Source: an uncultured Roseburia sp. | Lineage (GTDB): Bacteria; Bacillota; Clostridia; Lachnospirales; Lachnospiraceae | Assembly: GCA_947246475.1 (NCBI GenBank) | Contig: CAMXSH010000007.1 | Location: 1-64,000 of the forward strand | Direction: 5' to 3' | DNA: 64,000 nt | Part shown: positions 1 through 64,000 of the stretch, one piece after another | How positions within the stretch are numbered: the stretch's first letter is position 1 | Layout: each line of letters starts with the position of its first letter | The notes under the pieces: model-generated | Databases searched by the model: none | What the model saw: the letters and a program-made list of their open reading frames with translations, nothing else | Told to the model about the DNA's origin: nothing | Program-made: the position numbers and the translations under genes

Positions 1-2
1 AT

Positions 3-512
3 CTATCACCGGATACAACCTGGGGACCAGACAAAGCCCCGGATGTGACGCCAGATACAACACCGAATAAAACGCCGGATCTATCACCGGATGTAATTCC
101 AGGGATAACGCCAGACGAAGTGGCTTCCCCGGAGGAGGTACGGGAAGAACCAGGAATTTCACAATGGATCCAGATATTTGATAACTGGCAGGAGAGAAAA
201 TATATCAGGAGCGGGGAGGGGGAGAGCCGACCCGGCAGAGTCAGAATTAAAGAGGTTAAGCGGAAGAAAAAGTACATTTGTATCCGGTGGAAAAAGCTGG
301 AGAGAGCTATGGGATATCAGGTGCAGTATTCATCAAAGCGGTCAATGAAAAAGGGTGTGAAAAGAAAAAATGTCCGCAAAATGCGGACAAGTTTTAAATG
401 GAAATATCCTAAAAAATGCTATGTAAAAATCCGGGCGTATTCTACAAATGGGAAGAAAAAAATGTATGGAAAATGGAGCCCGATACGCCGGGTAAAAGCA
501 TCAAAAGGATAA
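3..512 (+). CDS. Secreted/surface protein, C-terminal part (linker plus Fn3-like domain), 5' truncated by window edge
   Basis: The reading frame is open from the window edge, so the start lies upstream; a GTG at 45 is only the first in-frame start-like codon. The first 40 residues are a degenerate Pro/Asp/Thr repeat (units such as TPD, SPD, TPNKTPD), typical of an extended linker in cell-surface proteins. The last 90 or so residues are very rich in Lys and Arg and show a fibronectin-III-like strand pattern (YICIRWKK, GYQVQYS, CYVKIRAYS, YGKWSPIR). The same kind of basic C-terminal Fn3 module closes the large GH2 enzyme at 47434-52743. No sortase motif or transmembrane anchor is present at the end. 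The catalytic or binding function lies upstream and cannot be inferred. Confidence 0.75.
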   Translation, partial: LSPDTTWGPDKAPDVTPDTTPNKTPDLSPDVIPGITPDEVASPEEVREEPGISQWIQIFDNWQERKYIRSGEGESRPGRVRIKEVKRKKKYICIRWKKLERAMGYQVQYSSKRSMKKGVKRKNVRKMRTSFKWKYPKKCYVKIRAYSTNGKKKMYGKWSPIRRVKASKG

Positions 513-531
513 TGCGAATTATTCATTATCC
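507..531. terminator. Hairpin across two convergent stop codons
   Basis: An 8-bp inverted repeat (GGATAATG at 507-514, CATTATCC at 524-531) spans the stop codons of the converging genes on either side. There is no clear T-run, so termination activity is an inference. Confidence 0.3.
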
Positions 532-950
532 AGAAATCGCATCTTACTGTTTGCAGATTTGGCGACTTCACCGATAAATGCACCCTGTATATTTTTTGAA
601 TGTACACAGTTGGCGCAGTAATTTCCAAAACGGATCGGAACGCCGCAGCTTTTGCAGTGAATGAATACGGAAGAGTTTTCCGGTATTTCTACTCTGCCCA
701 ACCGGAGATATTCCCCGATCTTTGATTTGCGGACCCCGGTATTTGCAGACAATTCAACGGCGTTGGTAGGACCGTTTTCATCGAGATATTTTTTTATCTT
801 TCCAAAATCATTATATTCTTCACTGCCACATTTTTCACATACGAATTTACCAGCATATTTATATTGCATTAAAATATGGCATTCAGGGCACCAGAACTGC
901 GAATCATCAGAATAACGTTCTTTTTTAAGTATCACTTTATTATCTGCCAT
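519..950 (-). CDS. YvyF-like protein: zinc ribbon - MerR-type HTH - zinc ribbon
   Basis: This 143-residue protein has two four-cysteine knuckles, C21/C24/C38/C41 and C99/C102/C112/C115, either side of a helical segment (about 51-90: a KIKKYLDE helix, then TGVRKSKIGEYLRLGRV) that resembles a MerR-like helix-turn-helix. This is the architecture of the flagellar operon protein family TIGR03826 (B. subtilis YvyF), including the second-ribbon pattern CxxCGxPIRxGxxCxxC. No flagellar genes are visible in the window, so it may have been recruited as a stand-alone regulator. The start has a good RBS (AGGAGGTGG). The molecular role of the family is not known to me beyond its domain content. Confidence 0.75.
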   Translation of the reverse strand: MADNKVILKKERYSDDSQFWCPECHILMQYKYAGKFVCEKCGSEEYNDFGKIKKYLDENGPTNAVELSANTGVRKSKIGEYLRLGRVEIPENSSVFIHCKSCGVPIRFGNYCANCVHSKNIQGAFIGEVAKSANSKMRFLDNE

Positions 951-1049
951 TGTGCCACCTCCTACATATTATAATTAAAGTTTACTAAAATCAGAAAGAA
1001 ATTGCAATACATATTCGAAAGGAAAAGTATTTTTTTGTGGTCAAAGGGT

Positions 1050-1079
1050 AAAAAGGCTGCTCAGCGGAGCAGTCTTTTT
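1050..1079 (-). terminator. Rho-independent terminator of the malic enzyme-radical SAM-DUF4364 operon
   Basis: Reading the minus strand, a hairpin with arms at 1067-1079 and 1050-1062 ends in a T-run. The arms overlap the last codon and stop of the DUF4364 gene, so the hairpin is partly inside the coding sequence. Confidence 0.75.
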
Positions 1080-1576
1080 ATAGTAAGAGAATATAATTCG
1101 CTGCTTTGTTCCCGCCAATTATTACATATTTTTACAGCATCCGCTTCCGTTGGTACAGATAGCTTTGTTTCAAAGAGAATATGATTGTTTTCCCGGAGTG
1201 AACAGGTGGCGATATATTCCCCGTGATCTAAAAGGGTATAATCACTGATTACTGTAAGCCGGTCTATGATGGGCAGATTGTTTTTTTCCAGATACTCGTC
1301 GATTTCCTGGCGGATTTCCGCGGAAAGGCTGGAAATAAATAAGTCCAGTGTTTCCCTGCCTGCGTCTGTAATGCTGTAAAAGGAAGTGTTATAGGTAGCT
1401 GAACAGGATATGAACTCTGCCTCCATCAGTTCTGCAAAGGCATTTTGCACATTAAAATAATTGGTATACCCCCGCTCTGTTATATAATCCGAGATTAAAT
1501 TCAGGGTCATAGGGGATTCTACCTGGTTGAGGGTATACAGGATAATCAGTTTGTAAATGGTAAAGGCTTCTTTCAT
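1061..1576 (-). CDS. DUF4364 family protein (winged-helix-like)
   Basis: This 171-residue protein matches the DUF4364 family as I remember it from Clostridia. The N-terminal half reads as a winged helix: an ITERGYTNYFNVQNAFAEL recognition-type region, then a short two-strand wing ending in YSITDAGRETL, the hallmark of PadR/MarR-type wings. The C-terminal half is an alpha/beta region with no recognisable catalytic motif. Its ATG overlaps the stop of the radical SAM gene by one base (TGATG), so translation is coupled, and it is the last gene of a three-gene minus-strand operon. A DNA-binding role is inferred from fold pattern only. Confidence 0.8.
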   Translation of the reverse strand: MKEAFTIYKLIILYTLNQVESPMTLNLISDYITERGYTNYFNVQNAFAELMEAEFISCSATYNTSFYSITDAGRETLDLFISSLSAEIRQEIDEYLEKNNLPIIDRLTVISDYTLLDHGEYIATCSLRENNHILFETKLSVPTEADAVKICNNWREQSSELYSLTIKRLLR

Positions 1577-2508
1577 CAGGCGTTATACTCCTTTCCCTGC
1601 CATATATTCCGGATCCTAAGCTGGCGGTGAATCTCATTGAGTACCTGTCGTTTGCGGCGGCTCCACTCTGGGGCGATGAGCAGATTTCCTGGTCCGTCTC
1701 CGGTCAGACGGTGGATGATGATGTGTTCCGGCAGAATGGAAAGAGAATGGAGAACCATCTGTATATACTCATCCTGTGACAGAGGGCTGAATTCATGATT
1801 CATGTACATATCTGCCAGAACTGTATTTTTTAATATATGCAGCAGTTGTATTTTTATCCCGTCAGATCTGCTCCCCACATGGGAAACCGTTTCAAGAAAA
1901 TCGGATTCAGTCTCATGGGGCAGTCCGGCGATGACATGAGTAACTACTTCAACGCCAATGGATCTCAAAGATTCTACAGCTGTATTATAGATTTTGAGAG
2001 GATATCCCCGGTGAATCAGTTCTGCGGTGGATTCATGAATGGTCTGAAGACCCAGTTCTACGATTATGGGCTTGACCCTGCGGCATTCTTCCAAAAGTTT
2101 CATAACCTCTGCCGGCAGACAATCCGGCCGGGTGGCGATAGACAGCATAACTACATCTGGATGCTCCAGCGCTTCCATGTACATGGGGCGGAGGACTTCT
2201 GTCGGCGCATAGGTGTTGGTAAAAGACTGAAAGTAGGCGATAAAACGATTTCCCACCTGTTTTCGTTCTGACAGTCCTTGGATGCCGTTGTCGATCTGAG
2301 TGCGGATCGAATCGGTTCTGGGAGAAGCGAAGTCTCCAGAGCCATTTCCACTGCAGAAGATACAGCCTCCCCGGTTCAGGGTTCCGTCCCTGTTGGGACA
2401 GGTCAGTCCACTCTCAAGAGATACTTTATATATTTTTTCACCATAACGCTGCTTCATCTCATAGTCCAGAGAGTGGTAGGGTTTTTCACCCCAGAGCCGT
2501 CTCATCAT
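1576..2508 (-). CDS. TIGR01212 family radical SAM protein (YhcC-like)
   Basis: This 310-residue protein carries the radical SAM cluster motif in the spaced form characteristic of this family, C37-P-N-R-D-G-T ... C49-I-F-C52, where the three cysteines bind a 4Fe-4S cluster. Downstream follow the usual barrel motifs, including AYFQSFTNTYAP, VELGLQTIHE and THVIAGLPHETE. The reading frame could start further upstream at 2559, but ATG 2508 is preceded by AAGGA at 8 nt and is preferred. With this start it overlaps the malic enzyme gene by 23 nt and the two are surely cotranscribed. The substrate of the family is, to my knowledge, unestablished. Confidence 0.88.
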   Translation of the reverse strand: MMRRLWGEKPYHSLDYEMKQRYGEKIYKVSLESGLTCPNRDGTLNRGGCIFCSGNGSGDFASPRTDSIRTQIDNGIQGLSERKQVGNRFIAYFQSFTNTYAPTEVLRPMYMEALEHPDVVMLSIATRPDCLPAEVMKLLEECRRVKPIIVELGLQTIHESTAELIHRGYPLKIYNTAVESLRSIGVEVVTHVIAGLPHETESDFLETVSHVGSRSDGIKIQLLHILKNTVLADMYMNHEFSPLSQDEYIQMVLHSLSILPEHIIIHRLTGDGPGNLLIAPEWSRRKRQVLNEIHRQLRIRNIWQGKEYNA

Positions 2509-3655
2509 GAATATGTTCCTTGACTGCCAGGCTGACGACATCCGCCACACGGGGATCAAAAGCTTCTGGCATAATGTTGTCTTCGCTTAGTTCATTTTCA
2601 GGAACCAGGGATGCGATGGCAAGCGCGGCAGCCAGTTTCATCTCTTCTGTGATCTGGGAAGCATGTCCTTCCAGGGCGCCTCTGAATATACCTGGAAAGG
2701 CAACCACATTGTTGACCTGGTTTGGGAAATCCGATCTGCCGGTTCCTACCACTTTTGCGCCGGCCTTTTTAGCGAGATCTGGCATGATCTCCGGAACCGG
2801 ATTTGCCATAGCGAAGAGGATAGCGTCCTGGTTCATAGTGGATACCATCTCCGGTGTGACGATATTGGGAGCAGAAACACCCACAAATATATCTGTACCG
2901 ACGAAGGCATCTGCCAGGGTACCGGATTTTCCTTCCAGATTGGTAATTTCCATCATTTCCTTCTGCATCCAGTTCAGATCCGGTGTCTGCTTATTTAGGA
3001 TCCCGGATCTGTCACACAGCGTTATGTGGGGGAAACCGTATGTTAAAAGCAGCCGGCTGATGGCGATACCAGCGGATCCGGCGCCATTTACGACGATCTT
3101 ACAGTTTTCTTTTTTCTTCCCTGTTACTTTCAGGGCATTGATGATACCGGCAAGAACGACGATGGCAGTTCCATGCTGGTCATCATGAAAGACTGGGATA
3201 TCCAGCAGCTCCTTAAGCCGGTTTTCAATTTCAAAACATCGGGGAGCTGATATATCTTCCAGATTGATCCCGCCAAATGCTGGGGCAATATTTACAACGG
3301 TTTTTATGATCTCATCGGTATCCTGGGTGTCCAGACAGATCGGGAAAGCATTGACGCCGCCGAATTCCCGGAATAAAACAGCCTTTCCTTCCATCACGGG
3401 CATCGCCGCCTCTGCACCGATATTTCCCAGACCGAGAACAGCGCTTCCATCGGAGACGACAGCGATGGTATTTGCTTTAATCGTATAATGGTATGCTTCT
3501 TTTTTATCTTTGGCAATGACCTTGCAGGGTTCTGCAACTCCCGGCGTATAGGCGATGGCAAGGTCCTCTCTGGATTTGACCTGGCATTTTGGGGTGACAT
3601 CAAGTTTCCCGTTCCATTCTTTATGTAAGGCAAGTGCCTTTTCGTTATAACTCAT
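2486..3655 (-). CDS. NAD(P)-dependent malic enzyme (malate to pyruvate + CO2)
   Basis: This 389-residue protein is the short bacterial type of malic enzyme, with no phosphotransacetylase tail. Diagnostic stretches are AIAYTPGVAEPC (Tyr36 region, general acid), EGKAVLF (Lys91, catalytic base), the metal and substrate segment FHDDQHGTA (157-163) and the Rossmann motif GAGSAG (191-196). It oxidatively decarboxylates malate to pyruvate in the cytoplasm, producing NADH or NADPH for anaplerotic and redox balance. It is the first gene of a minus-strand operon with the radical SAM and DUF4364 genes and has its own promoter upstream. Cofactor preference cannot be read safely. Confidence 0.93.
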   Translation of the reverse strand: MSYNEKALALHKEWNGKLDVTPKCQVKSREDLAIAYTPGVAEPCKVIAKDKKEAYHYTIKANTIAVVSDGSAVLGLGNIGAEAAMPVMEGKAVLFREFGGVNAFPICLDTQDTDEIIKTVVNIAPAFGGINLEDISAPRCFEIENRLKELLDIPVFHDDQHGTAIVVLAGIINALKVTGKKKENCKIVVNGAGSAGIAISRLLLTYGFPHITLCDRSGILNKQTPDLNWMQKEMMEITNLEGKSGTLADAFVGTDIFVGVSAPNIVTPEMVSTMNQDAILFAMANPVPEIMPDLAKKAGAKVVGTGRSDFPNQVNNVVAFPGIFRGALEGHASQITEEMKLAAALAIASLVPENELSEDNIMPEAFDPRVADVVSLAVKEHIHDETALG

Positions 3656-3696
3656 AGTGATCCTCCGTTTTGTAAAACTCCAAATTTACCTCATTA

Positions 3697-3725
3697 ATTC
3701 TACCACTTTTAATAAGTAAAAACAA
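3697..3725 (-). promoter_or_regulatory. Sigma-A-type promoter of the malic enzyme operon
   Basis: On the minus strand TTGTTT (3725-3720) lies 17 nt from TAGAAT (3702-3697), about 40 nt upstream of the malic enzyme start. Confidence 0.55.
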
Positions 3726-3760
3726 TATATAAAAAATCTTCTTTACTTTCTGAAAACTAC

Positions 3761-3788
3761 TTGTGCTTTTTTGGATAAATGGTACAAT
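3761..3788 (+). promoter_or_regulatory. Candidate sigma-A-type promoter of the UDPGP gene
   Basis: TTGTGC (3761-3766) is separated by 16 nt from TACAAT (3783-3788), about 40 nt upstream of the start at 3829. Confidence 0.45.
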
Positions 3789-3828
3789 AGAGTATAAATT
3801 AGAAAATTTTGAGAGGAAGGTTTGTCAG

Positions 3829-5055
3829 ATGACGTTAGAACAAGCAAAAAAGAAGCTTTCTGCTGTCGGTCAAGAACATTTGCTTCGTTATTGGGATGAA
3901 TTGGATGAAGAACAGAGGTCTTATCTGCTGGAACAGATTGAAGAACTGGATACGGATCTCCTGCAGCTGGTTCAGGACGAGTCTGGAGAGACGCCAAGAG
4001 GAAAACTGGAGCCTCTGGGTGCATTGACGATCGATGAAATACAGAAAAACAGGCATAGGTATGAGAGCGTCGGGATCCAGACCTTAAAAGAGCGCCGTGT
4101 GGGTGCAGTGCTTCTGGCAGGCGGCCAGGGAACAAGGCTGGGACTGGATAAGCCAAAAGGGATGTTGAATGTAGGGGTGGAGAGGGAACTATATCTTTTC
4201 GGACAGTTGATCCAAAATATGCTGCATGTGGTGGACAAAACGGGCAAATGGATTCCGCTGTTTATTATGACCAGTGAAAAAAATCATAAAGATACAGTTG
4301 ATTTTTTTGAGGAAAAAGGTTATTTTGGATATGAGAGAAAGTATGTTTATTTCTTTGTACAGAAGATGGCACCATCCGTAGGATATGATGGTAAAATCTT
4401 TATGGAAGAAAAGTATAAGATCTCATCTTCGCCAAACGGTAATGGCGGCTGGTTTATTTCCCTTGAAAAAGCCGGTCTTCTGGACAAGATTTCAGAGATG
4501 GGAGTAGAGTGGCTCAATGTATTTTCTGTGGATAATGTTCTCCAGAAGATTGCGGATCCGGTATTTGTCGGCGCTGTGATCGAGAATGGATGTGTCTGTG
4601 GCTCTAAGGTTGTGGCAAAGGCGGATCCGAATGAAAGAGTTGGTGTGCTGTGTCTGGAGGATGGGAAGCCTTCCATCGTGGAATATTATGAGATGACAGA
4701 TGAGATGATCCATTCGCGGGACGAAGAAGGAAAACTTCTTTATAATTACGGCGTGATTCTGAATTACCTTTTTAATGTAGAGGTTCTCACAAGGATTATG
4801 AATCAAAATCTTCCTAACCATATAGTGGAGAAAAAAATCCCTTATATTAATGACAATGCGGAATATGTAAAACCAGAGGAACCAAATGGATACAAATTCG
4901 AGACACTGGTATTGGATATGATACATATGATGGATAACTGCCTGTCTTTTGAAGTAATAAGAGACAGAGAATTTGCGCCGATTAAAAACGCTACGGGTGT
5001 GGACTCCCTGGAAAGTGCAAGAGAACTTATGAAGAAAAATGGAATCGAATTTTGA
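3829..5055 (+). CDS. UDPGP-type nucleotidyltransferase (UDP-sugar / UDP-N-acetylhexosamine pyrophosphorylase-like)
   Basis: This 408-residue protein has the signature of eukaryote-like UDP-sugar pyrophosphorylases, LLAGGQGTRLG followed by KPKG (residues 95-111), which binds the nucleotide. Later segments (NVFSVDNVLQKIADP, NEYV-type NDNAEYVKPEEPNGYKFE) also fit the UDPGP type 1 family. It would make UDP-GlcNAc/GalNAc or UDP-glucose from sugar-1-phosphate and UTP in the cytoplasm; the exact sugar is not determinable. ATG 3829 is chosen over an upstream in-frame start at 3763 because AGGAAGG ends 8 nt before it and the upstream codons run through the promoter. The last 11 codons are partly duplicated downstream (see repeat at 5021-5126). 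Confidence 0.88.
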   Translation: MTLEQAKKKLSAVGQEHLLRYWDELDEEQRSYLLEQIEELDTDLLQLVQDESGETPRGKLEPLGALTIDEIQKNRHRYESVGIQTLKERRVGAVLLAGGQGTRLGLDKPKGMLNVGVERELYLFGQLIQNMLHVVDKTGKWIPLFIMTSEKNHKDTVDFFEEKGYFGYERKYVYFFVQKMAPSVGYDGKIFMEEKYKISSSPNGNGGWFISLEKAGLLDKISEMGVEWLNVFSVDNVLQKIADPVFVGAVIENGCVCGSKVVAKADPNERVGVLCLEDGKPSIVEYYEMTDEMIHSRDEEGKLLYNYGVILNYLFNVEVLTRIMNQNLPNHIVEKKIPYINDNAEYVKPEEPNGYKFETLVLDMIHMMDNCLSFEVIRDREFAPIKNATGVDSLESARELMKKNGIEF

Positions 5056-5126
5056 GACAGATCCCCTGTCCAAGACAGGCGGTGAAAAATGAGAGAGCTT
5101 ATGAAGAAAAAATGGAATCGAATTTT
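5021..5126 (+). repeat. Partial tandem duplication of the UDPGP gene 3' end (72-bp offset)
   Basis: The 33 bases at 5021-5053, which encode the last codons of the UDPGP protein (ELMKKNGIEF), recur nearly unchanged at 5093-5126 with one substitution and one extra A. The spacing is 72 bp, so a 72-bp unit was probably duplicated and the second copy has decayed. The second copy lies in a 23-codon frame (5089-5160) of no known function, MRELMKKKWNRI and onwards. Confidence 0.85.
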
Positions 5127-5194
5127 AACTGCCGAAACATTCGGGACGGATTTTGTTTGAGAATCGTGTTTGGCTTTCAGAAAGGACAGAAAGA

Positions 5195-6772
5195 ATGGAT
5201 TTAGCAAAATTATCATTGAAAGAACTTCGTGAAATGGCGAAGGAAAAAGGGTTGTCCGGCGTGTCTGGTCTGCGGAAAGGAGATCTTGTGCATGAACTGG
5301 AAAAACTTACACGATCCGAAGCACGAAGGGAAGCGCAGCCAGAAGAGTACCCAAAGAGAGAAAGGACCGTTAAAAAATCTGAAGGAAATGTGGTTCAGAC
5401 GACAGAAAAGGAAGAAATTAAAAAGCAGGCATATACATATGTTCCCAATCATGGGGACAGGGGACATGCCAGAAATGGCAATGCTGTCGTACACCGCAGC
5501 GAGAACCGGCAGGATAGTCACATTGAGCAGCAGGAGAGCCAGCCGCTTCGTACTATTGAGGATGTAGTGAAGGCGGGACTGATCACGATTGCCAAGGATC
5601 GTCAGGTGTCAGATGTACATCCCAGGGAGATTAAAGAGCTGGACAGTGGTATCACTAAAAGGGGGATTCTGGAGATTATGCCAGAGGGATATGGTTTTAT
5701 CCGCTGTGATAATTTCCTTCCCGGAGAAAATGACGTCTATGTTTCACCGGCATTTCTCAGACGCTTTGGTCTTCGTACCGGAGATATCGTAGAGGGAAAT
5801 ATCCGGGTCAGGACACAGAATGAAAAGTTCAGCGCGCTTCTTTATATGAAGAGCGTCAATGGGCGTCCCATCACGTATCTTGCCCGCAGGCATAAATTTG
5901 AAGACCTGACACCGATCTTTCCTAATGAGAGGATACATTTGGAGACGCCTGGTTCCGGCGTATCCATGAGGATGCTGGATTTGATCGCGCCGATTGGAAA
6001 AGGTCAGAGAGGGATGATCGTATCCCAGCCGAAAACCGGTAAAACCACTCTGTTAAAACAGGTGGCGAGTGCCATTACAAGAAATTATCCGAAGATGCAT
6101 CTTTTGATCCTGCTTATCGACGAGCGTCCGGAGGAGGTTACAGATATCAAAGAATCCATCGAGGGAGAACGGGTTGAGGTGATCTATTCTACCTTTGATG
6201 AACTTCCGGAAAATCATAAACGGGTTTCGGAAATGGTGATTGAGAGAGCCAAACGTCTCGTGGAGGGTGGTGATGATGTGGTGATCCTTCTTGACAGTAT
6301 CACCCGTCTTGCCAGGGCGTACAACCTCACTGTCACTCCCAGCGGGCGGACACTTTCCGGAGGTCTTGATCCGGCGGCCCTGCATATGCCAAAGCGTTTC
6401 TTTGGTGCGGCAAGGAATATGAGGGAGGGCGGAAGCCTTACGATTCTTGCTACGGCGCTGGTAGATACCGGAAGCAGGATGGATGATGTGGTATTTGAAG
6501 AATTTAAGGGAACCGGCAATATGGAACTGGTTCTTGACCGCCACTTGTCGGAAAAACGTGTATTTCCGGCGATCGACATACAGAAGTCAAGTACCAGGCG
6601 GGAAGATCTTCTGCTGAGCCAGAGAGAGCTGGAAGCAGTGTTCCTTATGCGCAAGGCACTGGGATCAAATTCCAATACGGAAAACAATCTGGAGCAGATC
6701 ATCAACCTGTTCCGCAAAACCAAAAATAACGAAGAATTTATCGAAACAATAAAAAAAATCAAGCTCCATTAA
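5195..6772 (+). CDS. rho: Transcription termination factor Rho
   Basis: This 525-residue protein is a full Rho: an N-terminal helix-turn-helix-like Rho_N domain (1-40), a charged low-complexity insert (about 40-115) common in Clostridia, a cold-shock-type RNA-binding domain (about 155-220, with GYGFIR and DVYVSP), and an F1-ATPase-like motor with Walker A PKTGKTT (residues 279-285), then [13 protein letters not shown] and [13 protein letters not shown]. It forms a hexamer that unwinds RNA to end transcription. ATG 5195 has AAAGGA at 8 nt; the frame extends upstream to 5153 but without an RBS. Its last 15 codons are part of a 3.5-copy tandem repeat running into the intergenic region. Confidence 0.97.
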
Positions 6773-7014
6773 ATATTAGAAAAATGTAGGCATATATGAA
6801 AGATTATATAACGAAGATTTATCGAAACAATAAAAAAAATCAAGCTCCATTAAATGTTAGAAAAACGCAGTTATTTATGAAAGATTATATAACGAAGAAT
6901 TTATGAAACGATAAAAAAAATCAAGCTCCATTAAATATTAGAAAAATGTAGGCATATATGAAAGATTATATAACGAAGATTTATCGAAACAATAAAAAAA
7001 TCAAGCTTCATTAA
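6727..7014 (+). repeat. Tandem repeat (about 81 bp x 3.5) made from the rho 3' end and its 3' UTR
   Basis: Units run 6727-6808 (82 bp), 6809-6889 (81 bp), 6890-6970 (81 bp) and a partial 6971-7014. Each begins with the last rho codons ([14 protein letters not shown] and stop) followed by about 35 bp of AT-rich sequence ending in ATGAAAGATTATA. Units 2 and 4 have lost one base, which breaks the rho frame, and unit 2 has several substitutions. The 327 bp between rho and rpmE therefore hold only this array and the rpmE promoter. Copy number may vary between strains. Confidence 0.93.
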
Positions 7015-7020
7015 AAGTGC

Positions 7021-7049
7021 TTGCATTTTAAGAAATATTATGATACAAT
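7021..7049 (+). promoter_or_regulatory. Sigma-A promoter of rpmE
   Basis: TTGCAT (7021-7026), a 17-nt spacer and TACAAT (7044-7049) lie 50 nt before the rpmE start, just after the end of the rho repeat array. Confidence 0.75.
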
Positions 7050-7099
7050 GAAAAAGCCGTTTTTGAGAATTGAAAATTTTAGTAGTGAGGTGAAAATAC

Positions 7100-7300
7100 A
7101 TGAGAGAGGGAATCCATCCGGAATATTTTCAGGCAAAGGTTGTGTGCAACTGCGGAAATGAGTTTACAACAGGTTCGACCAAAGAAGATATTCACGTTGA
7201 AGTATGTTCTAAATGCCATCCATTCTACACAGGACAGCAGAAGTCCATGGCAGCTCGTGGTGCGATTGATAAGTTCAATCGTAAGTATGGCTTAAAATAA
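7100..7300 (+). CDS. rpmE: 50S ribosomal protein L31, zinc-binding type
   Basis: This 66-residue protein is L31 of the cysteine-containing form, with ligands C16, C18, C36 and C39 and the family core TTGSTK...[15 protein letters not shown]. It sits on the large subunit at the intersubunit bridge. ATG 7100 has GAGGTG at 8 nt. It has its own promoter and lies between rho and the yqhQ-like gene, the usual Lachnospiraceae order. Confidence 0.98.
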
Positions 7301-7322
7301 GCAGATTATGAACAGAGTATGG

Positions 7323-7416
7323 CTCCGCATGTTTCTGTATTGACGATACTGAGGCTTGCGGAGTTGTTGCATATTTAGCTCGACGATGCAGGGGGATCAG
7401 CCGGCGCCGTCGAGCT
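7323..7416 (+). other. Two stem-loops in the rpmE-DUF1385 gap
   Basis: A first inverted repeat pairs CTCCGCA (7323-7329) with TGCGGAG (7357-7363), with a small inner GTAT/ATAC stem. A second pairs AGCTCGACG (7377-7385) perfectly with CGTCGAGCT (7408-7416). Neither is followed by a clear T-run. They may be an RNA leader of the next gene or a processing site; no known riboswitch class was recognised. Confidence 0.45.
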
Positions 7417-7453
7417 TACAGTAGTTTATACACAGAAAAGGATGATGTCAGAT

Positions 7454-8590
7454 ATGAGATATTCAGGTATTGGCGGTCAGGCTGTGATCGAAGGCGTTAT
7501 GATGAAAGCGTCAGACCAGTATGCGGTTTCTGTGCGCAAACCGGACGGAAAGATTGAGGTAAAGGTAGAAAAATACAAGAGTCTGAAAGATCGGTATGCC
7601 ATAGCTGGCATTCCGGTGGTTCGCGGGATTGTTGCTTTTATTGAATCCCTGGTTATGGGGATGAAGACATTGAATTATTCGGCAGGTTTCTGGGAAGAGG
7701 AAGAGCAGAAGGCAGCGAATCAGAAAAAAACTAATAAAAAAAAGGATCAGGAACAGGGCAAAGGAAATGATCTCGTGATGGGGCTTGTGGTAATGCTGGC
7801 AGTGATTCTGGCAGTGGGGCTGTTTGTTCTTCTTCCTTTTTTCGTATCAGAATTATTATCAAAGTCAGTCCCTTCTGTTCAGCTGCGGGGGCTGATCGAG
7901 GGTGCGATCCGTGTGGCGCTTTTTGTCATATATGTGAAGACGATTTCCTGTATGGAGGATATCCATCGCGTCTTTATGTACCATGGAGCAGAGCACAAGT
8001 GCATCAACTGTCTGGAAAACGGACTGGAACTGAATGTGGATAATGCACGGAAGCAGACAACAGTGCACAAAAGATGTGGTACCAGTTTTATGCTGGTGGT
8101 CATGTTTGTGAGTATCTTGTTTTTTATGTTTATATCCGTATCGACGCTCTGGCTCCGTATGCTTCTGCGTGTTTTACTGATTCCTGTGATTGCTGGACTT
8201 TCCTACGAATTTATTATTTTTGCAGGAAAGTCGGAAAATCCGGTTGTAACGGCGTTGAGCAGACCAGGACTCTGGCTGCAGTCCCTTACCACAAAGGAGC
8301 CGGAAGATGCGATGCTGGAAGTAGCAATTTCTTCGGTGGAGGCAGTTTTTGACTGGAAGAAGTTTCTGGAAGAAGGCGCAGAGCAGCCCTTCCAGCGGGA
8401 ACCTGTCCTGGAAGAGACTGGAAAAAACATAGAAGAAGCTGCTGCCACAGATGAGAAGTCAGAATTGGAAGCCGCCGGTTTTGAGATGGTTGAGGTCGGC
8501 GACGATGAAGAGGATGATGAGATCCTGCAGTCACTGGACCGGTATTTTGATGACCCTGAAAAACCGGAAACCGGGGAGGATGAAGCGTGA
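7454..8590 (+). CDS. DUF1385 family membrane protein (YqhQ-like)
   Basis: The N-terminus IGGQAVIEGVMMK and the segment HGAEHKCINCLENG (with the conserved H and C residues) are diagnostic of the DUF1385/YqhQ family. There are about four hydrophobic segments, two in the middle (near residues 105-130 and 145-165) and two after the HGAEHKC motif (215-260), and a long acidic C-terminal tail ending in EEDDEILQSLDRYF. ATG 7454 is preferred because AAGGA lies 11 nt upstream; ATG 7442 and 7445 sit on top of that RBS. The gene order rpmE-yqhQ-prmC-prfA is conserved in Clostridia. The biochemical role is unknown to me. Confidence 0.9.
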   Translation: MRYSGIGGQAVIEGVMMKASDQYAVSVRKPDGKIEVKVEKYKSLKDRYAIAGIPVVRGIVAFIESLVMGMKTLNYSAGFWEEEEQKAANQKKTNKKKDQEQGKGNDLVMGLVVMLAVILAVGLFVLLPFFVSELLSKSVPSVQLRGLIEGAIRVALFVIYVKTISCMEDIHRVFMYHGAEHKCINCLENGLELNVDNARKQTTVHKRCGTSFMLVVMFVSILFFMFISVSTLWLRMLLRVLLIPVIAGLSYEFIIFAGKSENPVVTALSRPGLWLQSLTTKEPEDAMLEVAISSVEAVFDWKKFLEEGAEQPFQREPVLEETGKNIEEAAATDEKSELEAAGFEMVEVGDDEEDDEILQSLDRYFDDPEKPETGEDEA

Positions 8591-8634
8591 AAGGAATCTT
8601 TCAGCCCGTCAGCTGTGCGCATATGGAGGAAAAA

Positions 8635-9513
8635 ATGACACTGAGACAGATGCTGGAACAGGGGCGGTTGGAACTGATTCAGGCAGGGGTGCCAGAGCCG
8701 GAAGAAAATGCCTGGTATCTTATGCAGTCATGTTTTAGCGATAAGGACTTTTCCTACCGCCGGAGCGATTATTTTCTCCATCAGGAGGACGAGGCGGATG
8801 AGACGGTCCAGAGACGGTTTTTTACGGCGGTGCAAAAGCGCAGCCAGCGGATTCCCCTGGAGTATATATTAGGTTATACAGAATTCATGGGACTGGTCTT
8901 CGAGGTGGATGAGAATGTTCTGATTCCAAGACAGGATACGGAGCTGCTGGTGGAGACGGCGGTTCCCTTTTGCGCTGGAAAACGTGTTCTGGATCTTTGT
9001 ACCGGTTCCGGGTGTATTGGTCTGAGTATCGCGGTGGCAGGCACACCCGATGAAGTGATTCTCAGTGATATTTCAGAGAAAGCGCTGGAGACGGCTGGGA
9101 GAAATCTGCAGCGGTTACAGAGAGAATATGGGCTGCTTCTGCATACGAAGCAGGGGATTTCCATAATTTGCGGTGATCTCTGGGAATCTGTACAGGGGAC
9201 ATATGATGTGATCGTGTCGAATCCACCTTATATTGAGACCAGAGAGATACCAGAACTCATGCCAGAGGTAAAAACTTATGAACCAAAGTCAGCCCTTGAC
9301 GGAGGCGTGGAGGGGATGGATTTTTATCACAGGATTGCAGAAAGAGCGTTGGAGTATCTGAACCAGGGGGGAATGCTGTTCCTGGAAATTGGTTACAATC
9401 AGGGAGAGAGTGTGAGGACGCTTATGAAAAGACAAGGTTTCTCTGATGTCAGGGTAAGTAAGGATCTAGCCGGGCATGACCGGGTGGTGGCTGGAAAATA
9501 TATAGATCAATGA
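8635..9513 (+). CDS. prmC: Peptide chain release factor N5-glutamine methyltransferase
   Basis: This 292-residue protein methylates the glutamine of the GGQ motif in release factors, and its substrate RF1 is encoded next door. It shows an N-terminal helical recognition domain (about 1-90, with [15 protein letters not shown]), the SAM-binding motif [10 protein letters not shown] (120-129) and the substrate-glutamine motif NPPY (196-199). ATG 8635 with GGAGGA 4 nt upstream is preferred; a GTG at 8587 in the same frame overlaps the previous gene and has no RBS. The 16-nt gap to prfA indicates cotranscription. Confidence 0.95.
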
Positions 9514-9529
9514 GGAAGGAAAGAAGTTT

Positions 9530-10600
9530 ATGTTTGATAAGCTGGAAGATACATTACTGCGTTATGAAGAGGTGCTGAATGAGCTCAGTGAGCCGGATGT
9601 GCTCAATGACCAGAGCCGCTACCAGAAGTTGATGAAGGAACAGGCTGATCTGGAGCCTGTTGTGACCAAATATAAAGAATATAAGGCGGCGAAGGATGGT
9701 ATCGAGGACAGCCTGGCGATTCTCGAGGAGGAAAACGACGAGGAGATGAGGGAACTTGCCAAAGAAGAGCTGAGTGACTGCAAGGCAAGTATCGAAGGGA
9801 TAGAACAGGAGCTTCGCATCCTTCTTCTTCCCAGAGACCCCAATGACGATAAAAATGTGATCGTGGAGATCCGTGCCGGGGCCGGAGGGGATGAGGCGGC
9901 TCTGTTTGCGGCAGATCTTTACCGCATGTACTGCAAATATGCAGAGACGAACCGCTGGAAGATTGATACGATGAATTCTAATGAGAACGGTATTGGCGGT
10001 TTTAAAGAAATTGTGTTTATGATCAATGGTTCAGGAGCTTATTCTAAACTGAAATACGAGAGCGGGGTCCACCGGGTCCAGCGGATCCCGACGACGGAAT
10101 CCGGCGGGCGGATCCATACCTCCACAGCGACAGTGGCAATCATGCCAGAGGTAGAGGACGTGGAGGTGGAGATTGATCTGAATGACTGCAGATTTGACGT
10201 GTTCCGCGCCTCCGGCAATGGCGGTCAGTGCGTCAATACGACGGATTCGGCAGTGCGGCTCACTCATATCCCGACTGGGATCGTCGTTTCCTGCCAGGAT
10301 GAAAAATCCCAGTTGAAAAATAAAGACAAGGCGATGAAGGTTCTCCGTGCCAGACTTTATGAACTGGAGTGTGCCAAGGCACATGATGAGGAGGCAGAGA
10401 AACGAAGAAGCCAGATCGGGACAGGAGACCGTTCCGAGAAGATAAGAACCTATAATTATCCCCAGGGAAGAGTGACGGATCACAGGATCAAGCTGACGCT
10501 GCACCGTCTGGATTCCATCATCGACGGGGATCTGAATGAGGTGGTCGACAGCCTGATTGCAGCCGACCAGGCGGCGAAATTGGCAAATATGAACGAGTAG
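9530..10600 (+). CDS. prfA: Peptide chain release factor 1
   Basis: This 356-residue protein is RF1, which reads UAA/UAG and hydrolyses peptidyl-tRNA. The catalytic GGQ is at 231-233 ([15 protein letters not shown]) and the stop-codon recognition tripeptide is PTT at 187-189 ([10 protein letters not shown]). RAGAGGDEA (115-123) is the family signature. The residue after GGQ is Cys rather than the His of many bacteria, which I regard as ordinary clostridial variation. The gene ends the rpmE-prfA block before a strong terminator. Confidence 0.98.
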
Positions 10601-10613
10601 GGGATGTGTATAG

Positions 10614-10673
10614 GAGCCAGGAAATGCTAAATTTACAGCATTTCCTGGCTCGATTTATATCTTTTTGATTTTT
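10614..10673 (+). terminator. Rho-independent terminator after prfA
   Basis: A perfect 15-bp stem (10614-10628 with 10637-10651) and 8-nt loop are followed by a T-rich stretch to 10673. Confidence 0.93.
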
Positions 10674-10796
10674 GTAGGGAGAGTTTCACGAAGTGACGAA
10701 GAAAACGGGACAAAACACCGATTATCCGGCAGATATTACCACTCATAATTATGCTATTTATTGGTATCATGGAATAAAAAGCAAAGGGGCAAAAAT

Positions 10797-11135
10797 ATGG
10801 GCGAGAGAGGTAATGAGGATGTGCTTATTGGTGCAAATCTAAAGAAATTCAGAGAGGTTTTCCAAATAAAAAGAAAAGATCTAGCGGAGATTTTCCATAT
10901 TTCAGAAGATGGAGTATACCGGATCGAAAGAGGAGAAACTGGTCTGTCGAGTTCTTATGCCTATATACTGGCGAAAGAACTGCATTGTGATATGAATTTT
11001 ATATATGGGATTACTCCGGAGCCCGCGCTTTTAAATACAGGTGATACAGAAACCCAGCTGACACCTGAGGGTATTGCACAAAGATTAAGGGTATATGCCC
11101 GGTTTTTGGAAGAAATGAACAAAGGAGAAAAGTAA
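10797..11135 (+). CDS. XRE-family helix-turn-helix regulator in the agr-like locus
   Basis: This 112-residue protein has a Cro/C1-type HTH at about residues 8-65 (LKKFREVFQIKRKDLAEIF, VYRIERGETGLSSSYAYILAKELH), followed by a tail with no recognised domain. ATG 10797 has AAAGGGG at 7 nt. It ends 4 nt before the AgrC-like kinase gene and is surely in the same operon. Its target is unknown; autoregulation of the locus is a natural guess. A DNA-binding regulator within an agr operon is not part of the classical agrBDCA layout. Confidence 0.88.
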   Translation: MGERGNEDVLIGANLKKFREVFQIKRKDLAEIFHISEDGVYRIERGETGLSSSYAYILAKELHCDMNFIYGITPEPALLNTGDTETQLTPEGIAQRLRVYARFLEEMNKGEK

Positions 11136-11139
11136 AGAG

Positions 11140-12393
11140 ATGTTGACCTGTATAAATGCAGTGCTGGAAATGATAGCAACTTTAATCTGTGTGAATCATT
11201 TGTTTAGCAAGAGATATCATTTCCAGATTTACGATGCTGTGTTTATATTATCGGAGCTGATCATAATAGAAGGTGCGAATTATCTGGGGCTGTCCAAAGG
11301 GATGGCTCTGTTTGGGTATATTGGCATCTACATTTATGAACTGGTAAAGTTTAAATGTTCTATCAAGGTGGCAAATGTCAATTTAATATTGTTTATTACA
11401 TTTGGTGTAGTGATACAGGTCATCTGTTCCATTCCCGCTTTTTTAATGGAAAGATATGTTGATATTGATGTACTTATGATCAGTATTAATGCTTTATTGA
11501 TACTGGCATTTTGGTGGATCAGCAGGAAAGGAAGATTGTTAAAGGTATCCAGGACTGCCATGAATTTTAATATGTTGATCAATATTGCAACTGGAATCTC
11601 ATTTATCGGTGCATTTTATCTTCTGGTAGCATATAAACTGACAGATTTTATGAGAGTGACAGACTATATCATATTTGGAATGTGGACAATTCTGATTGCA
11701 GTTCTGATCATAAAGTGGCAGCAGGAAAAAACTGAAAAAATAGCAAGAGAAAAAGAAATTGAACTGAGAAACACCTATGACGATGTATATAAGCAGTTGT
11801 TAGAAACAATCCGTAAGAAGCAGCATGACTTTCATAACCATATCAATGCGGTATATAGTTTACATATAGTGGCGGGGAATTATAATGAACTCGTATCCAT
11901 GCAGAAAGAGTATTGTGGTGAACTTCTTAGAGATAACCGGTATTCCCGGCTACTATCTGGGGGTTCACCTATTATTATTGGCTTTCTTTATTCCAAATTT
12001 ATGGAGGCTGAGAGCAGGGGATGCAGCATTGGGTATGAGGTAAAGGTAGATGAGATGAAATGCCGTATTCCTCAATACAAGATTGTGGAGATGCTGGGTA
12101 TTTTACTGGATAATGCCATTGAGGCAGTGGCAGAGCGGGATTCTAAGGGGATTTTTGTGAAAATCTGTGAATCTGCTGATTCGATCTATATTGCAGTAAA
12201 AAATGATTCCGAGATTTTTTCCAGACGGGAGTTTGGTCGGTTTATCCAGCCAGGCTATTCGACAAAGGGAATAGGAAGGGGAACCGGTCTTGCCAATCTG
12301 GTTGATATGTTAATGGAGTATGACTGCAAACTAAACATCTATTTTGAGAAAAAAGAGAATACCCGTATAGTATTTATGATTCATATAAATTAA
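11140..12393 (+). CDS. agrC: AgrC-like sensor histidine kinase (GHKL type)
   Basis: This 417-residue protein has about six membrane helices in residues 1-195, then a coiled region and a cytoplasmic kinase. The dimerisation and phosphorylation motif is KKQHDFHNHIN, with H229 the probable phospho-acceptor in the AgrC-type HD context. The ATPase has the N-box ILLDNAIEA and the G-box GRGTGLANLVD of the GHKL family that pairs with LytTR regulators. It would sense the cyclic peptide made by AgrD/AgrB on the opposite strand (12511-13196) and phosphorylate the regulator at 13373. ATG follows AAAGGAG by 12 nt. Confidence 0.9.
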   Translation: MLTCINAVLEMIATLICVNHLFSKRYHFQIYDAVFILSELIIIEGANYLGLSKGMALFGYIGIYIYELVKFKCSIKVANVNLILFITFGVVIQVICSIPAFLMERYVDIDVLMISINALLILAFWWISRKGRLLKVSRTAMNFNMLINIATGISFIGAFYLLVAYKLTDFMRVTDYIIFGMWTILIAVLIIKWQQEKTEKIAREKEIELRNTYDDVYKQLLETIRKKQHDFHNHINAVYSLHIVAGNYNELVSMQKEYCGELLRDNRYSRLLSGGSPIIIGFLYSKFMEAESRGCSIGYEVKVDEMKCRIPQYKIVEMLGILLDNAIEAVAERDSKGIFVKICESADSIYIAVKNDSEIFSRREFGRFIQPGYSTKGIGRGTGLANLVDMLMEYDCKLNIYFEKKENTRIVFMIHIN

Positions 12394-12463
12394 TGAGAGT
12401 ACTTAAAGAGAGCCGTGGGATTTTTACTATTTACTTTATCTCATGTACCATCATAGCCTGGAT

Positions 12464-12495
12464 GGCACCAACTTGAATGAGTACAAATTGGTGCC
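12464..12495. terminator. Hairpin between convergent agrC and agrD
   Basis: GGCACCAA (12464-12471) pairs with TTGGTGCC (12488-12495). No T-run follows on either strand, so activity as a terminator is uncertain. Confidence 0.35.
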
Positions 12496-12510
12496 CCGCA
12501 GAATTGGCAA

Positions 12511-12648
12511 TTATTCATGCTTTGGTTCTTCTGGATATTTTTGCTCTCCGAACAAAAGCAGACTCATCTTTGTCCAGTGAAGGATCCCGCCAGCGATAAT
12601 GCAGAAATTACATGCTTTAAATAACCAGGATTTTGCAAAATGTTTCAT
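12511..12648 (-). CDS. agrD: AgrD-like cyclic autoinducer peptide precursor
   Basis: This 45-residue peptide starts inside the end of agrB (ATGA overlap) in the typical agrBD order. It has an N-terminal amphipathic/hydrophobic leader (MKHFAKSWLFKACNF...) and a charged C-terminal tail GEQKYPEEPKHE. The PEEPK tail recalls that of C. perfringens AgrD, and five residues separate the predicted ring end from the tail proline, as in S. aureus AgrD. This places the ring at S29-L-L-L-F33 and, since there is no cysteine there, predicts a serine lactone. C13 and C16 lie in the leader and are unlikely to close the ring. Frame and sequence were checked codon by codon through the ring and tail. Confidence 0.82.
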   Translation of the reverse strand: MKHFAKSWLFKACNFCIIAGGILHWTKMSLLLFGEQKYPEEPKHE

Positions 12649-13196
12649 GAAACAGACCTCCTTTTTAGTATTTTTGCTGCAATGAGTTGTAACGACTGCA
12701 GCTGGATTATCCAAAAACCAGTAACGGTATACTGATTGAAGGGAACAATAAACATGATCATGGCATATACCGTGATCATAGTAAACGCCTGACGTCTGGA
12801 CTTCCTTACCTGTATACCATTTGGTATAGGACGGTAGGATGAGACAACAGGGGCAAAGAGATAATTGGCGATCACACAGACTAAAAGGAATATAAAATAT
12901 GCCGGCCTGGGAAGTGTGATGCTGGGAAGCTGGCATATGCCAAGATAAAAAATGACAAATGACACAAGCAGACAGCTGGAATAGTGTTTAAAATGTAATC
13001 CTCCCGTACAGGTCCTCAGAGCGAGCAGTACGATGATGGCAGTGAGGTACTGGGGAAATTGATGGGTCATTGTAAAAAAAATACCCATGATAAAGAGCTT
13101 ACTTATTTCTGAAAGCAGGCTTACTACGGTATAACGAATCTGTTCAATTTGAAAATCTGTATAGCCAAAACTGGCTTGTAAATAATTCTGAATCAT
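12645..13196 (-). CDS. agrB: AgrB-like membrane peptidase for autoinducer maturation
   Basis: This 183-residue membrane protein has the AgrB signature RTCTGGLHFKHYSSC, in which H68 and C75 are the catalytic pair, seven residues apart as in staphylococcal AgrB. About five or six hydrophobic segments follow the family topology. AgrB cuts the C-terminal tail of AgrD and helps to form the ring. Its stop overlaps the agrD start (ATGA), so the two are translationally coupled. ATG 13196 has AGGAGG at 9 nt. It is divergent from the response regulator gene across a 176-bp control region. Confidence 0.93.
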   Translation of the reverse strand: MIQNYLQASFGYTDFQIEQIRYTVVSLLSEISKLFIMGIFFTMTHQFPQYLTAIIVLLALRTCTGGLHFKHYSSCLLVSFVIFYLGICQLPSITLPRPAYFIFLLVCVIANYLFAPVVSSYRPIPNGIQVRKSRRQAFTMITVYAMIMFIVPFNQYTVTGFWIIQLQSLQLIAAKILKRRSVS

Positions 13197-13372
13197 CGCG
13201 ACGTACCTCCTGCAGAGACTTTAACAAAAAATGAAATGGGAAATTGAAATAGTTTACCAGGTGGTTGTTTGTTGTAGTAAAAGCGTATTTTTAATCGGAT
13301 ATTTTTGCATTTTATGAGGTTGTCCGGCTAAAAACGTAGTTTATAGAAATGTATTACAAAGGAGTGATTGGT

Positions 13373-14110
13373 TTGAAAGAGATTCTTATTCTGGAAGATA
13401 AAAAAGCTGCCAGGGATGCTTTGATTCAAATGGTTAAAGAGTTAGATCCTGGTGCGGTGATCTATGCTTTTGCAGGAGAAGAGGAAGCGTATGCAGCCGC
13501 CATGAAAAGAAGTATCGACCTGTTTCTTGTAGATATTATCCTTCATCCGGAAATCATGGGAGATCAGTCCGGTGCTGATTTTGCACAAAACATAAGGAAG
13601 GTTGAAAAATATATGTTTACGCCGATCGTCATAATCACTTCTTTGTATGATCCTAAAATGCATATGTATGCAGCAGTACACTGTTACCGGTTTATTGAAA
13701 AGCCCTTCGATAAAGAGAAGGTCAGGCAGACGATCCGGGAGGCGATGCGATACCACACACCGGATAAAGGGGACCGGAATATTATTTTTCATGTGGATGG
13801 ATTGCTGCATATGGTTCCTGTCAGTGAGATTGTTTACATTCAGAGCAGAGAGCATGTGTTGTACATTACTACGATTGATGACTATTTTTCTATTCCGAAT
13901 AAGTCCTGTAAAGTTATGCTGGAAGAGCTGGACTGTGAAGACTTTGTAAAATGTAACCGGGGTACTATCGTGAATATGTCTTATATTAAGAAAGTCGATT
14001 CCGTTAATCGATATATTTATCTGCGGGGAAGCGGAGACATACTGCAGATTGGATCGATCATGAAAAAGTCTTTTATGGATCGGTTTTTCAGGCGGGGAAA
14101 TGTCGAATAA
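13373..14110 (+). CDS. LytTR-family response regulator (AgrA-like)
   Basis: This 245-residue protein has a receiver domain (about 1-125, phospho-acceptor D54 in LFLVDIIL) and a C-terminal LytTR DNA-binding domain (about 140-240, with VYIQSREHVLYI and FVKCNRGTIVNMSYIKK). It uses a TTG start at 13373 with AAAGGAG at 8 nt; an ATG 24 nt upstream in frame has no RBS and would precede the normal N-terminus KEILILEDK. It is the expected partner of the AgrC-like kinase. It is transcribed away from agrBD and towards the secreted esterase gene. No convincing LytTR direct-repeat site was found by eye. Confidence 0.92.
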   Translation: MKEILILEDKKAARDALIQMVKELDPGAVIYAFAGEEEAYAAAMKRSIDLFLVDIILHPEIMGDQSGADFAQNIRKVEKYMFTPIVIITSLYDPKMHMYAAVHCYRFIEKPFDKEKVRQTIREAMRYHTPDKGDRNIIFHVDGLLHMVPVSEIVYIQSREHVLYITTIDDYFSIPNKSCKVMLEELDCEDFVKCNRGTIVNMSYIKKVDSVNRYIYLRGSGDILQIGSIMKKSFMDRFFRRGNVE

Positions 14111-14157
14111 TGTCGAAAAACAGAGAACGAAATATGGGGTGAAATAACCAAATTCTG

Positions 14158-14186
14158 TTTACAATCTCAAATCAATCCTTTATTAT
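14158..14186 (+). promoter_or_regulatory. Sigma-A promoter of the CE1 esterase gene
   Basis: TTTACA (14158-14163), a 17-nt spacer and TATTAT (14181-14186) lie about 130 nt upstream of the esterase start, so the transcript has a long 5' leader. Confidence 0.65.
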
Positions 14187-14313
14187 AAAATTAATACAGC
14201 ACTTTAAAAGAAAGAGGTGGTTTATCCGGGAAGTTAAAGTTTTTATTTATTCACAGACTGTTATGGAGAAGTAACAGATGATGAATAATTAAGTATTGGA
14301 GGTAAAAAGAAAA

Positions 14314-16200
14314 ATGAAAAAAATAGTGAAGTTTGCAGCGTTGACATTTTGTACTATGTTTCTTTGTGCATTCAGTTTTCAGACAGCGCAGGCAAATACA
14401 GAAGCAATTAAGAATGGCGGCATTGAAAGCGGACTGACAGACTGGACAGGACAGAATGGCTCGACACTGAGCCTGGCATATTATACCAAGGCAAGTGGAG
14501 AACTGGGATTGAAAGTAACCGGCAGAACCTGTACTTCTGCAGGACCATCCCAGGATATTACCGGAAGGATACAGGCTGGTAAAACCTATAATGTATCTGC
14601 AAAGGTTCAGTACAGACAGGATGAAAGTGATCCGGACAGCGTGAATTATCCGGCAGAAAAAGCATTTCTTATGACACTTCATTATGGTGACGGAACCTAT
14701 GTCAATATCGGAAATGTAACAGCAAAAAAGGGCGAGTGGGGAACGATCAAAGGAACCTATACCGTTCCAGCGAACGCTGATTTATCCAAAGTAACAGTTT
14801 TTATTGAAACTCCATTTGTAACCAATCCGTCACCAGCCAATGATCTGATGACTTTTTATGTGGATGACGTTTCCATGAAAGGAGCCGATTCGGTTATTGA
14901 AAATGGTGGATTTGAGAATGGTTATGACAAATGGACAACCATCGGGGACGCGACCCTGAATCTTGGATATGTTACGAAATACAGCGGCAACCACTCCATG
15001 CAGGCAAAGGACCGGAAAGTAACAGCTGCTGGTCCTCTGCAGGATATTACCGGAAAGGTTCAAAAAGGTCAGAAGTACAAAGTAAGTGCAAGAGTTTATT
15101 TTACAGAGGGAAGCAGAGCACAGCAGACCTTTAATATCTGCATTAAGAGCGGAAGTAAGATAAGCATCATGGCAGGTGCAAACGTAACCAAAGGGAATTG
15201 GGGACTTGTAGAAGGAACCTATACCATTCCGGCGGATGCTGATCTGTCCAGCACAAAAGTTTTTGTTGAAACTGCTTTTAAGAGCAGCCCAGCTGCAGAT
15301 GATCTGATTCCATTCTATGTAGATGACATTTCTATGATCGCTGCAGGATCAGATACCGGTAATAATGAGACAGTTGATCCAAACTACTCAAAGCCAAAAT
15401 CATTCATTGATGCAAATTACAATACACCAGCTGATTTTGACCAGAAAAAAGCAGGAGTTACATATGGAGAAATAAAGACAATCGAATATTATTCCTATGT
15501 TGCAGAGATGAACCGAAAAGCTACCGTTATTCTTCCACCAAGATATAATCCGTCTAAAAAATATCCAGTATTATATCTTCTTCATGGAATCGGAGGAAGC
15601 GAGACTGAGTGGCTGGACGGAAAACCGAATGAAATCGTAAGCAATATGGTGGCTGCTGGAACTGCAAAAGAGATGATCATGGTTCTTCCGAATCAGTGTG
15701 TACGGCATAAAAATGAATCAAATCCGGCGCATCTGTCGCTGGAGCAGTTTGCTATGTATAACCGTATGCTGGATGATCTGAAAACCAGCCTGATCCCATA
15801 CATCGAGAAAAGCTATCCTGTAAAACCGGGACGTGACAACAGAGCGATTGCAGGTTTGTCCATGGGAGGACGTAATGCCATTTACATCGGTGTGAAGATG
15901 GTAAATGATTTTGCTTACACAGGTGCCTTCTGCCCAGCTGTTGGAGTGCTGCCTTATTGGAGAGAAGATGGACTTCTCACAACCAGTACTCTGACAATAC
16001 CACAGGCGTACAGAAAAAATACGTTGTATATGATCGTTGAAGGCGATGGTGATACAATTGTCGGAGACAGCCCGAAGCAGTACAGTACAACTTTGAAAAA
16101 TAACGGCTTTGACCACATTTATTATAACTGGCCCGGAGGTCACTGGTGGGGACCATGGAAAAACGGACTGTATAATTTTGCAAGAAGAATTTTCCAGTAA
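14314..16200 (+). CDS. Secreted CBM-CBM-CE1 esterase (feruloyl/acetyl-xylan esterase-like)
   Basis: This 628-residue protein begins with a signal peptide (1 to about 29, cleavage near AQA-NT). Two homologous jelly-roll carbohydrate-binding modules follow (about 30-185 and 190-345), each with the pattern NGGxExGxxxW...AGPxQDITG...KTYNVSA...FYVDDxSM of the CBM4/9/22 superfamily. The catalytic domain (about 365-628) is an alpha/beta hydrolase of the esterase D/CE1 type: VLYLLHGIGGSETEW oxyanion region, nucleophile S516 in GLSMGG, acid near D578/D580, and H610 in GGHWWGPW. It would release ferulate or acetate from xylan outside the cell. GGAGG lies 11 nt before ATG 14314. Confidence 0.9.
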   Translation: MKKIVKFAALTFCTMFLCAFSFQTAQANTEAIKNGGIESGLTDWTGQNGSTLSLAYYTKASGELGLKVTGRTCTSAGPSQDITGRIQAGKTYNVSAKVQYRQDESDPDSVNYPAEKAFLMTLHYGDGTYVNIGNVTAKKGEWGTIKGTYTVPANADLSKVTVFIETPFVTNPSPANDLMTFYVDDVSMKGADSVIENGGFENGYDKWTTIGDATLNLGYVTKYSGNHSMQAKDRKVTAAGPLQDITGKVQKGQKYKVSARVYFTEGSRAQQTFNICIKSGSKISIMAGANVTKGNWGLVEGTYTIPADADLSSTKVFVETAFKSSPAADDLIPFYVDDISMIAAGSDTGNNETVDPNYSKPKSFIDANYNTPADFDQKKAGVTYGEIKTIEYYSYVAEMNRKATVILPPRYNPSKKYPVLYLLHGIGGSETEWLDGKPNEIVSNMVAAGTAKEMIMVLPNQCVRHKNESNPAHLSLEQFAMYNRMLDDLKTSLIPYIEKSYPVKPGRDNRAIAGLSMGGRNAIYIGVKMVNDFAYTGAFCPAVGVLPYWREDGLLTTSTLTIPQAYRKNTLYMIVEGDGDTIVGDSPKQYSTTLKNNGFDHIYYNWPGGHWWGPWKNGLYNFARRIFQ

Positions 16201-16246
16201 TATAGAGACGTGAATCATCTCTCTAAGTGCTGTGTGAAAAAATAAG

Positions 16247-16284
16247 AGATCAGCTCCTGTTGTGTTTCAGACAGGAGCTGATCT
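16247..16284 (+). terminator. Terminator after the esterase gene
   Basis: A perfect 14-bp stem (16247-16260 with 16271-16284) is followed by a short T-containing tail. Confidence 0.75.
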
Positions 16285-16421
16285 TTAATAAAAGAAAAAG
16301 TTGTATTCGGAAAGGGCTGGATATCAAATGAAAAGCGTGATATAATAAAACTTATCACTATCTAACCAGGGGAAATAGAATGTTTTGTAAACTACAGGAT
16401 GATCGAAGTTAGGGAGGTACT

Positions 16422-17456
16422 ATGAGAGGAAATTTGTGGAACTACTTGGGCTGCGGGATCATTGGATTGATTTTAGGGATCATTGTGGTGGGATGGCTGC
16501 TGCTGAGGGACAAAAAAAGGGTAAAGCAGCGGGGAGAGGAATTTATCAATCAGATTTCAAATAATATAGATATGGTTGTGCTCGTTTTTTTACCTTTGGA
16601 AAAAAGGGTAAAGTTTGTAACGGACAGCGTGAGCTGGATGCTGGGGATACGAAAAGAGCATATCTATCATGATATTAGTTATCTTTTTGAGAAACTGATC
16701 ATTGTATCAGAAGAAAAAAATTTTATGAGGGATTTTTATGATGGAAATATCATCCTTTCAGTTCAGAAAGAGTGTGAAATCATCGATATACGTAAAAAGC
16801 AGAACCGTTGGGGATATTTAAAGATCGTGCCCCGGGATGACGGCAGTTATCTGCTTACATTGACCGACGCGACAGTGGAGCATGAATTAGCCAATGCATT
16901 GCTGGCTTCTGTAAATACGCTGGATGATGTGCGCAGAAAAGCCCCTGATCTGGTTTTGTCCAGTGTGGAAAAATTGAATCAGGATCAGGAAAGCAGATCT
17001 GTATTTGAAGAACCTGAGACCGCCATTCAGAGAGAAAATGAGAATTCGTGGCAGGCGCCAGTGGACATATATGAAAATAAGCGGGTGCTGATTGTGGAAG
17101 ATAATGCCATCAATATGGAGACAGCATGTCAGATTTTAAAGGGTATGGGAGTGAAGATTGATAAAGCTGTGAACGGAGAAGAGGCTGTCAGGAAATTCCA
17201 GAATTCCTGGGAAGATTATTATGACATTGTTTTTATGGATATTCAGATGCCAATTATGGATGGAAACGAAGCGACAAAAAAAATTCGTGCCATGGAGAGA
17301 AAAGATGCCAAAGTAATACCTATTGTGGCAATGACTGCATATATTTTCACCGAGGATATCCGTGCTTCTATCCAGGCTGGGATGGATATGCATATTGCGA
17401 AGCCGCTGAATACTCAGAAGTTATCAGATGTTATGAGAAAATACCTGGCAAATTAG
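16422..17456 (+). CDS. Membrane-anchored PAS-like / receiver-domain protein lacking a kinase domain
   Basis: This 344-residue protein has one membrane helix (about 8-28), a PAS-like region (about 45-155, with FVTDSVSWMLGI and a DGSYLLTLTDAT end) and a canonical receiver domain (about 223-344) with phospho-acceptor D273 (DIVFMDIQMPIMDG) and the conserved Thr and Lys (VAMTAY, IAKPLN). The receiver is closest in style to those at the C-terminus of hybrid sensor kinases. The HisKA and HATPase domains expected between are missing; only about 65 non-conserved residues join the parts, with no stop or frameshift. It looks like an internally deleted hybrid kinase that remains an intact ORF. Confidence 0.8.
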   Translation: MRGNLWNYLGCGIIGLILGIIVVGWLLLRDKKRVKQRGEEFINQISNNIDMVVLVFLPLEKRVKFVTDSVSWMLGIRKEHIYHDISYLFEKLIIVSEEKNFMRDFYDGNIILSVQKECEIIDIRKKQNRWGYLKIVPRDDGSYLLTLTDATVEHELANALLASVNTLDDVRRKAPDLVLSSVEKLNQDQESRSVFEEPETAIQRENENSWQAPVDIYENKRVLIVEDNAINMETACQILKGMGVKIDKAVNGEEAVRKFQNSWEDYYDIVFMDIQMPIMDGNEATKKIRAMERKDAKVIPIVAMTAYIFTEDIRASIQAGMDMHIAKPLNTQKLSDVMRKYLAN

Positions 17457-17526
17457 TACACTGGCACATGGTAAGACATAAACCTATGGAACCTGATAAG
17501 CAGCTTTATGGAAATGGAGGGGTAAA

Positions 17527-18648
17527 ATGAAATTGGATACGCGGACATGTATCCGGACTGGGATTACGATCGTTGCCATCTATTTATTTATCCATTACTG
17601 GTCTGTAATCGCAGGGGGGATCGGGCTTGCTTTTCATGCAGCATCGCCGCTGATCCTTGGTTTTGTGGTAGCTTATGCAGTCAACATATTGATGAGTGTT
17701 TTTGAGCGTGTCTATTTTCCCAATACCCATAACAGGTTTTTAAACAGGAGCAGAAGTATTGTATGTATTCTTGTTTCATATTTGAGCCTGATCGGGATCA
17801 TCGCTTTGATCATAGGTCTGATCGTGCCAGAACTGACCAATTGCGTCAAGGTACTTATCGCCAAGATTCCGCCATTGATGGATCAAATATCTGGTATGCT
17901 GCAGAACAATAGTGAAATGAGCGGGATTGTAAAAGAATTTGGTACAATAACGGAAAATGGAAATATTGACTGGCAGAGCATCGTGACAAAGGCTGCGGAC
18001 TGGATGGCAGGCAGTCTTGGGGGAGCGATGGGGCTTGTGGGGAGTGTGGTCTCAGCAACTTTTTCCACTACTTTTAATATTATCATGAGCATTATATTTT
18101 CTGTATATCTTCTGGCAGGGAAGAAAAAGATATTGTCCCAGATAAAACGAACGGCGAAAGCTTATATCAAAACTGGAATATATGAAAAGATCCGTTATTT
18201 TTTTGGAGTACTCAATGAGAGTTTTCACAGTTTTATCGTAGGGCAGTGCCTGGAAGCGGTGATCCTGGGAAGTTTATGCGCCATCGGACTGTTGCTGCTT
18301 CGCATGCCCTACGCCGGCATGATCGGGGCCCTGATTGGTTTTACTGCACTGATTCCGGTGGCTGGAGCTTATATCGGCGGAGCGGTGGGATTTTTGATGA
18401 TCGCTACAGAATCACCGTTACAAGCTGTGGTGTTTGTGATCTTTCTGGTGATCCTGCAGCAGCTGGAAGGGCAGCTGATCTATCCCAGGGTGGTAGGGGC
18501 CTCCATTGGACTGCCAGGAATCTGGGTGCTGGCGGCGGTCACGGTGGGAGGAAGTGTGATGGGAGTCAGTGGTATGCTGCTCTTTGTACCACTTGCTTCT
18601 GCATGTTACCGGCTGCTGAAAGAAGATGTGGATAAGAGGACAGGTTAG
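17527..18648 (+). CDS. AI-2E family (PerM/YtvI-like) membrane transporter
   Basis: This 373-residue protein has about eight hydrophobic segments with a soluble stretch between the third and fourth (about 95-165), the layout of the AI-2E/PerM family. The C-terminal signature region GLLLLRMPYAGMIGALIGFTALIPVAGAYIGG and QQLEGQLIYPRVVGASIGL is clear. Members include sporulation membrane proteins (YtvI) and proposed exporters. The family name does not show that it transports autoinducer-2. An AGGGG-type RBS (GGAGGGG) precedes ATG 17527. Confidence 0.92.
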   Translation: MKLDTRTCIRTGITIVAIYLFIHYWSVIAGGIGLAFHAASPLILGFVVAYAVNILMSVFERVYFPNTHNRFLNRSRSIVCILVSYLSLIGIIALIIGLIVPELTNCVKVLIAKIPPLMDQISGMLQNNSEMSGIVKEFGTITENGNIDWQSIVTKAADWMAGSLGGAMGLVGSVVSATFSTTFNIIMSIIFSVYLLAGKKKILSQIKRTAKAYIKTGIYEKIRYFFGVLNESFHSFIVGQCLEAVILGSLCAIGLLLLRMPYAGMIGALIGFTALIPVAGAYIGGAVGFLMIATESPLQAVVFVIFLVILQQLEGQLIYPRVVGASIGLPGIWVLAAVTVGGSVMGVSGMLLFVPLASACYRLLKEDVDKRTG

Positions 18649-18672
18649 CCTGGCGGCGCCATTGTCCTTTTT
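18637..18672 (+). terminator. Possible terminator at the end of the AI-2E gene
   Basis: AGGACA (18637-18642) pairs with TGTCCT (18663-18668), with a GC-rich inner segment and a following T-run. The left arm lies inside the coding sequence. Confidence 0.45.
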
Positions 18673-18757
18673 CCTTTTGAGTGGGATGAACAATAAATTA
18701 AAGTTTAAAGCTTATGGGGTGTGCCCTGGCTTTTACGGTGAAAGGGGTAATTCGGTA

Positions 18758-19564
18758 ATGGCTGCTTATACATTGATCACTGGTGCAACGGGTGGCATCG
18801 GACTTGAATTTGCAAAGATTTTTGCTGCGGAAGGAAGTTCTCTGATATTAGTTGCAAGAAACGAAGGGCGGTTGAAAAAGATTAAGAGGGCACTGGAAGC
18901 TGCTTACGGCATAGAGGTGAAGATTATTTCTGCTGATCTGGCTGAAGAACAGGCGCCAGAGAATATATACCACTATGTGAAGTCCCAGGGCTGGCGGGTA
19001 CAGATCCTCATAAATAATGTTGGGTTTGGTGACCATAACTGTTTTTTTGATACGGGATGGCAGCGGCATAAAAATATGATTGATGTCAATATCACGGCAT
19101 TGATGCATTTGACGCATCTATTTGGAGAGGATATGCGGAAAAACAGGAGAGGGAGGATCCTAAACGTGTCGTCCCTGGCATCATTTTGTGCAGGACCGTA
19201 TATGTCAGTATATTATGCGTCTAAAAGTTTTGTGCGTTCCTTTTCGGAAGCGCTTTCGGAAGAGCTCAAACCCTATCGTGTTACTGTGACAGCTCTCTGT
19301 CCGGGACCAGTGGCTACCGGGTTTGAGAAAAATGCTGGTCTTCAGGATTCCAGAATGTTTAAACTGCTGCATGTATCCGATGCGGCGTCTGTTGCCCGTG
19401 CCGGGTATGTGGGCATGATGAAAGGGAAAGCGCTGGTTTATTATGGATGGCAGACCAAAGCGGCAAGCCTGTTATCCCGGATGTGCCCGAGAATGGTGAC
19501 TCGGAAAGCTGCCATGTATATCAATGTAATAAAAGAGAGCAGGAAAGTACCAGATACTATGTGA
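18758..19564 (+). CDS. Short-chain dehydrogenase/reductase
   Basis: This 268-residue protein is a classical SDR: nucleotide-binding TGATGGIG (8-15), NNVG-type motif, the catalytic Ser in NVSSLASF, and the YxxxK pair Y152/K156 (YYASK), followed by CPGPVATGF. It resembles the DltE/YqjQ-type group acting on lipids or keto compounds, but the substrate cannot be read. ATG 18758 has AAAGGGG at 10 nt; the frame opens earlier, inside the AI-2E gene, without a suitable RBS. Confidence 0.9.
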   Translation: MAAYTLITGATGGIGLEFAKIFAAEGSSLILVARNEGRLKKIKRALEAAYGIEVKIISADLAEEQAPENIYHYVKSQGWRVQILINNVGFGDHNCFFDTGWQRHKNMIDVNITALMHLTHLFGEDMRKNRRGRILNVSSLASFCAGPYMSVYYASKSFVRSFSEALSEELKPYRVTVTALCPGPVATGFEKNAGLQDSRMFKLLHVSDAASVARAGYVGMMKGKALVYYGWQTKAASLLSRMCPRMVTRKAAMYINVIKESRKVPDTM

Positions 19565-19591
19565 AAGGAAGAGAAAACGGAGGGAATGCAT

Positions 19592-19957
19592 ATGAAGTAC
19601 GAGTGGATGGATGAGTATTTGCTGGGTAAAAAAGGGGTAACCAAAGATCTCCAGAAGGATTGGAACTGGGTCCGTTATCAGATCGGAGGCAAGATGTTTG
19701 CAGCACTGTGTCTGGACGAGGAAGATATACCATATTATATTACGCTAAAACTGGATCCTGCGGAAGGTGAATTCTTGAGGGGAGAGTATGAGGACATACT
19801 TCCAGGCTATTATATGAATAAGAAGCATTGGAATTCGATCAAACCGGATGGGGAAGTGCCGGATGATCTGGTAAAAGATCTTCTGGACAAATCTTATCAG
19901 CTGGTATTGGGTGGATTGAGCAAGAAAAAGCAACAGGAGATCCTGGAAATGAGTTAA
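19592..19957 (+). CDS. MmcQ/YjbR-like small protein
   Basis: This 121-residue protein fits the MmcQ/YjbR (CyaY-like fold) family: WNWVRYQIGGKMFAALCLDEE, then YITLKLDPAEGEFLR, GYYMNKKHWNSI and a C-terminal helix LLDKSYQLVLGGLSKKKQ. The family has been called DNA-binding on structural grounds only. ATG 19592 is chosen because ACGGAGGG lies 7 nt upstream; ATG 19586 is too close. It is close behind the SDR gene and probably cotranscribed. Confidence 0.85.
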   Translation: MKYEWMDEYLLGKKGVTKDLQKDWNWVRYQIGGKMFAALCLDEEDIPYYITLKLDPAEGEFLRGEYEDILPGYYMNKKHWNSIKPDGEVPDDLVKDLLDKSYQLVLGGLSKKKQQEILEMS

Positions 19958-20051
19958 TGACAGGCTGGTCATTTAGTGAAATGCAGTGGTACAGTACACC
20001 AGTATAGTGCGCCGATCTTAAGTTGTCGGGGCTGGGAAGGGGAGATTTTTT

Positions 20052-22622
20052 ATGAAAGGGCCAAAGCATGTCAGTATCGCCCTGCTTGCCCATGTGGATG
20101 CAGGAAAGACCACCTTATCCGAGGCGATGCTTTATGCCTGCGGCGCGATACGAAAAGCTGGCCGGGTAGATCATCAGGACACCTTTCTGGATATGAATAT
20201 CCATGAGAGGGAGAGGGGCATCACGATCTTTTCCAAACAGGCGAGGATGGCCTGGGGAGATACAGAAATCACCCTTTTGGATACGCCGGGGCATGTGGAC
20301 TTTTCCGCAGAGATGGAGAGGACACTACAGGTACTGGATTATGCGGTGCTGGTAGTCAGTGGGACGGATGGTGTCCAGGGGCACACAGAGACGCTGTGGA
20401 AACTATTGGAGCATTATCAGATCCCTGTTTTTTTATTTGTAAATAAGATGGATCTTCCAGGAACAGACAGGCAGCAGCTGATGGATGAGCTGAAGTTAAA
20501 GCTTTCCTCCGGCTGTGTTGATTTTACAGATACGGGATCCGGAGAATTTATGGAAGAAACTGCCCTGTGTGATGAGGCACTTCTGGAGAAATATCTGGAT
20601 CAAGGTGCACTGGATCTCCCAGAAGATCTGCGTTCCCTGATCGCCCAGAGGAAGCTTTTTCCCTGCTGTTTTGGATCGGCGCTGCGGCTGGAGGGAACGG
20701 AAGAACTGCTGGATACAATCCATGAATACTCTACATATGTAGAAAGAAAAAAGGAGTTTGCTGCCAGGGTTTTTAAGGTATCCAGGGATGCCCAGGGCAG
20801 CCGGCTCACCCACTTAAAGATCACAGGGGGAAAGCTCCAGGTGAAAGAGGTGCTGGGAGAGGGGGAGAAAGTAAACCAGATCCGGCTCTATTCTGGAGAA
20901 AAGTACGAGACCGCTGATGAAGTAGGCGCCGGAGAGATCTGTGCGGTGACGGGGTTGAACCATACGTATCCAGGTCAGGGACTTGGAACTGAACTGGATC
21001 TTGCGGGGGAACAATTAGAACCGGTTCTTCGTTATTCCATCTTGTTTCCAGAGGGTACAGATATGACGATGGCGGCAGGAAAACTCCGTCAGCTGGAGGA
21101 GGAAGATCCAAAACTTCATCTTTCCTGGGACGAGAAACAGCACCAGATGTATATTCAGCCCATGGGGGAGGTGCAGCTGGAAATCCTAAAAGAAATTCTG
21201 GCAGAACGTTTTGGGATGGAGGCAGAGTTCGGAGAGGGAAATATTCTTTATAAGGAGACCATACAGAACGTAGTGGAGGGAGTGGGACATTTTGAGCCAC
21301 TACGTCATTATGCTGAAGTGCATCTTCTGATGGAACCACTGCCGCCGGGAAGTGGAATTGTGGTCGGATCGGACTGCAGCGAAGACAAGCTGGATCTGAA
21401 CTGGCAGCGGCTGGTGATGACCCATCTGAAAGAAAAAGAATTTGCTGGGGTACTGACCGGATCCCCTATCACGGATATCAGGATTACGCTGGCGGCAGGC
21501 CGTGCCCATCTCAAGCATACAGAGGGCGGGGATTTCCGGCAGGCGACGTACCGGGCTGTGCGTCAGGGATTGATGCAGGCCAAGAGTGTTCTTTTGGAGC
21601 CCTGCTATGAGTTCCGTTTGGAGCTGCCGACAGAAAATGTTGGACGTGCCATGACGGATATCAAGCGGATGAGCGGTGAGTTTGAGGTGCTGCCGGAGCA
21701 GGCGGGCATGTCGGTGCTGACAGGAATCTGTCCGGTGGCTGCCATGAAGGATTACCCGGTAGAATTTGCTTCGTATACAAAAGGGCGGGGGCATATGAGC
21801 TGCATGCCAGCCGGTTATCAACCCTGTCACAATGAGATGGAAGTCAGGGAGAAGATCGGCTACGATGCGGAGGCAGATGTGGAAAACACCCCGGATTCCG
21901 TGTTCTGCGCCCATGGTTCCGGCTATGTGGTCAGATGGAATGAAGTGCCAGAGCATATGCATCTGGAGAGCGTACTAACATCTGCCAGGAGGCGTGGCGC
22001 TGAAAACCAGCGGAGGGATCCGGCGAGGGGGACAGAGGGAAACCGTTCTGTGGATTCCAGGGATTTTTATGCCGAGGAAAAAGAACTCCAGGCGATCTTC
22101 GAGAGAACCTACGGCGCGGTGAAACCTAAGGTGCCAGAAGCCGGATCTAAAGTGATCCGGGCAAAGGAAGAGAAACAGAAGGTACAGATCCGGGAAAGAA
22201 AGCCAGTGGAAGAGTATGTGCTGGTGGACGGTTATAATATTATTTTCGCCTGGGAAGACCTAAAAGAGCTCTCCCGTGTCAGCATGGATGCCGCGAGGAT
22301 GAAACTGATGGATATCATGTGCAATTATCAGGGATATACTGGCTGTCATCTGATCCTTGTCTTTGATGCTTATAAGGTGAAAGGAAACCCCGGCAGCGTG
22401 GAGCAGTTTCATAATATCAGTATCGTATACACCAGGGAAGCAGAAACTGCGGATATGTATATTGAAAAGACAACGAAGCGCATCGCCAGGAAACACCGGG
22501 TGCGGGTGGCGACCTCCGACGGCATGGAACAGATGATCATTCTGGGACATGGCGCAACGAGAATGTCTGCTTCCGCGTTCAGGGAAGAGGTTCAGAGGGT
22601 AAGCTCCTTCCTGGCTAAATGA
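20052..22622 (+). CDS. Tet(M)-like ribosome-associated GTPase fused to a Rae1/YacP-type NYN endoribonuclease domain
   Basis: This 856-residue protein starts as a translational GTPase of the EF-G/Tet(M) family: G1 AHVDAGKTT (13-21), G3 DTPGHVDF (77-84), G4 NKMD (131-134), then domains II-V to about residue 640. From about 720 to the end it carries a YacP-like NYN nuclease domain (DGYN at 726-729, then QGYTGCHLILVFDAYKVKG, ETADMYIEKTT, VATSDGMEQ) that resembles B. subtilis Rae1, the ribosomal A-site endonuclease. A basic linker (650-715) joins them. The domain IV loop which in Tet(M) reads about YSPVS is here short (HTEGGDF, 489-495), so it may not give tetracycline resistance. No frameshift or stop separates the parts. 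An RBS (GGGAAGGGGAG) precedes the ATG. Confidence 0.9.
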   Translation: MKGPKHVSIALLAHVDAGKTTLSEAMLYACGAIRKAGRVDHQDTFLDMNIHERERGITIFSKQARMAWGDTEITLLDTPGHVDFSAEMERTLQVLDYAVLVVSGTDGVQGHTETLWKLLEHYQIPVFLFVNKMDLPGTDRQQLMDELKLKLSSGCVDFTDTGSGEFMEETALCDEALLEKYLDQGALDLPEDLRSLIAQRKLFPCCFGSALRLEGTEELLDTIHEYSTYVERKKEFAARVFKVSRDAQGSRLTHLKITGGKLQVKEVLGEGEKVNQIRLYSGEKYETADEVGAGEICAVTGLNHTYPGQGLGTELDLAGEQLEPVLRYSILFPEGTDMTMAAGKLRQLEEEDPKLHLSWDEKQHQMYIQPMGEVQLEILKEILAERFGMEAEFGEGNILYKETIQNVVEGVGHFEPLRHYAEVHLLMEPLPPGSGIVVGSDCSEDKLDLNWQRLVMTHLKEKEFAGVLTGSPITDIRITLAAGRAHLKHTEGGDFRQATYRAVRQGLMQAKSVLLEPCYEFRLELPTENVGRAMTDIKRMSGEFEVLPEQAGMSVLTGICPVAAMKDYPVEFASYTKGRGHMSCMPAGYQPCHNEMEVREKIGYDAEADVENTPDSVFCAHGSGYVVRWNEVPEHMHLESVLTSARRRGAENQRRDPARGTEGNRSVDSRDFYAEEKELQAIFERTYGAVKPKVPEAGSKVIRAKEEKQKVQIRERKPVEEYVLVDGYNIIFAWEDLKELSRVSMDAARMKLMDIMCNYQGYTGCHLILVFDAYKVKGNPGSVEQFHNISIVYTREAETADMYIEKTTKRIARKHRVRVATSDGMEQMIILGHGATRMSASAFREEVQRVSSFLAK

Positions 22623-22641
22623 TAGAAAGAAGAGAGACCAA

Positions 22642-23424
22642 ATGATTGAAAGTATGAACAACACCCAGGTCAAACGAATCGGAAAACTGAAGAAAAGTTC
22701 CCGGTTCCGCAGGCAGGAAAAAGCCTTTATAGCGGAAGGATTCAAAATGGCGGCGGAAGGACTGGTCCACGGGCTGGTACAGACTATGTATGTGGCGGAG
22801 TCTGCGGGAGAAGAATATTTTTCAAAGTTATCCCATACAATAGGAAAAGAGAATATAGAATGGGTGTCTGACGCTGTTTTCCGGCAGTTATCTGACACTA
22901 CTGCCCCTCAGGGAGTTCTTGCCGTGATCCGTATGCCAGAATATGAACGGGAAAAAATTCTGTCAGGGGATGCGGCGGCGCTGGTATGTCTGGAGGATAT
23001 TCAGGATCCGGGAAATCTGGGAACTATTATGAGAACAGCAGAGGGAGCCGGAATGAGCGGGGTGGTACTGTCCAAGGGATGTGTAGACCTGTTTAATCCG
23101 AAAGTGGTACGCTCAACGATGGGTGCGCTGTACCGGATGCCCTATTATATAACAGAGGATATGACTTCAGAAGTAGAATTGCTGAGGCGCCAGGGATTTC
23201 AGATAGCAGCAGCGAGACTGGATGCAGAAGTGGACTATACCCACGCCGATTACTGTGGCAAAACTGGCTTATTGATCGGAAATGAGGCCAGGGGGCTCTG
23301 TTCAGAGACTGCGGAGAAAGCGAATGTGGGGGTGAAGATACCTATGGAGGGACATCTGGAATCTTTGAATGCTGCAGTTTCGGCCGCCCTTTTAATGTAT
23401 GAGGTCCGCCGGCAAAGGAGATAG
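22642..23424 (+). CDS. TrmH/SpoU family RNA 2'-O-methyltransferase
   Basis: This 260-residue protein has an N-terminal substrate-binding domain (SMNNTQVKRIGKLKKSSRFRRQEKAFIAEG, residues 4-33) and a C-terminal SPOUT knot with the three motifs LEDIQDPGNLGTIMRTAEG, LLIGNEARGL and IPMEGHLESLNAAVSAA. It should methylate a ribose in 23S rRNA or tRNA; the site is unknown. It begins 20 nt after the GTPase-nuclease fusion gene, so two ribosome-directed proteins are probably cotranscribed. Confidence 0.93.
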   Translation: MIESMNNTQVKRIGKLKKSSRFRRQEKAFIAEGFKMAAEGLVHGLVQTMYVAESAGEEYFSKLSHTIGKENIEWVSDAVFRQLSDTTAPQGVLAVIRMPEYEREKILSGDAAALVCLEDIQDPGNLGTIMRTAEGAGMSGVVLSKGCVDLFNPKVVRSTMGALYRMPYYITEDMTSEVELLRRQGFQIAAARLDAEVDYTHADYCGKTGLLIGNEARGLCSETAEKANVGVKIPMEGHLESLNAAVSAALLMYEVRRQRR

Positions 23425-23434
23425 TAAAAAAATG

Positions 23435-23463
23435 TTGCACAAAAGAAAAAAATGTAGTAAAAT
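23435..23463 (+). promoter_or_regulatory. Sigma-A promoter of the nfeD-SPFH pair
   Basis: TTGCAC (23435-23440), a 17-nt spacer and TAAAAT (23458-23463) lie 44 nt before the NfeD start. Confidence 0.65.
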
Positions 23464-23507
23464 AGAAGGGGAATCGTTTTATTTTATGAATAAAGGAGGC
23501 AATGAAT

Positions 23508-23930
23508 ATGAGTGCCAGTATTGTATGGCTGATCATTCTCGCTGTCATGATCATGATAGAGATCGCTACCCTTGGGCTGACGACGATTTGGTTTGGAATC
23601 GGTGCCATTGGTGCATCCGTTGTTTCCTGGCTGGGATACGGAGTATGGGCACAGCTTGGTATCTTTGCGCTCTTATCCGTGATCGCTATGGCGTTGTGCC
23701 GGCCTTTTGCTGTCAGGTATCTGAATAAGGAAAAGGAAAAGACCAATATTGATGAAGTTGTCGGTAAAACGGCGGTTGTTTCCAAGCTGATCAACAACGA
23801 GATGGCGACAGGAGAAGTTAAGCTGAATGGTATGGACTGGACAGCCAGAAGCGAGGATGGAAGATTGATCGAAGAAGGAAAAAGAGTTACGGTAGTATCT
23901 GTCCAGGGTGTTAAATTGATTGTAAAGTAA
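23508..23930 (+). CDS. NfeD family membrane protein
   Basis: This 140-residue protein has two or three membrane helices (about 4-70, including LTTIWFGIGAIGASVVSWLG) and a C-terminal OB-fold domain (about 80-140, VVGKTAVV...GEVKLNGMDWTARSEDG...GKRVTVVSVQGVKLIVK), the short NfeD form without a protease domain. It is paired with an SPFH protein, as is usual, and they probably form a membrane microdomain complex. ATG 23508 is chosen with AAAGGAGG at 8 nt; ATG 23502 is too close. Confidence 0.92.
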   Translation: MSASIVWLIILAVMIMIEIATLGLTTIWFGIGAIGASVVSWLGYGVWAQLGIFALLSVIAMALCRPFAVRYLNKEKEKTNIDEVVGKTAVVSKLINNEMATGEVKLNGMDWTARSEDGRLIEEGKRVTVVSVQGVKLIVK

Positions 23931-23948
23931 ATGCGCTGCTGGCGTAAG

Positions 23949-23974
23949 TAAACCATAGATACATATATGGTTTA
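23949..23974 (+). other. Small hairpin between nfeD and the SPFH gene
   Basis: TAAACCATA (23949-23957) pairs with TATGGTTTA (23966-23974), close upstream of the SPFH RBS. It may tune expression of the second gene. Confidence 0.4.
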
Positions 23975-23996
23975 GGAAAGGAACAGGTGAAAGATT

Positions 23997-24953
23997 ATGG
24001 GAGATTCAGGAGCAGGATTTGAAATCAGCGCAGGTCTGGTGATAGGTATTGTTCTGGTGGTGATCATACTGATCATACTGGCATCGTGTATCAATATCGT
24101 ACCTCAGGCACATGCGTATATTATTGAGCGTCTCGGGGGATATCTGGGAACATGGTCAGTAGGAATTCATTTCAAACTTCCTATTTTAGACCGCGTGGCA
24201 AGGAAGGTCAATCTGAAAGAGCAGGTGATGGATTTTGCACCGCAGCCGGTGATCACAAAGGATAATGTTACGATGCAGATCGACACTGTCGTATTTTTCC
24301 AGATCACAGATCCAAAGCTGTTTACCTATGGAGTGGAAAATCCCATCATGGCGATTGAGAATCTTACGGCTACCACCCTTCGTAATATTATCGGAGACCT
24401 GGAGCTTGACCAGACACTGACATCGAGAGAGACCATTAATACCCACATGAGATCGAGTCTGGATATCGCTACGGATCCCTGGGGGATCAAGGTAAACCGT
24501 GTGGAGCTGAAAAATATTATTCCGCCGAGAGAGATCCAGGATTCCATGGAGAAACAGATGAAGGCGGAGCGTGAGAGGCGTGAGTCTATCCTCCGTGCAG
24601 AGGGTGAGAAAAAGTCTACGGTGCTTGTGGCAGAGGGTAAAAAAGAATCTGCGATCCTGGAAGCGGAGGCAGAGAAGGAAGCTGCGATCCTGCGCGCTGA
24701 GGCGAAGAGGGAAGCAATGATCCGTGAAGCAGAGGGTCGTGCCCAGGCGATCGAGACGGTACAGAAGGCGACTGCCGAGGGTATCCGTTATCTGAATGAA
24801 GCGTCGCCATCCCAGGGCGTTCTTACGATTAAGAGCCTGGAAGCTTTTGAGAAAGCAGCGGATGGAAAGGCTACAAAGATCATAATTCCATCGGAAATCC
24901 AGGGAGTGGCAGGGCTTGCAAGATCATTGGTGGAAAGCGTAAAGGAGAGCTGA
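23997..24953 (+). CDS. SPFH/band 7 (stomatin/flotillin-like) membrane protein
   Basis: This 318-residue protein has one N-terminal membrane helix (about 11-33), a band 7 domain (VPQAHAYIIERLGGYLGTWSVGIHFKLP, then EQVMDFAPQPVITKDNV) and an Ala/Glu/Arg-rich coiled coil (about 185-265, with repeated RAEGEKKS / AEAEKEAAI units). This is the QmcA/YbbK type. With the upstream NfeD it would form a membrane scaffold. The start has AGGTG-type RBS sequence. Confidence 0.95.
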   Translation: MGDSGAGFEISAGLVIGIVLVVIILIILASCINIVPQAHAYIIERLGGYLGTWSVGIHFKLPILDRVARKVNLKEQVMDFAPQPVITKDNVTMQIDTVVFFQITDPKLFTYGVENPIMAIENLTATTLRNIIGDLELDQTLTSRETINTHMRSSLDIATDPWGIKVNRVELKNIIPPREIQDSMEKQMKAERERRESILRAEGEKKSTVLVAEGKKESAILEAEAEKEAAILRAEAKREAMIREAEGRAQAIETVQKATAEGIRYLNEASPSQGVLTIKSLEAFEKAADGKATKIIIPSEIQGVAGLARSLVESVKES

Positions 24954-25028
24954 TGATCCAGCAGATGATTCGTTATTATTGCTGCCGGGCTGGAATGACA
25001 GTATGACAGGTAAAAATAGAATGGATAA

Positions 25029-25075
25029 AAAGAGGGAGTTCTTTTGTCCGGGGAGGACAGATGAAAACCCTCTTT
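25029..25075 (+). terminator. Weak terminator-like hairpin after the SPFH gene
   Basis: AAAGAGGG (25029-25036) pairs with CCCTCTTT (25068-25075), enclosing a smaller GTCC/GGAC stem. The T-tail is weak. Confidence 0.35.
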
Positions 25076-25086
25076 CATACATCCTG

Positions 25087-25135
25087 GTACAATGAATACT
25101 AAATTTAACATTAAACAACTTAATATTCATTGTAC
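25087..25135 (+). promoter_or_regulatory. Inverted repeat with two arginine-box-like sites upstream of argF
   Basis: GTACAATGAATA (25087-25098) is the exact reverse complement of TATTCATTGTAC (25124-25135). Each arm contains a half-site (TGAAT or ATTCA) of the ArgR/AhrC box, and two degenerate boxes can be drawn at 25093-25106 and 25116-25129. The location 40-90 nt before argF suits repression by arginine. ArgR is not in the window. Confidence 0.5.
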
Positions 25136-25175
25136 TTGACGTGGCGCCATTGAGCCAGGATAAGGAGGAACAATC

Positions 25176-26162
25176 GTGGATTTAAAAGGGAAGAATTTTT
25201 TGACATTAAAAGATTTTACACCGGAAGAAATTACATATTTTCTTGATCTTGCAGAGGAATTGAAAGATAAAAAACGCAGGGGAATTCCCCATCGGGAGCT
25301 GGAGGGAAAAAACATTGCCCTGATTTTTGAAAAGACCAGTACCAGGACCCGCTGCTCTTTTGAGGTGGCTGCCCATGACCTGGGAATGGGAGTGACTTAT
25401 CTGGATCCCCAGGGTTCCCAGATCGGAAAGAAAGAGAGCATTGCGGATACAGCCAGGGTACTTGGAAGGATGTTTGACGGGATAGAATACCGCGGATACG
25501 GGCAGGAGATCGTGGAGGAACTGGCACGGTATGCCGGGGTTCCGGTTTGGAATGGACTGACCAATGAGTATCATCCCACTCAGATGCTGGCAGATCTTTT
25601 AACCATACGGGAACAATTTGGCACTTTGAAGGGAATCAAGCTGGTTTACATGGGAGATGCCCGTTATAATATGGGAAATTCGCTTATGATCGCCTGCGCG
25701 AAAATGGGGATGGATTTTGTGGCATGTGCGCCCAAAGAATATTTTCCTGAGGAAGAACTGGTGGTTCAGTGCCAGGGGTATGCGAAGGAAAGCGGGGCTT
25801 CCATTACGTTGACAGAAGATGTGATGGAGGGAACGAAGGATGCCGATGTACTCTACACGGATGTGTGGGTATCCATGGGTGAACCGGATGAAGTGTGGGA
25901 GGAGAGGATCCGTGCCCTTTCACCTTATCAAATTAACGCAAAAGTGATGGCAAATGCAAAGGAGACAGCGGTATTTATGCACTGTCTGCCGGCATTCCAT
26001 GATCTGAAGACGAAGATTGGAAAAGAGATTCATGATAAATACGGCCTCACGGAGATGGAAGTGACCGATGAGGTATTTGAAAAGTATGCAGATGTGGTAT
26101 TTGAAGAGGCTGAAAACCGGATGCATACGATAAAAGCAGTGATGTATGCAACTTTAAAATAA
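25176..26162 (+). CDS. argF: Ornithine carbamoyltransferase
   Basis: This 328-residue enzyme makes citrulline from ornithine and carbamoyl phosphate. It has the carbamoyl-phosphate motif STRTR (55-59), HPTQ in the [12 protein letters not shown] segment, and the ornithine-side motif HCLP (269-272). It could be anabolic ArgF or catabolic ArcB; the arginine-box-like repeat upstream and the absence of arcA/arcC nearby favour the anabolic form. It uses a GTG start with AAGGAGG at 7 nt. Confidence 0.95.
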
Positions 26163-26192
26163 GCAGAAGTATAAAGGAAAAGGAGGGCCAAT

Positions 26193-27572
26193 ATGAACAA
26201 CAACCTTGATTTGGGATATAGACACGATTGGATACAGAAAATGGCGGATGTGTGTGAAGCCAGCAGCACGATTGACTCTACTTTATTTGATAAATATGAG
26301 GTAAAACGCGGACTTAGAGACCTGAATGGACAGGGTGTCCTGACGGGACTTACGGAAGTTTCGGAAATTCGTTCTTATACGGTGGTTGACCACGAGATGG
26401 TGCCATGTGAGGGAAAGCTTTTTTATCAGGGAATTGATATTGAAGAAATCGTGGGAGGATTTCTTCAGGAAAAGCGGTTCGGTTATGAAGAGGTGGTTTA
26501 CCTGCTTCTGTTTGGCGATCTGCCCACAGAGAGCCAGCTTGAAGACCTCAAAGATGTACTTGCAGAATACCGAAAAAGTCTTCCTACCAGTTTTGTGAGG
26601 GATATCATTATGAAGGCGCCCAGTGCGGACCTGATGAATACGCTGGGAAGGAGTGTTCTGACTCTTTATTCTTACGATGATAAGGCAGACGATACTTCTA
26701 CGGAAAACGTACTGCGCCAGTGTCTTGAACTGGTGGCGCTGCTACCAATGTTTGCTGTATATGGTTACCAGGCGTCGAATTATTTTCACGAGGGCAGCAG
26801 CTTTTTCCTGCACCCGCCCAAAAAAGAATATTCGACAGCGGAAAATATTCTACATATGCTCCGTCCAGACAGTCAGTTTTCGCCTCTTGAGGCAAAGATC
26901 CTGGACATTGCCCTGGTACTTCACGCAGAGCATGGAGGCGGAAATAACTCTACCTTTACGGATCATGTGGTGACTTCTTCTGGGACGGATACTTATGCGG
27001 CGATCTCTGCCTCCCTGGGATCTCTGAAAGGTCCCCGTCATGGCGGTGCCAACAAAAAGGTGTCGCTGATGTTTGAGGATATGAAAAAGAACCTGGAAGA
27101 CTGGGAAGATGAAAATGAGATCCGGACGTATCTGACAGCACTGTTGAACCGTCAGGCATTTGACAAATCCGGGTTGATCTATGGAATGGGGCATGCAGTG
27201 TATTCTATCTCAGACCCCCGTGCCAAGACCTTCCGTCATTTTGTGCGGAAGCTTTCCGAGGAAAAGAATATGATGGCAGAATACGCTCTTTATGAAAAAG
27301 TGGAGCGGCTGGCGCCGGAAGTGATTGCCAATGAGCGTCATATTTATAAAGGAGTCAGCGCTAACATTGACTTTTACAGCGGTCTGGTATATAGTATGCT
27401 GGAGCTCCCGACAGAGCTGTACACACCGATTTTTGCTATTGGACGAATTGCGGGCTGGAGTGCCCACCGTCTCGAAGAGCTTGTCAATGCAGGAAAGATC
27501 ATTCGTCCTGCGTACAAAGCGGTTTGCCCTCACAAACCATATGTTCCGATGAGTGAAAGGAAAGAGGGCTGA
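26193..27572 (+). CDS. Citrate synthase family protein
   Basis: This 459-residue protein condenses acetyl-CoA and oxaloacetate, or propionyl-CoA in a methylcitrate variant. The catalytic histidines are in LHAEHGGGNNSTF (H244/H247) and GMGHAVYSISDPRA (H334), and the substrate segment LKGPRHGGANKKV is present. The N-terminal 50 residues are an extension typical of the long clostridial citrate synthases. AAAGGAGG precedes ATG 26193. With malic enzyme and argF it points to a partial TCA pathway feeding glutamate and arginine. Confidence 0.93.
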   Translation: MNNNLDLGYRHDWIQKMADVCEASSTIDSTLFDKYEVKRGLRDLNGQGVLTGLTEVSEIRSYTVVDHEMVPCEGKLFYQGIDIEEIVGGFLQEKRFGYEEVVYLLLFGDLPTESQLEDLKDVLAEYRKSLPTSFVRDIIMKAPSADLMNTLGRSVLTLYSYDDKADDTSTENVLRQCLELVALLPMFAVYGYQASNYFHEGSSFFLHPPKKEYSTAENILHMLRPDSQFSPLEAKILDIALVLHAEHGGGNNSTFTDHVVTSSGTDTYAAISASLGSLKGPRHGGANKKVSLMFEDMKKNLEDWEDENEIRTYLTALLNRQAFDKSGLIYGMGHAVYSISDPRAKTFRHFVRKLSEEKNMMAEYALYEKVERLAPEVIANERHIYKGVSANIDFYSGLVYSMLELPTELYTPIFAIGRIAGWSAHRLEELVNAGKIIRPAYKAVCPHKPYVPMSERKEG

Positions 27573-27886
27573 TGGATGAAAAACAGGTGCTCTGTGCCTG
27601 CAGTGCATACGAGCAGAAATTTTATCTGAATCCCAGATATGATTCCCTTCCAGCGGGAGTAAAAGAGGAATTAAAGATCCTGAGTGTAATGCTTACTGCC
27701 GATGTGGGCGGTGTGTTCACTATGGAATTTGAAGAGGATGGAAAGCTGTATCTGTCTACGACAGCCAAGGAAAATGATTTCTATTATGACGAGATCGGGA
27801 GTTATCTGAAGATCAAACAGCTGCGCCAGGAGCACGGAGAGCTTTTGGAGGGACTGGAGGAATATTACCGCAGTTTCTTTTTGTGA
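27572..27886 (+). CDS. Conserved small protein of unknown function downstream of citrate synthase
   Basis: This 104-residue acidic protein starts on the last base of the citrate synthase stop (TGATG), so it is translationally coupled. Its features are an N-terminal CACSAYEQKFYLNPRYDSLP segment, a central hydrophobic strand-rich part (LSVMLTADVGGVFTMEFEEDG) and a helical C-terminus (LKIKQLRQEHGELLEGLEEYY). I do not recognise a characterised domain; it resembles small Lachnospiraceae-restricted families. Coupling suggests a link to citrate synthase or only shared expression. Confidence 0.8.
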   Translation: MDEKQVLCACSAYEQKFYLNPRYDSLPAGVKEELKILSVMLTADVGGVFTMEFEEDGKLYLSTTAKENDFYYDEIGSYLKIKQLRQEHGELLEGLEEYYRSFFL

Positions 27887-27934
27887 CAGGTGCTGGGAAA
27901 TGAACAATATGAGATAAGAGGATGGACAGGATAG

Positions 27935-28750
27935 ATGTTACTTGCGATAGATATTGGGAATACAAATCTTACATTTGGAGTGTTTGAGGGAGAGGAGCTT
28001 CGCTTCACCTTTCGTCTGACGACGAATCTTCCGAGAACCTCCAATGAATTTGGACAGGCCATCGGAGAAGCACTGTTGAGACAGGGGATCAAAGAATTCC
28101 AGATTCAGGATGTGATCATTGCTTCTGTAGTTCCCAAGGTTATGTATTCTCTGGTAAGCGGGATCAAGAAATATTTTCACACTACGCCCTATGTTGTGGG
28201 AAATGGTACCAAAACCGGGATTCATATCGCGGCTTCCAATCCGGGAGAGATCGGGGCGGACCGCATCGTGGATGCAGTGGGCGCCTATGAATTATACGGT
28301 GGTCCGGTGATTGTGATCGATTATGGCACAGCTACCACCTATGACCTGGTGACGGGAGAGGGTGTGTTTGCGGCACGTGTTACCTGCCCAGGGATAAAGA
28401 TCAGCGCCAGGGCACTCTGGTCAAATGCCGCCCAGCTTCCGGAGATCGAGATCAAAAAACCGGCTTCGATCCTTGCGAAAAATACCATAACCAGTATGCA
28501 GGCGGGACTGCTTTATGGAACCATCGGTCAGACAGAATATATCATCCGAAAAATAAAGGAAGAGTCAGCCATTGAGGATATTAAAGTTGTAGCGACAGGA
28601 GGTCTCGGAAGAAGTATTTCGGAGGAGACGGAGCTGATCGATATTTATGATCCAAATCTTACTCTTCAGGGGACCCGTCTGATCTATGAAAAAACGAAGG
28701 CGGCAGAGAAGAAGAAAGGGAGTACCGATGAACCGGATGAGAGCAGATGA
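27935..28750 (+). CDS. coaX: Type III pantothenate kinase
   Basis: This 271-residue protein has the ASKHA-type motifs of CoaX: DIGNTN (6-11), DRIVDAVGA and [11 protein letters not shown], then CPGIKIS and [14 protein letters not shown]. It phosphorylates pantothenate in the first step of CoA synthesis. One segment near residue 147 is [12 protein letters not shown] where many homologues have a GGAI-type sequence, a modest deviation. Its 3' end overlaps the dus gene by 23 nt. Confidence 0.94.
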
Positions 28751-29711
28751 GCCATGGCGGATCGGAGATGTGATGGTGCCCGGAAAACTGATCCTGGCAC
28801 CGATGGCAGGGGTAACGGACCTGCCTTTTCGTTTGTTGTGCAAAGAAAAGGGCGTAGATTTGATCTATACCGAGATGGTCAGCGCCAAGGGAATCTATTA
28901 TAACAGTAAGAATACGGAAGCTCTTCTTGAGGTAAGGGAGGAAGAACGTCCGGTGGCACTGCAGCTCTTTGGATCGGATCCACAGATCATCAGCAGCATG
29001 GCGGCGAAGATCGAGGAGCGGAATTTTGACATTCTGGATATCAATATGGGATGTCCGGTGCCGAAGGTCGTCAATAATGGAGAGGGGTCTGCCCTCTTAA
29101 AAAATATCCCCCTGGCAGAGAAGATCATCCGGGAGACGGTGAAGGCAGTGCATAAGCCGGTGACGGTTAAATTCCGGAAGGGATTTCTGGACGGGGAAGA
29201 GCAGGCGGTGGATCTGGCGAAAGCGGCAGAGGCGGCGGGGGCGTCGGCTGTTGCCGTCCACGGAAGGACCAGGGAGCAATATTACAGCGGAAGGGCGGAC
29301 TGGGGCGTCATCCGCCGGGTGAAGGAAGCGGTGTCCATACCGGTGATCGGAAACGGAGATATCTTTACCGGCAGAGATGCGGAAAAGATGTTTATGGAGA
29401 CAGGATGTGATGCGTTGATGATCGGGCGGGGTGCCAGGGGAAATCCCTGGATTTTTCCTCAGATCCGTCATTATCTGGAGACTGGCGGGGAACTTCCCAG
29501 GCCAGAGCTGCCAGAGCTGGCACAGATGATCCTGCGCCATGCCAGGATGCAGACGGAATGGAAGGGAGAGTTCTATGGCATGCGGGAGATGAGGTCGCAT
29601 TTTGCCTGGTACACTTCTGGATATCCCCATTCTGCTTCCATGCGGCGCAGAGTAAATGAAATTGAGACGATAGAGGATCTGGAGAGGTTGCTGGAGAGCT
29701 TCTGCGGGTGA
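28728..29711 (+). CDS. dusB: tRNA-dihydrouridine synthase (DusB-like)
   Basis: This 327-residue flavoenzyme reduces uridines in tRNA D-loops. It has the N-terminal [13 protein letters not shown], the catalytic cysteine C109 in [24 protein letters not shown], the histidine motif [12 protein letters not shown] and the FMN phosphate segment IGNGDIFTG / [14 protein letters not shown] 28728 with GGGAG upstream is preferred to an earlier frame opening; it overlaps coaX. A strong terminator follows. Confidence 0.95.
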
Positions 29712-29775
29712 TTCTGGAAGCAGTATAAGAAAAATTTGTGTGAATTTGTGTTCTCACATCTTTCACATTTATATC

Positions 29776-29808
29776 AAAGTATGAACATCTTCTGTTCATA
29801 CTTTTTTT
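29776..29808 (+). terminator. Rho-independent terminator after dusB
   Basis: A perfect 12-bp stem (29776-29787 with 29793-29804) and 5-nt loop lead into a run of seven T. Confidence 0.93.
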
Positions 29809-29886
29809 CTATTCTAAATTCAGATACTAAATCCCCAACATCTTAATCTGAGAATATTAAAAAATAAAATGCAGGAGGTTCCATCA

Positions 29887-31419
29887 GTGAAAAAGAAAAG
29901 AAAGAAGTGGAAATTGTGTGTGTTCGGAGGGGCGGTCTGTGTCTTGGCAGCAGCCTTGGTGTTTTTTCTGAATCGAGGAAGAAACAGCGCCATGGCAGAG
30001 GACCAGGTTCAGAAACAGAGCAGTATTTCCCTGGGAAAAATGGATCTGACAAAGTCGGTCAGCGCCACGGGAACGATCACCAGCAGCCAGAGCCGGACGG
30101 TTTCGGCAGAAGTAAATGGAGTGAAGGTAAAAAAGGTATGTGTCAAGGCAGGAGATACGGTCCAGGAAGGAGACGCACTGGTACAATTTGATGCGAGTGA
30201 TCTAAAGAAGGCTTTGTCAGAGGCAGAGCAGTCTCTGAGTGATACCAGGGCTGAGGCGGAAAGAAACCTGTCATCTGCCAGAAAACAGTTGTCAGAGGCA
30301 AAAGAATCTTACAGTGAGGGAAAAGAGGAAACAGCCAAAAAGGTAACAGAGACCAAAAAAGAGCTTCAGAGCGCCAAAAAGCAGGTTATAAAATTGAATG
30401 ACCAGATTTCAGAAGAAAAGGATGCAGAGGCAAAGAAGCGCCTGCAGGAACAGCTCATGAAGGCAGAAGAAGCGGCAAAGCAGGCAGAGAGCGCCTATGA
30501 AGCGGCAAAGGAGTCCCAGAAGAACGAAGAAAAGCAAAATAAAAACAGTGTAGAAAATGCAGAAAATGCTGTGGAGACAGCTCAGTCCAATCATAAAAAG
30601 AGCATCCGTGAAGCAGAAAAGCAGGTAGAAGATGCGTCTACTGCACTGGAAAAGTGTGATGTAACAGCTCCTATTTCTGGAATCGTGACAGCAGTCGGTA
30701 TTGAGGAAGGAGAAGTCTACAATGGTAGTGATGTAATCCAGATCGAAGATAATAGTTCCTATGTGGTTTCTACGATTGTAGACGAATATGACATCAGCAA
30801 AGTTGAGAAAGGACAGAGGGTGGCGGTACTGACAGAGGCGACCGGTGAGGATGAGATCCAGGGTGAGATCAGCTTTGTGGCGCCTGCCACAGGCAGCAGT
30901 TCCCTGGCCGGGACATCATCCCAGTCCACAGGAGGAACGGGGATGAGCAGCACCGCCTCATCCACCAACAGCGGGTACGAGGTAAAGATTGATGTGAAAA
31001 CAGAAGATGAGAGGCTTCGTATGGGACTCACAGCCAAATGCAGTATTGTTCTGGAGGAAGTCCGGGATGTATATGCTGTGCCCTATGATGCGGTCCACGA
31101 AAATTCAAATGGATCTTCGGTAGTATATGTCTCAGAAAAGGCATCGGAAGGAAAATCTTTCACAGAGATTCCGGTAGAAAAGGGAATGGAAAGTGATTAT
31201 TATGTGGAGATCAGCGGAGATCAGTTAAGGGAGGGAATGCAGATCCTGATCCCGACCGATGCAGTGTCCGACAATTCTGACGAGAAGCCCGCAGAAAATG
31301 AATTTGAGATGTTTGGCGGTGGAGTGCCCGGGACACCACCGGATGGCGGGGGAAGGACGCAGATGAAAGAAAGACGCGGAAACGGAAGTGCCAGGAATGG
31401 AGGCGGAAATGTCAGATAA
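29887..31419 (+). CDS. MacA/HlyD-type efflux adaptor protein
   Basis: This 510-residue protein has an N-terminal membrane anchor (about 12-34), a barrel-sandwich (lipoyl-like) hybrid domain split by a long coiled coil rich in Ala/Glu/Lys (about 105-255), and a beta-barrel region (SYVVSTIVDEYDISKVEKGQRVAV). A Ser/Thr/Gly-rich insert (about 335-360) and a Gly/Arg-rich C-terminal tail are additions. It would link the MacB-type transporter encoded next to the cell exterior. It uses GTG 29887, with AGGAGG at 8 nt, and its end overlaps the ATPase gene by 11 nt. Confidence 0.92.
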   Translation: MKKKRKKWKLCVFGGAVCVLAAALVFFLNRGRNSAMAEDQVQKQSSISLGKMDLTKSVSATGTITSSQSRTVSAEVNGVKVKKVCVKAGDTVQEGDALVQFDASDLKKALSEAEQSLSDTRAEAERNLSSARKQLSEAKESYSEGKEETAKKVTETKKELQSAKKQVIKLNDQISEEKDAEAKKRLQEQLMKAEEAAKQAESAYEAAKESQKNEEKQNKNSVENAENAVETAQSNHKKSIREAEKQVEDASTALEKCDVTAPISGIVTAVGIEEGEVYNGSDVIQIEDNSSYVVSTIVDEYDISKVEKGQRVAVLTEATGEDEIQGEISFVAPATGSSSLAGTSSQSTGGTGMSSTASSTNSGYEVKIDVKTEDERLRMGLTAKCSIVLEEVRDVYAVPYDAVHENSNGSSVVYVSEKASEGKSFTEIPVEKGMESDYYVEISGDQLREGMQILIPTDAVSDNSDEKPAENEFEMFGGGVPGTPPDGGGRTQMKERRGNGSARNGGGNVR

Positions 31420-32122
31420 AATAAAGCGGGTAATTGATCTAAAACATATTGTAAAGCGGTTTTATATCGGTCAGCCAAATGAACTTGAGATTTTACACAA
31501 GATCGATCTAAAGGTGGAGAAGGGGGAGTTTATTTCTATCGTGGGAGAGTCCGGCTCTGGAAAAACGACACTGATGAATATAATAGGCGCCCTGGACCGA
31601 CCTACCGAGGGAGAATATTATCTGGAAGGAATGGATGTATGTCTGGCAAAGGACAAGAGGCTTTCAGAGCTCAGGAATCAGAAAATAGGTTTCATTTTTC
31701 AGACCTATAATCTTATCGCGAGAACAACAGCATTGTCCAATGTAGAGCTTCCGATGCTGTATGCCGGAGTGGCAAAAGCGGAGCGGACAGCCAGGGCGCA
31801 GGAGCTTCTGGCTATGGTAGGCATGGAAGACCGTATGCAGCACAGACCGGATGAATTATCCGGCGGTCAGAAACAGCGGGTGGCGATCGCCCGCGCCATG
31901 GCAAATGATCCGGCCATCCTCCTTGCCGACGAGCCTACTGGTGCACTGGATTCCAAAACTGGCAGGACGATCATGGATATCTTTCACCGCCTGCACAAAG
32001 AGCAGGGAAAAACCATTGTTCTCATCACGCATTCCACGGAATTGGCAGAAGAGACCAGCCGGGTTGTTACGCTCCGGGATGGAGAAGTAACGGGAATACG
32101 AAAAGGAGGTGCTGCATGCTGA
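31409..32122 (+). CDS. MacB/LolD-type ABC transporter ATP-binding protein
   Basis: This 237-residue ATPase has Walker A GESGSGKTT (46-54), Q-loop QTYNLIART, signature LSGGQ (150-154), Walker B ILLADEP and the H-loop VLITHS. It belongs to the MacB/FtsE-like subfamily that works with FtsX-fold permeases. ATG 31409 has GGAGG at 5 nt. Genes on both sides overlap it, forming a three-gene export operon for a peptide, antibiotic or lipid; the substrate is unknown. Confidence 0.96.
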   Translation: MSDKIKRVIDLKHIVKRFYIGQPNELEILHKIDLKVEKGEFISIVGESGSGKTTLMNIIGALDRPTEGEYYLEGMDVCLAKDKRLSELRNQKIGFIFQTYNLIARTTALSNVELPMLYAGVAKAERTARAQELLAMVGMEDRMQHRPDELSGGQKQRVAIARAMANDPAILLADEPTGALDSKTGRTIMDIFHRLHKEQGKTIVLITHSTELAEETSRVVTLRDGEVTGIRKGGAAC

Positions 32123-33405
32123 TCCTTGAAAATATCAAGCTTGCCTTTGGGGCGTTGCGAGCCAATAAAATGCGTGGGTTTCTGACTATGCTGGGAATCA
32201 TTATCGGAATTGGATCCGTTATCGCCATCATGACAGTGAGTTCTTCTCTCACCACTTCCATTTCTGTCTCCTTTCAGGAAATGGGTGCAAATAATATTAC
32301 GGTTGGTCTCAGACAATCCGGTGAAGAAGAAGAGGTCAGGCAGAATGGAATGAGATTTGGTGCTTCCGCCCGAAGCAGTACAGTGGAAGAAGAGGACCGG
32401 ATCACTGATGCGATGCTGGAAGCATTAACTGCACGCTTTCCGGACCAGATCGAAGCGATTGCCATCAGTGAATCAGTGGCGGAGGGTACAGTCAGGAAAG
32501 AAGACAACACGGCGAATATATCCCTTACAGGTATCAATGAAGACTATTTTGCCAGCAGCGATATTACTCTTTTAGCAGGCAGAAGGATTAAAAAGGCGGA
32601 TCTGGAGGGGAACAAAAAGGTGATCATGATCTCTGACAAGGCAGTGGACAATTTATTTGGCGGCAAATATGAAGAGGTCCTGGGGAAAGAGATCAGCGTT
32701 GAGATCAATGGTGTATATGCTTCTTATTACATCTCAGGTGTATACAAATATGAAGAGGACAGTTCCTTTTTCTCTGCTTCAGATGATGAGTTGGCCACAT
32801 CCGCGTACATTCCTCTGACCACGGGAAAAGAACAGATCCATGCGGATGACGGATATGATCATTGTACAGTGGTCACATCAGCGGGGGTACCAAGTGTATC
32901 GGCATTTGCCCAGGAGCTGGAAGCCTTTTTTCTTCCATATTATGCGGCAAACGATGATTATGAGATCACTGCCACCACGATGGAATCCATGACAGAATCC
33001 ATGAATGATATGATCCAGACGGTATCAGCTGCCATTGCGTTTATTGCAGGAATCTCCCTGTTGGTAGGGGGGATTGGCGTAATGAATATTATGCTGGTAT
33101 CTATTACGGAACGGACTCGGGAAATCGGTACCAGAAAAGCACTGGGGGCGAAGAACAGTTTTATACGGCTCCAGTTTATCATCGAATCGATGATCCTGTG
33201 CCTGGTAGGAGGGTGTCTTGGAATTCTTTTGGGATTTGGACTGGGAGCGGTGGCGGCAAAGCTGCTGGGATATTCCGCCTCAGCACCAGTGTCGGCGATT
33301 ATCACAGCTGTGGGATTTTCCATGACCATCGGGCTGTTTTTCGGATATTATCCGGCAAACAAGGCGGCAAAGCTGGATCCTATCGAAGCGTTGCGCTATG
33401 AATAA
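32116..33405 (+). CDS. MacB-type ABC transporter permease (FtsX fold)
   Basis: This 429-residue permease has one N-terminal membrane helix (about 20-45), a large extracellular MacB core domain (about 50-290) and three C-terminal helices (about 300-325, 350-380, 390-415). The signature ISLLVGGIGVMNIMLVSITERTREIGTRKALGAK is very clear. It overlaps the ATPase gene by 7 nt. With the adaptor it forms a MacAB-like system of the single-membrane type seen in Firmicutes. Confidence 0.95.
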   Translation: MLILENIKLAFGALRANKMRGFLTMLGIIIGIGSVIAIMTVSSSLTTSISVSFQEMGANNITVGLRQSGEEEEVRQNGMRFGASARSSTVEEEDRITDAMLEALTARFPDQIEAIAISESVAEGTVRKEDNTANISLTGINEDYFASSDITLLAGRRIKKADLEGNKKVIMISDKAVDNLFGGKYEEVLGKEISVEINGVYASYYISGVYKYEEDSSFFSASDDELATSAYIPLTTGKEQIHADDGYDHCTVVTSAGVPSVSAFAQELEAFFLPYYAANDDYEITATTMESMTESMNDMIQTVSAAIAFIAGISLLVGGIGVMNIMLVSITERTREIGTRKALGAKNSFIRLQFIIESMILCLVGGCLGILLGFGLGAVAAKLLGYSASAPVSAIITAVGFSMTIGLFFGYYPANKAAKLDPIEALRYE

Positions 33406-33429
33406 AAGAATCTTTACAAAAATGGAAAG

Positions 33430-33457
33430 GCATGGTACACTAGTACTGTGCTTTTTT
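33430..33457 (+). terminator. Terminator of the MacAB-type operon
   Basis: GCATGGTAC (33430-33438) pairs with GTACTGTGC (33443-33451) using two G-U pairs, followed by six T. Confidence 0.7.
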
Positions 33458-33575
33458 ATCGTTAATAGTGGTGCTGCTGAAATTGGCAGGCCAGTCCAAA
33501 AAAGTTCTTTCGATATTCAGATTTTGTTCCCGATTATTCCATATTTAACAGGCTTGAATCAATAGAAAAAAACAG

Positions 33576-33604
33576 TTGACAGTTTAGCGACATTGGTGTA
33601 GTAT
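33576..33604 (+). promoter_or_regulatory. Sigma-A promoter of recA
   Basis: A consensus TTGACA (33576-33581) is 17 nt from TAGTAT (33599-33604). Confidence 0.85.
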
Positions 33605-33613
33605 ATCTATATA

Positions 33614-33629
33614 CAGAACAGATGTTCTG
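33614..33629 (+). promoter_or_regulatory. LexA (SOS) operator of recA
   Basis: The perfect 16-bp palindrome CAGAACAGATGTTCTG contains GAAC-N4-GTTC, the core of the Gram-positive LexA box. It begins 10 nt after the -10 element, so bound LexA would block the start of transcription. Confidence 0.85.
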
Positions 33630-33670
33630 AAATGAAGTTCGATTATGATTGATATTTGGAGGATATTGAA

Positions 33671-34741
33671 ATGATGGAGAAAGACCAGAATAAAGTGAAA
33701 GCATTGGAGTCTGCGATTGCGCAGATTGAGAAACAGTATGGAAAAGGCTCGGTGATGAAATTGGGCGATACCACATCACGTATGGGTGTTGAAGTAGTAC
33801 CCACCGGTTCCCTCAGTCTTGATATTGCCCTGGGAGTCGGCGGTATTCCAAAGGGAAGGATCATCGAGGTATATGGTCCTGAATCCAGTGGTAAGACTAC
33901 CGTTGCCCTGCATATGGTGGCAGAAGTGCAGAAGCGGGGAGGAATTGCGGGATTTATTGATGCAGAGCATGCGCTGGATCCCACCTATGCCCGGAATATC
34001 GGGGTGGATATCGATGAATTATACATATCCCAGCCGGATTGTGGTGAACAGGCGCTGGAGATCACTGAGACGATGGTACGCTCTGGCGCGGTTGATATTG
34101 TGATCGTGGACTCGGTGGCAGCCCTTGTGCCGAAAGCAGAGATCGATGGGGATATGGGAGACAGCCATGTAGGACTGCAGGCAAGGCTGATGAGCCAGGC
34201 GCTTAGGAAGCTTACGAGTGTTATAAATAAATCAAATTGTATTGTCATATTCATTAACCAGCTCCGGGAGAAGATCGGTGTTATGTTTGGTAATCCAGAG
34301 ACTACCACAGGTGGCCGTGCCCTGAAATTTTATGCTTCGGTGCGCCTTGATGTAAGAAGAGTGGAGACTTTGAAACAGGGCGGTGAGATGATCGGTAACC
34401 ATGTCCGTGTAAAAGTCGTGAAAAATAAGGTGGCACCTCCTTTCCAGGAGGCAGAATTTGATATCATGTTCGGAAAGGGAATTTCCAGAGAAGGCGACGT
34501 TCTGGATCTTGCTACAAAGAACGATATCATTGCTAAGAGCGGGGCATGGTATTCCTATAAGGGAGATAAGATAGGACAGGGAAGGGAAAATGCCAAGACC
34601 TATCTTGCGGATAATCCTGCTGTATTTGAAGAAGTTGAGCGTCAGGTACGTGCCAGGTACGTTGAACAGCCCGAAGAAGAAACTGTACCTGGGGAAAAAG
34701 AGAGTAAAAAGAAAAAATCCCCAGTGAAGGAAGAGAAATGA
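33671..34741 (+). CDS. recA: Recombinase RecA
   Basis: This 356-residue protein is complete RecA: Walker [10 protein letters not shown] (69-77), Walker [19 protein letters not shown], the L2-region [27 protein letters not shown], and a Lys/Glu-rich C-terminal tail. It drives homologous recombination and the SOS response. ATG 33671 has GGAGG at 8 nt; a TTG at 33656 lies within the RBS area and is rejected. A LexA operator overlaps the start of transcription. The last 25 codons and the stop are contained in a 104-bp tandem duplication. Confidence 0.98.
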
Positions 34742-34861
34742 GGCCTTATTCCATGAAAGACAGGAATAAACAGCCCGAAGAAGAAACTGTACCTGAGGAA
34801 AAAGAGAGTAAAAAGAAAAAATCCCCAGTGAAGGAAGAGAAATGAGGCATTATTCCATGAA
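34665..34861 (+). repeat. 104-bp tandem duplication of the recA 3' end and recX start
   Basis: Copy 1 (34665-34768) covers the recA tail ([24 protein letters not shown], stop) and the first codons of the ancestral recX. Copy 2 (34769-34861) repeats it with very few changes. The product is a 35-codon frame at 34738-34845 that begins like RecX (MRPYSMK) and ends like RecA (...KSPVKEEK). It is linked by ATGA overlaps to recA before it and recX after it. Confidence 0.95.
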
Positions 34862-35363
34862 GAATTGGGAAGCGAATGAAAAAACTTCATACCACTTTTC
34901 CGACGAAGAATGCAAAAGAGCAGCCTCCAAAGCGATGGCTCTTCTGCTTCACAAAGACCGTACCAGATCAGAACTTGCAAGCCGCCTTGACCGGGAAGGG
35001 TTTTCCGAACAGGCCTCGGTGGAGGCGATGGAATATGTTGAGTATTTTGGCTATATTAATGATCAGAGATATGTAGAAAATTATCTCATGTTTCAGAAGG
35101 GAAAACGAAGCCGCCGGGAGATTTTTTATAAGCTCTCAGAAAAGGGAATTTCAGAGGAACTGATCCAGCAGGTGATGGAGGAAACAGAGTACCAGGGTGA
35201 AGAGGAAGCGATTGAATTATTGATTTCCAAGAGATTAAAAGGAAAGCAGCCAGAAGCCCTTTCTTACGAGGAAAAGGGTAAGATATTTTCATATCTCGGA
35301 CGGAAGGGATATGAGATGAATACCATAAAGAAAGTGTTTTCAAAACTTGACAACCAGCCATAA
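34842..35363 (+). CDS. recX: Recombination regulator RecX
   Basis: This 173-residue all-helical protein has the RecX pattern: ALLLHKDRTRSELASRLDREGF, then YINDQRYVENYLMFQKGKRSRREIFYKLSEKGI and ISKRLKGK. RecX binds RecA filaments and modulates their activity. The start ATG 34842 overlaps the stop of the duplicated mini-ORF (ATGA); the RBS is in the duplicated recA tail (AAGGAAGAG). In the ancestral arrangement recX evidently overlapped recA directly. Confidence 0.93.
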   Translation: MRHYSMKNWEANEKTSYHFSDEECKRAASKAMALLLHKDRTRSELASRLDREGFSEQASVEAMEYVEYFGYINDQRYVENYLMFQKGKRSRREIFYKLSEKGISEELIQQVMEETEYQGEEEAIELLISKRLKGKQPEALSYEEKGKIFSYLGRKGYEMNTIKKVFSKLDNQP

Positions 35364-35425
35364 AAAGTGTAAAATTGAAGTGTTGTATTTATGTGCAATG
35401 AAAACTAAATTAAGGAGGTGCTCCT

Positions 35426-36997
35426 GTGCCAGAGTTAAGTGTAGGTTTTGTGGTCGGCGCAGTCATCGTAATCCTTGCTCTTATTGCAGTAACAGCACTG
35501 GTTGCCTGGAAAGGTGCTATTTCTTATCGTATTAAAGTTGGAGAAGCTAAGGTAGGAAGTGCAGAAGAGAAAGCAAGGGAGATTATTGATGATGCATTAA
35601 AGACGGCAGAAACCAAAAAGCGTGAAGCTCTTCTGGAAGCCAAAGAGGAAAATCTCAAGGCAAAGAATGAACTTGATCGTGAGACCAAGGAGAGAAGAGC
35701 CGAGATCCAGCGCTACGAAAAACGGGTGCTGGGTAAGGAAGAGACTTTGGACAAGAAACTGGATGCACTCGAGAAACGGGAATCAAAGCTCACTACTAAA
35801 TTGGCGGAATTTGAAAAAGAGAAAGAGACAGTAGAAGAACTCCGTCAGAGCCATTTGCGTGAGTTGGAAAAGATTTCGGGTCTCACCTCCGAACAGGCGA
35901 AAGATTATTTATTGCGAACTGTGGAAGAAGATGTGAAACATGAGACCGCAGTTTTAGTAAAAGAATTGGAACGTCAGGCAAAGGATGATGCTGATAAGAA
36001 AGCGAAGGAGTATATTGTAAACGCCATACAGAAATGTGCGGCGGATCATGTGTCAGAAGCTACGATATCAGTGGTTCCATTGCCAAGTGATGAGATGAAG
36101 GGAAGGATTATCGGTAGAGAAGGAAGAAATATCCGGACGCTTGAGAATCTGACAGGTATTGATCTGATCATCGACGACACACCGGAGGCAGTTATTTTAT
36201 CCGGCTTTGATCCAATTCGTCGTGAAATAGCCAGAATTGCTTTGGAGAAATTGATCGTGGATGGCAGAATTCATCCTGCTAGAATCGAAGAAATGGTTGA
36301 AAAAGCAAAAAAAGAAGTTGAAACAATGATTCGTGAAGAAGGGGAAGCAGCAGCACTTGAGGTTGGTGTGCATGGAATACATCCAGAACTGATTCGTCTT
36401 CTGGGTAAAATGAAGTTCAGAACCAGTTATGGTCAGAATGCATTAAAGCATTCCATTGAGGTTGCTCACTTGTCTGGTCTCCTTGCGGGAGAACTTGGAG
36501 CAGATGTGCGTATGGCAAAACGTGCAGGACTGCTTCATGATATTGGAAAATCAGTAGACCATGATATGGAAGGTTCGCACATCCAACTGGGTGTGGAGCT
36601 TTGTCGCAAGTTTAAAGAATCTGCATTGGTGATCAATGCAGTAGAGGCGCATCATGGAGATGTGGAACCAGAGAGTTTGATTGCCTGTGTTGTTCAGGCA
36701 GCGGATGCAATATCTGCGGCTCGTCCTGGTGCGAGAAGAGAAACCTTAGAAACATACACGAACAGATTGAAACAATTAGAGGATATTTCAAACGGCTTTA
36801 AAGGCGTCGACAAATCTTTTGCCATTCAGGCAGGTAGAGAAGTTCGAGTTATTGTAGTTCCGGATCAGATTGATGATGACGAGATGGTATTGTTAGCAAG
36901 AGACATATCAAAACAGATTGAGTCTGAGCTTCAGTATCCTGGTCAGATCAAGGTTAATGTGATTCGTGAATCCAGAGTTGTGGACTATGCGAAATAG
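35426..36997 (+). CDS. rny: Ribonuclease Y
   Basis: This 523-residue endoribonuclease, which starts bulk mRNA decay at the membrane, has an N-terminal membrane helix (about 5-27), a long charged coiled coil (about 30-200), a KH RNA-binding domain (about 212-275, [15 protein letters not shown]) and an HD domain (about 335-430) with the metal pair H371/D372 in [12 protein letters not shown]. It uses a GTG start at 35426 with AAGGAGGTG at 5-6 nt. The recA-recX-rny order is common in Clostridia. Confidence 0.98.
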
Positions 36998-37056
36998 GAA
37001 TAGACAGGAATTTTGATTCCTTTGCATATGAAACATTATATTTGACATGAGTAAAT

Positions 37057-37108
37057 AAACCCACTGTATAACAGAGCAGTTTTGACTGCCGATATACAGT
37101 GGGTTTTT
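37057..37108. terminator. Terminator after rny, probably bidirectional
   Basis: A 14-bp stem (37057-37070 with 37093-37106) encloses a small GCAGT/ACTGC hairpin and ends in T5. It lies between rny and the convergent xylanase gene, and the minus-strand side also has a T-rich tail. Confidence 0.9.
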
Positions 37109-37163
37109 GTATTAGTATGGAAGGAAACAGGGTGTCAGGTTCCTGCCAGCTGATCAAATGCGT

Positions 37164-39590
37164 TTACTGACCGTTTTTCAGGAGGTCATGGACATTTTTG
37201 AAAGCATCTTTTACAGCCAGTTTTTCATTAAACAAACCGCAGTATGGTCCGTTCATTTTAAAACTGTAGTCAGTAGGCTTCAGATCTGGTTCATCTATGA
37301 TACCCCAGATGGAGATTGCCTTCAATGGTTTTTCTTCCCCTGAATTTATTTCCAGATATGCCTGGAATAGTTTTTTATAGTACTCTCCATGTAATGCCAG
37401 CGTTTCGGCGTCGTTTTCATAATTTCGGACGGCAAGCTCTGTCACCTGTACTTCTATGCCCAAAGAGGCAAATTTGAGAATGGCTGTTTTTACCATTTCA
37501 ATATCGTTTTCGTTCATACATCCTGCCTGTTGTCCGTATCCGCCAATATAACTCTGCATGCCTACGCCATCACACAGTTTCACATATCCCCCCTTGTCAT
37601 CTCGCAGGAAAGAATTGACGGAGCTTACTAAGTTGTAGATTGCATCCCGCTTTGACGCAAAGAATGTACTATAATCGTTATAATACAGTTTGATATCCAG
37701 TGTTGGCATGGTCTTCTTCAGCTCTTCAAGGACTTCGTGTGTATATTGGAAAGACAATTCCACGTAATCACGTCCTACCAATGTGTAAAATGGATTATCT
37801 TCATTATTACGTTTGGTGCGTACGTGGCGTTCGTCGCCTTCCTCATATTCTGTGTCAGAATCACCTACTGCTTCATTAACTACATCCCAGCAATAGATCA
37901 CGCCTGGGTATTTTTCTTCAAAATGTACCAGTACCTGTTCAATATAATTCTGCAGTCTTGTCTTAACAACCTCTGTTGTGGCATAGGGTTTTGTTGAATC
38001 GTATCCTTCACGGAAGAACCAGTCCAGCATACCTGCATCCCAGACAAGGGCGTGACCGCGTACCTTTATATTATTTGCTTTGGCGAAATCCATGATTGCA
38101 TCGGCTCCGGTGAAATTAAGAACAGGCATGGAATTCTCATCTGTGTACGCTTCCTTTGTTTTGGTGAGATCCAGCATGGAGTATGCTTTCATCTCATTAG
38201 CGGCAGTAATACTGTTGAAGTGATACTTCATCAAATCGCCATATTTTTTATCTGCTACTTTTCTGCCGTTCATAACAGTACCCATTTTCAGACCATAAGC
38301 GGCGCCCATCTCTGCCAGTGAAGTATAGTTTTCCATGGCGTCTGTGATATCTCTTGTATCCTTTATAAAGGAGATGGAATGAATGGTTAGGTTAATTTCT
38401 TCTGGAAGATCTGCAGATCCCCCGGGATTGTATTTTACTCCAAAACCTAGAGTGCTGTTAATGGCACTGAGATCACATATGTATTCCTTCTGTTCTGTAG
38501 TAATATCCGTAAAGGACAATGTGGTTGAAGAGTTTGCTCCCCAGTAGTCTGCAGTGTCATGGGTTCTCAGACAGATCGGCGCCTCTGCATCTGCAGATAG
38601 ATGGAAGATAACTTTCGTATAATCGCTTAAATCTACCATGGATTTGGAAGGATCCATATAAAAGCCGATTCCGCCTCCGCCATATTGCTTCTTTAGTGTT
38701 ACGGTAACACTTCCATCTGCATTATAGACAGGCTCATCTGCCGCTCCGGATGCCATGAAAGTATCTTTAGAAAAGATCATAGATGCCTCTGGCGCCATAG
38801 TAACCAGTGGTTTATCCGTAACTGCCGGTGTTGTTGACGGCTGCGGTGTCACTGATGGTGAAGGTGGTGCGGAAGGTTTCGCTGTCGGAGCAGCAGTAGG
38901 AGAAGAGGTTGGCTGTGCTGATGGGACCGTCGTTGGCTCTATGGTTGGTTTCGTGGTTGGTTCTTCTGTTGGAGACATTGTTGGCGAAGCGGATGGCGCA
39001 ATGGTAGGTTCCGTTGACGGAGTTACGTCTGGAACTGCGGTTGCAGTCGCTGTCGGCGTAGAAGTTGGCTCTCCCGATGTGTCTCCTGCCGGCGTAGAAG
39101 TCGGCTCTCCCGGTGTGCCTTCCGAAGGTGTAGAAGTCGGTGTATTCTGGGGTACATCCGGATTATTTGGCGCCTGTGTGGCGGTATTTGCTGATGGCGC
39201 TGGCGGGACAGGGGTATTGGGGATAGGTGCCATATTCTTTATGGAAGAAACGGTCACCTTACAGGATAAAGTACGACGTGTCTTTCCTTTCTTTAATGTT
39301 GCGGTGATCTTCACCGTGCCTTTTTTCTTTGCTGTGATCTTTACCGCATATTTCCCAGATTTTTTTGCTGTTGCAATTTTTTTGTTTTTGCTCTTCCAGG
39401 AAATTTTCCAGCCTTTCGCCCGTTTTACTGAAAGTTTTGCTGTTTTTCCTATTTTTATGGAAAGCTTTTTCTTGCTTAATGCCGGCTTTTTGGCTTTTGC
39501 CTGAACAATTGTGGATGCTGGTGACAATACGCTGCTCAACAGTAACGCAGCAGTACATGCCAGTGATGTAATTTTTATGCCCTTCTTCAT
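37164..39590 (-). CDS. Secreted GH10 endo-1,4-beta-xylanase with Ig-like and carbohydrate-binding regions
   Basis: This 808-residue protein has a signal peptide (1 to about 31), a Lys-rich bacterial Ig-like domain (about 33-118), a 145-residue Pro/Thr/Ser linker built from short repeats such as GEPTSTP and EPT.KPT, a beta-sandwich probably binding carbohydrate (about 268-405), and a GH10 catalytic domain (about 415-808). The acid/base is E573 in CWDVVNEAV and the nucleophile E718 in VTELAV; HALVWDAGMLDWFF is also GH10-like. It cleaves xylan outside the cell. A good RBS (AGGGAGG) and promoter precede it. No cell-wall anchor motif is seen, so attachment may rely on the basic Ig-like domain. Confidence 0.93.
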   Translation of the reverse strand: MKKGIKITSLACTAALLLSSVLSPASTIVQAKAKKPALSKKKLSIKIGKTAKLSVKRAKGWKISWKSKNKKIATAKKSGKYAVKITAKKKGTVKITATLKKGKTRRTLSCKVTVSSIKNMAPIPNTPVPPAPSANTATQAPNNPDVPQNTPTSTPSEGTPGEPTSTPAGDTSGEPTSTPTATATAVPDVTPSTEPTIAPSASPTMSPTEEPTTKPTIEPTTVPSAQPTSSPTAAPTAKPSAPPSPSVTPQPSTTPAVTDKPLVTMAPEASMIFSKDTFMASGAADEPVYNADGSVTVTLKKQYGGGGIGFYMDPSKSMVDLSDYTKVIFHLSADAEAPICLRTHDTADYWGANSSTTLSFTDITTEQKEYICDLSAINSTLGFGVKYNPGGSADLPEEINLTIHSISFIKDTRDITDAMENYTSLAEMGAAYGLKMGTVMNGRKVADKKYGDLMKYHFNSITAANEMKAYSMLDLTKTKEAYTDENSMPVLNFTGADAIMDFAKANNIKVRGHALVWDAGMLDWFFREGYDSTKPYATTEVVKTRLQNYIEQVLVHFEEKYPGVIYCWDVVNEAVGDSDTEYEEGDERHVRTKRNNEDNPFYTLVGRDYVELSFQYTHEVLEELKKTMPTLDIKLYYNDYSTFFASKRDAIYNLVSSVNSFLRDDKGGYVKLCDGVGMQSYIGGYGQQAGCMNENDIEMVKTAILKFASLGIEVQVTELAVRNYENDAETLALHGEYYKKLFQAYLEINSGEEKPLKAISIWGIIDEPDLKPTDYSFKMNGPYCGLFNEKLAVKDAFKNVHDLLKNGQ

Positions 39591-39617
39591 TGGTAGACCT
39601 CCCTAAATTTTTTCTTT

Positions 39618-39646
39618 ATCATACAAAGGTTTTTTTGTTTTGACAA
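39618..39646 (-). promoter_or_regulatory. Sigma-A promoter of the GH10 xylanase
   Basis: On the minus strand TTGTCA (39646-39641), a 17-nt spacer and TATGAT (39623-39618) lie about 30 nt before the start codon. Confidence 0.75.
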
Positions 39647-39702
39647 TAGAGTTTATAAATATTTATGAGACATTTAAGACTTTTTATAAATCCTCTGTTA
39701 AG

Positions 39703-39731
39703 TTGAACTGATGATTGTTTTGTGATATGAT
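39703..39731 (+). promoter_or_regulatory. Sigma-A promoter of the EndA-like nuclease gene
   Basis: TTGAAC (39703-39708), a 17-nt spacer and TATGAT (39726-39731) lie 25 nt before the start at 39756. Confidence 0.7.
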
Positions 39732-39755
39732 AAAACGGACAAGGAGATGAAATCA

Positions 39756-40703
39756 ATGAAAGTTCAAAAACTATTTTGGCTGTTTTGTCTGGTATCCACC
39801 CTTATGTTGGCTGGGTGTTCTTTGGAAGAGGCAGTGGAGTCCTTTTCTTCTGATAGTCATGGAGAGGGAAATATAGCTGGAACAGTGGTGGCAGATCTGG
39901 AAGGAGTTCCGGAATTTAAGGGTGAATCCTTTGTGGTGATCAATGATAATAAGCCGGAATTTGAAGAATCCGACTATACCACAAAGTCTTTTGAAAAATA
40001 CAGTGAGCTGGATTCTTTGGGAAGGTGCGGCGCTGCTGTGGCAAATATAGGAAAAGATCTGATGCCTGTAAAGGAAAGGGAATCCATCAGCCCAGTGAAA
40101 CCATCGGGATGGCAGACAGCAAAGTATGACTGTGTAGAGGGAAAATATCTGTATAACCGCTGTCATCTCATCGGTTATCAGCTCTCAGGGGAAAATGCGA
40201 ATAAGAAGAATCTTGTGACAGGAACCCGTTATATGAATGTGGAGGGAATGCTTCCCTTTGAAAATGAAGTGGCAGACTATGTAAAAGAGACTGACAATCA
40301 TGTTCTTTACCGGGTGACGCCAGTGTATGATGGAAATAATCTGGTGGCCAGCGGGGTCCAGATGGAAGCATGGTCCGTAGAGGATGAAGGGAAAGGCGTT
40401 TGTTTTAATGTCTATGCGTACAATAACCAGCCCGGCGTGGAGATTGATTATGCCACAGGAAAGAGCCATCTGTCGGGAGAGGAAGTCCCGAAAGAAAAGC
40501 CGGAGGAATCCTCCCATAATACCTCCAGGAAAGCTGCTGGGGAAATGGGAAAATACATATGCAATCTCAATACTCACAAATTTCACAATCCCGGTTGTTC
40601 CAGTGCAAAGGATACAAAGGGGAAAAACAGGAAAGAGACGAAGGAGACAAGAGAGCAGCTGATCCAGCAGGGATATGAGCCCTGTGGAAGATGTCATCCA
40701 TAA
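39756..40703 (+). CDS. EndA-like DNA/RNA non-specific endonuclease, lipoprotein
   Basis: This 315-residue protein has a lipoprotein signal with lipobox LAGC (C21). The central domain (about 50-235) is the DNA/RNA non-specific nuclease type related to streptococcal EndA: catalytic H137 in YNRCHLIGYQL, then NKKNLVTGTRYMN, where Asn residues bind Mg. A C-terminal zinc-knuckle-like segment (about 267-315, YICNLNTHKFHNPGC...GYEPCGRCHP) resembles Ada/nuclease-associated Cys motifs. It should degrade extracellular DNA at the membrane surface. ATG 39756 has AAGGAG at 9 nt. Its last 25 codons are duplicated downstream. Confidence 0.88.
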   Translation: MKVQKLFWLFCLVSTLMLAGCSLEEAVESFSSDSHGEGNIAGTVVADLEGVPEFKGESFVVINDNKPEFEESDYTTKSFEKYSELDSLGRCGAAVANIGKDLMPVKERESISPVKPSGWQTAKYDCVEGKYLYNRCHLIGYQLSGENANKKNLVTGTRYMNVEGMLPFENEVADYVKETDNHVLYRVTPVYDGNNLVASGVQMEAWSVEDEGKGVCFNVYAYNNQPGVEIDYATGKSHLSGEEVPKEKPEESSHNTSRKAAGEMGKYICNLNTHKFHNPGCSSAKDTKGKNRKETKETREQLIQQGYEPCGRCHP

Positions 40704-40853
40704 TAAATATTGAAAATATTTTGTGAGTATCAGGAGGAGACAGGAAAGAGACGAAGGAGACAAGAGAGCAGCTGATCCAGCAGGGATATGAGCCCTGTGG
40801 AAGATGTCATCCATAATAAATATTGAAAATACTTTGTGAGTATCAGGAGGAGA
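40627..40853 (+). repeat. 113-bp tandem duplication of the nuclease 3' end and next RBS
   Basis: Copy 1 (40627-40739) and copy 2 (40740-40853) differ at only one or two positions. Each has the last nuclease codons (through GYEPCGRCHP and the stop) and the following AGGAGGAGA ribosome binding site. Only the second copy's RBS is next to the TTG start of the arylsulfotransferase gene. Confidence 0.96.
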
Positions 40854-40857
40854 AAAG

Positions 40858-42807
40858 TTGAGACAGATTAAAATAATCATCGGGACAGTTCTGGTGCTGC
40901 TGTGTGTGGTTTCCTGTGGAAAAGAAGCAAATCCGGAGAGGGTCAGCCAGAAAGATACCCAGACTACAAACGTCATAAGCGGAAGTGCGGTAAATGCCGT
41001 AACTTCTGAGACGATCAAGACAAAGAAATATCTCCCGGTGAGCTGTCAGGAAAAGGATGACATGTATGAAAAGCAGCTGCAGTCGGGAGACTATACATGG
41101 GAGAAGCCATTGGTGATACAGAATCCTTATGGCAATTCCCCATTGACAGCCTATATACTTTTAAAGACCTCAAAGCCCTGTAAGGTGAGGGTTACAATTA
41201 AGGGAAAAGATAAAGATACGGATCTGACAGGAACCCTCGCAAAGACGAAAGAGCACCGGATCCCGGTGGTGGGGTTGTATCCGGACCATAAAAACGAGGT
41301 GGAGATAAGTTGTCTGGATGATAAAGATCAGGTGACAGATTCCCAGATCGTATCGATCCAAACAGACAAACTTCCGGAAGCTCTGCAAGATGCGGTAAGG
41401 GTGGAGAAGCATTCCCAAAAGACCGCGTATGGTCTTACGGTTATCTCCGGCCAGACGACGAAATATCCCTTTGCTTATGACCAGAATGGTGAGATCCGCT
41501 GGTTTATCACGATGACCACTGGCTCTTACGGCGTCTTTCCTCTTTCGGACCAGAGACTGATCTTCCAGACCAATGAGGCATTGACGCCGACAGAGGAAAA
41601 GCCACATACAACCCAGATGTACGAGATGGATTACCTGGGGCGGGCTTACCGGCTGTATTATGTGAAAAACGGCATTCATCACGAAGTGATCGAAAAGGAG
41701 CCAGGGGGAAATCTGTTTCTTCTAAGCAGTTCCATCGATGGGCATACGGAAGATGTGGTTCAGGAAATGGACCGCCAGACAGGGGAGATCATTCAGTCCC
41801 TGGATATGAGAGAGATTTTTGATGACACCTATGAGGACATGGTGGACTGGGTTCATCTGAATACAGTTTCTTATAATAAGGAAGATGATACCGTGCTGCT
41901 ATCGCCGCGAAATATCCATTCGGCGGTGAAGGTGGGCTGGAAGGACAAGAAGATAAAATGGATCCTCACCAATCCTGAAATGTTTGAAGGGACCAAACAG
42001 GCGAGTTTGGTGTTAAAGCCTCAGGGGGATATTACCTGGCATTTTCAGCAGCACAGCGTGTATGAGATTCCCTATGATCTGGATGGTGATCCAGATACCA
42101 GACATATTATGCTCTATGACAACCACTGGCAGACCAAACGGAAGGTGGATTTTTTTGATGGCAGAGAGCAGTCTTTTGTATCGGTTTATGCGGTAGATGA
42201 AAAAAAGATGACCGTGAAACAGGAGAAGCTGTATCCAGGAGTGCGCTCCATCATTACCTCGAATTGCGCCTATGACAAAAAACAGGACCGGATGTTTTCC
42301 TTTGGGGGATATCTTCATCCCCTGATCAATGGGCAGAAGGGAATGATCTATGAATTTGATTATTCTTCCGGGAAGCTGCTCAATCAGTATTCTACAAAAT
42401 ATTATTTTTACCGGGGATATGGTATTGGAATAAACTGGAAAGACCTGGCGCGGCCTCTAAAGATCGGGGATGGGTATGTGAAGGGGACGCTGCAGGCGCC
42501 GGTGGTGTCAAAAGAGTCAGAGGTGCCGGAGGAGAAGATGGAGGAGAAAAACGCCGGTTTTACCCTGATGGAATCGGTGCTGTATATGAAGACATCCGAT
42601 CACGCCATTTCCAAAGTACGGTTTGTGGGGCAGACCCACCATTATCTTATGGATTATACCAGTGCCGGAAAGGGAATGAAATCAAAACGCAATCAGAAAT
42701 ATGCCATCGCCATTCCCCTGTCCGGGCTGCAGCCGGATACCTACAGGATTGTCCTTTACTATGATGGAAAATGGTGCGACACGGGAAAGAGTATAGATAG
42801 GAATTAG
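40858..42807 (+). CDS. Arylsulfate sulfotransferase (ASST) family lipoprotein
   Basis: This 649-residue protein has a lipoprotein signal ending at C20 (VVSC). An Ig-like N-terminal region (about 70-175) is followed by a beta-propeller of the arylsulfotransferase family, with characteristic GG-x-LFLLSSSIDG, DWVHLNTVSY (H333), LSPRNIHSAVKV and TWHFQQHSVYE (H395/H399, matching the family's sulfohistidine region). ASST enzymes move sulfate between phenols without PAPS. It would act on the outer face of the membrane. TTG start with AGGAGG upstream in the duplicated segment. It likely shares a transcript with the nuclease. Confidence 0.87.
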   Translation: MRQIKIIIGTVLVLLCVVSCGKEANPERVSQKDTQTTNVISGSAVNAVTSETIKTKKYLPVSCQEKDDMYEKQLQSGDYTWEKPLVIQNPYGNSPLTAYILLKTSKPCKVRVTIKGKDKDTDLTGTLAKTKEHRIPVVGLYPDHKNEVEISCLDDKDQVTDSQIVSIQTDKLPEALQDAVRVEKHSQKTAYGLTVISGQTTKYPFAYDQNGEIRWFITMTTGSYGVFPLSDQRLIFQTNEALTPTEEKPHTTQMYEMDYLGRAYRLYYVKNGIHHEVIEKEPGGNLFLLSSSIDGHTEDVVQEMDRQTGEIIQSLDMREIFDDTYEDMVDWVHLNTVSYNKEDDTVLLSPRNIHSAVKVGWKDKKIKWILTNPEMFEGTKQASLVLKPQGDITWHFQQHSVYEIPYDLDGDPDTRHIMLYDNHWQTKRKVDFFDGREQSFVSVYAVDEKKMTVKQEKLYPGVRSIITSNCAYDKKQDRMFSFGGYLHPLINGQKGMIYEFDYSSGKLLNQYSTKYYFYRGYGIGINWKDLARPLKIGDGYVKGTLQAPVVSKESEVPEEKMEEKNAGFTLMESVLYMKTSDHAISKVRFVGQTHHYLMDYTSAGKGMKSKRNQKYAIAIPLSGLQPDTYRIVLYYDGKWCDTGKSIDRN

Positions 42808-42835
42808 CAGGAAGAGATGATAAGGAGATTATTCG

Positions 42836-44137
42836 ATGAAAAATAAAAAAAACCGAAATTTAAAATTTGAAACGTTACAGCTGCACGCGGGGCAGGAGAG
42901 TCCGGACCCGGCTACTGACGCCAGGGCGGTTCCGATCTACGCTACCTCATCTTATGTGTTCCACGACTGTGAACACGCGGTGGCGCGGTTTAATCTCAGT
43001 GATGCGGGAAATATATATGGACGGCTGACAAATCCTACCCAGGAAGTGTTTGAGCAGAGGATTGCGGCATTGGAGGGAGGCGTGTCGGCTCTGGCAGTAG
43101 CTTCCGGCGCTGCGGCGATCTCCTATACGATCCAGAATCTTGCTCAGGCAGGTGACCACATCGTGGCAGCTAAAAATATTTATGGAGGGACCTACAACCT
43201 GCTGGCCCACACGCTTCCAGAATATGGGATCACCGCTGATTTTGTAAATCCTTTTGAAGAAGACGAAGTGAGGGCGGCGATCCGGGAGAACACCAAGGCG
43301 GTGTATATCGAGACACTGGGCAACCCGAATTCGGATGTGGTGGACATTGAAAAGCTGGCGGGCATAGCCCATGAAAATAAAATTCCTTTGGTCATCGATA
43401 ACACCTTTGCCACGCCATATCTGGTGCGTCCCATCGAGCATGGGGCAGATATCGTAGTACACTCGGCTACCAAATTTATTGGCGGCCACGGCACTGCCAT
43501 CGGCGGTGTGATCGTGGACAGCGGCAGATTTGACTGGGAGGCAAGCGGTAAATTTGCATCTTTGACAGAGCCCAATCCCAGCTACCATGGGATCAGCTTT
43601 ACAAAAGCAGTGGGAGCGGCAGCATTTGTCACAAAGATCCGTGCCATTCTTCTGAGAGATACTGGCGCTGCCCTGTCCCCCTTCCATGCCTTTTTGTTTT
43701 TACAGGGTCTGGAGACGCTGTCTCTGAGGGTAGAGCGCCATGTGGAAAATGCCTTGAGGGTGGTTCAGTATCTGGCGGACCATCCCCAGGTGGAAAAGGT
43801 AAATCATCCATCGGTGTCTTCAGATCCGGAACAGACGGCCCTATATAAGAAATATTTCCCCAATGGCGGAGGCTCCATCTTTACTTTTGAGATCAAAGGG
43901 GACGCCGGGAAGGCAAAAGAATTTATTGATAATCTGGAACTGTTTTCCCTGCTTGCCAACGTAGCAGATGTAAAATCCCTGGTGATTCATCCGGCATCCA
44001 CCACCCACTCACAGCTGACAGAGGAAGAGCTGATAGAGCAGGGAATCAAACCAAATACCATCCGTCTGTCCATCGGAACAGAAAATATAGAAGATATCAT
44101 TGAGGATCTGCAGGAAGCATTTGAGACGGTAAAATAG
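42836..44137 (+). CDS. metY: O-acetylhomoserine sulfhydrylase / aminocarboxypropyltransferase
   Basis: This 433-residue PLP enzyme makes homocysteine (or methionine) from O-acetylhomoserine and sulfide or methanethiol. It has the Cys/Met metabolism motifs YGRLTNPT, the PLP lysine K213 in HSATKFIGGHGT, and the long insert FASLTEPNPSYHGI characteristic of the MetY branch rather than MetB/MetC. The 28-nt gap to the ASST gene suggests possible readthrough, though no terminator or own promoter was identified. No SAM or T-box leader fits in the gap. Confidence 0.94.
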   Translation: MKNKKNRNLKFETLQLHAGQESPDPATDARAVPIYATSSYVFHDCEHAVARFNLSDAGNIYGRLTNPTQEVFEQRIAALEGGVSALAVASGAAAISYTIQNLAQAGDHIVAAKNIYGGTYNLLAHTLPEYGITADFVNPFEEDEVRAAIRENTKAVYIETLGNPNSDVVDIEKLAGIAHENKIPLVIDNTFATPYLVRPIEHGADIVVHSATKFIGGHGTAIGGVIVDSGRFDWEASGKFASLTEPNPSYHGISFTKAVGAAAFVTKIRAILLRDTGAALSPFHAFLFLQGLETLSLRVERHVENALRVVQYLADHPQVEKVNHPSVSSDPEQTALYKKYFPNGGGSIFTFEIKGDAGKAKEFIDNLELFSLLANVADVKSLVIHPASTTHSQLTEEELIEQGIKPNTIRLSIGTENIEDIIEDLQEAFETVK

Positions 44138-44150
44138 GCGGAGGAGAGAT

Positions 44151-44834
44151 ATGTCAGAGCAATTTTCCAGAACCGGGCTGCTATTAGGAGAGGATGCGTT
44201 GCAGAAACTTTCCGGGAGCCGGGTAGCGGTGTTTGGAGTAGGGGGAGTCGGTGGCTATGTCGTGGAGGCGCTGGCAAGAAGCGGGGTAGGAGCCCTTGAC
44301 CTGATCGATCATGATAGAGTCAGCCTGTCCAATATCAATCGGCAGATCATAGCCTTGCATTCTACAGTTGGAGAATACAAGGTGGATGTTATGAAGAGCC
44401 GTATCGCGGATATTAATCCGGCGTGCCATGTCCGGGCGCAAAGATGTTTCTTTCTGCCAGAGACCAGGGATGAGTTTGATTTTTCAGATTATGATTATGT
44501 GGTGGATGCGGTGGACACAGTCACTGCCAAGATTCAGCTTGTCCTACAGGCAAAGGAAGCAGGGATTCCGGTCATCAGCAGCATGGGAGCCGGCAACAAA
44601 CTGAATCCGGCGGAGTTTGAGGTGGCGGACCTCTACCGTACTTCTGTATGCCCTCTGGCGAGAGTGATGCGGCGGGAGCTGAAAAAGCGGGGGGTGGAGA
44701 AGCTGAAGGTGGTTTACTCCAAGGAAGAGCCAAAAGGCTGTGGTGGGGATAGAGTGCCCGGATCCACGGCATTTGTGCCTTCGGTGGCGGGACTGATCAT
44801 CGCCTCAGAGGTGGTGAAGGATCTGATTTACTAG
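44151..44834 (+). CDS. tcdA: tRNA threonylcarbamoyladenosine dehydratase
   Basis: This 227-residue ThiF/E1-like protein has the ATP-binding GVGGVGGYV (about 26-34) and R/N residues of the family (INRQIIALHSTVG), then DAVDTVTAKI and a CxGGDR/PGS end. It cyclises t6A37 in tRNA. It follows metY by 13 nt and is probably in the same operon. Confidence 0.92.
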   Translation: MSEQFSRTGLLLGEDALQKLSGSRVAVFGVGGVGGYVVEALARSGVGALDLIDHDRVSLSNINRQIIALHSTVGEYKVDVMKSRIADINPACHVRAQRCFFLPETRDEFDFSDYDYVVDAVDTVTAKIQLVLQAKEAGIPVISSMGAGNKLNPAEFEVADLYRTSVCPLARVMRRELKKRGVEKLKVVYSKEEPKGCGGDRVPGSTAFVPSVAGLIIASEVVKDLIY

Positions 44835-44899
44835 ATGGAGTACAAAAGCCTTATTAGCAAAAGGAAAAAAGTAATGAAAAACTGGGAAGGACAGGGACG

Positions 44900-45769
44900 A
44901 TGAACCAGAGAAAACAGGAAGATAACAGGGAAGAAAAATACTGCCGGGATGTGGAGCGGAGCATCATAAAAAAATACCGCAAGGAGATCTGGCGCAAGTT
45001 TACGAAAGCCATCAATGAATATGAACTGATTCAGGATGGAGACAAGATCGCCGTGTGCATCTCTGGCGGGAAGGATTCCATGCTTATGGCAAAGCTGTTT
45101 CAGGAACTGGAGCGCCATGGACAGAAGAATTTTGACCTGGTGTTTCTTGTGATGAATCCCGGGTATAATGACATCAATTATGAGACCATCCGGAACAATG
45201 CCCGCCGCCTCCAGGTGCCGATTACGGTATTTGAGACCAGGATCTTTGATGCGGTGGTAGAAGAGGAATCCCCCTGTTATCTCTGTGCCAGAATGCGGCG
45301 GGGGTATCTGTACAGCAAGGCGAAGGAGCTGGGATGTAACAAGATCGCTCTGGGCCATCATTTTGATGATGTGGTGGAGACAATTCTTATGGGAATGATG
45401 TATGGTTCCCAGATCCAGACAATGATGCCGAAACTCCACAGTACAAATTTTGAGGGTATGGAACTGATCCGTCCCCTCTATCTGATCCGGGAGCAGGATA
45501 TCATTCACTGGATGCACTACAACGAGCTTCATTTTATCCGCTGTGCCTGCCGGTTTACTGAGCAGTGTGCCGCCCAGGAGGAAGAAAAGGAGAAAGACTC
45601 CAAGCGGGCGGAGATCAAAGAGCTGATCCGGCAGCTGGAACAGGTCAATCCCTCAGTGGCGAAGAATATTTTCAGGAGTGTGGAAAATGTCAATCTTGCT
45701 ACCGTGATCGCCTATAAAAAGGATGGCGTGAAGCATCATTTTCTGGAAGATTATGATTCGCACCATTGA
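44900..45769 (+). CDS. TtcA-like tRNA-thiolation ATPase (PP-loop)
   Basis: This 289-residue protein has the PP-loop SGGKDS (55-60), the C126-x2-C129 pair (CYLCARMRR) and GHHFDDVVETILM, then a further CACRFTEQC cluster. The arrangement is that of TtcA, which makes 2-thiocytidine with a 4Fe-4S cluster, though clostridial homologues may thiolate other positions. It lies after tcdA, another tRNA-modification gene. ATG 44900 has GGGACG-type weak RBS. Confidence 0.88.
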   Translation: MNQRKQEDNREEKYCRDVERSIIKKYRKEIWRKFTKAINEYELIQDGDKIAVCISGGKDSMLMAKLFQELERHGQKNFDLVFLVMNPGYNDINYETIRNNARRLQVPITVFETRIFDAVVEEESPCYLCARMRRGYLYSKAKELGCNKIALGHHFDDVVETILMGMMYGSQIQTMMPKLHSTNFEGMELIRPLYLIREQDIIHWMHYNELHFIRCACRFTEQCAAQEEEKEKDSKRAEIKELIRQLEQVNPSVAKNIFRSVENVNLATVIAYKKDGVKHHFLEDYDSHH

Positions 45770-45842
45770 ACAAAGCTGGCAGGAACCTTTGGCAGGATCA
45801 TCACATATTTTGAGAAAAAAAGGATAAATAGGTGTGATGCGT

Positions 45843-46316
45843 ATGGATTACTCCGGATTTGAGCCTGTGGTGGGAACAATCTTTAATATCAGCAGAGGAG
45901 GCGACTGCTGCAGTCAGATGATATCCCTCCGCACGGGAAATGGAATCGTAAATTTTCATGTGAATGCTGAGACATTGATTATTGATAACAGACAACTGAG
46001 GCGGGGCATGGAGGTGGTGGCATATTATGACCGATATCTGCCAGTGCCTCTTATTTTTCCGCCTCAATACCAGGCCCAGCTCATAGCAGTACCAGGACGG
46101 AACGAACAGGTGGTGCTGCAGTTTTTTGACCGGAACCTGCTGGCAGGGGACCGGTCTCTTCAGCTGAACATCGGGCAGAATACGTCAGTCAGGACGGTAA
46201 ATGGGCAGAATTTTGGGTGCAGCCCTGGCGGACATATGCTTCTGGTGTTCTATTCGGTGACGACGAGAAGCCAGCCGCCCCAGACAACGCCGCGCCAGAT
46301 TGTGGTTTTGTGCTGA
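45843..46316 (+). CDS. Conserved hypothetical protein with two internal OB-like repeats
   Basis: This 157-residue protein is not assigned to a characterised family. Two halves can be aligned by eye: GIVNFHVNAETLIIDNRQ...GMEVVAYYDRYLPVP...PPQYQAQLI and SLQLNIGQNTSVRTVNGQ...GGHMLLVFYSVTTRS...TTPRQIVVL. Each reads as a beta-barrel with an N/G turn and a closing Pro-Gln strand, so it is probably an internal duplication. No signal peptide or membrane helix. Possible starts are ATG 45843 (AGGTG at 8 nt, preferred), ATG 45837 and GTG 45834. I recall similar sequences from Clostridia but no function. Confidence 0.8.
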   Translation: MDYSGFEPVVGTIFNISRGGDCCSQMISLRTGNGIVNFHVNAETLIIDNRQLRRGMEVVAYYDRYLPVPLIFPPQYQAQLIAVPGRNEQVVLQFFDRNLLAGDRSLQLNIGQNTSVRTVNGQNFGCSPGGHMLLVFYSVTTRSQPPQTTPRQIVVLC

Positions 46317-52743
<6,427 letters not shown>

Positions 52744-52779
52744 TTGTCCCAGGGTGGATAGTAGTATTGTTTTTGGAAA

Positions 52780-52805
52780 GGCAGAGCAGCAGGCTCTGCC
52801 TTTTT
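52780..52805 (+). terminator. Terminator after the GH2 gene
   Basis: GGCAGAGC (52780-52787) pairs with GCTCTGCC (52793-52800), followed by T5. The stem extends by AAA/TTT. Confidence 0.9.
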
Positions 52806-52823
52806 AGGAGAGGAGGATTCGAT

Positions 52824-52931
52824 ATGGAGAAATGGGATTTATACACAAAGTACAGGGAAAAAACAGGAAGGGAACACATCAGAGGTGAGAAGATTCCGGA
52901 GGGTTTCTATCATCTGGTGGCAGAAAGATGA
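52824..52931 (+). pseudogene. NUDIX hydrolase N-terminal remnant
   Basis: A 35-codon frame with a strong RBS (AGGAGAGGAGG) encodes MEKWDLYTKYREKTG followed by REHIRGEKIPEGFYHLV, which matches the N-terminus of a common NUDIX family (about the first 33 residues). The frame then reads AER and stops; nothing of the NUDIX box follows before the terminator of the next gene. The rest was evidently deleted. It could still be translated as a short peptide. Confidence 0.7.
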
Positions 52932-52941
52932 CATCAGAAAA

Positions 52942-52978
52942 GGCTGGTAAGCGGTATGAATAACCAGCTTTACCAGCC
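52942..52978 (-). terminator. Terminator of the aroE-MCP-FMN lipoprotein operon
   Basis: On the minus strand GGCTGGTAAAGC (52978-52967) pairs with GCTTACCAGCC (52952-52942), one base bulged, followed by TTTT. Confidence 0.75.
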
Positions 52979-53000
52979 TCCAGTCTCATCCTGGAAATGT

Positions 53001-53462
53001 TTATTCTTCTTTATTTTCCTCCATTTCCACAAACGCAATCGCAGAGTCTCCCTGCTTCGCTTTGTTCACAACTGCCTCAGAAAGGCGCTTGAAATTGGCG
53101 CCGGAGCTGGTGGCTCCTGTAAGGGCGTCAATCTCAGGCACATCTTTTTGGTCGTACAGGAATGCAGCATAATAACGGGTGTATTCATTGGGATAGGTGC
53201 CCGTAACTGTTTTCATATTATTCATGTAGGTATTGTCCCAGCTTTTGATAAAACCACTGGGATTTTCTGCGTTATATTCTGCTGTGACGATGACGCCATT
53301 TTTTACGGTAATCGTTACAAATTCTCTCCATCCGTGGGAATACTCTGCCATCTGAGCCGTATAGGTACCATCCTGCATGGTGGATGGGGCTTGTTTATTG
53401 CCGCAGCCTGCCAATAGTAAAACAGTGGCAGCAAGCATGCCGGTTATGATCTTATATTTCAT
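53001..53462 (-). CDS. FMN-binding domain lipoprotein
   Basis: This 153-residue protein has a lipobox LAGC (C20) and an FMN-binding domain with the flavinylation motif DALTGAT (112-118), in which T118 is the likely site for covalent FMN attached by ApbE. It would carry electrons at the outer membrane face, as in extracellular or Rnf-linked electron transfer. It follows the chemoreceptor gene by 21 nt in the same operon. AGGGAGGG precedes the start. Confidence 0.9.
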   Translation of the reverse strand: MKYKIITGMLAATVLLLAGCGNKQAPSTMQDGTYTAQMAEYSHGWREFVTITVKNGVIVTAEYNAENPSGFIKSWDNTYMNNMKTVTGTYPNEYTRYYAAFLYDQKDVPEIDALTGATSSGANFKRLSEAVVNKAKQGDSAIAFVEMEENKEE

Positions 53463-53483
53463 CGGATTGCCCTCCCTTTATAT

Positions 53484-55451
53484 TTAGTGAAATTTAAACT
53501 TATCCAGCAATTTTTTTAGATTTGTTGCCTCGCATTTGAGTTCCTCACTTGCCTCTGCCGTGTTTTCTGCGCAGTGGAGGTTCCGCTCTGTGATCTGGGA
53601 CATATCTTCTATTTTGCCAGTAATATTATAAAGAGAGGTCTCCTGCACATCCATGGTCTCAGACAGACGTTGTGTGATCTGTGTGACGTCTTCGGAACAT
53701 TTACTGATCTTTTCCAGGGCCTCGGATGTTCTGGCAGTCAGGTCCACGCCCTCGGCAATCAGGCTGCTGGAAGTCTCGATCATGGTTACCGTGTTTTGGG
53801 CGGCTTCCTCACTCTGCTCTGCCAGAACCCGGATCTCTTCGGCAACTACGGCAAAACCTTTTCCATGTACTCCTGCCCTGCTTGCCTCTACTGCTGCGTT
53901 AAGAGCCAGAATATTGGTCTGTTTTGAAATTCCCTCTATCAGTTTGCTGATCTTATCGATGTCTTCTGCGTTCTTGCTGATGGCTTCCATCGCCGTTTTA
54001 AGGTCATTCATTTTCTCATCGCCGTTTTTGATCTCTTCCGCGATCTCCTCTGCCCGCTGGCGGGTTTCTCTGGTATTCTCGGTTACTTCTTTCAGATTTG
54101 CTTTGACGGTCTCTACCTCACTGTTTAATCCATCCATAAGCATAGTCTGGCTGGTCACAGTCTGGTGCAGTTCTTCTGACTGGGTTCCCATATTCTGGGC
54201 GGTTTCCATCAGCTGATAGGCGGTCTGGTTGATCTGCTTCATGATCTGATTCAATGAAAGGATAATATGGGTCAGGGTTTCTTTCACTACCACAAAATCG
54301 CCCTGATAATCCCCATCGGCGGACATATTGAGATTTCCATTGGATATGTTGTCCAGAACCCTTTTGATCTCGTTCAGGTAGCCGTTAATGTTCTCGATGG
54401 TGGTTTTTAAAGACCTGGAGAGATACTCTGTCTCATCGCCTGAATTCTTTATCTCTACCGGGGAGCTTAAGTCGCCCTTTGAAAGCCCGTTCATCCGGGC
54501 GATCGCTCTTTTTAACTGGCTGGAGATCACGGTCATGACGAACCAGATGATGATCAATGCGGCGCCCAGCGCAGAAAAAGTTCCGATCATGGTATTCCGC
54601 ACTGCCCGATTTGTAGATTCCATGTAATCTGTTTTGGGAACTTGGACGGCAAAAGACCAGCGCGTTCCCCGTACCGGGCAAAATGCTACATAGGCTTCCT
54701 GTCCGTTGAAGAGTCCTTCGCCAGAACCGGTTTCCCTGGTAATCATGCGGTCGAAGATCTGGTGGGCGGAATCTGTCTTGTCAAGTTCATAGACATTTAA
54801 TTGCTGGCGTACCATCTCTTCTTCAGGATGCCCCACAATTTTTCCCTTCTCATTGATGATCAGACCCATACCGGTCTTTCCGATATGAATGGCATCCAGG
54901 ACATCGCTCAGCACATCATACTTATAGATTCCCAACAGATATGATGTGGTGCTGCCCTCTGATTTGATGGGCATTCCCATAGGTATACCAACATAGTCCA
55001 CGGTAGCCACAGGATCGGAAATGGTGAGATTATCTGTCTCTTTCAATTGGTTGTACCAATCCGTCCCCGAAAAGCTGTCATCAATTTTGCCATCCCGAGC
55101 CAGAGCTTTTCCTTCCATATCATAGACGCCGATTCCATAAAACTCATAGGTATTACGTGCATTTTTCAGAACAGTTGTGATGTCCTCCTGCTTCACATTT
55201 TTTTCGGTGAGCCTGTTATCCGATGCCAGGTTCATCATTCGGTCGGCCATCAGATGGATGTCCGATGCCACTGCTTTTGCAGATTGTCCTGCTGTGGGCT
55301 GGAGTACATCCAGCAAGATGGATTCTGTCAAATTTCCCATGGAGTACCGAAGGATTCCGGTACATACCAGCATAACTCCTACAACTACGATGGACGTCAT
55401 TGTCATAACTTTAACCCGAATGCTTCTTTTGATTTTCTTTTTGTTTTCCAT
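53484..55451 (-). CDS. Methyl-accepting chemotaxis protein
   Basis: This 655-residue protein has a membrane helix (about 13-37), an extracellular double-Cache-type sensor (about 40-280, GVYDMEGKALARDG, GKTGMGLIINEKGKIVGHPE), a second helix (about 285-310), a HAMP domain and a cytoplasmic signalling domain with the hairpin tip KQTNILALNAAVEASRAGVHGKGFAVVAEEIRVLAEQ. It would pass a ligand signal to CheW/CheA, though no che or flagellar genes are in the window. ATG 55451 with AAGGAGA at 8 nt is chosen over the frame opening at 55484. Confidence 0.95.
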   Translation of the reverse strand: MENKKKIKRSIRVKVMTMTSIVVVGVMLVCTGILRYSMGNLTESILLDVLQPTAGQSAKAVASDIHLMADRMMNLASDNRLTEKNVKQEDITTVLKNARNTYEFYGIGVYDMEGKALARDGKIDDSFSGTDWYNQLKETDNLTISDPVATVDYVGIPMGMPIKSEGSTTSYLLGIYKYDVLSDVLDAIHIGKTGMGLIINEKGKIVGHPEEEMVRQQLNVYELDKTDSAHQIFDRMITRETGSGEGLFNGQEAYVAFCPVRGTRWSFAVQVPKTDYMESTNRAVRNTMIGTFSALGAALIIIWFVMTVISSQLKRAIARMNGLSKGDLSSPVEIKNSGDETEYLSRSLKTTIENINGYLNEIKRVLDNISNGNLNMSADGDYQGDFVVVKETLTHIILSLNQIMKQINQTAYQLMETAQNMGTQSEELHQTVTSQTMLMDGLNSEVETVKANLKEVTENTRETRQRAEEIAEEIKNGDEKMNDLKTAMEAISKNAEDIDKISKLIEGISKQTNILALNAAVEASRAGVHGKGFAVVAEEIRVLAEQSEEAAQNTVTMIETSSSLIAEGVDLTARTSEALEKISKCSEDVTQITQRLSETMDVQETSLYNITGKIEDMSQITERNLHCAENTAEASEELKCEATNLKKLLDKFKFH

Positions 55452-55488
55452 ATTCAATTCTCCTTTCCCCTGCTGTTTATACACTGTA

Positions 55489-56253
55489 TTACAAGAATTC
55501 TTTTTTTATTTCTTCATAGATTTCCTGAATCCTGTCGTCATCGATCTCGGTATTCAGGAATATTTCCACTGCGTACTTTGCCTGGGCGACCAGCATCTCC
55601 AGACCGGTGACACCGATCATGCCAAGTTCTGCTGCCTGGGCAACCAGTTTCGTGGTAAGGGGGTTGTAGACCACATCCATCACCGCCTGGCAGTCCGGGA
55701 ACTGAGCCAGGTCCACGGGGCTGGCATCTACTTTTGGATACATGCCGATGGGGCTGGTGTTTATGATTACCTGGGCGTCGGTGTGGCTGGAGAATAATTC
55801 GTCATAGGAGATGGATTCACCATCCTTTACAACATCTACCACGATCATTTCCTTTGCCTGGTGCCTGCGGACCACTGCCTTGATCGCCTGGGCAGCGCCG
55901 CCATTGCCGAGAACCACTACTTTTTTATCTTTTAGCTCTACGCCGTGACGGTTCACCATATAATCAAAACCGGAAAAATCCGTATTGTAACCCCGAAGCT
56001 TTCCGTCGGTATTTACGATGGTATTTACTGCGCCAATGGCTTTCGCATTGTCATCCATGGAGTCCAGATAGGGAATGACATCCCTCTTATATGGGATGGT
56101 GACATTGATTGCCTGAAAGGGTTTTTCTTCCATAAAAGAGACAAATTCCTCTTTGGTCAGTGGGTGCAGGTCATAAGTATAGTCTGCCAGACTTTCGTGA
56201 ATAGGTTTGGACAGGCTGTGTCCCAGCGGCTGTCCGATCAATCCATAATCCAT
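55489..56253 (-). CDS. aroE: Shikimate dehydrogenase
   Basis: This 254-residue protein reduces 3-dehydroshikimate with NADPH. It has the substrate motif HSLSKPIHE, the catalytic Lys in NVTIPYKRD, GAVNTIV, the NTD (GYNTDFSGF) and the cofactor loop LGNGGAAQAI, a variant of GAGGA. It could be a quinate/shikimate paralogue. It is the first gene of a minus-strand operon with the chemoreceptor and FMN lipoprotein, an unusual combination. AAAGGATG precedes the start. Confidence 0.92.
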   Translation of the reverse strand: MDYGLIGQPLGHSLSKPIHESLADYTYDLHPLTKEEFVSFMEEKPFQAINVTIPYKRDVIPYLDSMDDNAKAIGAVNTIVNTDGKLRGYNTDFSGFDYMVNRHGVELKDKKVVVLGNGGAAQAIKAVVRRHQAKEMIVVDVVKDGESISYDELFSSHTDAQVIINTSPIGMYPKVDASPVDLAQFPDCQAVMDVVYNPLTTKLVAQAAELGMIGVTGLEMLVAQAKYAVEIFLNTEIDDDRIQEIYEEIKKEFL

Positions 56254-56360
56254 TGTATGTACATCCTTTCTGAATCAATTTTTGTCTTCGCTGTTCTGCC
56301 GGTGAGGCATGACGGCGAACTCTCTTTCAATACAGTATCATATTTTTTTTCTCCTTTCAA

Positions 56361-56388
56361 GCATATTAATAATTCACGCACATAAAAT
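56361..56388 (+). promoter_or_regulatory. Sigma-E-like promoter of the spoIIIA operon
   Basis: GCATATT (56361-56367), a 13-nt spacer and CATAAAAT (56381-56388) match the mother-cell sigma-E consensus (KMATATT and CATAYAHT) with one deviation. It lies 33 nt before the spoIIIAA start, exactly where this promoter is found in B. subtilis-type operons. Confidence 0.8.
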
Positions 56389-56420
56389 AAAAGAAACAGG
56401 CTGTCAAGGGAGGTAAGGCG

Positions 56421-57329
56421 ATGGTATATTCAGAGATCACACAGATTCTGCCAAAACGTTTCCGGGTGTATTTTGAACGGGCTGGAATCTGTCTGGACAG
56501 GCTGCAGGAGATCCGTCTCCGCATCGGTCAGCCGGTGGAACTGCGGGAGGATAAAAAACGGATTTTGTGCAGGGAAAAGGTGGACAGGTCAGATATCAAA
56601 GAGATGCTGGAATACATAAGTGGATACTCCCTTTACGCCTTTGAGGAGGAGATATCCCAGGGGTTTATTACAGTCCCTGGAGGACACCGGGTGGGTGTAG
56701 CCGGACAGGTGGTTATGGAACGGGGCAATGTAAAAAATATCCGGAATATTTCCTTTATTAATGTACGCCTTTCCCACCAGGTCCTGGGGTGTGCGGATCC
56801 GGTTCTGACCTATATCAGAAAGGGAGACAGGATCTTCCACACGCTCATTATTTCCCCGCCAGGCTGCGGAAAGACAACCCTTCTGCGGGATATCGTTCGT
56901 CTGGTGTCTGGGCAGAGCCATGGGACGGAGGGAAAAAATGTGACGGTGGTGGACGAACGAAGTGAGATCGGAGGGTGCTTTCGGGGAATGCCCCAGAATG
57001 ATCTGGGCTGCCGCACCGATGTACTGGACGGCTGTCCCAAGTCTGTGGGGATGATGATGGCAGTGCGGTCGCTGGCGCCGGATGTCATTGTGGTGGACGA
57101 GATCGGCGGGAAAAAAGATGTACAGGCGCTCCGGTATGTCATGAACTGCGGCTGTGCCCTGATCGCTACGGTTCACGGCAGGGATTTCAGGGATATATAC
57201 GAAAAACCTGAGCTGGGAGATATGATGCGGGAGGGTCTGTTTGAGCGTTGTATCGTGCTGGGAAATACGAAGGGACCAGGAACGGTTCTGGATGTATGTG
57301 ATGGACAGGGGGAAAGTCTGTATGCTTAA
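56421..57329 (+). CDS. spoIIIAA: Stage III sporulation protein AA (secretion-type ATPase)
   Basis: This 302-residue protein has Walker A PPGCGKTTLLRD (about 150-161), Walker B DVIVVDEIGG and the SpoIIIAA N-terminal part with LSYISGYSL-type sequence (EYISGYSLYAFEEEISQGFITVPGGHRVGVAG). It is a VirB11-like ATPase that powers the mother-cell channel complex (SpoIIIAA-AH with SpoIIQ). It is the first gene of the operon, and its stop overlaps the spoIIIAB start by 8 nt. Confidence 0.97.
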   Translation: MVYSEITQILPKRFRVYFERAGICLDRLQEIRLRIGQPVELREDKKRILCREKVDRSDIKEMLEYISGYSLYAFEEEISQGFITVPGGHRVGVAGQVVMERGNVKNIRNISFINVRLSHQVLGCADPVLTYIRKGDRIFHTLIISPPGCGKTTLLRDIVRLVSGQSHGTEGKNVTVVDERSEIGGCFRGMPQNDLGCRTDVLDGCPKSVGMMMAVRSLAPDVIVVDEIGGKKDVQALRYVMNCGCALIATVHGRDFRDIYEKPELGDMMREGLFERCIVLGNTKGPGTVLDVCDGQGESLYA

Positions 57330-57840
57330 ACTGACAGGAATGGTCATTGTCATTCTGGGTTCGGCAGCACTGGGGATGTATCAGGCATGTATGTATGTGA
57401 ACCGGCTGAATAATCTGCATGAGGTAAAGAAAGCGTTTCTTTACATACAGGGAGAGATCCGCTATATGAGTACACCTTTGCCGGAGCTTCTGGAAGAGGT
57501 GGCAGGCAGGGTAAAAGGACCCTTTCGGCGCTTTTTCACCAGGGTGGCTGCTGAGCTGTCACGAAAAAATGCCGGGATGGTTAGGGAGATCTGGAATGAC
57601 TGCTACCATAAAGAGATAACCAGGGACATCTTAGAAAAAGACGCAGAGGAAGAATTTCTGGAAATGGGCGGGCAGCTGGGAGGGACTGACTGCAGGACAC
57701 AGGAAAAGGCGATCGATTATTTTCTTGAAAAATGGGAATTTATCATTGAAAAGAGACAGAAAGAAAAGACAAACAAACTCAGGCTCTATTATGTATGTGG
57801 GGTTGCAGGCGGTGTACTGACGGTTATTATACTTGTGTAA
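57322..57840 (+). CDS. spoIIIAB: Stage III sporulation protein AB
   Basis: This 172-residue protein has N- and C-terminal membrane helices (about 3-22 and 152-172) around a soluble helical region (LHEVKKAFLYIQGEIRYMSTPLPELLEEVA, DYFLEKWEFIIEKRQKEKTNKLRLYY), resembling GspF half-domains. ATG 57322 overlaps the spoIIIAA end; the longer frame to 57241 lies within spoIIIAA. Confidence 0.95.
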   Translation: MLKLTGMVIVILGSAALGMYQACMYVNRLNNLHEVKKAFLYIQGEIRYMSTPLPELLEEVAGRVKGPFRRFFTRVAAELSRKNAGMVREIWNDCYHKEITRDILEKDAEEEFLEMGGQLGGTDCRTQEKAIDYFLEKWEFIIEKRQKEKTNKLRLYYVCGVAGGVLTVIILV

Positions 57841-57870
57841 GGAAAAAGGATTTTCCGGAAAGGATTTGCT

Positions 57871-58065
57871 GTGGAGATAAGTATCATATTTAAAATAGCA
57901 CTGGTAGGGATACTCGTGACAATGCTGAACCAGATACTGAAGCAGACGGGAAGGGAGGAACAAGCATTTCTCACAAGCCTTGCCGGACTGGTGCTGGTAT
58001 TGTTCTGGGTCATCCCCTATATCGCGGAACTGTTTGAAACGATAGAACGATTATTTGCATTATGA
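57871..58065 (+). CDS. spoIIIAC: Stage III sporulation protein AC
   Basis: This 64-residue protein has two hydrophobic helices (about 4-24 and 33-56) separated by QTGREEQAFL, the typical SpoIIIAC form. It uses a GTG start. AC and AD together are membrane parts of the channel. Confidence 0.95.
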   Translation: MEISIIFKIALVGILVTMLNQILKQTGREEQAFLTSLAGLVLVLFWVIPYIAELFETIERLFAL

Positions 58066-58077
58066 TGGGAGCAGACT

Positions 58078-58458
58078 ATGGTTAAAATTGCACTTATTGG
58101 CATCGCAGGAATGATACTGGCGGTGATCGTCGGCGGCATGAGAAGGGATATCGGGATCTGGATCACTATTGTATCAGGGATCATCATATTCTTTTTTGGG
58201 ATCAGCCGGTTTGAGTATGTGGTGGACATGTTTCATAACCTGGCGGATTACATTGGCATTCATGAGACTTACATAAAAATAATACTGAAAATGATCGGCA
58301 TCGCGTACCTGTCCGAATTTACGGCGGCGATCTGCCGGGATGCCGGACAGAATGCCATCGCTGGCCAAGTGGATTTTTTTGGAAAAATGAGTATGATCGT
58401 GGTAAGCCTTCCGGTGCTGCAGTCCCTGCTGGAGACCATTGGGGAGGTGCTGCCCTGA
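58078..58458 (+). CDS. spoIIIAD: Stage III sporulation protein AD
   Basis: This 126-residue protein has three or four membrane helices, including KIALIGIAGMILAVIVGGMRRDIGIWITIVSGIIIFFFGI and a conserved IAYLSEFTAAICRDAGQNAIAGQVDFFGK segment that is characteristic of SpoIIIAD. Its stop overlaps the spoIIIAE start (TGATG). Confidence 0.96.
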   Translation: MVKIALIGIAGMILAVIVGGMRRDIGIWITIVSGIIIFFFGISRFEYVVDMFHNLADYIGIHETYIKIILKMIGIAYLSEFTAAICRDAGQNAIAGQVDFFGKMSMIVVSLPVLQSLLETIGEVLP

Positions 58459-59636
58459 TGAAATGGAAAATAATTGGCTTTGGGCTATGTCTGCTTGTGG
58501 CGGCTGGGCTGGGGATCCTATGTTCTGGCAGCCGGCAGGCGGAGGCAGCCCCTGGAGACACGGATTTATCTTCAGAAGATATCATAAACAGGATCTATGA
58601 CAGCATTCCTCTTCAGGAGGTAGAAGAGATCCTTCAGGATATGAAGGAAGATGAGGTGGATTTTTCCATCCGCGGTTATGTGGATCAAGTGCTGGCAGGG
58701 GAGGGGGAACTTTCCTTGGCGGGTATGGAAAGTTATGTGAGAAATTATATTGTTCAACAGTTTGAGGCAAACCGGAAAACTTTTATACGGTTGATCCTGT
58801 TTGGTATATTGTCCGGTGTATTCCTGAATTTTTCTTCCACAATGTATGAAAAGCAGATGGGAGAGACCGGATTTCAGATCATATATTTTCTTGTTGTCAC
58901 CATCATGGTCACCGGCTTTTTTTCCGTCACCCAGGTGGCGGGGGATGTGCTGGCTGATATCATTCAATTTATGAATGCGCTGATTCCGTCATTTTCTGTG
59001 GCGCTCACCTGGAGTTCTGGCAGCGCCACTTCTATGGCATTTTACCAGACTGCGCTTCTTGCCATCGGTGTAGCAGAAAATGTGCTGATACGGGTATTTG
59101 TTCCCCTGGTTCAGGTGTATTTTCTGGTCAGCATTATGAATCCGCTGGCGGACTGGCGCTTTACCAAATTTGCTTCTTTATTAAGAGGACTGGTGAGAAT
59201 CGGGACGAAGACACTTCTAGCGATACTGATCGGTCATCAGGGAATCCAGGGGCTGATCGTACCGGCACTGGATGGGGTAAAAAGAAGCAGTGTGTTTCGG
59301 ACAGCCAGCAGCCTGCCAGGGGTGGGGAACCTGTTTGGCGGTGTGACGGATACGGTGATCGGCACCGGGGTACTGATCAAAAGCGCCATCGGCGTGGGGG
59401 GACTGATCGCGGTGTGTGTGATCTGTATCGCGCCGATCCTCAAACTTGGGGTGTTTACTGTGGTCTACCGCGGGCTTGCTGCATTTGCCCAGCCGGTGAC
59501 GGACCGCAGGATTGTCTCGGTATTTCAGAGCACCGCCGACAGTGGAAGGTTATTGCTTCATATCGTCTGCATGACAGCGGTGATGTTTCTGGTCACCCTG
59601 ACGATCATCATTGCTGCCACCAACCGCATTCAGTGA
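58458..59636 (+). CDS. spoIIIAE: Stage III sporulation protein AE
   Basis: This 392-residue protein has a signal or anchor (1 to about 31), a soluble region (about 35-100) and about seven membrane helices. Family segments include IIQFMNALIPSFSVALTWSSGSATSMAFYQTALL, GHQGIQGLIVPALDGVKRSSVFRTASSLPGVGNLFGG and LAAFAQPVTDRRIVS. It is the largest membrane component of the channel. Confidence 0.97.
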   Translation: MKWKIIGFGLCLLVAAGLGILCSGSRQAEAAPGDTDLSSEDIINRIYDSIPLQEVEEILQDMKEDEVDFSIRGYVDQVLAGEGELSLAGMESYVRNYIVQQFEANRKTFIRLILFGILSGVFLNFSSTMYEKQMGETGFQIIYFLVVTIMVTGFFSVTQVAGDVLADIIQFMNALIPSFSVALTWSSGSATSMAFYQTALLAIGVAENVLIRVFVPLVQVYFLVSIMNPLADWRFTKFASLLRGLVRIGTKTLLAILIGHQGIQGLIVPALDGVKRSSVFRTASSLPGVGNLFGGVTDTVIGTGVLIKSAIGVGGLIAVCVICIAPILKLGVFTVVYRGLAAFAQPVTDRRIVSVFQSTADSGRLLLHIVCMTAVMFLVTLTIIIAATNRIQ

Positions 59637-59648
59637 AAGGAGAAAGGC

Positions 59649-59975
59649 ATGGATATCATTTTAGTAACAGTAAAACACGTGGCGATTTTTGTCCTTGTAT
59701 TTTCCATTATTACCAATCTGTTTTCCGGATCCAGCTATCATCGGTATTTTCGTTTTGTAGAGGGGCTGATGATCATTATTCTTGTCATGACGCCGCTGTT
59801 TGCCTGGTTTACCAGCGATAATTTTCTCGATGATTGTCTGGACAGCCGTATCTTTGAACTGGAAAATGGATTTCAGCAGGATGAGCTCCGAATGATCGGG
59901 GAAGAGAGGGATGAGCTTCTAAAAGAAGGATCCCAGGCGGGCGCGGGGGAGGAGGGATACCGTGAAACCAGATGA
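59649..59975 (+). CDS. spoIIIAF: Stage III sporulation protein AF
   Basis: This 108-residue protein has two N-terminal membrane helices (about 4-23 and 35-55, YHRYFRFVEGLMIIILVMTPLF) and a charged C-terminal tail. The C-terminal part is shorter than in B. subtilis. It overlaps spoIIIAG by 14 nt. Confidence 0.93.
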   Translation: MDIILVTVKHVAIFVLVFSIITNLFSGSSYHRYFRFVEGLMIIILVMTPLFAWFTSDNFLDDCLDSRIFELENGFQQDELRMIGEERDELLKEGSQAGAGEEGYRETR

Positions 59976-60507
59976 ATGGAAAGACCGGCTGAGAGAGCTG
60001 GTGCAGAAGGCAGGGATATTTAAGATCATCCTGGTGATATTGTCGGGAATCCTGCTGATCTTCCTTTCCTGGGGCGGGATATCGGAAAAAGAGGCGCCGA
60101 GGGAGGAAAAGGAAACTGCGGCGGGGGCGGAGACAGAACAGGGAAATGACCTGCTGGGTTATCAGGCGCGGATGGAGGAACAGGTGGAAGATATTCTAGG
60201 TCAGGCGGAGGGCATCGATGATGTAGATGTCATGATCACGCTCCGCGCCTCCAGGGAAAAGGTGACGCTGAAAGACAATAAAAGGGATGCGGATAAAAGT
60301 GAGGAGGAGTCGGTTCTCACAGAAGATGAAAATAAAAAAACTTCTCCCTATGTCATCCAGGAGGTGGAGCCGGAGATCGAGGGAATTCTCGTGGTCTGTG
60401 CAGGAGGCGACAATCCTTCTATACAGAGAGAAATTATAGCTGGGATTTCTGCATTATTTCCAATAGAGAGTCATAAAATTAAAGTAATGAAAAGTAAGGA
60501 AAAATAA
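59962..60507 (+). CDS. spoIIIAG: Stage III sporulation protein AG
   Basis: This 181-residue protein has one membrane helix (about 20-38) and a forespore-facing domain related to the ring-building motif of secretion systems (LLGYQARMEEQVEDILGQAEGIDDVDVMITL ... PEIEGILVVCAGGDNPSIQREIIAGISALF). SpoIIIAG forms the large ring of the channel. It uses a GTG start with GGAGG upstream. Confidence 0.95.
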   Translation: MKPDEWKDRLRELVQKAGIFKIILVILSGILLIFLSWGGISEKEAPREEKETAAGAETEQGNDLLGYQARMEEQVEDILGQAEGIDDVDVMITLRASREKVTLKDNKRDADKSEEESVLTEDENKKTSPYVIQEVEPEIEGILVVCAGGDNPSIQREIIAGISALFPIESHKIKVMKSKEK

Positions 60508-60519
60508 GGAGGCAAAGTA

Positions 60520-61194
60520 GTGAAGAAACTATTGAGAAAAAATCAGATTATTATAACGGCGCTGGTTGTCATGGTTGCTCTTGCCGGATATTTAAGTCTT
60601 ACAGATGAGGAAGACCTTGCTGTGGGCGTACTGAACCAGTCAGAGCAGGCGGCAGACGGCGAAGGAAAAGATGCGGCAGAGAACGTGGCGGCAGAAAATG
60701 GAACCGGTCCGGCAGTCCAGGATGATACCGTGGCTGATATCTCTGATGAAGATGTGGCTGCGGAGGAGAAAAAAACGGATAATGAGGTTTCTTCAAAAGA
60801 AAATGCCGGGGAAGCCGTGCTGGTAAGTAATACCGTCACCGGTGATTACTTTGAGGCAGCAAAACTTTCCAGAGAACAGACAAGGGCAAAAAACAAAGAG
60901 ACGCTTTTAGAGCTGGTAAACAGCAATACCGCCTCAGAAGCACAAAAAGAGAAAGCAATGAATGAGATCGTGGCGATGACGGCTGTCAATGAAAAGGAAA
61001 CCGCTACAGAGAACCTCCTGGCAGCAAAAGGATTTCAGGATGTGGTGGTGACCATCGTAGATGACAGCGTGGATGTAATCGTAAATGCGGAAAGTCTGAA
61101 AGAACAGCAGATTGCCCAGATCGAGGACGTGGTAAAACGCAAGCTGGAATGCGCATCTGATAAAATTGTTATTTCTCCTGTTGGCAAAAAGTGA
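60520..61194 (+). CDS. spoIIIAH: Stage III sporulation protein AH
   Basis: This 224-residue protein has an N-terminal membrane helix (about 8-26) then an Ala/Glu-rich linker (30-105) and a C-terminal domain (about 110-224) with SREQTRAKNKETLLELVNSNTASE and EKETATENLLAAKGFQDVVVTIVDDSVDVIVNAE, diagnostic of SpoIIIAH. It pairs with SpoIIQ across the intermembrane space. It uses a GTG start with AAGGAGG upstream. Confidence 0.96.
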   Translation: MKKLLRKNQIIITALVVMVALAGYLSLTDEEDLAVGVLNQSEQAADGEGKDAAENVAAENGTGPAVQDDTVADISDEDVAAEEKKTDNEVSSKENAGEAVLVSNTVTGDYFEAAKLSREQTRAKNKETLLELVNSNTASEAQKEKAMNEIVAMTAVNEKETATENLLAAKGFQDVVVTIVDDSVDVIVNAESLKEQQIAQIEDVVKRKLECASDKIVISPVGKK

Positions 61195-61239
61195 GGAGTG
61201 TGATAAAATGAACGTAAAACGATAAATGAGGTGACAAAT

Positions 61240-61608
61240 ATGGCAAAAGATGTATTTGGTACAGAAAGCAGCATTGGAGAAGTTCAGATCGCCAGTGAGG
61301 TGATCACTGCCATCGCCGGTATTTCTGCTTCAGAAGTGGAAGGAATTGAGTCCATGGTGGGAAGCGGTGTAGGAGATATCGTGGGAAAGCTTGGCGGGAA
61401 GAGCAATTCCAAGGGTGTTAAGGTAAATATCACCGAGGATAAAGCAGAATTAGATGTCGCAGTCAATGTGAGATTTGGATATAGTATACCGAAAGTATCG
61501 GCAAAGGTACAGGAGAAAGTTTCTCAGGCAGTCAGCAGTATGACTGGTCTGGAAGTGACGAGAGTAAATGTAAGAGTGGCTGGAATTGCGGCAGCAGATC
61601 CAGATTGA
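61240..61608 (+). CDS. Asp23/Gls24 family envelope protein (YqhY-like)
   Basis: This 122-residue protein matches the Asp23 family: GEVQIASEVITAIAGISASEVEGIESM, then VKVNITEDKAELDVAVNVRFGYSIPKVSAKVQEKV and TGLEVTRVNVRVAGI. The position next to nusB fits B. subtilis YqhY. ATG 61240 with GAGGTG at 6 nt is preferred to the in-frame GTG 61231 that lies in the RBS. Confidence 0.95.
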   Translation: MAKDVFGTESSIGEVQIASEVITAIAGISASEVEGIESMVGSGVGDIVGKLGGKSNSKGVKVNITEDKAELDVAVNVRFGYSIPKVSAKVQEKVSQAVSSMTGLEVTRVNVRVAGIAAADPD

Positions 61609-61613
61609 AACTG

Positions 61614-61678
61614 AGGGGCGGTGCATATCATCGCCCTTTATGTCGGTTTAGCCTGCCGATTAGGCATCGTCAGGCAGG
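61614..61678 (+). other. Two small hairpins in the Asp23-nusB gap
   Basis: AGGGGCG (61614-61620) pairs with CGCCCTT (61632-61638), and CCTGCC (61652-61657) pairs with GGCAGG (61673-61678), which is followed by A-rich sequence. They could be a weak terminator or a processing site. Confidence 0.35.
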
Positions 61679-61705
61679 AAAAAATAAGTGCAGATGGAGA
61701 AAAAT

Positions 61706-62101
61706 ATGACCAGAAGAGAAGTCAGGGAGCAGCTTTTTGTGCTGCTTTTCCAGAAAGAGTTTTATGCAGAAAATGAATTTGAAGAGCAGTTGGGAGCTTA
61801 CTTTGAGACCCATGATTTTGGGGAGGAACAGGAGGCTGTAAAAGAGCGGCTGGGAAGTATTTGTGAAAGGCTGCCCGAGATAGATCAGCAGATATCCGCA
61901 CATTCCAGAGGATGGAAGCTGGACCGGATCGGTAAGGAAGAGCTTGCCATTCTCCGGCTGGCTGTTTATGAGGTGATCTTTGATGAAGATATCCCGGTAG
62001 GAGTGGCGATTAATGAAGCAGTGGAGCTTGGTAAAAAATATGGGGCTGAGGGCGGTGCAGCATTTATAAACGGGATGTTAGGAAATATTGCAGATGAATA
62101 G
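61706..62101 (+). CDS. nusB: Transcription antitermination factor NusB
   Basis: This 131-residue all-helical protein has TRREVREQLFVLLFQKEF at the start and IGKEELAILRLAVYEVIFDEDIPVGVAINEAVELGKKYGAEGGAAFINGMLG at the end, both diagnostic of NusB. It acts with NusE in rRNA antitermination. ATG 61706 has GGAG at 6 nt; GTG 61688 and ATG 61694 are weaker. The stop overlaps the xseA start. Confidence 0.96.
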   Translation: MTRREVREQLFVLLFQKEFYAENEFEEQLGAYFETHDFGEEQEAVKERLGSICERLPEIDQQISAHSRGWKLDRIGKEELAILRLAVYEVIFDEDIPVGVAINEAVELGKKYGAEGGAAFINGMLGNIADE

Positions 62102-63314
62102 AGGACAAGTTTATTCGGTATCAGCGGTAAATCAGTATATTAAAAATATGTTTTTAAAGGAATATGCCCTGTCAGTTGTCTTTGTAAAAGGGGAGATCTC
62201 AAATTGCAAATACCACAGCTCCGGGCATATTTATTTTACATTGAAGGATGCTGCTTCCGCCCTGGGTTGCGTTATGTTTGCCGGAGACCGGAGAGGACTG
62301 GATTTTCAGCTGTCTGACGGGCAGGCGGTGATCATCGGCGGTACGATCAGCGTCTATGAGAGAGACGGAAGGTACCAGCTGTATGCCAAAAAGATTACCC
62401 TGGCGGGAGAAGGAGCTCTCTATGAAAGATATGAACAGCTGAAAAAGAAATTAGAACAAAAGGGATATTTTGACGAAGCCCATAAAAAACCCATTCCTTC
62501 CTATGTAAAAAAAGTTGGCATTGTCACAGCGGATACTGGGGCAGCCATCCAGGATATCCGGAATATCTCTGCCAGAAGGAATCCCTATGTCCAGCTGGTG
62601 CTGTATCCGGCGAAGGTGCAGGGTGAGGGCGCCAGTGACACTATTGTAAAAGGCATTCAGACTTTGGATCATGCCGGGGTGGATGTGATCATCGTCGGGC
62701 GGGGCGGCGGTTCCATCGAGGATCTGTGGGCATTTAACGAGGAAAATACCGCCCAGGCGATCTATGAATGTGCTGTGCCGGTCATATCTGCGGTGGGACA
62801 TGAGACGGATACCACCATTGCCGATTATGTGGCAGATCTGCGTGCCCCGACGCCCTCAGCGGCGGCAGAGCTGGCAGTATATGATGTCAGGCTCGTGCTG
62901 GAAACTCTTTATGGCTGCAAAGACCGGCTGATCCGCGCCATGTTTGACCGCATTGACGATGCCAGGCAGGAACTTGCTTTCCGGGAACGGCAGCTTAAGG
63001 TTCTGAACCCGTCCCAGCAGGTGCTGCAGAGACGCCAGTATGTGGCAGATATGGAAGACAAGCTTACAGGCCTGATGAAGCGGCTGTTGGAAGAGAAAAA
63101 GTACCGGCTGCAGCTGCTGGCGGGAAAGCTGGATGGCATGTCTCCGTTGAAACGCCTGGAAAGTGGATTTGCCTATTTTTCTGACCAGGAAGGGAACCAG
63201 ATCGAGAGTGTAATGAAACTGGCTCCAGGGGACCAGGTGGATATCACCCTGAAGGACGGGCGTGTCCGGGCAGAGGTAAAGGAATTGTTTGAAACAGCAG
63301 AATGGCGGGAATAA
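62094..63314 (+). CDS. xseA: Exodeoxyribonuclease VII large subunit
   Basis: This 406-residue protein has an N-terminal OB fold (VSAVNQYIKNMFLKEYALSVVFVKGEISNCKYHSSGHIYFTLKD), a catalytic core with PSYVKKVGIVTADTGAAIQDI, GRGGGSIEDLWAFNEE and VGHETDTTIADYVADLRAPTPSAAAE, and a coiled C-terminal region. It degrades single-stranded DNA with XseB, encoded just downstream. ATG 62094 overlaps nusB by 8 nt. Confidence 0.97.
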   Translation: MNRGQVYSVSAVNQYIKNMFLKEYALSVVFVKGEISNCKYHSSGHIYFTLKDAASALGCVMFAGDRRGLDFQLSDGQAVIIGGTISVYERDGRYQLYAKKITLAGEGALYERYEQLKKKLEQKGYFDEAHKKPIPSYVKKVGIVTADTGAAIQDIRNISARRNPYVQLVLYPAKVQGEGASDTIVKGIQTLDHAGVDVIIVGRGGGSIEDLWAFNEENTAQAIYECAVPVISAVGHETDTTIADYVADLRAPTPSAAAELAVYDVRLVLETLYGCKDRLIRAMFDRIDDARQELAFRERQLKVLNPSQQVLQRRQYVADMEDKLTGLMKRLLEEKKYRLQLLAGKLDGMSPLKRLESGFAYFSDQEGNQIESVMKLAPGDQVDITLKDGRVRAEVKELFETAEWRE

Positions 63315-63349
63315 ATGTATATAACAGGTGAAGAAAGGCAGGTTTCAGG

Positions 63350-63550
63350 ATGGAACTGGAAGAGATCATAGAGAAGCTGGAGCAGACCGTGGAACAGATG
63401 GAGAGCGAACCCTTGTCCCTGGAGGAGGCGTACAAGACATTTTCCCAGGGGATGAAGCTGGTAGTGCAGGGAAATAAAGCGATCGACAAGGTAGAAAAGA
63501 AAATGGAGATTCTGATGAAGAAGGATATAGATGGTGAAGACGATGAATGA
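63350..63550 (+). CDS. xseB: Exodeoxyribonuclease VII small subunit
   Basis: This 66-residue helical protein has the XseB pattern [37 protein letters not shown]. It overlaps the ispA start by 8 nt, so the genes are translationally coupled. Confidence 0.95.
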
Positions 63551-64000
63551 TTTTGAGAAGAGCATGGCAGAGAGGGTGCAGAGGACAGAGCAGATCCTGA
63601 ATCGTTATCTGCCAGCAGAAGAAGGGTTTCAGAAAACTATTTTTGAAGCGGTGAATTACAGTGTTAGGGCAGGTGGCAAAAGACTGCGCCCTATTCTGAT
63701 GCAGGCAGTCTACGAGATGTGCGGAGGAAATGATTCCCAGGTGATCGAGCCCTTTATGGCGGCATTGGAGATGATCCATACCTATTCGCTGGTGCATGAC
63801 GACCTGCCCGCGATGGATAATGATGATTACCGCCGGGGCAGGCTGACCACTCACAAAAAATTTGGAGAGGATATGGGGATCCTTGCCGGGGATGCTCTAT
63901 TAAATTATGCCTATGAGACTGCCTTTACGGCATTTGACAGCGGAGCTGCAGACCGGGTGGCGGAGGCGCTGAAGGTCCTGGGCAGAAAAGCAGGTATGTA
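63543..64000 (+). CDS. ispA: Polyprenyl (geranyl/farnesyl) diphosphate synthase, 3' truncated by window edge
   Basis: The frame runs from ATG 63543 off the window end, 152 codons visible. It contains the region [19 protein letters not shown] and the first Asp-rich motif [15 protein letters not shown] (about 86-100), with [12 protein letters not shown] following, as in farnesyl diphosphate synthases. It would make precursors for quinones, undecaprenyl phosphate or similar. The xseA-xseB-ispA order is conserved in Firmicutes. Confidence 0.95.

Follow-up and report, generated by a model that had tools for sequence, protein, structure and literature searches.

The window, by which we mean the whole 64,000-nucleotide stretch of DNA analysed here, carries a gene in which a translational GTPase is joined to a nuclease domain of the NYN type, with a methyltransferase gene directly downstream. 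The gap upstream of the fused gene is 94 nt, and an Rfam scan of the window gave no match. The features are as follows.

20052..22622, + strand: fused GTPase-NYN gene, 856 codons plus stop
20064..20729, + strand: GTP-binding domain (residues 5-226, Pfam), with the AHVDAGKT P-loop, DTPGH switch II and NKMD intact
21240..21584, + strand: domain IV (residues 397-511), bearing two tip loops peculiar to the family
residues 410-423 and 483-496, + strand: the domain IV tip loops, GVGHFEPLRHYAEV and GRAHLKHTEGGDFR respectively, placed by alignment
21588..21839, + strand: domain V / EFG_C (residues 513-596, Pfam)
21828..21974, + strand: family-specific C-terminal extension (about residues 593-641), CHN...GYDAEAD...SVFCAHGSG
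21975..22199, + strand: linker (about residues 642-716), mostly of low model confidence, with a helix near ELQAIFERT
22218..22604, + strand: NYN_YacP (Rae1-type) domain (residues 723-851), with D726, N729, D772, D801 and D823 invariant
22642..23424, + strand: SpoU/TrmH-type methyltransferase, an RlmB-like paralogue, 19 nt downstream of the fused gene

The first-pass annotation of this DNA had described one intact 856-residue frame joining an EF-G/Tet-type GTPase to a YacP-like NYN domain, and both the open reading frame and Pfam agree with it. The frame at 20052-22622 (+) starts with ATG and encodes 856 aa without internal stops. Pfam places GTP_EFTU at residues 5-226 (3e-53), EF-G_D2 at 236-304, EFG_III at 323-394, EFG_IV at 397-511 and EFG_C at 513-596, in the order expected of an EF-G/Tet-type protein, which gives this part the extent 5-596; NYN_YacP (PF05991) follows in the same frame at 723-851 (E = 8e-48, 163 bits against a curated cut-off of 24.6). 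All the motifs named earlier are present, namely G1, G3 and G4 (HVDAGKT, DTPGH and NKMD) in the GTPase, and DGYN (726-729), FDAYKVKG (771-778) and VATSD (819-823) in the NYN domain. The same order of GTPase and then NYN was found in 56 distinct full-length frames, the window's among them, and a completed Agathobacter rectalis plasmid also carries the fused gene, a copy not counted among the 56, since its match is incomplete at the N terminus. Therefore, the fusion is no assembly artefact, and its existence as a single intact frame is confirmed. On the 252-kb A. rectalis plasmid (L190) the fused copy lies at 2816-6281, divergent from a CopG/BrnT toxin-antitoxin pair.

An AlphaFold model built from a 27-row alignment has a mean pLDDT of 86 and a pTM of 0.68, and is weak at residues 655-674, 691-716 and 825-832, the last stretch lying within the NYN domain. 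A Foldseek search against the PDB gave proteins of the EF-G or EF-2 type as its best 50 matches. With a linker pLDDT below 50 and a pTM of 0.68, the model does not fix the position of the NYN domain relative to the GTPase.

Fused and unfused homologues were compared in the window's family and class, as the first-pass annotation had suggested; the fusion proved to be widespread, and unfused halves also occur. Within the family, which its named relatives suggest to be Lachnospiraceae, NYN_YacP was detected in 108 of 120 genomes, and the open frame around it reached at least 750 aa in 95 of these 108 and was shorter in 13, some of them at contig ends; the figure of 95 is a count of frame lengths, the GTPase content of the frames being confirmed on the fetched loci only. 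In a sample of 245 genomes from the class, NYN was present in 161 and the family GTPase, at 600 bits or more, in 102. The GTPase frame was at least 750 aa long in 87 class genomes, all 87 of which had an NYN match: at the same place in 81, on another contig in one (G342), and in the remaining five with the NYN row not among the matches listed, so that GTPase and NYN stand together in at least 81 of the 161 NYN-bearing class genomes. A phylum-wide draw of 149 genomes contained NYN in 86, ten times within frames of at least 850 aa, seven of these outside the class. Taken together, the family, class and phylum counts show that YacP commonly occurs as the fusion in this region of the Bacillota. 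Since many rows share ancestry, these counts and the Fisher values given below are not independent observations.

In the window's own genome, whose assembly is 93 % complete, the fused NYN is the sole NYN_YacP match. The same genome has one member of this GTPase family, the single further match at E up to 1e-60 scoring 274 bits compared with 1063. Three genomes of one genus of the class (G255, G320 and G360) have two NYN_YacP matches each, one of them fused, and the second may be a free copy. In another genome (G170, contig C2, about 126183-128758) the GTPase and NYN matches are adjacent in separate frames, which is probably a broken fusion. As to the origin of the fusion, the GTPase and NYN trees each need three changes, and both would still allow a single origin; the NYN tree is weak, with 98 of 101 rows, long branches (L050, L061, L063, L071 and L217) and a bootstrap that had not settled.

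The GTPase half was compared with tetracycline protection proteins and EF-G by phylogenetic analysis. In a tree of 85 rows, the 63 family rows (49 fused and 14 unfused) stand apart from 6 Tet, 2 Tet-like and 14 EF-G rows, and the branch separating them has a length of 1.0 and an SH-aLRT of 99. The tree contains 85 of 92 rows, seven near-identical fused rows being omitted; the 14 EF-G rows were hand-picked from several dozen, and truncated or incomplete unfused rows (L065, L069, L072, L073, L075, L144 and L219) were excluded from the tree and the loop counts. The unfused members share about 42-57 % identity with the window and come from Bifidobacterium, Collinsella, Neobacillus, Intestinibacter, Paenibacillus cellulosilyticus and others, as well as from several Clostridia genomes and from plasmids of Ligilactobacillus salivarius. 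The latter were seen on plasmids of many L. salivarius strains; on one of them (L189) the unfused member, at 3998-5917, lies a few genes from rpsN, and its resistance label is doubtful. Meanwhile, two Tet-like GTPases, from Paenibacillus jilunlii (L074) and from genome G068 (L145), have the intermediate loops HHVWHTHPLDF and HHLEHTHPLDF, respectively; they pair together beside Tet in the tree and perhaps belong to a further uncharacterised group.

The P-loop, DTPGH and NKxD are intact in all 56 full-length fused GTPases. Several residues of domain IV are nearly invariant within the family: L417, H419 and E422 are kept in 56/56 fused and 14/14 unfused members and, by the commonest letters shown, in no Tet, Tet-like or EF-G row. 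Likewise, K488 is found in 55/56 fused and 12/14 unfused members, at a column that holds P in 6/6 Tet rows, while H489 and T490 (56/56 fused, 14/14 unfused) are common to the two Tet-like rows and absent from Tet and EF-G. The histidine at the tip of domain IV of EF-G has a role in translocation; at its column, the family has H486 in 55/56 fused and 13/14 unfused members, shared with 14/14 EF-G and 2/2 Tet-like rows and with 0/6 Tet rows. After domain V, fused and unfused members have a C-terminal extension, marked by an S-(V/I)-(F/S)-C pattern that was sought anywhere in the protein and found in 56/56 fused and 14/14 unfused members; all Tet (6), Tet-like (2) and EF-G (14) rows stop short of this extension. 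Judged from sequence, the GTPase is a family of its own, distinct from Tet and EF-G, with fused and unfused members.

Generally, the window protein resembles Tet(M) and Tet(O) in domain order, in the lengths of its domain IV loops and in the DFR that follows the loop. It differs in having K-H-T for P-V-S, the extra C-terminal extension and the NYN domain, and its identity to Tet(36), TetB(P) and Tet(O) is about 32 %. With EF-G it shares the fold, the GTPase motifs and the tip histidine of domain IV (H486); however, it lacks the SGGRGQYGH and DVDSSEMAF loops, is about 30 % identical, and reaches 292 bits with the NCBIfam EF-G model TIGR00484 against a cut-off of 659. In place of the SPVS and PPNPFW types of the Tet domain IV loops, the window has LKHT and EPLRHY. 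The first-pass annotation had called the domain IV loop at 489-495 short and lacking in Tet residues. The replacement of residues is borne out, the window having GRAHLKHTEGGDFR where Tet(O)/Tet(M) have GLYYSPVSTPADFR; the shortness is rejected, because the two are of equal length in the alignment.

These data bear on whether the protein confers Tet(M)-type protection against tetracycline or other A-site drugs, with the RNase adding to resistance. Such a function has been suggested in print for fusions of this kind by Atkinson 2015 (PMC4342817), and some members are labelled TetM/TetW family in public annotation; among solved structures, Tet(O) is the best relative by profile search (2e-123), with EF-G nearly level (2e-121). 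However, we consider a drug-protection function very improbable, given the K of 55/56 fused members where 6/6 Tet rows have P at column 488, the 403 bits scored with NCBIfam tet_protect against a cut-off of 775, the position of the family branch away from Tet, and the near-universal presence of the gene in the window's family. In addition, the resistance predictors of PLSDB flag six classical tet genes and none of the three annotated family members examined. Loop residues, the score below the curated cut-off, tree and distribution thus lead us to reject a simple Tet-type resistance gene as the main reading, and the earlier remark that the loop argues against simple tetracycline protection holds.

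The public label "TetM/TetW/TetO/TetS family tetracycline resistance ribosomal protection protein" is carried by the fused A. rectalis and the unfused L. salivarius members, and other family members are annotated "translation factor GTPase family protein". It would be wrong to infer resistance from the Tet-type label. As the gene is widespread, of a core type and partly labelled as tetracycline resistance, it could inflate resistance counts in gut metagenomes.

Turning to the NYN half, a profile search of the PDB (E up to 0.01) returned YacP only, with a best E of 5e-42, in entries 5mq8 and 5mq9, which are titled YacP and which we take to be Bacillus subtilis Rae1/YacP. D726, D772, D801, D823 and N729, presumably the catalytic residues of the NYN active site, are kept in 72/72 fused and 29/29 other NYN rows, the 72 being drawn from 74 distinct fused frames, two of which were cut at the 3' end and left out. 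The first-pass annotation was therefore right in seeing a Rae1-type NYN domain with an intact active site, and the acidic residues whose conservation it had proposed to check show no loss. B. subtilis Rae1 is described as cutting mRNA in the A site (PMC12320835, PMC6613710).

The window copy shares with B. subtilis Rae1 the NYN core and all the aspartates, and differs from it in being fused to a GTPase, in lying away from the place after rlmB and in being about 30 C-terminal residues short: it ends at model position 138. The C-terminal tail, up to model position 160, is present in 47/72 fused and 28/28 free copies, its absence from 25/72 fused and 0/28 free copies having a Fisher p of 7e-5, uncorrected for kinship. 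The free copies counted here are 28, because the 29th "free NYN" row (L012) is cut at the start of its contig, falls among fused rows in the tree and is probably a truncated fusion. In the alignment, residue R166 of B. subtilis Rae1 falls within the C-terminal tail. According to PMC6613710, the R166P change is a selected suppressor grouped with loss-of-function alleles. The loss of the tail and the position of R166 in it would fit another module having assumed part of the docking.

The gene neighbourhood also points to a change of place. At 23 of the 28 free-yacP loci that showed neighbours, the gene directly before yacP is of the rlmB/TrmH type, and in both of two free-yacP genomes examined yacP comes directly after rlmB; the sigma gene is next after yacP in one of them (G054), and in the other (G024) the roughly 0.9 kb beyond yacP showed no sigma gene. 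Among 11 fusion genomes in which a gene over the RlmB cut-off was located, the next gene is of the sigma-70 type in 10, with no yacP found between the two by tblastn; in the eleventh (G046), no sigma-70-type gene was found after rlmB. The sigma-70-type gene is presumably sigH, as in B. subtilis; sigma-70 domains were confirmed in the gene of the window's genome and in the genes at two free-yacP loci. Its start overlaps rlmB or lies within about 115 nt of it in 8 of the 11, including the window's genome, where it follows rlmB after about 15 nt. In two genomes (G340 and G144; L222 and L223), about 580-590 nt separate rlmB from the sigma gene, a gap roughly the size of yacP that has no 45-aa ORF on the coding strand and may be a decayed yacP or a promoter region. 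From these comparisons, the fused NYN looks like a relocated Rae1.

The first-pass annotation had also pointed to an rRNA/tRNA methyltransferase as the neighbour of the fused gene. A SpoU/TrmH-type gene is indeed present at 22642-23424, with 131 bits in the RlmB profile against a cut-off of 160, while the gene of the window's genome that passes the cut-off, with 243 bits, is on a different contig. Conservation of this neighbour is rejected, since no methyltransferase was found beside any of 54 other fused loci with neighbours, in a survey limited to ORFs of 120 aa or longer and to at most three per side, on flanks that for many loci were at most 1.5 kb and for some on one side only. Two loci, the fused L058 and the free L012, gave no neighbours. 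The gene at 22642-23424 also resembles NshR/TsnR methyltransferases, though less closely (62 of 425 bits).

The adjacency of free yacP to an rRNA-methyltransferase-type gene agrees with a reading in which the NYN acts on the ribosome to mature or degrade rRNA or tRNA and the GTPase is an assembly or hibernation factor, and an early proposal for NYN domains, cited in Atkinson 2015 (PMC4342817), goes in this direction. However, the closest characterised protein, Rae1, is described as an A-site mRNA nuclease (PMC12320835, PMC6613710), and we regard an rRNA or tRNA substrate as improbable.

Tet proteins that gained a YacP-like NYN domain in ten Clostridiales species are described in Atkinson 2015 (PMC4342817), with the suggestion of a resistance mechanism involving an RNase; the architecture is therefore not new. 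Our literature search found only this earlier report of the fusion, the main Rae1 papers being outside its reach. The architecture is the same in both studies. In the 2015 report the fusions are filed as Tet and read as possible resistance, whereas here the GTPase stands apart from Tet and is near-universal in the window's family, and the NYN is apparently a relocated Rae1. What our comparisons would add to the 2015 report is the wide spread, the relocation of Rae1, the distinct GTPase family, the invariant aspartates and the tail loss in fused copies.

The reading that we favour, with a probability of about 0.5, is that the protein is a ribosome-bound mRNA endonuclease, in which the genome's Rae1 (YacP) is tethered through a flexible linker to an EF-G-like GTPase of a separate family that docks before the nuclease cuts. 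The GTPase in its GTP form would bind the factor site and place domain IV in a vacant or blocked A site. GTP hydrolysis would then withdraw domain IV, and the tethered NYN could move into the A site so freed, or into the one of an adjacent collided ribosome, and cut the mRNA, giving a substrate for ribosome rescue. The model needs such a hand-over, since domain IV and the NYN cannot share one A site. The intact GTPase motifs and NYN active site, the domain IV tip peculiar to the family and the flexible linker would fit such a factor; ribosome binding, mRNA as the substrate and the order of events are what we infer here. The mechanism proposed in the first-pass annotation, in which the GTPase may deliver an A-site nuclease, is retained as the best one. 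If this delivery is true, many Clostridia rely on a single GTPase-nuclease for a task that other bacteria divide among a translation factor and a separate A-site nuclease, and the fusion by itself points to a partner of this little understood nuclease.

The two halves might instead have independent functions in translation, the GTPase with a ribosome task of its own and the NYN working like free Rae1, the fusion merely setting their ratio or expression. The GTPase is known unfused and without NYN, as in two Bifidobacterium genomes that have the GTPase and no NYN match, and the NYN is known unfused without the GTPase. Where they are not fused, the halves show no association above chance: in the class, NYN is present in 8/15 genomes with an unfused-looking GTPase frame and 66/143 without the GTPase (p = 0.79), or 7/13 (p = 0.77) when two probably broken or cut fusions (G170 and G250) are removed. 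Co-occurrence therefore fails as proof of partnership outside the fusion in the class; the missing association and the two Bifidobacterium genomes count against the delivery reading. An early pattern in the family (the GTPase in 0/12 NYN-less genomes and an unfused GTPase in 6/9 free-NYN genomes) was not upheld in the class. This, together with the NYN-less Bifidobacterium GTPase, makes a separate function of the GTPase probable. The linker, which spans 68-198 residues between the two profile matches in fused frames, is also variable, as independent functions would allow. Nevertheless, the fusion is kept in many families, at least 81/245 class genomes having the GTPase and the NYN at the same place, and tail loss is confined to fused copies in this sample; we therefore hold mere coexistence of two functions to be rather unlikely.

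Returning to delivery of the nuclease by the GTPase, a more specific and tentative version is that the protein is a translational GTPase of a KHT-loop family that recognises ribosomes with an abnormal A site, performs an EF-G-like step through the domain IV histidine, and passes the A site to its own tethered Rae1. If true, one protein would both remodel a stalled ribosome and cut its mRNA.

In the linker, a motif resembling ELxxIFxRT (window residues about 675-690) recurs in 41/72 fused frames. This frequency led us to reject it as a universal docking element of the linker; in the frames that have it, it may form a docking helix.
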